The translations under genes and the position numbers were made by a program. Positions 1 to 25,304 of a stretch of DNA of 25,304 nucleotides are shown here, piece after piece (positions within the stretch are counted from its first letter, which is position 1; each line of letters opens with the position of its first letter). The notes beneath the pieces are model-generated. The model worked only from the letters and a program-made list of their open reading frames with translations, was not told where the DNA came from and made no database searches. Source of the DNA: a virus; IMG/VR virus record IMGVR_UViG_3300029319_000461, positions 1 through 25,304 of that record; one strand, 5' to 3'.

Positions 1-2432
1 GCTGGGTCTCCAGAAGCGTTCCCTATGGGAAAGAAGATTTCACCGAAAGAGTACTGCCTGGGATGGCTGGAGGAATCTACATTACCAAACATCAGATCTT
101 TAAACGATATGGAATCGGGGGGAACATCATAAGGAAAATTAGTTAACCCGCCACCTATATCAACCACTGTAGCGAGCAGATCGTTAAGATCTACAAGACC
201 GCTCGTAGTAGATCCTGCGCTGATTCCAGGTCCACTTGCAATCATGGGCACCAACATGGCGCGATCATATAAAGAGCCTTTGAATGTATTAGCTGAATCG
301 TTTTCTCCACCTCTTCGCACGGCAGACGGGGTTAAGGAAGAGCAATATGCACCTAAGTTGAGCATTTTGTCGTAAGTGGATCCAAAACCTCCAGACCCAG
401 CATAAGATCCGCCAATACTTTCCTCGGCACCCAATCCTAGCGAGGAACACCATGTGGCTCTTCGTGCCAAGTCAGTGCTTAAGCTACCGTTGTCTGAGGT
501 GAAAATAAATATAGTATTGTCTTTTCTAGATTGATCTAAGTTATCAATAAACCCGCTAAGTGCTTTATCAAAAGTCTCTAACATTGCATTAGTGGCTACC
601 CAGTTAGAAGAAACGCTGTTGCCTGCGTTCATCCCAGCAGACAAATCGCTATACCTATTATTGTTATTGTAATAGCTGTTGTACACATCCGATGAGGGTG
701 GATAGGTATAAGGCGTGTGTGGCGTATTTGGGGTAATGTACATAAAGAAGGGCTCTTGGGCAGTATTGAAATACGCACTGGCCTGAGAGAAGATGTAGTT
801 TGTTGTGAAAGAGCTTGGGTCCCCTTGTTCGTAAGGGGTAGTCCCATTAACCTGTTTATATGTTCTATACCCCGTATCGGAGACTGTTGTTTCTACGCCA
901 TTAGTGTTAACAGTATAGTTCACATATCCCATCTGCTTCCCATCAGTCGAGTTAGGTGCAGCCCCGTTAAAGTGAGGCCACTCTGATGGATTCTCCCAAG
1001 CTCCGCTATTATAATTTAATCCAGGGACAGGAGCAGTGTTTAGGTTTGAGAATGTAGCCGTATAATGATCCCATTTTCCTTTTAAAGCAATATGCTCCCA
1101 ACCACTACCATATTTATTATCGCCCCCTACACCATCCCCCTGCTCACAATAAACCTTCTGCTCGCTCCAAGCGGCTAAGTGCCACTTACCAAATAAAGAG
1201 GAGTTGTAATTCATAGACCTTAAATAATCTGCAATTAAAGGCTGATTGACAATATTATTTAGTGCTCCGTTATCATCTCTTACAGCGTTAGCTAGGCTTT
1301 GTTGAGTTCCGTCCTGCTGAATAAAACCATACCCGTCATTGAGACCTTTCATGCCGCCGCGCCCTCTTTTAAGCCAGTTGGTATCGCCTACAATACCATA
1401 ACCACCACCCCAAAAGCCGATAGGCTCCCCTGGAGCTAGGTTTTTCTTATTTCCTGCTGTAGAACGATAGTCGCCTACTCCAAAATTGTACTTTCCAGTG
1501 AGTATAGTAGCACGGGTTGGACTACAGGCTGGTTGCGATCTACTATTGAAAAAGGTCATGCCTCCTGCTGCCAACGCACTTAACATGGGTGTGTGTGGAT
1601 AAATACCACTCCCATTTGTTGTATCCTCTAACTGGCTAAAAGGCGTTGCATTGGCGTGATTACCGTTCTCTCCTAAAGAATAAGCGTTGATCGCATCATA
1701 CATCCCAAGCTGATCCACTCCAACATCATCAATCATGATGAACACTACGTTATTCGATGGCGGGGGGAGAGGATCTTCAGAAACAGGGCTATCTACAAAC
1801 TTAATCTGCCAATCAATTACCAAAGAGAAGTCGCTAGTTTTTCTAACGCCCTCTCCCTCTGCGCCATCGAGGTTTTTATATGCAATCAAGACAGATTGAT
1901 TATCTTTTAGTCTTTTAGCGCCGTAGTTTTCTGCTGCTGAGTTTCTAGTAAAAAGGCCAAACTCAGTGATATCTGCACCGAGATTGTTACCCATGTTCTC
2001 GGTTAGAGTTAGCCTATAATTAACAACACCATCAATAATTTGAGTGCTTTTTGAATCAGGAAGAAATGCAAACACGGAATCACTAAACCCTTCTGCATAA
2101 GCAGGGCTCATATTAGTGGCGTGATAAGAAATCAACTTATGAGTGTCAACCTTAATCTCTGCGTCTTTTCCGTATGATTTTTGAGATGCTAAAGGACTAT
2201 CAAGCGTGCTAATGTACTTTGCAATACTGGCTGGCAGATCCTGAGGATTGTGCTTTCCTAAGCCGACCTGGAAATAACCCGCTATCCTATCAGATATTCC
2301 TCGGTCCCCGCTATCAGTTAAAAGGTCTGCCAAGGTCACTCCTAGACCGTCTGTAAGGATGTTGTCATCTTTGCAGACAAGTTCCTCTCTTCCGTCTCTA
2401 AAAACCTTCGTTACTTTTACAGATCCTTTCAT
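1..2432 (-). CDS. Tail-attached type I (formylglycine) sulfatase, 3' end outside window
   Basis: I translated this frame by hand from the ATG at 2432 to the left edge: 810 codons, no stop. Residues 1-211 resemble the attachment module of the upstream fibre protein (M-x-G-x-V start, G-L-F-T near 155-160, ending S-L-V-I-D-W-Q-I-K-F). A proline-rich linker (about 212-223) leads to an alkaline-phosphatase-fold sulfatase. Seen residues match the arylsulfatase active site: D235-D236 (V-F-I-M-I-D-D), C303-S-P-T-R307 followed by A-T-I-L-T-G-K, K416 and H418 in G-K-W-H-L, H572 in T-P-H-T-P, D647-N648 in F-T-S-D-N-G, and K718 in F-K-G-S-L-Y. In this family the cysteine is oxidised to formylglycine, which attacks sulfate esters. 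There is no signal peptide, as expected for a virion protein assembled in the cytoplasm. The start overlaps the fibre stop (ATGA) behind a GGAGG. Sulfatase assignment is very secure; tail attachment is inferred from context and the N-terminus. Substrate is unknown. The C-terminal subdomain lies outside the window. Confidence 0.93.
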   Translation of the reverse strand, partial: MKGSVKVTKVFRDGREELVCKDDNILTDGLGVTLADLLTDSGDRGISDRIAGYFQVGLGKHNPQDLPASIAKYISTLDSPLASQKSYGKDAEIKVDTHKLISYHATNMSPAYAEGFSDSVFAFLPDSKSTQIIDGVVNYRLTLTENMGNNLGADITEFGLFTRNSAAENYGAKRLKDNQSVLIAYKNLDGAEGEGVRKTSDFSLVIDWQIKFVDSPVSEDPLPPPSNNVVFIMIDDVGVDQLGMYDAINAYSLGENGNHANATPFSQLEDTTNGSGIYPHTPMLSALAAGGMTFFNSRSQPACSPTRATILTGKYNFGVGDYRSTAGNKKNLAPGEPIGFWGGGYGIVGDTNWLKRGRGGMKGLNDGYGFIQQDGTQQSLANAVRDDNGALNNIVNQPLIADYLRSMNYNSSLFGKWHLAAWSEQKVYCEQGDGVGGDNKYGSGWEHIALKGKWDHYTATFSNLNTAPVPGLNYNSGAWENPSEWPHFNGAAPNSTDGKQMGYVNYTVNTNGVETTVSDTGYRTYKQVNGTTPYEQGDPSSFTTNYIFSQASAYFNTAQEPFFMYITPNTPHTPYTYPPSSDVYNSYYNNNNRYSDLSAGMNAGNSVSSNWVATNAMLETFDKALSGFIDNLDQSRKDNTIFIFTSDNGSLSTDLARRATWCSSLGLGAEESIGGSYAGSGGFGSTYDKMLNLGAYCSSLTPSAVRRGGENDSANTFKGSLYDRAMLVPMIASGPGISAGSTTSGLVDLNDLLATVVDIGGGLTNFPYDVPPDSISFKDLMFGNVDSSSHPRQYSFGEIFFPIGNASGDP

Positions 2433-4234
2433 ATAAAATTAAGCCTCCACACAAGAGTTAAATCAGAATATTTTATGCATCCTGCATTACTGCCATCATC
2501 TTTTACAGCAGCCAAGTTTTTCGTTAAACTCTTCTCTGCGAATAGTTTATATACTAATTTATTATAGCCTGTGTTGAAATTTAGAGGGAAGGATGGAACT
2601 AGCTTAGGATTTCCATGCTCATCTGTGTCCGATAAAGTTTTCTCTAAATCAATTGTCCACAGGCCACATTTGAATATTCCTCCGTACAGGTTAGCCAAAC
2701 CTAAATCTGCGGAAGCAATAGTGGTTATACACGATACCTCTCCAGTAGAGGAGAAATTAACATCAGCAGAAACGATCAAGCCTGATGCTGGATTTGTAAT
2801 ATCATGAGGCCACGCTTGGGCTGTTTTTGTGGCTGATGGGAAATAGGATCGAATGTAACCATTCTGGTCCATGGATCTTACAGACGAGGAGTTAAAATAG
2901 TTTCTATCCGTAGTATCAGGATATACCGCGCTGGCTAATATATTTGATAAGTTATCTTCCATATAGGAAATATCAGATAATATCGCAAAAGGTGTTCCGC
3001 TAGTATGGGGGTAGCAACCTAGGAAGGTATCTCCAGGAACTCCCCCCTCGTCAAACCCAGGGGTCGCAGTAGTTACAGATTGGTATCTTGTAGCGCCGTA
3101 GCTCTCTTCTAACTGAGGACCCCAAATATATAACTGAGCGCCTGTCGTAGGTTTAAACCCTGGCTCCTTAAATGTAATTCTAGTTTGAACCTCATCTCCA
3201 TTATCGGTGAAGTTGCCATCGCTGTCCGTTCCTCGGTGTGCCACCTCTAACCTATACCACCCTGAAGAAGTTGTTGCGTCACCAACAGGAGTAACTTTAG
3301 CTGTCGTTCCCGCTAAAGCAGAAACTACGGGAGGCATATAAGAAGAGACTGACTCATCATAAGTAACGAACTGCGCGGTGTATCCTTTACGACTGGGCGT
3401 ATTGTCTCTAATATTAAGTGTAATTGATGAAGTGGCATTAGTATCAGGAAGTTTTATGTATACACTATAAGTATGATCAGTGTTATGGTGGAAACAGGTT
3501 TTAAGTAAACTTATATCTTGTTCCAATCTACCTGTTGTATTGTGTGTAGAACTTAGTAGAAGAGCGGACGAACTATACTCAGGCCCTGAGTGTGTTGCGG
3601 ATAAAGAAGAGGAGCCTAAATTTGCCACCGTCCAGTAAGCTCCCGCGCTATCAGCAGTAGGATCTTCGCTGTATGAGATAAGGTTAGGGTTTGTGTTCGA
3701 TTGAATTCTGTTTAAGTTGTGACCATAAGAGTGTGCTCGGCCCTGCATCACATTTGAACCCATGTAATGATATTGACCTGAAACAATATCAATAGCAGTC
3801 CTAGTATCAGGTTCTAGTTGAGTATCATTTGGGTTAGGCCACATTCCAGGATCTCGCTTAGGATCATAAGAGCAGGCAGTGTAAGAAATGTTTTCATTAA
3901 CCAAGGAGACAGCACGGGGAATATTAGAGGCATCCTTAACAGCATTTACATATGTGTAGTATTCCCTACCTGATCTGATGTAAGAAGAAACATCCTGTGG
4001 ATAGAAGTGTGCATTGCTTCTGTACGCATCCGAAGACTTACCTAAAGATAATGCTTGAATAGTAAAGTTAGAACTATCTGTAATGCCTACAGCGCCAGAT
4101 ACAATCCCCGAAGGCGTTGTAAGTAAAGTGCATAGGTTCTCAGCGGCTCCATTAACAATAAGATTAGACTCTGAGGACACTAACTTTTGGTTAGGCGTGT
4201 TAAAGTCTGCGTAAATTTCTACTGTTCCAATCAT
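2429..4234 (-). CDS. Tail fibre/adhesin with jelly-roll carbohydrate-binding-like insert
   Basis: A 601-residue protein probably exposed on the virion and used for host or glycan binding. Residues 1-80 and about 460-601 resemble, in order, the first ~211 residues of the sulfatase downstream: an M-x-G-x-V start, K-L-V then N-L-I-V-N-G and L-L-T, an L-G-K motif, and an end in L-T-L-V-W-R-L-N-F. Between these halves, residues 180-390 carry the pattern of a jelly-roll module common in phage tail proteins: N-L-I-S-Y-S-E-D near the start, Y-S-V-Y-I-K, G-W-Y-R-L-E-V, and a closing Q-L-Y-I-W-G-P-Q-L-E-E. No catalytic motif was seen. The start abuts the stop of the 2187-residue gene (TAAATG) and its TGA overlaps the sulfatase ATG. 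The fibre role is inferred from position and modules; the receptor is unknown. Confidence 0.75.
   Translation of the reverse strand: MIGTVEIYADFNTPNQKLVSSESNLIVNGAAENLCTLLTTPSGIVSGAVGITDSSNFTIQALSLGKSSDAYRSNAHFYPQDVSSYIRSGREYYTYVNAVKDASNIPRAVSLVNENISYTACSYDPKRDPGMWPNPNDTQLEPDTRTAIDIVSGQYHYMGSNVMQGRAHSYGHNLNRIQSNTNPNLISYSEDPTADSAGAYWTVANLGSSSLSATHSGPEYSSSALLLSSTHNTTGRLEQDISLLKTCFHHNTDHTYSVYIKLPDTNATSSITLNIRDNTPSRKGYTAQFVTYDESVSSYMPPVVSALAGTTAKVTPVGDATTSSGWYRLEVAHRGTDSDGNFTDNGDEVQTRITFKEPGFKPTTGAQLYIWGPQLEESYGATRYQSVTTATPGFDEGGVPGDTFLGCYPHTSGTPFAILSDISYMEDNLSNILASAVYPDTTDRNYFNSSSVRSMDQNGYIRSYFPSATKTAQAWPHDITNPASGLIVSADVNFSSTGEVSCITTIASADLGLANLYGGIFKCGLWTIDLEKTLSDTDEHGNPKLVPSFPLNFNTGYNKLVYKLFAEKSLTKNLAAVKDDGSNAGCIKYSDLTLVWRLNFI
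2444..2448 (-). promoter_or_regulatory. Strong ribosome binding site of the sulfatase gene
   Basis: GGAGG on the minus strand lies 11 bases before the ATG at 2432, inside the last codons of the fibre gene. It is one of the clearest Shine-Dalgarno sequences in the operon and supports this start over later ones. Confidence 0.65.
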
Positions 4235-7200
4235 TTAATTTGTTACATCTACATTTGTATAATTTTCAAAGGTTCCGTCTTTGGTCCCTATTGTTTCATT
4301 ATCAGGGTTATCTCTATATGAAAGTCTACTGCCACCACTTAAATCATGTATGCCTGATGAGTCTGCTGCAACTCTAGTATTAAATCCTCCACGATTAATT
4401 CTAAGTCTGTTGCTCGTTGTTTTACCTAACCTATTAAAGTATCTAAAGAGCACTAATAAATCTTCTGGATTAATTGGTATCTGACCCTTTACGTCCCTGC
4501 CTATGTTTGTGCCTTCTGTGCCGCCAGAAACAGATAAGACTCTTTTATCCTCGGCTTCATCAGCAAAATTTGCCTCTCGTAAGAGCTTTCGAGAGATTGA
4601 ATATTCTATAGGTCCATCATACTTCAATCCACTATTATCGTATAATTCAACTGATTTATAGACTTTGGACAAGAAGTTTGTGTTTGCTGGAACCTCTTCG
4701 ACCAATGTTAGTTTATCTAGAGAGGACGCGGACTTACTGTAAAGACTTAGCTCTCCTTTGTCATCCTGTATAATCTCAGTAGGAGCAAGAACTATCTCCT
4801 CATCAATCTCTGACGAAACAGTTTCTACATTGGACTCGTATAAAACAACATTGTCGATCTTTCCTGGGTATTGGTGGAAAGGATTGCCTGGTAAATTTGG
4901 GCCTAAGGACTCCTCTCCTTTAAACGATTGCTTTCCTACCTTTGTTAATGTTCCTGTGCTTCTCCTGAACTGCCCGATCTCTCCAGTACTAACACCTTGT
5001 GGGTATAAGGCATAACCCCAGGTCATTAATTTACAAGGAACATAAGACCATGTATCTGTTCCAGACTCTAAGTTAGGATCGTTACTTCCAGGAACCGCGC
5101 CCATAGCCTCAATTGGATCATCAGGGAGTAAGTTATCAAACCTGTCGTTATACGCTTGGACGGTGCATCTTAATCCTAGATTTTGCTTTCCTGAAATATC
5201 CTCTTCAAAGGCATCATAAGGAAGTGAAACTCGAACCCTATACCAATCTACCGTAATTGAAGGATCGTCAGCTTTCGGCACTGTATAGGCAGTGATAAAC
5301 GCGCCTTGGTTGCCTGTAAGACCCGCAGCGGTTCCACCACGCTCTTTTTTCTGTCCAACACTTCCCGTGCCATCAAATTCAGGCAGCTTGACACGAATTC
5401 TTGAGTAGCTAGTTTTACTTCCTATGGGGGCTAAAGTTACAATAGCAGAAGTTGCGTAACGATCTTTAATGAATGAATCACTACTAGAATTACCTCTAAC
5501 AAACACGGTAAACGAATATGTTTTTCCATGCACTAATTTATCTCGCTCGACATCTCTATACACCGACATTGGAGGAAACGTGATTCCATGCCCCTCGTCT
5601 TCAAGATTAGAAATAATTGATTCGCCAGCAATCGTCTCATAGACATCAAATCTTTCTGGAGTAGGGTTGTCGCTTTGATTAGAAGGTTGAATGGGCGTCT
5701 TCATTAGCTGGTCAATGGCTAAAGCTGATGGAACATAACCTAAAGGATCTAAGATTGTTGGAAGAAGAGGATCAGCCCCTGGAGTATAACTCCAGTTAGT
5801 AGAATCCTCTAGCTGAGACAGTTGTACATCTAGTGGAGCACTTTCATCGAAGTTTGGGGTAACTCGTCTAGATGTAAAGTCCAACATGATTGGGCTTCCG
5901 ACTGATGTTTTAACGCCATAAGGGTTATCGAAGAAAGTATCGGTGCCAGGAACAATGTCGTACATATCTTGATAATCAAATTGATCATCAATTCTTCTAA
6001 AGCCTAGAGGGTTAGTCTCGCCATTATTGACATCCACGGGTCCGTGTCCTGCGCGATCCTCACTATCCATAAACTGCTCATTACTGGCGTGGCCTGGTCT
6101 AGCCAGTCCTAATAGTGGGCGACCTATGTAATTATTTTGACCACTCTCTCTTTGTTTTTGGGGCCAGAAGTATAAGTCTACGCCCTGCCCTAATGAGTAG
6201 TTTGGATTAGCTACATCACCTGTAATACGACGGAAGCCTGAGTTAATATATGGAGACCACTCATTAAAAGACAAGAACCCTTTTCTAGCTTGCCAATAGT
6301 CTCTAAGTCTTCTAGTCCTCCTTAATGTTGCATTTAAATCAGATCCTCTGTCTTTCAAGCTAAAATCAAAACCTAACGCATTGGCAGTCCAAGTGTTATT
6401 GCAGATTCCAGTAAAGGGCACCTTTCCCCATGGCGTTTTTAGGTTGGCTAACAAGGACGAATCTGTAAGCAACCCAGGCTCGTCTGGGTAAGTAGCGTGT
6501 AAGAACTGTGCTATTGCCGCGCCTGGATACCAGTGTACAGCACCAGGTGGTATATAATCTTTTAGGTATCTGTCAATGTTTGGTGCCCCAACAACAGACC
6601 ATAACTCTGAATTGAAGCGACATGGGTGTTGTGGGGAGTAGGGCGTCCCCTCTCCTTGCATTGTGCGGAAAAGATCTTTTGTTTCATAAGTGACCGTGAC
6701 CGTAGGGGCATTTATATCACTAAACAAAGCAGTGAAGGCAACATCATCTAATTTTGTTCGACTAGGCAGGAGGAGATCGTAGCCTCTGCTTGGCGTAGGA
6801 GTTTTTTGGTCAGTTATATCAGGAATGGTAGCCGAATAAGGTATCTGTGCAGCCTCATTTAGGGTCTTATCAACTACGTTTATTTTATCAAAGATTACAA
6901 ACTCTTTTTGAGGATTGTTTTTAGGGACCTGGAAGACTTCAATTATGTAATTTTGAGACTTTGTTCTGTCAGATATATCTGCTCTGTGGAGTTGTACACT
7001 TCGTCCATTGTATACATCTGAATTATCTGCATCATAATAAACTCCATACGAGAACGGAATGTCTGTCAATTGGTTCTTAGTATGGAAAGATAACTTTGCT
7101 GTTGTAATATTATCTTTTTTAATATACTTTAGAACACTGTAATTATTTAAAGTTGTGTCACAGTTAGTATCTTGGAAAACAGTTTCAGCCTCTTGATCCG

Positions 7201-10200
7201 AGAAGAAGTGCGTGTGCTTGGACAATACATTGGAGATACCATTCCTAGAGTCTGCCAGAGAGGAAACATCTACCATCTCCCATTTTTGTTGAGGGGACCA
7301 TACGAATACTACAGGTCTCCCATCAACTGTTTGCTCTGTCTTAGTTCTTAGTATTACACCAATTTCTCCACCACCTACAACAGCAGTATCAAGCTTGCCT
7401 GAAGTGAAGTCTACAGATAACTCAAAGTCATGCTCTGGAATCAATATGTTGTTTTCTTCAGGGCTTACCCCACTTAAATCAAACTTAATTCTTGGGAGAC
7501 CGACCCCAGAGGTTTGAACATATATACAACGGTTGTTTATTAGATAATTGTCGTACTGCGGATCTGTTGTTTCCTGTAGAGCATCTAAATCATAAATGAT
7601 GAATCTATTGTTAGAACTCATGTCTGGGTGAGCCGAAGTGTCAATTAACGAGACACCACTTAGGATATTGTCCGCCGTAAATTCAGGGGCTCCGTAGAAG
7701 GGAGTGGAAGATAGCGTCACTGCTGAGACTCCAGGGAAAGAGGTTCCTGAAGCATTTAGGTTTATAATATATGGGCTACTAAGTTTAGTGGTAACCAACC
7801 CAGCTAGTGAAGGCTCATCTGTTACTGAAGATCCATCTAGTTCAAAGTTAGCATTGAAGTACAGTGGGCCGTAGGTGTGCGATAAGATGTTCGCACCCCC
7901 TCTATCCAGAGTAAGTAGTAGTGACTGAGGGAGGGAGCTTCCGTCTATAGAGGTTTGGAAATATTTGTTATATGTATTGTATATCTCCTGAACTCCTTTG
8001 GAGTCCCCTCTAGATAAAACCCGCTTGTCTAATACAGGCGAAGTAAACTTATCGTATCCTACATCCTCTATACGGTTTGCGTAAGATGTGCGAATGTTGT
8101 ACCATGGAGCAGAGGCAGAAAGTAATTCATAATTAAGATCTACGATATCCTGTGCGATGGCAGATTTCTTCATCTCTTCGAACTTAAAGAATGTGTATAC
8201 CTCCTCTGCCAAAATATCTCGCCTGACAAATTGGTCACATGAGGAGAACTGTAGTGTGCCGTAGTCTCTGGTTAGGAAGGCGTTACTCACATTCAGCCCA
8301 AAATAAGATCTAGTGGATGCCGAACCAGCGCAATCCTTGGCGTAAACTCCAGAGAGGTTTTCAAAACTTCCATCAGCGAAACTCAATGAGGAGGGAATAA
8401 TCCCTAATGGCATTGCATTTATGTGGGCACTAGTATTGTTGTAGAAAGACGGCATGGAATAACCGCCCCGATTGTACCAACCCTTCTCATTTAAAGTATT
8501 GTAAAAGTTTCTTCTTCTTATCGATCTTCTTGGTATGCCACTCGTGGCTGGAACAACGTCATCCGTATTGACCACGGAGTCCGCTATGTTATTAGAAAAT
8601 CTAGCTTGTTCTCGACTAAAAACTGGGATATTATTATGGGCAACCTGGCTCCTGGAATCGTCAAAGGAAGCATACTTCTGTCTTCCTAAAGCAAAGCCAG
8701 TGCCTCTAACGTATGCTCCGCAAACCTCATAGTTTGATAAAGCGCCAGATCCGTCTGGAACATCATGAAGCCTGAATCTAACAGAAGGGCAGATGAAGTC
8801 GAGACCACTAGTGAATTCCTGTTGACCTAAAACGAGCCGTGTTCTTGGGACTGCCTTAGCGGGGGAAAACTCATCAACAATGGATAATGTTTCCAAGATC
8901 TCATCTTTTGTGTACAGAGCAGATGAGTCTTGGAATAGAATGCTAGAGAAATCACCCGCACAAACAGTGAAATCAAATGTTGAAGACTTACCGCTCCATA
9001 GAGTTAGATCATCATAATCTTTAATGTCCTTTTGTTCTAATATATCATCGTAGTTTGGGGGAAACTGAAGAGATGATGTTAAGAATAAATACCCATTACC
9101 TAAGTATAAATCAGTTTCTGAGTTTGAGGAAACAGTATATGAATATGTAAAATCATAAAAGGAGTCTCTAAGAGCAGCAGGCACACAGTAACGCTCTAAC
9201 TCGTTTCTATAAAAGTTAAGAAGCTCCTTTGTTACCATGCAGTTTCTATAAAACTTCTCCTCATCCCAAGGAGGTATAGGCATCTCCGCATTTCTGTAAT
9301 TAAATACAAAGTTAGGATCTCGAAGGATCGCCACCTTGCGGGAATCTTGTGTCTGAAAGGTGCCTGTATAATAATTATCTTCTACCTTAACAATAGGGCC
9401 AAGCCAGCCTGTCCCATCCTCTAGAACATTTACACGGAAAGGTTGGTTTCTTATGAAGAACAAGTGAGGGAATCTCTCAACAGCACGCATCATGATGCTA
9501 TCCACAGCCGCTCGAATGTTCTGATCTTTATTTGTTGGACTATAGGACTCAGGAACAGCGCCATACTCTAAGGCAGTGTTTATATCAAATGTGTTTAAAT
9601 CAAAGAGAGTTCCTGTTTCAGTTATTAAGAGATAATACAGAAGTCTAGGTATATAAGACTCGTACATTTCTGTGACCGTATTGCTCACATCAATAGGGTT
9701 CTGAACAATCACAGAATTCATTGCGTCTATAAGACCCTGTTTCGTGCCTTTCTTTTTATACAAATCAGTTGCATTCGCTATCTGATTTCTCCACGAAGTC
9801 TCATTATTACCGTATAACTTCCACCCTAATAAACTAGCAAGATAAGGTAAATATTCGGCAGGGCAGTCCTGAATAGAATTAAGCGTGGTAATGTTTTCTA
9901 CTTCGTTATCAATATCCCGTAAAGAATATGAGAAAGCTCTCAAGAATTTATTAAATGGACCCGCTTCCTCTGTCGTGGCTAGGACTGTCGAAGCAGAACC
10001 GAGGAAAGATTCTAATGCATTTACTACTGTCTTGTCTTCTCTATCAATATGAAGTGGGGAGTAAATAACATCAACTAATGTTTGTAGCTTTTCTAGGTTT
10101 TGATTGCCACTCGTATATGTTCCCGCTCCCGACAAGAACGCAGAAGGCAACATTCTGGACTCAATTGAACTGAAGTTGGAATAGTTATCCCACAAGTATT

Positions 10201-10798
10201 TTTGATAGTCCTTGATTCCATCATTAATTAAATATGAACGACCATTGTAAAACTTATCCGTGATCGAACTAGCCACTATCGTTGAGGGGTCCGTCACTGG
10301 GCCTGCTGTATTTAAGAAATAAAGCCAGCTTAGTTCTGAAATTAAAAACTCGTGTGTCGCTGAAGCCGTACTACCAAAAACACTTGACGTATCTGTGTGC
10401 AAACTCTCTGAGTTCAAAGTTATTTTAGGCAGCAATGTTCCGCTAAGAAAATCGTGGAACTCAGCAGAGGTTGAATAATCTTGGTATTTGTAGCCGAGAG
10501 GCCGCAGAACCTTTTTCTCAAACCTGTTTGGGGTGATATTTGTTAGCTTGTTTTGCTTAACGAAGTACTGCCCAAAGCCCGTCGCTGTGTTTATTGCACT
10601 AAAATTAGGCCTCGTGGACAAGGCACTGATATCCAGAGTGTTCGCAATATTAGCTATTGAAAACAAATGGCTATTGATTACTCGGTCTGTTAATTTTACT
10701 TGATAACCACTAACTGCAACATCATCCTCGATGTACAGATCTGGCGTAATGATTTTTACCGCATCAACAAAATTAATTTTTGAGTACTTTCGTGCCAT
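4235..10798 (-). CDS. Giant baseplate/tail protein, gpI (T4 gp7)-like region plus lectin-like modules
   Basis: A 2187-residue protein, the largest gene here. Around residues 260-360 it carries the pattern of phage tail protein I (P2 gpI; a similar region occurs in T4 gp7-type wedge proteins): L-P-Y-L-A-S-L-L-G-W followed by W-R-N-Q-I and then K-K-K-G-T-K-Q-G-L-I. Its place directly after gp6 fits a wedge component that links baseplate to fibres. Residues ~1730-1930 look like a jelly-roll module (Y-S-F-T-V-F-V-R, later D-W-Y-R-V-R-V). Another beta-rich patch follows near 1975 (I-D-N-V-V-L-Y). The central ~1300 residues are beta-rich, with no family I recognise. The ATG overlaps the gp6 stop (TAATG) and there is no clear Shine-Dalgarno, so translation is probably coupled. 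It may combine the roles of T4 gp7 and neighbouring wedge or fibre-connector proteins; that is inference. Confidence 0.72.
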   Translation of the reverse strand: MARKYSKINFVDAVKIITPDLYIEDDVAVSGYQVKLTDRVINSHLFSIANIANTLDISALSTRPNFSAINTATGFGQYFVKQNKLTNITPNRFEKKVLRPLGYKYQDYSTSAEFHDFLSGTLLPKITLNSESLHTDTSSVFGSTASATHEFLISELSWLYFLNTAGPVTDPSTIVASSITDKFYNGRSYLINDGIKDYQKYLWDNYSNFSSIESRMLPSAFLSGAGTYTSGNQNLEKLQTLVDVIYSPLHIDREDKTVVNALESFLGSASTVLATTEEAGPFNKFLRAFSYSLRDIDNEVENITTLNSIQDCPAEYLPYLASLLGWKLYGNNETSWRNQIANATDLYKKKGTKQGLIDAMNSVIVQNPIDVSNTVTEMYESYIPRLLYYLLITETGTLFDLNTFDINTALEYGAVPESYSPTNKDQNIRAAVDSIMMRAVERFPHLFFIRNQPFRVNVLEDGTGWLGPIVKVEDNYYTGTFQTQDSRKVAILRDPNFVFNYRNAEMPIPPWDEEKFYRNCMVTKELLNFYRNELERYCVPAALRDSFYDFTYSYTVSSNSETDLYLGNGYLFLTSSLQFPPNYDDILEQKDIKDYDDLTLWSGKSSTFDFTVCAGDFSSILFQDSSALYTKDEILETLSIVDEFSPAKAVPRTRLVLGQQEFTSGLDFICPSVRFRLHDVPDGSGALSNYEVCGAYVRGTGFALGRQKYASFDDSRSQVAHNNIPVFSREQARFSNNIADSVVNTDDVVPATSGIPRRSIRRRNFYNTLNEKGWYNRGGYSMPSFYNNTSAHINAMPLGIIPSSLSFADGSFENLSGVYAKDCAGSASTRSYFGLNVSNAFLTRDYGTLQFSSCDQFVRRDILAEEVYTFFKFEEMKKSAIAQDIVDLNYELLSASAPWYNIRTSYANRIEDVGYDKFTSPVLDKRVLSRGDSKGVQEIYNTYNKYFQTSIDGSSLPQSLLLTLDRGGANILSHTYGPLYFNANFELDGSSVTDEPSLAGLVTTKLSSPYIINLNASGTSFPGVSAVTLSSTPFYGAPEFTADNILSGVSLIDTSAHPDMSSNNRFIIYDLDALQETTDPQYDNYLINNRCIYVQTSGVGLPRIKFDLSGVSPEENNILIPEHDFELSVDFTSGKLDTAVVGGGEIGVILRTKTEQTVDGRPVVFVWSPQQKWEMVDVSSLADSRNGISNVLSKHTHFFSDQEAETVFQDTNCDTTLNNYSVLKYIKKDNITTAKLSFHTKNQLTDIPFSYGVYYDADNSDVYNGRSVQLHRADISDRTKSQNYIIEVFQVPKNNPQKEFVIFDKINVVDKTLNEAAQIPYSATIPDITDQKTPTPSRGYDLLLPSRTKLDDVAFTALFSDINAPTVTVTYETKDLFRTMQGEGTPYSPQHPCRFNSELWSVVGAPNIDRYLKDYIPPGAVHWYPGAAIAQFLHATYPDEPGLLTDSSLLANLKTPWGKVPFTGICNNTWTANALGFDFSLKDRGSDLNATLRRTRRLRDYWQARKGFLSFNEWSPYINSGFRRITGDVANPNYSLGQGVDLYFWPQKQRESGQNNYIGRPLLGLARPGHASNEQFMDSEDRAGHGPVDVNNGETNPLGFRRIDDQFDYQDMYDIVPGTDTFFDNPYGVKTSVGSPIMLDFTSRRVTPNFDESAPLDVQLSQLEDSTNWSYTPGADPLLPTILDPLGYVPSALAIDQLMKTPIQPSNQSDNPTPERFDVYETIAGESIISNLEDEGHGITFPPMSVYRDVERDKLVHGKTYSFTVFVRGNSSSDSFIKDRYATSAIVTLAPIGSKTSYSRIRVKLPEFDGTGSVGQKKERGGTAAGLTGNQGAFITAYTVPKADDPSITVDWYRVRVSLPYDAFEEDISGKQNLGLRCTVQAYNDRFDNLLPDDPIEAMGAVPGSNDPNLESGTDTWSYVPCKLMTWGYALYPQGVSTGEIGQFRRSTGTLTKVGKQSFKGEESLGPNLPGNPFHQYPGKIDNVVLYESNVETVSSEIDEEIVLAPTEIIQDDKGELSLYSKSASSLDKLTLVEEVPANTNFLSKVYKSVELYDNSGLKYDGPIEYSISRKLLREANFADEAEDKRVLSVSGGTEGTNIGRDVKGQIPINPEDLLVLFRYFNRLGKTTSNRLRINRGGFNTRVAADSSGIHDLSGGSRLSYRDNPDNETIGTKDGTFENYTNVDVTN

Positions 10799-12405
10799 TA
10801 TACATATGCTACATTAATTGTTACATTATTGAGTTGGATCACTTCATTGAAGCTGGCCTCAATATTTTTATCAATATTATCTACTGTAGAGTATCGAACC
10901 TCATTTAAATCAAAAAGCTCTCTGTTCAATTCTTGTGGTATGAAAACATCTCCAAACCCAAACTTATCATAGGTGAAAAAGTTTGTTACGACATTTGCGG
11001 CTTTTTGTTTTATAGTATCTTCGCTGTCCTCTAAAGAACTATCAACATATAGAGTAATAATAAGATCTAAAGTTCTAATTAGACCGTCAACAATTACTAC
11101 TTCATCTGTTAACATTTTCTGCTCTTGCATGGCTGCTAGTAGATTTGTTTTATAATCTACAGTAGCTTTCTGTAACTGGTTTGTAGTCGCCTTTTGCAAG
11201 ACAAATACGTCAATTATGTTAGCAGAAGAATATGCTTTTCTTGTAGAGGCAGTTCCAATAGCTGTTCCCCCTGTTGGGCTCAAATACCTAGACACAAAGG
11301 ATTTGTAATCATTTAATGTTACAAGCCTGTTTTGCTGCTTGAATACTAAAGGTCCATTTACTTTAGCGTTCTCCACAGTTTCAGCGTCGATGCCCCCTGT
11401 AATTACGCTCGTGTTCGTGAGAGTTCCTGTTCCCACATTCGTGCTAATTGGAGCGTTTACAGTGGCTCCTAAAAGGTTGCCTCGCGTACCTCCTCCGATC
11501 CGATACATGACACGATAGGAGGAAGAGTTGGGTGGGGTGGCTCCGACTGTCCCATCACCAAACCTGACAGTTGCGTTAAACTCGTCATCATACAACACCT
11601 CAAAAACTCGGTCAGTGGGACCTGAGGCACTGAAAATATTATCCTTTTGCACATATACTCCAGATGCGGCATCCTCAGCAGTTACGAACACCTGCACACT
11701 GTTTTCAATAACAGGTCCCTGATTTAAGGCGATGGTTTTGAATACTTCTGTGCTATCAAAAGTGCCTGTCTCTTCAACCAAAGACCCCTCAAGTAGAGCT
11801 AAATTAGTCCAAACAGTATTAGCTTCGTCAACAGAATCACTTAATCCTAGAGTAATCTGGTTAGTGTTAGAAGCCAAGTTGGCAATCTTCCCAGACTGAA
11901 CTGGGTATAACGTATATGTTACCTGACCTCCATCTTGTGGTGAAGTAAGTGTTACAACTCTATCGGCAGCGTCTATAACAACGCTCTCTCCTGCTGCTGA
12001 GTCTAAAGTTAACTGAGCGTTACCACCTGCCGAAGTGGGGCCTTTCATGCGAATGCCGATTAGTTCTAGTAACTTGCGAACATTTCTTCTGTTCCTAGCA
12101 GTTGGTAAGAAGTTTTCGTTTGCCAATGCGTCCGCTTTGAACGATAGCACTGCACCCATGTATGACACTAGTTCGGTAAACATGACGGCAAAATCTGATT
12201 CGGTAAAATTTTGATAATCCTCAGGGTATACCGCTTCCATATAGTTGAGCAGGTTTTCTCTCAAAGTTCCAAAATCAGTTCCTGCATAGTTAATGAGATC
12301 TTTTTTGTTATTGTAGTCTGCCCCTTGAGATATTAACTTCTGGAAATCGGATTCTGCTGTTGTGAATGGGATGTCGTTAGGTATTTGATAATTTCTAGTG
12401 CTCAT
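10798..12405 (-). CDS. gp6: Baseplate wedge protein, gp6 / baseplate J family
   Basis: A 535-residue protein of the baseplate J/T4 gp6 family, which forms the ring linking the wedges around the hub in contractile tails. Residues 60-120 have the gp6-like opening (Y-P-E-D-Y-Q-N-F, F-T-E-L-V-S-Y-M, L-L-E-L-I-G-I). Near residue 277 comes the typical baseplate J signature V-R-F-G-D-G, then Y-R-I-G-G-G-T-R-G-N. The C-terminal third (N-D-Y-K-S-F onward, ending in a V-T-I-N-V strand) matches the usual family layout. Length fits phage gp6-like proteins. The start overlaps the gp25 stop (ATGA) and the stop overlaps the next start (TAATG). The gp25-gp6-gpI order is the classical baseplate cassette. Confidence 0.92.
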   Translation of the reverse strand: MSTRNYQIPNDIPFTTAESDFQKLISQGADYNNKKDLINYAGTDFGTLRENLLNYMEAVYPEDYQNFTESDFAVMFTELVSYMGAVLSFKADALANENFLPTARNRRNVRKLLELIGIRMKGPTSAGGNAQLTLDSAAGESVVIDAADRVVTLTSPQDGGQVTYTLYPVQSGKIANLASNTNQITLGLSDSVDEANTVWTNLALLEGSLVEETGTFDSTEVFKTIALNQGPVIENSVQVFVTAEDAASGVYVQKDNIFSASGPTDRVFEVLYDDEFNATVRFGDGTVGATPPNSSSYRVMYRIGGGTRGNLLGATVNAPISTNVGTGTLTNTSVITGGIDAETVENAKVNGPLVFKQQNRLVTLNDYKSFVSRYLSPTGGTAIGTASTRKAYSSANIIDVFVLQKATTNQLQKATVDYKTNLLAAMQEQKMLTDEVVIVDGLIRTLDLIITLYVDSSLEDSEDTIKQKAANVVTNFFTYDKFGFGDVFIPQELNRELFDLNEVRYSTVDNIDKNIEASFNEVIQLNNVTINVAYV

Positions 12406-12869
12406 AGTGATATAGTTAAATCCGTTTGTTGATTAGTGGTTGAGGAGGTCACAAGTAATTTTATCTTGATTCCAGGCACTCCGAATCCTTGTACCTTTTC
12501 TCCTTCTAGAATCTGAAGATTTAAAATCCTAGCTTCGGGAACATATGAAGCAAGGCCGAAAACAACCTCTTTCTTGATTGCTAATCTTAAGTCTTCAGTT
12601 ATGGGCTCAAAAAGAAATCTCTTTAAAGACAGTCCAAAGTTAGGTAACATAACTCGCTCTCCGCGCTCGGTGCGGATGAACTGCCTCAATTGGCTTTTTA
12701 AAAGCTCTAAACCTTTTGTTTTAACGAAAATTCCTTTGCTGGTGTTCGTTTCATCGAATAAAGGATACTTTACACCAAAAATATCATCCGCCTCGGTAGC
12801 GTTTAATACCTCATCTTTTGCCACATTTAAGGGTGTGACGCCAAAAACTGTAGTGCTCGTTGTTGTCAT
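12402..12869 (-). CDS. gp25: Baseplate wedge protein gp25-like
   Basis: A 155-residue member of the gp25/GpW/IraD family, the wedge protein that nucleates the sheath on the baseplate. The core at residues ~50-145 shows the diagnostic run: I-R-T-E-R-G-E-R-V, then L-P-N-F-G-L-S-L, then F-L-F-E-P-I, then a helix and the strand A-R-I-L-N-L-Q-I. The N-terminal ~45 residues (threonine-rich, then F-G-V-T-P-L-N-V) form the usual short arm. Both ends overlap the neighbouring genes as ATGA, which ties its translation to theirs. Although T4 gp25 was once called a lysozyme, no catalytic site is claimed here. Very secure. Confidence 0.93.
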   Translation of the reverse strand: MTTTSTTVFGVTPLNVAKDEVLNATEADDIFGVKYPLFDETNTSKGIFVKTKGLELLKSQLRQFIRTERGERVMLPNFGLSLKRFLFEPITEDLRLAIKKEVVFGLASYVPEARILNLQILEGEKVQGFGVPGIKIKLLVTSSTTNQQTDLTISL

Positions 12870-15541
12870 GTTTGAATGTTCTTAAATAAGCCTTTTTGTG
12901 CGTTGTAGTTCTTAACGACCTCACTACTAGTTAGGGGTTTAGAGTAAAACTTTAAACTTCCGACAAAGCCGTTTAGGCCGCTTGTAAGTCCGTGCCTCAG
13001 CCCCATAAAGCCCCCATCAAGAGTAGTACTATTTATTGGATGGCCTTCAGTCCAACCACCCCCAACAATCCACGGAGTAAAGTAAGTGTCATTCAGAGGG
13101 CCGTTATTAAATATCTCTACATTATCATTCTGGACAACTGTTTCAGAAGAGTAGTAGAAGCTACTATTTTGTTGATCTTCTGGTCGAATAAACGTAGGGA
13201 TGCTTGGTGACTTGCCACTATCTCCTCCAAAAACTTGGGTCATCGCTGAGGTTGCCATCAAATTACCGTCAAGGTAAATCGAGCAATTATCACCAGAAAC
13301 ATCAAAGGATATGTGTAAGTGGACAAAGCCTGCTGAAACATCTGACATTTTACTGCCACCCACCGTGTAGTCATCCTTAACAATCATCTTGTTGTAATTG
13401 ATGGAAGTGCTGTTTGCACAATCGCTGTTAGGCTTGAACTCTACAGAGCTTCCATCAAAAGCCATCGTGGGTGCGATAAAGAAGCAACTTGATGCTACTG
13501 TAGAGGAGGCAGCAACACCGACATTTTTGCCTGGATCAGTGTTCGGTCCTGGAATGACAAAATCATCTCTATAAATTACGGGGTCTCTTGTAAACCCTAT
13601 CAACAAGCCCTTAGTAGTATTGCTTCCACCTGCATTGCTTAGCGAGCTTACATCTGGAACAGGAGCAGTACCTCCTAAGTTTTCATTGCCTAGTAATACT
13701 TTATAGTAATTGTAGTCTCCCCATGCTCCAGCAGTGTTAGGTCTAAAAGCATTTCCTGCATCCTTTTCTCTACTGGTTTGATCTGTTCCGTAATTAGGTA
13801 TATGTAACCAGCACTCCAAGCTACACCCTCTACTGCTATACAGCAAGTTCTGAAACTCATCAATAGGGGGCAACCTTAAGTAGTTACCTGTGTTTGTTAG
13901 TTTTTTAGTTCCAGCATTAAACTTTGAAACACCAGTGAATTTAGGAATCGCAAGTCCAGAGGCGAACACCCCTGCTGTGGTTTTTCCAATTGTCTGTGCG
14001 TTTCCATAAGTATCTACAGTGGCGCAATTAAGTGTATCATACACGTTGCTGCCTACGCTCTGCACAGAAGGCTTTAGGAAATTGTATATAGCAAAAAGGC
14101 TATCAGCCTCAATCTGATCCGTCAATGATATAGCGGGAGCGGTGGTAGATGAGACAGAAGGACTAAAGACAATCGACCCTTGACCAACAGGAGGGACAAC
14201 TAAAGGAGAAATTACCACCTCAGAAGTACTTCCATAGTTAGTAACAAATACAGGTTCAATAGGAAGTACAACATCCTCCACATCACCAGCCTCAAAAGTT
14301 AGGGCTTCTTGTTTCTCTAATGCAACAGATAAATTTATAGAACTTAAGAATGAGAAGTTGTTTACGGGTATCTCCCCTGGAAGGAAGACCTCATCTGAAC
14401 CAAACAAGTCAGCAGACTTTACAGCCACTTCAATCTGCTTTTTTCTTTTGTCTATCTGTCTATTGAAGGAGTCAGCAACAGAGTAAAGATTTTGTCTATA
14501 GTTGACAACCAAGGCTGAATCTTCTACATACCCACCGTTCTTCAACTCGGTTATCTCAGATGTGATATCCTCAACCCTCTTTGCTTTTTGTCCCTCTAGC
14601 ACATTAAGAAAGTGATCAGCATCGTAATACTCAGTTAAAGTTTTTGAATCATCTATATTATTGGGATCAAAAATAGTATCCACATATTGATTTAATTGAT
14701 CTACGGAGACAATGGTTCCCTTTCCTCCTAAGCTAGGAGCGTGATCCATGGTCCACTTCTCGCTATCAACAACAAAACCTACATCCGATGCAGAGGGTAT
14801 GGATTTACCGTTGTACATCCGATCCTGTGAATCGTAATATAGGCCATCTTCAGATAGAATAAATACGCCTTGACGAGAAACAGGAGGTCCATAAACTAAA
14901 CGGAAGATTGGTAAATCATCCTCCGCTTCTGCTGGCTGCTGTTCTCTCTCAAGTAAAACCGTTCCAATGTTTTGAAGTAATTCGTTGCACTTGTCTGCAA
15001 ACTCAGTAGCCTGATTTACTCTAGCTTTAGCTAAACCTAATGCGGCTGCGCGAGCATTTTCTGTGTATTGATCAGAGCTACCCCCACCCAATCCTCCTGT
15101 TCCAGTTATGGGCGCAGGACCTGTGCTGTTTAACCAATTTTCGACCTCAGAAATGCAATTAGAAATCTCATTATAAACATCAATCCCCTGGTTAACAAAG
15201 CTCTCAATCTCAGACAGGTATCCTGTAACTTGAGCCACTTTGTCTAGGAATCCTAGATCTAATCCAAACTTACTAGCTTCAGAGAAGAGCGTAAATTTTC
15301 CTGTCCCAGCATCATATGATAAAAGCCCCATGTCAGAGAACAGATTGTTAACAACACCAGAGATAGCTGCTCTAGCGGAGGCTTTACCTTGCTCTGCCAT
15401 CTCAGCCATTTGCGTAAGAACCCCAGTGTCAATCAAGCTCAACGCTTCTACACCAAAGTTTAACATGCAAGTCGGGATACCGAAAGCGGTGTTTAAACTT
15501 GCTACAGGATTGGTTAGATATTGTGGGTTAAATATTGCCAT
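12866..15541 (-). CDS. Large structural protein with C-terminal LamG/concanavalin-like domain
   Basis: An 891-residue protein encoded between the central spike and gp25. Residues 1-130 are mostly helical (F-G-V-E-A-L-S-L-I, then alanine-rich stretches). A charged, probably coiled-coil part lies near 300-385 (E-I-T-E-L-K-N and R-Q-I-D-K-R-K-K). From ~570 to 885 the sequence has a LamG-like layout: G-C-S-L-E-C-W-L-H, then H-L-H-I-S-F-D-V, then S-I-Y-L-D-G-N-L-M-A, and at the end F-V-G-S-L-K-F-Y followed by L-T-S-S-E-V-V-K-N-Y-N. This is the usual order of a concanavalin-type jelly roll (width strand, ligand strand, final F-x-G-x-x strand and helix). Such domains often bind glycans. The N-terminal part probably docks to the baseplate; that is inferred from position. 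The start follows the gp5 stop by 5 bases, with AGGGG about 10 bases upstream. Confidence 0.72.
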   Translation of the reverse strand: MAIFNPQYLTNPVASLNTAFGIPTCMLNFGVEALSLIDTGVLTQMAEMAEQGKASARAAISGVVNNLFSDMGLLSYDAGTGKFTLFSEASKFGLDLGFLDKVAQVTGYLSEIESFVNQGIDVYNEISNCISEVENWLNSTGPAPITGTGGLGGGSSDQYTENARAAALGLAKARVNQATEFADKCNELLQNIGTVLLEREQQPAEAEDDLPIFRLVYGPPVSRQGVFILSEDGLYYDSQDRMYNGKSIPSASDVGFVVDSEKWTMDHAPSLGGKGTIVSVDQLNQYVDTIFDPNNIDDSKTLTEYYDADHFLNVLEGQKAKRVEDITSEITELKNGGYVEDSALVVNYRQNLYSVADSFNRQIDKRKKQIEVAVKSADLFGSDEVFLPGEIPVNNFSFLSSINLSVALEKQEALTFEAGDVEDVVLPIEPVFVTNYGSTSEVVISPLVVPPVGQGSIVFSPSVSSTTAPAISLTDQIEADSLFAIYNFLKPSVQSVGSNVYDTLNCATVDTYGNAQTIGKTTAGVFASGLAIPKFTGVSKFNAGTKKLTNTGNYLRLPPIDEFQNLLYSSRGCSLECWLHIPNYGTDQTSREKDAGNAFRPNTAGAWGDYNYYKVLLGNENLGGTAPVPDVSSLSNAGGSNTTKGLLIGFTRDPVIYRDDFVIPGPNTDPGKNVGVAASSTVASSCFFIAPTMAFDGSSVEFKPNSDCANSTSINYNKMIVKDDYTVGGSKMSDVSAGFVHLHISFDVSGDNCSIYLDGNLMATSAMTQVFGGDSGKSPSIPTFIRPEDQQNSSFYYSSETVVQNDNVEIFNNGPLNDTYFTPWIVGGGWTEGHPINSTTLDGGFMGLRHGLTSGLNGFVGSLKFYSKPLTSSEVVKNYNAQKGLFKNIQT

Positions 15542-15546
15542 GGAAG

Positions 15547-16692
15547 TTATACCCCTAGTCTAGGGTCAGTGTTTGGTCCACTAGTATAGTTAGGGGTCCA
15601 CAAGGGGTCGAAGAAAAAAGGAAAGACTCCTAATATAAATTCGTAATCAATTTCTTGGTTTGTTTTTCTTATGCCTATGGCAAGATCAAGAGGTACAACT
15701 GGATTTAACTGTACTTTTCCTCCCAAAGAAACGTCTGATTGAATATTAACATTTCTTCCCTTGATATTTACATCTCCCAAAGACTTCAGATCAATGCCGT
15801 TCTGTGCAAACAATTGAATCTTATTATTGCTTCTGACTTGGAATGTCGCACCAGTCTCACCAGTCTCTTTTGTGCCGCCTAGACAATCAATAAATATTCC
15901 ATTACCTTTGTTAGTAATGGAAATATCCCCTCTGTCTGATATAATCTCTATGTTGCCAAAAGAGGATCGTTTGTTTAACTGATCGGCATGAGAGCCAGTA
16001 GATTTGTTGATTATTCTTAAGTTTCTACCGTCCTGAATCTTAAGTGTCATCTCTCCTTCCATGGACTCAACCAAAGTATTTTGAATCGACTGAAGGTGTG
16101 CGCCTTCAGGTCCTATCACAGGGTCTTCAGACTTGATATCGGTCAGCTTTAGGCTGGCACCCTGATCTTTACTCTTAAGAATGACCTTTTGTGTATCAGA
16201 GGAATCATCTAAAGATAGTGCGTGTCCTCGGGAGCTAGAGATATTTACTCCTTTATCATCTGAATCGGTATCCCTACCCTCTTTTAGTATAACTTTGTGT
16301 CCTAAAGGGGTTGAAATACCATAACTCATGCTTTGATTATTGTATTTTCCATCTTCAGCGTCATGAGGAAATGCATTTTGGGCTCCAAGTTTTTGTTCTG
16401 TCCCTACCTTAACTGCATGAAGCTCTTGGATAATATCCGTTTCTGGATTCATAACACAAGACACAAAGTAATAATGCTGATCGGGATCATTTTGCGCTAC
16501 ATCATACAAGATCTCGGTATTTGTTTCAGGGAGGAAAACAGCGCCTGCCTGCTCTCCGCCCATGTAAAAGCTAGTGTAGCGCACACTAACCCAGTTAACA
16601 GGATCATCTTGATCCAACCCTTTTGGGCACACAGTAAGCAATCCCTTTTGCAGTAAGTCTTTTTTAGATATTACATGTCCAACAAATGCCAT
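15547..16692 (-). CDS. gp5: Baseplate central spike, gp5/gpV-like, no lysozyme domain visible
   Basis: A 381-residue spike protein that would sit at the membrane-piercing end of the tail tube. Residues 1-110 form the OB-fold-like region: P-V-N-W-V-S-V-R-Y, then G-G-E-Q-A-G-A-V-F-L-P, then E-I-L-Y-D-V. Next come the family's S-T-P-L-G-H-K-V-I-L-K-E-G, S-S-S-R-G-H-A-L-S-L-D-D and beta-prism-like repeats of alternating hydrophobics (I-E-I-I-S-D, I-S-I-T-N, I-F-I-D-C, I-Q-L-F-A-Q, V-N-I-K-G, V-N-I-Q-S). The T4 lysozyme domain is not seen between the OB fold and the prism, so cell-wall digestion would have to come from another protein. An AGGAG eight bases before the ATG supports the start, and the gene abuts the stop of the 62-residue gene. 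Confidence 0.83.
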   Translation of the reverse strand: MAFVGHVISKKDLLQKGLLTVCPKGLDQDDPVNWVSVRYTSFYMGGEQAGAVFLPETNTEILYDVAQNDPDQHYYFVSCVMNPETDIIQELHAVKVGTEQKLGAQNAFPHDAEDGKYNNQSMSYGISTPLGHKVILKEGRDTDSDDKGVNISSSRGHALSLDDSSDTQKVILKSKDQGASLKLTDIKSEDPVIGPEGAHLQSIQNTLVESMEGEMTLKIQDGRNLRIINKSTGSHADQLNKRSSFGNIEIISDRGDISITNKGNGIFIDCLGGTKETGETGATFQVRSNNKIQLFAQNGIDLKSLGDVNIKGRNVNIQSDVSLGGKVQLNPVVPLDLAIGIRKTNQEIDYEFILGVFPFFFDPLWTPNYTSGPNTDPRLGV

Positions 16693-16881
16693 TTATTGCT
16701 CTCCTAGTCTTCTTGTTTCGCTATTTACTCTATCTCTTTGTTTTTCTGATAAAGAGTAGCTTTGAAAAACATTTAGGTCCCCTTCACCTTTTCTGTTTTT
16801 TACTCTTCCCGTTGGGTATTTAGGAACTTTGCGTACTTTTTTCTTTAGAAGGAAATCGTCTGAATGTCCGTCGTTAATCAT
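16693..16881 (-). CDS. Small basic protein of unknown function between hub and spike genes
   Basis: A 62-residue, highly charged protein that I do not recognise. It has a basic patch (K-K-K-V-R-K-V-P-K, then R-V-K-N-R-K) and a polar, probably helical C-terminus (S-E-K-Q-R-D-R). No cysteine, signal peptide or membrane segment was seen. Its start overlaps the end of the 1054-residue gene by 8 bases, and its stop abuts the spike ATG. Conserved spacing and coupling argue for a real gene rather than a chance ORF. A small assembly factor or minor connector between hub and spike would fit the position, but this is a guess. Confidence 0.6.
   Translation of the reverse strand: MINDGHSDDFLLKKKVRKVPKYPTGRVKNRKGEGDLNVFQSYSLSEKQRDRVNSETRRLGEQ
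16701..16705 (-). promoter_or_regulatory. Ribosome binding site of the spike gene
   Basis: AGGAG on the minus strand, eight bases from the ATG at 16692, inside the end of the 62-residue gene. A strong site next to mostly weak ones suggests independent, higher translation of the spike. Confidence 0.55.
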
Positions 16882-19800
16882 TCTCTTGCCCTAACGCTGA
16901 TCTAAGATCTTTTACTACTTGAAACTCTGATTGAGCTTTATTCTTGCTAATTGTATGCCTAAAACCTAAAATTCTATACATGCCGCTGAAGAAATCAGCC
17001 GTTGATCTGTCTAACTCAGACTTAAATTTAATCTTTGGTGTGCTTTTCAGATAGACTATAGCTGGTTTTAGGATATGACTAGTGGTTGATATATTATACA
17101 TAGGCAAACAGGTGATATTCCCTTTAAATTGATTCTCAAATAGGTTTCTAAATAAAGCAACCATAGAAACTATGTCAGAAGAAAAGTTTTGTCGGCCCTT
17201 TCGTTTTAACCCCACGGTTTCAGTAAGTAAGATATCCGTTAGATCGTTAGAAAGTTGCGTAATGTTAATTTTATCGCCAAAATCAAAGCCTGCATCAAAC
17301 GCTGCCTTTCCCGCTGCGCCTCCCATTGATTGTAAATTGCTTAAAGTTGTGTAAAGACCAGCAAAAACCTCGTCAGAGGACATTTTTCCACCCAAAGGGT
17401 TATTTGCTCCACCTAGTGTAACATACCTTAAAGCCATATTATAATAGATTTGATCTAAAGTGCCAAAAAATTGGTTAAAAATAAAATTATCAGCATCAAA
17501 GTTATAAGAAATAACATTCCCTTGACGAGCATTACCTATTAAAAAGGGAACATTCTGCTCATAAAGTCTATCTAAAGCAGATTTGTTAACGTCCTTTGCT
17601 AAAAATGCAAATGCGTCTGGTAAAGAACCTTGTACAAGCCTTTCTTTTGCTAAATCATAATCATGGAAATACCCTAAAGGCGTGTGATCTAATTCCCCAT
17701 ATATACTTCTTTGTATTTTTCTAAAATAAGTGCTCTCTAAATCCATTAGATACTCAGTAACATCTCCAGTACCTATGCCACTTTTTGCTTCATCTAGCCT
17801 TGCGTTTCGTTCTTTAATATAAGCAACATGTGTTTTGTAATCCCCTCTGTTTGGTTCGACAATCCCTAATTCTCCAGGCTCAAAAAAGCTTTTTGCAATA
17901 TCTCCTTGAATCCTGTTCCAGAAAGGATCTAAGAAATAGTTTGGAAATGATGCAAGAGTTTTCTTTGGGATGGGCACTCCTCGGGTAAAAGAATAGGCAC
18001 TGCTTCTCGACTCTTCAACATACTTATTGAATGGGTATATTTCTCCATAAAGATAATCTCTTATGAGGGATTCTTCACCAAAAACAAAAAAAGCATCATC
18101 GGAGATAATAGGGGGCTTGCCGTCAGAGACTCCCCTATCTCTTTCACAGTTTTCAACGTATCCAGCAAATGTTCCGCTACCGAACTTGGACTTTATAGTC
18201 TCTGTGATATCAACATTTGCTTCCCAAAAAGAAGTGATAGAAAAAGTTTGATCTACCACATGCTTATTGAGCATTTTTTGTATTCCCTCTGTAAAATGTC
18301 CAATATAATCGGCGGCTGTTCGCCTAACGCCTGTTTCTTGCTCTATAGCCTCGATGGGAAGTTCTAAGTTGAGTACGGCATCTGCTTCATTATATTCATT
18401 TTGACGAGTTGCAGCGGGACTAAAAGGATCTTTGATCGGTATGGCTGTCCAGTCTACTGACTGTGTTTTAGTTCTAAATTTTTCTCTATCAACGTCCAAA
18501 CTAGGGCCACCCTCTAAATCACCTACAACAAATCCGCCTCCTGCTGTAACTGGATTTAATTCGACGGGAAGGTCCCCAGTAATCTCATAAAGTCCAGTTT
18601 CAACATAAGCCGAACCTGAAACACCCGTTTGTCTTTCTTTTGAGAATCTAACTAATTCTGGATTAACCGAGTTTGAGCTAGGCTTGGTAGCTTGATTACC
18701 CAATAAACCTAAAATTGACAAAAATCTGACTAGTAGATCAATATGTGCAGCAGGCTCTACCTTCTTCCCTTTTGAGTCTATCCCATGAAATAAAAACTGA
18801 TTAACTAAAAATACAGCCTTTGCTACTTTTTCTACTCTATCTTTTTTTGTTTTTGTATCATCAATATCAAAAAAGGATGTTGAACCTCGTGTAGCATCAA
18901 CGAATAGGCTGTAATTATCACTAATACTGTTGCCGCCTAGATCTATTTTTGATAAATATTTCTCCCAAGCTTCCTGCCCGATCACATTCATCATGACTGG
19001 TGATAATAAATAGTCTAAGTTAGGTAGAACCACTAAATGATTTTTTATACCTAAGTTATAAAGATATGACGATATAAGTTTTACTACATTGTCGTGAAAG
19101 GAGGGGGTGAACCCTGTGAAAGGTAAGACATGTGACTTAATAGTTCCTCCTTTAATAAACCTACCTCCAATGACAGGTTCGTCCGTACTAATAACCTCAG
19201 TCTGGCCTGGGCCTAAATCAGTTACAGATTGAGAGCTACTAACCAGAGCCAGCTTTCTAGCCTCAAAATCATACGCAAGTATAGGTAGGGATATCTTTTT
19301 AAAATTTACTGTCTCTGCTGCTCCTGATTCATCCGACTCATCAAACTGGCGTTTTACATGGTCTGTCGCAAAGTGATAAATAACCTCTTCCTTTTTGCCA
19401 TTGTTGTTGTATTCTATTCTACCCAAGATAGTTTGAAGGGGGCCACACCAGTATTTTAAATCATCACCAATACCGTAAGATATGTAAACTCTTTGACCAT
19501 GAACATTTCTCTTGATCTCATTTAATAAGCTGTTGGCCTTCACTGTGTCTACACCCAGTTTCGTTGCTTTGGTAGCACTAAAAACATCTCTTGCTAAATC
19601 TTCAAAAGCTTCCTCCAATGTCTCTTTTGATGCAATAAACTCTCCACCCAATCGCTCTAATGCTAACTTCTTTAGCTTTATATCTGAAACTCTCTCCCCT
19701 AAAAATAAAAAGAATAACCTCTTTAAAACCTCAAGCCCTGGCTCTGCTGTTTTTATTTTTATGAGGTTGTCTGCTCCTCTACCCTGTGCGGTTCCAAAAT

Positions 19801-20038
19801 TAAACTCGTGTGTCAAATCAACTATGTTAGCTTGGACTTCATCTACTGAATTAAATCCTGTTCCTATGAAAACACTGTTAGGATCATCGAAGTTCTCATC
19901 AGTGAAAGTTTTATAGCTTTTAGCGGACGCAAATCTATTTGCCGTCTTCTTGCTTGTAGTTATAAAAATATTGTACGAGCCAACTCTAAGGTCAGTTACG
20001 TTTTCAACTCTTAGTGATTTTCTTTTTCTTTTAGCCAT
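16874..20038 (-). CDS. Large baseplate hub candidate (gp27-like by position and C-terminus)
   Basis: A 1054-residue protein encoded just before the spike. The N-terminus is strongly basic (K-R-K-R-K) and then becomes mixed alpha/beta. The clearest clue is the C-terminus: K-I-K-F-K-S-E-L-D, then S-G-M-Y-R-I-L-G-F-R-H-T-I-S, then S-E-F-Q-V-V. This resembles the last beta domain of phage hub proteins (gpD/gp27 type), which commonly ends in a G-x-Y-x-I ... H-x-I ... F-x-L pattern. No protease, lysozyme or glycosidase motif was recognised. It is far longer than T4 gp27 (about 390 residues), so it may contain extra domains. Its ATG overlaps the preceding stop (TAATG), and it overlaps the 62-residue gene by 8 bases. 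The hub role is inferred; the sequence is otherwise unassigned. Confidence 0.55.
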   Translation of the reverse strand: MAKRKRKSLRVENVTDLRVGSYNIFITTSKKTANRFASAKSYKTFTDENFDDPNSVFIGTGFNSVDEVQANIVDLTHEFNFGTAQGRGADNLIKIKTAEPGLEVLKRLFFLFLGERVSDIKLKKLALERLGGEFIASKETLEEAFEDLARDVFSATKATKLGVDTVKANSLLNEIKRNVHGQRVYISYGIGDDLKYWCGPLQTILGRIEYNNNGKKEEVIYHFATDHVKRQFDESDESGAAETVNFKKISLPILAYDFEARKLALVSSSQSVTDLGPGQTEVISTDEPVIGGRFIKGGTIKSHVLPFTGFTPSFHDNVVKLISSYLYNLGIKNHLVVLPNLDYLLSPVMMNVIGQEAWEKYLSKIDLGGNSISDNYSLFVDATRGSTSFFDIDDTKTKKDRVEKVAKAVFLVNQFLFHGIDSKGKKVEPAAHIDLLVRFLSILGLLGNQATKPSSNSVNPELVRFSKERQTGVSGSAYVETGLYEITGDLPVELNPVTAGGGFVVGDLEGGPSLDVDREKFRTKTQSVDWTAIPIKDPFSPAATRQNEYNEADAVLNLELPIEAIEQETGVRRTAADYIGHFTEGIQKMLNKHVVDQTFSITSFWEANVDITETIKSKFGSGTFAGYVENCERDRGVSDGKPPIISDDAFFVFGEESLIRDYLYGEIYPFNKYVEESRSSAYSFTRGVPIPKKTLASFPNYFLDPFWNRIQGDIAKSFFEPGELGIVEPNRGDYKTHVAYIKERNARLDEAKSGIGTGDVTEYLMDLESTYFRKIQRSIYGELDHTPLGYFHDYDLAKERLVQGSLPDAFAFLAKDVNKSALDRLYEQNVPFLIGNARQGNVISYNFDADNFIFNQFFGTLDQIYYNMALRYVTLGGANNPLGGKMSSDEVFAGLYTTLSNLQSMGGAAGKAAFDAGFDFGDKINITQLSNDLTDILLTETVGLKRKGRQNFSSDIVSMVALFRNLFENQFKGNITCLPMYNISTTSHILKPAIVYLKSTPKIKFKSELDRSTADFFSGMYRILGFRHTISKNKAQSEFQVVKDLRSALGQEND

Positions 20039-20352
20039 TACAATAATTCAGGAATTAAAATCTTATCTCCTGGATTTAAATCTTCAAACGGATCTGTAAA
20101 AGAATTATACTGCATGGGATACCACCAATACCCTGGTGTTTCATAGAAAATGTTAGAAATGGTGTCAGGTCTGTTGGCGCAGTAAGGTGGTACACGACCT
20201 TCTTTACTGGGCACAGCGTTGAGAGATATCAAAAAATCATCATACGAGGATCCTACAGACGTAGAAACTAATTTTCCTTTATGTGATTGAAAGAAAACGC
20301 CATACGAATATCTACTATAACTTTTTTTATCCTTGTTGTCCTTAATTTCCAT
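20038..20352 (-). CDS. gp53: gp53/LysM-like baseplate wedge protein
   Basis: About 104 residues when started at the ATG at 20352. A longer frame begins with TTG at 20367, but the ATG has GAGGA five bases upstream and only an 11-base overlap with the previous gene, so I prefer it. The second half carries a LysM-like layout typical of T4 gp53-family wedge proteins: R-P-D-T-I-S-N-I, an aromatic stretch (G-Y-W-W-Y-P-M), then D-P-F-E-D-L-N-P-G-D-K-I-L-I-P. In this family the module glues wedge to hub rather than binding peptidoglycan. The N-terminal ~50 residues (Y-S-R-Y-S-Y-G-V-F-F) are of unknown role. The stop overlaps the next ATG (TAATG). Confidence 0.68.
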   Translation of the reverse strand: MEIKDNKDKKSYSRYSYGVFFQSHKGKLVSTSVGSSYDDFLISLNAVPSKEGRVPPYCANRPDTISNIFYETPGYWWYPMQYNSFTDPFEDLNPGDKILIPELL

Positions 20353-21313
20353 AGTAATCCTCGTCAAATACAGTTTTCTTAAAAGCTTGTCTATCTGCTT
20401 CCTGAGCTAAAATATCATCCCATCCCTGTAACATATCAGTGTGCTTTACCGCCGTCTGTAATTCACTATTTGCATCATATGTTCTTTGTATTTCTAATAA
20501 CGATAAACTAACTTTAATTCTATTAGGCAACAGTGACACTATATCATACCCCGCTGACTCATCTACATCTATGGCATAGTTTTCTGCTATTGTTGCAATT
20601 CCGTCAAATAAAACACCATGATACAATCTAAGGATTGGTGGACCTAAAGTAGGATTTGTCCTAGCGGTTAAGGTTGTTGATCGAACTAAGTTAATCCAAA
20701 ACAAAATAATTTCGAGAGCTTGCCCAAATATGTGAGGCTTATCATACGCCTGTAAATCAGTGGTCAAATCCATCTCAGGGGTAAAATACGTTGCTTCGTT
20801 TGCCGCAAGACCTGCTAGATTTGAAGCGCCAACCTGAGTAAATACACCAGACATCTGCTTCGCATGGTCCGCTACGTTGTCTGGGTCTAAACCAGCATTT
20901 ATCTTTTTTAAGAACTCTTTTCTTTTTTCTTTATAAGTTGTTGTTAAAATATGATTTTCGTTTCTTTCAGATTTCTTATTAAAGAAATCCATTTGTTGTT
21001 CTTGTGTTGTTTTCTGCCTAGCAAAGCTTCCCTGAAACAACTCATTGGTAGCCATATAAACAACATGAGGTAGTGTAATAAAGAATTCTACATTTAATGA
21101 CCTAGATTTTGCACCAGTGTAGCCAAAAAAGTTACTAGACCTGCCTAAGACATCATATTTTATTAAGTTAGAAGATTTCTTTTCTGATATTCTAGGGTTT
21201 TCAAAGAAAGGACATACTCTATCCCCGTAGTTTTGCCCTGGAAATTCAAAAACTAATTTTGATCTTTCCTGAAGTAAGTTGTCTACTTTAGATGCTGTTC
21301 CAAATAATGCCAT
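20342..21313 (-). CDS. Tail tube initiator or baseplate adaptor candidate
   Basis: A 323-residue protein between the tape measure and the gp53-like gene. The N-terminal 80 residues run L-V-F-E-F-P-G-Q-N-Y, then P-R-I-S-E-K-K-S-S-N, then G-R-S-S-N-F-F-G-Y-T-G, then R-S-L-N-V-E-F-F-I. This recalls the beta domain that precedes LysM modules in contractile-injection baseplate adaptors, and also tail tube cap proteins (T4 gp48/gp54). A charged helical stretch follows (K-K-S-E-R-N-E-N), and the last 100 residues include strands such as R-I-K-V-S-L-S-L. Together with the small LysM-like protein encoded next, it may be the split form of one adaptor. AGAGG lies 11 bases upstream of its ATG. Structural role likely; exact identity unsure. 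Confidence 0.5.
   Translation of the reverse strand: MALFGTASKVDNLLQERSKLVFEFPGQNYGDRVCPFFENPRISEKKSSNLIKYDVLGRSSNFFGYTGAKSRSLNVEFFITLPHVVYMATNELFQGSFARQKTTQEQQMDFFNKKSERNENHILTTTYKEKRKEFLKKINAGLDPDNVADHAKQMSGVFTQVGASNLAGLAANEATYFTPEMDLTTDLQAYDKPHIFGQALEIILFWINLVRSTTLTARTNPTLGPPILRLYHGVLFDGIATIAENYAIDVDESAGYDIVSLLPNRIKVSLSLLEIQRTYDANSELQTAVKHTDMLQGWDDILAQEADRQAFKKTVFDEDYYGN
20358..20362 (-). promoter_or_regulatory. Ribosome binding site that decides the gp53-like start
   Basis: GAGGA on the minus strand, five bases before the ATG at 20352 and inside the end of the upstream gene. It favours this ATG over the in-frame TTG at 20367, which lies upstream of the site. Confidence 0.55.
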
Positions 21314-21327
21314 AATTTATACTACCT

Positions 21328-22935
21328 CTAATCAGGGGATCCTCTAACCACTGAAGGTTCGGGTGCTGCGTCTTCAACCGCTTCGGTTGTTCCGTCTATG
21401 GCCTCAACTACTCTTTCAGTGAAGTTCGCCATCGAAAGACCTAATGCAGATTCTCCCATCTCAATCCTGCGAATCTGACTGTTAATTAAATCGGCAGTGA
21501 GTGCTTCAAAATTTGATCTAGCCAAGTCTTGACGTTGAACCTGAGCTAATTCGGCTTTTGCTCTGTCTGATTCTGCTTCAGCCAGCTTTTCTGTACTGTC
21601 TGACAACGTAGACAGTAGCGGAACAATTGCGATTGCGGCCCCTAGAGCTAACCCAAGAGGGCCAAACACTGACAAAGCACCGCCAGCTTTTCCTATCGCG
21701 CCCTTAAGTTGCGCCACTGTATTTGCTCTAATAGCCGCTGTGAGCCCTTGAAGTTCTATGGCAAGTTGAATTTCGAGAATCCTTCTTCTTAACTCAGCCG
21801 CTTGCTCAAAAGCAAATCTAGCCACTTGAAATGTTTTCAAGCCCACCATAAAACTAAAGAATGTCTTTAAAATATTTTTTATAGGAAATAACTCATTGAG
21901 ACCTCCAATCAATTGTCCTGATATCTTTAAGAACGTAGTAGCAAAACCCGCTATCTCCACAGCAACTGGAAGTAAAGTGGTTTCTAGAGTAGTTCTAAAA
22001 TCTGAGAATATCTTGTCTGCGGCGTCTATAGGAGTTCTTCTTTGTCCCTGCTCTAAGCCTCGTGCTAATTGTTCTCCTAGAACACCAACAGAGCCAATAA
22101 TTCCCATTCTGACTCGGGTTTCAATTAATCCACCACCTCGTAAATCACCAAACTGTGCTACGCCTGCGGAAGTTCTTCTAATCAGATCCTCTAATTGTGA
22201 TGGCGTTAGTTGTCCTGCTAATAATCTATCAACATCATTTAAAATGCCTAAGTTAGCCAGCGTTCCAATATCTGCTGCAACTAAAGCATCGACAAATTTG
22301 CCTATCTGATCACCGAATGCAGGGAATCTTGCTGTGAGGCCCGTTATAGCGCCCCCTGCTGCACCCAAACCTCCAGTTAAGGCTAGGACATCTAACGATT
22401 CTCCCAGTTGATTTAGGCCCGAAATTAGCTGTTCTGTAGATACGTTGAAACTTAATCCTAACTTATTAAGATTACTGTTCAGAGTGTTTGTGGCAGCTTG
22501 CGTTAGGGTTCCTTGTACGATTAGTTTTTTGTTTATATTTACCAGAGCAGCAATGTTCTGGTTTGTTATTTGCATCCTGTTGGCTAGATTAAGGGTAGAT
22601 TTCCCCACATTCGTAAGACCCTCTTGTTCAAACGCAAATAAAGACTCTAAAGATCGTGTGAGACCTCCAGGAAGCCCCTCCATAGTATCCCCCACACCCC
22701 GCAGAACATCCGAGAAGTTTTTATTGAAGGCTAGGAAGTTCTTTTGTTGGTTAATCGCTACAGTGGCGAAATCTCTGAATACTGTGGTTAGCTGAAGAAT
22801 AGGGAATCTCAAGGCTGGAATTGCTTCTGTCAACCCACCCAGAGACTTTTCAATCCTTCTTACTGCGAAGAATAATGGATCGTATGCCTCTTCAAGAGTT
22901 GCTGCACCAAATTGTTGATATGGGTTTCTAGCCAT
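21328..22935 (-). CDS. Tape-measure-like tail protein
   Basis: A 535-residue, mostly helical protein. It is rich in Leu, Ala, Asn and Gln, with few strands and heptad-like segments (L-N-L-A-N-R-M-Q-I, L-N-S-N-L-N-K-L). Hydrophobic segments lie near 330-375 and 424-445 (G-L-A-L-G-A-A-I-A-I-V-P-L-L), as in tape-measure proteins, which are extruded during infection and may insert into the membrane. The C-terminus is acidic. It is close in length to T4 gp29 (about 590), and at roughly 0.15 nm per residue it predicts a tail near 80 nm. Its ATG overlaps the upstream gene by 8 bases. No peptidase or muralytic motif was seen. Assignment rests on composition and position, not on a signature motif. Confidence 0.68.
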   Translation of the reverse strand: MARNPYQQFGAATLEEAYDPLFFAVRRIEKSLGGLTEAIPALRFPILQLTTVFRDFATVAINQQKNFLAFNKNFSDVLRGVGDTMEGLPGGLTRSLESLFAFEQEGLTNVGKSTLNLANRMQITNQNIAALVNINKKLIVQGTLTQAATNTLNSNLNKLGLSFNVSTEQLISGLNQLGESLDVLALTGGLGAAGGAITGLTARFPAFGDQIGKFVDALVAADIGTLANLGILNDVDRLLAGQLTPSQLEDLIRRTSAGVAQFGDLRGGGLIETRVRMGIIGSVGVLGEQLARGLEQGQRRTPIDAADKIFSDFRTTLETTLLPVAVEIAGFATTFLKISGQLIGGLNELFPIKNILKTFFSFMVGLKTFQVARFAFEQAAELRRRILEIQLAIELQGLTAAIRANTVAQLKGAIGKAGGALSVFGPLGLALGAAIAIVPLLSTLSDSTEKLAEAESDRAKAELAQVQRQDLARSNFEALTADLINSQIRRIEMGESALGLSMANFTERVVEAIDGTTEAVEDAAPEPSVVRGSPD

Positions 22936-23542
22936 CTAAGTTTAGCTTATATATGCTTTGCATTCCTGTGTTAAGTCTGAATGTCCTAAACTCTGTAGTT
23001 GGGAAAAGAGCAGTCATTCCTTCTTTGGAGACACCTGCATCATTTCTTAAATCTCTATTAGCTTTGGGGTTGCTCAGACTCTGGTATTTTCTTTCTCTTC
23101 TCTTAGCCTCTGCGCTGTGTAGCACATTCACAACAGAGGCTAAAGTATTTAGGTCTGTCCCACTATCTATCAAAAAACAACTCATAAGATCGTTCTTTGT
23201 ATTAACATTACCATACACACCATTACCGTATTTCGTTCCCACGATCAACGCAAAATAAGCTTTTTTTACAAGTTTTAGTGATGTATACTCAAACACTACT
23301 AAGTTACCTGCGGTTAGCGTGCTGTAGCTTCTGGCAACATCTTCAGAGTATAACTTAACTAAATCCTCAACTCTCTCTGCAACAGGAATATTCATATCCC
23401 TACTTTGCTTCCTAAAAGTTTCCCAAGATCCATCAATAACTCCTTCAGACTCCCTAATCTCATAGTATCTCTGGAGAAAGGTCGATATGGCTCCTTTGAT
23501 GTCAAAAAAATCTCTAAATTGTTGTGTCAGAAATTCAAACAT
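22928..23542 (-). CDS. Unrecognised protein opening the tail operon
   Basis: A 204-residue protein I cannot assign. The N-terminal 80 residues look helical and charged (F-F-D-I-K-G-A-I-S-T-F-L-Q-R-Y-Y-E-I-R). A compact alpha/beta middle follows (L-V-V-F-E-Y-T, A-Y-F-A-L-I-V-G-T-K, then L-M-S-C-F-L-I-D). After a basic linker (K-R-R-E-R-K-Y) the protein ends in T-E-F-R-T-F-R-L-N-T and I-Y-K-L-N-L-D-G. No signal peptide or transmembrane segment was seen. Being first in the operon and overlapping the tape measure by 8 bases, it could be a tail assembly chaperone or a hub component in the role of T4 gp26/gp28, but nothing in the sequence proves it. Confidence 0.6.
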   Translation of the reverse strand: MFEFLTQQFRDFFDIKGAISTFLQRYYEIRESEGVIDGSWETFRKQSRDMNIPVAERVEDLVKLYSEDVARSYSTLTAGNLVVFEYTSLKLVKKAYFALIVGTKYGNGVYGNVNTKNDLMSCFLIDSGTDLNTLASVVNVLHSAEAKRRERKYQSLSNPKANRDLRNDAGVSKEGMTALFPTTEFRTFRLNTGMQSIYKLNLDG

Positions 23543-23569
23543 GCGTATATTATATAGAAAATATTAAAT
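23543..23569. promoter_or_regulatory. Candidate divergent promoter region, 27 bases
   Basis: The only true gap between divergent genes in the window. It is almost entirely A/T and must hold the leader, and probably the promoter, of the leftward tail operon and the rightward small gene. On the minus strand it contains CTATATAAT just before the tail-operon ATG, loosely like a T4-type late promoter (TATAAATA), but not an exact match. No Shine-Dalgarno is visible for either gene. Confidence 0.35.
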
Positions 23570-23863
23570 ATGTATAGTAATAGTGATATAGAGCTTATTG
23601 ATTTTATTGATTTAATCAATACTACATTAAGCAATGAGTTTATAGAGAAATGGAAATACAGGTTTAGTACTAAATTTATTAAACACTTTCAAATAAAAGT
23701 ACTAAATTCATTAACTAAAAGAAAAGTACTTAAAGTAGAAACTTTATATAATTATTTAACTAAAAAATGTAAATACTCTCCTGAACAAGTCGATAACTTC
23801 TTTAACGCTATAGACATAAGTATTTACTCTCCCTTGATTCAAGGGCCATTTAGGGACTACTAG
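23570..23863 (+). CDS. Small AT-rich protein of unknown function
   Basis: A 97-residue, lysine-, asparagine- and isoleucine-rich protein, predicted mostly helical, and not recognised. The pattern K-V-L-N-S-L-T-K-R-K-V-L-K followed by L-Y-N-Y-L-T-K-K and V-D-N-F-F-N-A-I could be a compact helical or winged-helix-like fold, so a regulator is possible. A late-transcription coactivator (T4 gp33 type) was considered, but I see no convincing match. By hand count the gene is about 26% G+C, well below the roughly 40% of its neighbours. It reads divergently from the tail operon, and its TAG is part of a CTAG that also supplies the stop of the nuclease on the other strand. Full length with a fitted position makes it likely real. 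Confidence 0.55.
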   Translation: MYSNSDIELIDFIDLINTTLSNEFIEKWKYRFSTKFIKHFQIKVLNSLTKRKVLKVETLYNYLTKKCKYSPEQVDNFFNAIDISIYSPLIQGPFRDY

Positions 23864-24633
23864 TTTTTCTTCTTTTCTTTAGCTTCAGTGAGTCTTTGCT
23901 CAATTAAGCAAGATTCAGTGAACTCAGGGCAAAGAGACTTGTAAGAGCACCAATTGCAGTATTGGTTCCTGATAGGAACAAGATCAACCTTTTTAGCTTT
24001 TCTTATTTTCCACACATCATCGACAACTGCCTTGACATGAGCATGAATCTGGTTGGTGGTGTACTGCACAGTGACTAAGTTGTCAGTTAGGGGGTAGTAG
24101 TGAGCAGCCGTGATCTTGTTGATCGGCACATCGTACAGCTTATGTACTGCATACACATAACCCTTAAGTTGTGGGTCTTGGTATAGCTCAATCTTACTCT
24201 TCTCTCTTTTAGAAGTTTTGTAATCAATTACCAGATATCCACCTTCCTTACCTTTGATGATTCTATCAATGTAGCCGTTCATTGAAATCCCATCGGCAAC
24301 CTCTAAATCAAAGTGTTGCTCAGGAATGCCCACTTCTGGCAATGAAGCGTTAAAACGTAGGAAGTTCTTTAGGCAGGGAAGAACCTTTGAGTTATAAGAT
24401 TTAGCAAAGGTGTACTTTTCTTTGTTTTCCTCTGCCAGTTTCTCTAGCTCGTCTAAACCCGTAGCCTTAACTCCGTCCTCAAAAATTTGGTGAATATATG
24501 AACCGAAATGCAAGGCATCGGTGTTTGATAAGTCGTAGTCATCAATGCGATCTACATACCTATAGCGGTACTTGAGTTTGCACTGATTGAATGTGTCTCG
24601 TTTCGAATTACTGATTGTATTAATAAAAACCAT
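23860..24633 (-). CDS. RecB/Cas4-like PD-(D/E)XK nuclease with Fe-S cluster cysteines
   Basis: A 257-residue protein of the PDDEXK_1 (RecB/AddB/Cas4-like) group, probably a DNA exonuclease for phage replication, recombination or host DNA breakdown. Catalytic motifs in order: H48 in F-G-S-Y-I-H, D123 in N-G-Y-I-D-R, and D137-x-K139 in V-I-D-Y-K-T-S-K. Downstream are Q152-D-P-Q154-like residues of motif QxxxY type (Y-Q-D-P-Q-L-K-G-Y). Four cysteines (C18 near the N-terminus, C226, C229 and C235 in Y-C-N-W-C and S-L-C-P) are placed as the [4Fe-4S] ligands of Cas4 and AddB. The start is supported by GAGGA six bases upstream, which lies within the primase gene. No cas1/cas2 is present, so a CRISPR adaptation role is not supported. 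Confidence 0.88.
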   Translation of the reverse strand: MVFINTISNSKRDTFNQCKLKYRYRYVDRIDDYDLSNTDALHFGSYIHQIFEDGVKATGLDELEKLAEENKEKYTFAKSYNSKVLPCLKNFLRFNASLPEVGIPEQHFDLEVADGISMNGYIDRIIKGKEGGYLVIDYKTSKREKSKIELYQDPQLKGYVYAVHKLYDVPINKITAAHYYPLTDNLVTVQYTTNQIHAHVKAVVDDVWKIRKAKKVDLVPIRNQYCNWCSYKSLCPEFTESCLIEQRLTEAKEKKKN

Positions 24634-25304
24634 GTTTAGTCCTCAATTCATTAAAGACTATATTACTGAAAAGCTGAAGGAAGATTACCGTATATCTTCA
24701 AATAATCGGGAAATGATTATCCCATCAGTATTTATAGACAATGACTACAAAAGGCATATGAGCATTAACCTAGAGACGGGTCTCTGGCAGTGCTTCAAAA
24801 CAGGCAATACGGGTAATTTCATCAAACTATACTCTCTTTTGGAGGGTATCAGTTACAGGGCGGCAGAGTCCAAGCTCCTATTTCAAGGTCTGGAAGCAGG
24901 TAGACTAGATCTGTGGGAGGAACACTCCACGGAAAAGCCCACTTACGAGAGGCAGGTTCATAAATTTGATGTCAGCGGATTTATCCCCGTAAACATCGAC
25001 AGTTATGACAGCGACAACCAACTTGTCATCAGGGCATGGAAGTTTCTCATGGACCGAAAGCTCTTTAATCTTGCTGAATACGAGGAGGAGCCTTACTATG
25101 TTTCAACAGAAGGAAAATACAGGGGACGCCTCATCATCCCGTTCAAAGATTACGACGGCGAGATCTTCTTTTTTCAGGCGAGGAGTCTAATGCATGGCGT
25201 TACACCCAAGTACCTGAATCCTAGCTCCGAAAATGGCGTAAAATCGAGCAATATTCTTTACCCCTTCGACTTTGAGCGCGAACACCTATGTATTTGCGAA
25301 GGAC
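24632..25304 (+). CDS. Toprim DNA primase with degenerate zinc ribbon, 3' end outside window
   Basis: 224 codons are visible to the right edge. Residues 28-65 follow the layout of a primase zinc-binding domain (I-I-P-S, H-M-S-I-N, W-Q-C-F-K-T-G, G-N-F-I), but of the usual four ligands only C54 remains: the C-P-x-C pair is I-P-S-V, and C-F-x-C is C-F-K-T. Residues ~160-205 match the region before the Toprim in DnaG/T7-type primases (G-R-L-I-I-P-F, D-G-E-I-F-F-F-Q-A-R-S-L, P-K-Y-L-N-P). The window ends at C-I-C-E-G, the first Toprim motif with its catalytic Glu (E223). The enzyme would make RNA primers for phage replication. The start overlaps the nuclease start at CATG, and no clear Shine-Dalgarno is seen. 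A primase-helicase fusion cannot be ruled out from this fragment. Confidence 0.82.
   Translation, partial: MFSPQFIKDYITEKLKEDYRISSNNREMIIPSVFIDNDYKRHMSINLETGLWQCFKTGNTGNFIKLYSLLEGISYRAAESKLLFQGLEAGRLDLWEEHSTEKPTYERQVHKFDVSGFIPVNIDSYDSDNQLVIRAWKFLMDRKLFNLAEYEEEPYYVSTEGKYRGRLIIPFKDYDGEIFFFQARSLMHGVTPKYLNPSSENGVKSSNILYPFDFEREHLCICEG
24640..24644 (-). promoter_or_regulatory. Ribosome binding site of the nuclease, inside the primase gene
   Basis: GAGGA on the minus strand, six bases before the nuclease ATG at 24633. Because the two genes diverge from a shared CATG, this site lies within primase codons 3-5. Confidence 0.6.

Follow-up and report, generated by a model that had tools for sequence, protein, structure and literature searches.

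Deacetylases and esterases are known among the tailspikes of phages and, to our knowledge, the known virion enzymes for surface glycans comprise depolymerases, lyases, deacetylases and esterases. The locus analyzed here resembles the tail-borne deacetylases and esterases in coding for a tail-carried enzyme that would take a substituent off a surface glycan, and it differs from them in its sulfatase chemistry, its implied formylglycine maturation and its predicted sulfatase fold, no beta-helix body having been recognized. Works cited in PMC3322345 concern deacetylases of the baseplate of Salmonella phage c341 and of Vi phage III, and genes for the formylglycine-generating enzyme (FGE) have been reported in Pseudoalteromonas phages (PMC10232697). 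Those Pseudoalteromonas phages and the present one both touch sulfatases; there it is the activating enzyme that is encoded, whereas here it is the sulfatase itself, and the FGE family PF03781 was absent from the ten partial relatives searched. With the type I (S1) sulfatases, such as the carrageenan enzymes of S1_16/S1_19 (9fo1, 6prm) and the Bacteroides mucin enzyme 7oqd, the protein has in common the profile, the CxPxR signature, the ten catalytic residues and the predicted fold, but it departs from them by its tail module, an extra C-terminal part and a low identity in fold matches, and in two relatives (L004 and L007) by a large insertion within the domain.

The window, that is, the whole stretch of DNA analyzed, comprises the 25,304 bases of IMGVR_UViG_3300029319_000461, and the sulfatase ORF lies on its minus strand (3..2432, ATG start), where an N-terminal tail module (N-module, aa 1-214) is joined to a formylglycine-type (S1) sulfatase domain. 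The features of the gene, with the catalytic positions taken from alignment columns and the signature also from direct reading of the sequence, are as follows.

3..2432, minus strand: tail protein with S1-type sulfatase domain, 810 aa, 3' end lost at the contig end
1791..2432, minus strand: N-terminal tail module, aa 1-214, homologous to a stand-alone downstream gene of relatives
3..1757, minus strand: sulfatase (PF00884) domain, aa 226 to the contig end
1725..1730, minus strand: metal-binding D235-D236
1512..1526, minus strand: C303-S-P-T-R307, the CxPxR formylglycine signature, from which the catalytic residue would arise
1179..1187, minus strand: K416-W-H418, GKWHL motif
717..719, minus strand: H572
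489..494, minus strand: metal-binding D647-N648, SDNG motif
279..281, minus strand: K718

A sequence-only reading of this DNA had described, with no strand given, an unbroken sulfatase frame with a complete active site. The frame is real and the ten residues (D235, D236, C303, R307, K416, H418, H572, D647, N648 and K718) all stand where that reading placed them, but the contig ends before the protein is complete, the frame being still open at its first bases. As complete copies of the fusion in relatives measure 1,046-1,389 aa, the window protein is short of about 245 C-terminal residues. A complete copy consists of an N-module of ~214 residues, which would serve attachment to the tail or baseplate, a central sulfatase and a C-terminal part of ~245 residues.

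Viral databases had been pointed to as the place to look for other proteins joining a tail N-terminus to PF00884, and scans of viral contigs returned the same N-module-sulfatase fusion on 11 further contigs from ten datasets (L003, L004, L005, L006, L007, L009, L010, L012, L013, L014 and L162). Since L013 and L014 differ at one of 1,046 residues, these amount to ten distinct copies of the fusion. The copies are 44-63% identical to the window, the most divergent being L162 (35% identity to L006), and that of L005 ends before the catalytic cysteine. The fact that the sulfatase ORF reaches the contig end had left room for a chimeric assembly of phage with bacterial sequence; this was rejected because the junction recurs, in diverged form, on the eleven further contigs, no close bacterial sulfatase was found among the matches listed from a genome scan, and we give the chimera next to no chance.

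In a Pfam profile search the window ORF was matched by PF00884 in two stretches (E=1.2e-31; 110.6 bits, the cut-off being 25), and in sequence comparison the domain was matched by solved sulfatases, the nearest of which, an S1_16 enzyme (9fo1), lies too far off for assignment to a SulfAtlas subfamily, while the Pseudomonas arylsulfatase 1hdh was matched both by profile and by fold. The C303-S-P-T-R307 signature runs on into the usual ATILTG stretch. None of the ten catalytic residues differs between the window and the ten relatives long enough to show them, ten of ten being kept even in L162; the formylglycine cysteine is present in every phage copy reaching that position, and the residues that bind metal and sulfate (D, D, R, K, H, H, D, N, K) are all present and do not vary among the phage copies. 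As the same ten columns are conserved in 66-68 of the 68 bacterial sulfatases of a 93-row alignment, this agreement is not due to chance. Over the sulfatase domain, the pair L012/L009 had a dN/dS of 0.20 and the pair L010/L003 one of 0.10, with saturation in the window/L006 pair; the domain is under purifying selection, with dN/dS of 0.1-0.2.

Glycans are commonly bound by phage tail proteins, and the sulfatase fold might accordingly have been kept as a sulfated-glycan-binding (receptor-binding) domain in which catalysis is incidental or absent. That divergent copies keep all ten catalytic residues unchanged, the formylglycine cysteine and CxPxR among them, counts against such a role, since binding alone would have no need of them, and we hold it to be quite unlikely. 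Phosphonate monoester hydrolases have formylglycine and much of the sulfatase active site in common with sulfatases, and 4upk matches the protein weakly, which would suit an enzyme of this superfamily that hydrolyses phosphodiesters or phosphonates rather than sulfate esters; the sequence and fold matches are overwhelmingly to sulfatases, which makes a hydrolase of that kind highly improbable.

In a tree of 77 sulfatases, nine T4-like sequences formed one group (SH-aLRT 100) that joined two viral sulfatases, L017 and L019 (support 98), apart from the bacterial sample, which consisted of matches listed from one pattern-based genome scan. Those listed matches are low-identity segments, mostly from Verrucomicrobiota, Planctomycetota and Bacteroidota, and a near cellular homologue of the fusion sulfatase was not found among them. 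Two copies (L004:9424-13593 and L007:10001-14068) carry an insertion of ~270-300 aa that follows the GKWHL motif within the sulfatase domain; that of L004 found no match in a PDB search, and the insertion is possibly a substrate-recognition domain.

For the complete relative L006, an AlphaFold model built from a 93-sequence alignment reached a pTM of 0.71, and the ten-residue blocks holding the catalytic residues had a mean pLDDT of 79-96, except for the K720 block at 56. Structure prediction followed by a fold search had been proposed as a check on the sulfatase assignment, and the L006 model retrieved sulfatases: all 50 PDB matches listed belong to this class (best E=1e-16), at a moderate TM-score (0.47-0.61 by target length) and about 12-19% identity. 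An alkaline-phosphatase-type sulfatase fold is predicted for the domain from this model of the relative; the window protein itself, modelled with only ten alignment rows, gave a pLDDT of 33. No protein with a right-handed parallel beta-helix body was present among the PDB matches listed for L006. In the predicted viral structures of BFVD, the sulfatase part finds its matches in giant viruses, and a number of small tailed-phage proteins align across about 215 columns, which is the size of the N-module.

Carrageenan, mucin or glycosaminoglycans are the substrates of many of the solved sulfatases that come nearest in sequence and fold. It can be argued from this that a virion-borne sulfatase would act on sulfated glycans around the host, such as algal polysaccharide, gel particles or mucus, and help the particle to travel through the habitat of the host or to remain there. 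However, the identity of the fold matches is too low for substrate prediction, and modification of the host's own surface would be the most direct gain for a phage; we consider a target in the surroundings unlikely, if deserving of some weight.

Upstream of the fusion gene, the window holds the following genes of the baseplate operon.

2429..4234, minus strand: 601-aa tail-operon protein, its end overlapping the sulfatase ATG by 4 bases
4235..10798, minus strand: 2187-aa baseplate/tail protein with a Tail_P2_I match (PF09684, E=3.2e-7)
10798..12405, minus strand: gp6-like baseplate wedge protein, the anchor for finding sister phages
12402..12869, minus strand: gp25-like baseplate wedge protein, by profile match

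An 891-aa protein at 12866-15541 has a weak lectin-like match (PF13385, E=0.0016) that falls below the cut-off. The fusion gene belongs to this baseplate/tail operon in an arrangement conserved across relatives, the order gp25, gp6, ~2200-aa gene, ~600-aa gene, N-module-sulfatase gene and ~192-aa N-module gene being found in every relative with the flanks present. The sulfatase gene had been taken as the last of the operon; it is not, since the relatives carry more tail genes after it on the same strand, namely the ~192-aa gene, one of ~1,160 aa and further ones. A 75-kb relative (G008) encodes homologues of the gp18 sheath, gp23 capsid, gp21 protease and gp20 portal proteins, a T4-type terminase and UvsW, and this gene set together with the gp6 and gp25 of the window identifies the window phage as a T4-superfamily myovirus. 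The best annotated-phage match of the window gp6 and the G008 gp23 is the 595-kb uncultured phage LR756511, a divergent T4-type myophage, with which both homologues are in common at 25% and 34% identity, respectively. No tRNA genes were found on the window or on the seven relatives scanned.

The N-module is homologous to the stand-alone gene directly downstream in relatives (hhalign E=4e-26), and over its first ~41 residues it is similar to the beginning of the upstream 601-aa protein (E=3.7e-4). It has no Pfam match and no PDB relative, so its proposed attachment role is drawn from gene order and paralogy. Among sister phages reached through gp6 (45-51% identical), four loci carry an N-module of 225-237 aa in the same position without a sulfatase. 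These observations bear on whether the sulfatase could be a non-structural auxiliary enzyme for the infected cell, for which a parallel exists in a 32-kb viral contig where a 570-aa sulfatase (L017:9929-11641) has helicase and primase genes on either side and looks like a non-structural auxiliary gene. In the present family every relative with flanks has the enzyme within the baseplate operon, as a fusion with a tail module, and the N-module occurs without the sulfatase in sister phages; such a role is very unlikely, and as a stand-alone auxiliary gene it was rejected for the fusion family because the enzyme is joined to the tail module.

On the strength of the fusion, the active site and the tail locus, we consider it probable that the particle would carry an active sulfatase and desulfate a glycan of the host surface during adsorption. 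The sequence-only proposal of a tail protein plus sulfatase is reinforced by the same fusion on eleven further contigs, the conserved baseplate neighbourhood, the adjoining paralogous N-module gene, the sister phages with the N-module alone, the intact active site, the purifying selection and the predicted sulfatase fold. The infected cell would produce the fusion protein with no signal for secretion, none having been seen by eye; as its N-terminus is a tail module, the simplest way outside would be on the particle. The CSPTR signature implies that C303 would be converted to formylglycine by a host enzyme (FGE or anSME) and, PF03781 being missing from the ten partial relatives, the putative maturation is left to the host or to unsequenced phage genes. 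The N-module would then dock the protein onto the new tail, and the particle would hydrolyse sulfate esters of the sulfated surface polysaccharide of the next host; we infer that the sulfate is stripped from a host capsule or exopolysaccharide. Desulfation may expose a receptor or let the particle through the coat, in the manner of the tail-borne deacetylases and esterases of other phages. If this holds, desulfation would join the list of virion glycan activities, some bacteria may be supposed to bear sulfated coats to which phages have adapted, and phage infectivity would be tied to a post-translational modification of the host, formylglycine, which would make host FGE a candidate host factor and a route of resistance.

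A virion-borne glycan-modifying enzyme is as such of a known kind, and the sulfatase class is unreported for it in the open-access literature and databases searched. The sequence-only reading knew of no well-characterised tail-borne sulfatase, which agrees with the open-access PMC literature, INPHARED and BFVD: that literature yielded mentions of sulfatases in other contexts and no account of one on a phage tail, and INPHARED contained no homologue of the fusion. The hits of two bacterial sulfatase queries against INPHARED were for the most part faecal 'Bacteriophage sp.' contigs without annotation and records resembling bacterial chromosome. They also included a stand-alone sulfatase ORF in the unverified and unannotated records of two Campylobacter phages, A11a (497 aa; L155:6004-7497, MG065691.1) and A18a (MG065686.1). 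A 62-kb viral contig has a gene for a lambda gpJ-like central tail fibre and, three genes further on, one for a 590-aa sulfatase without a tail module (L019:9935-11707), possibly a second tail-associated sulfatase.

The slot upstream of the stand-alone N-module gene was surveyed at 80 loci anchored on that gene. It holds the N-module with a sulfatase at 9 loci, with another payload at 8 and alone at 22, and has no N-module gene at the remaining 41; the slot is a payload site with swappable contents. For the wider proposition, that a payload slot of T4-superfamily baseplates presents unrelated domains exchanged on the N-module and that one lineage bears there an active, host-FGE-dependent sulfatase, a new virion catalytic class directed at sulfated bacterial surface glycans, we see the chances as evenly balanced. 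The slot offers a concrete locus in which further enzyme classes may be sought.

Three loci (L164:5095-7959, L165:5095-7959 and L166:5050-7950) hold there an N-module with a ~740-aa payload, in which a serine-hydrolase-like GxSxG stretch (RIYLWGFSNGG) is seen and Pfam gave only a weak match (PF00326, E=0.047); PF00884 has no match on the L164 and L165 contigs, 130 kb. Four others (L168:5374-7962, L169:5374-7962, L170:5390-7954 and L171:119-2695) hold an N-module with a ~640-aa payload without a Pfam match, whose stretches such as GDAVNGVHY are reminiscent of Calx-beta repeats. A PDB search of two non-sulfatase payloads, that of L168 among them, found nothing. In Campylobacter phage CP8, a cultivated and divergent T4-type myophage the genome of which was inspected outside 50-75 kb, a 186-aa protein (AGS81307) two genes after gp6 weakly resembles the N-module (hmmsearch E=9e-4 in a three-protein file; hhalign E=1.3e-4, probability 54) but carries no payload; from the shared length of 186 aa it presumably corresponds to the BFVD fold match S5VU23. 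At one further locus (L172:6477-8261) the N-module is split by an insertion of ~390 aa, the module being formed by residues 1-108 and 496-592.
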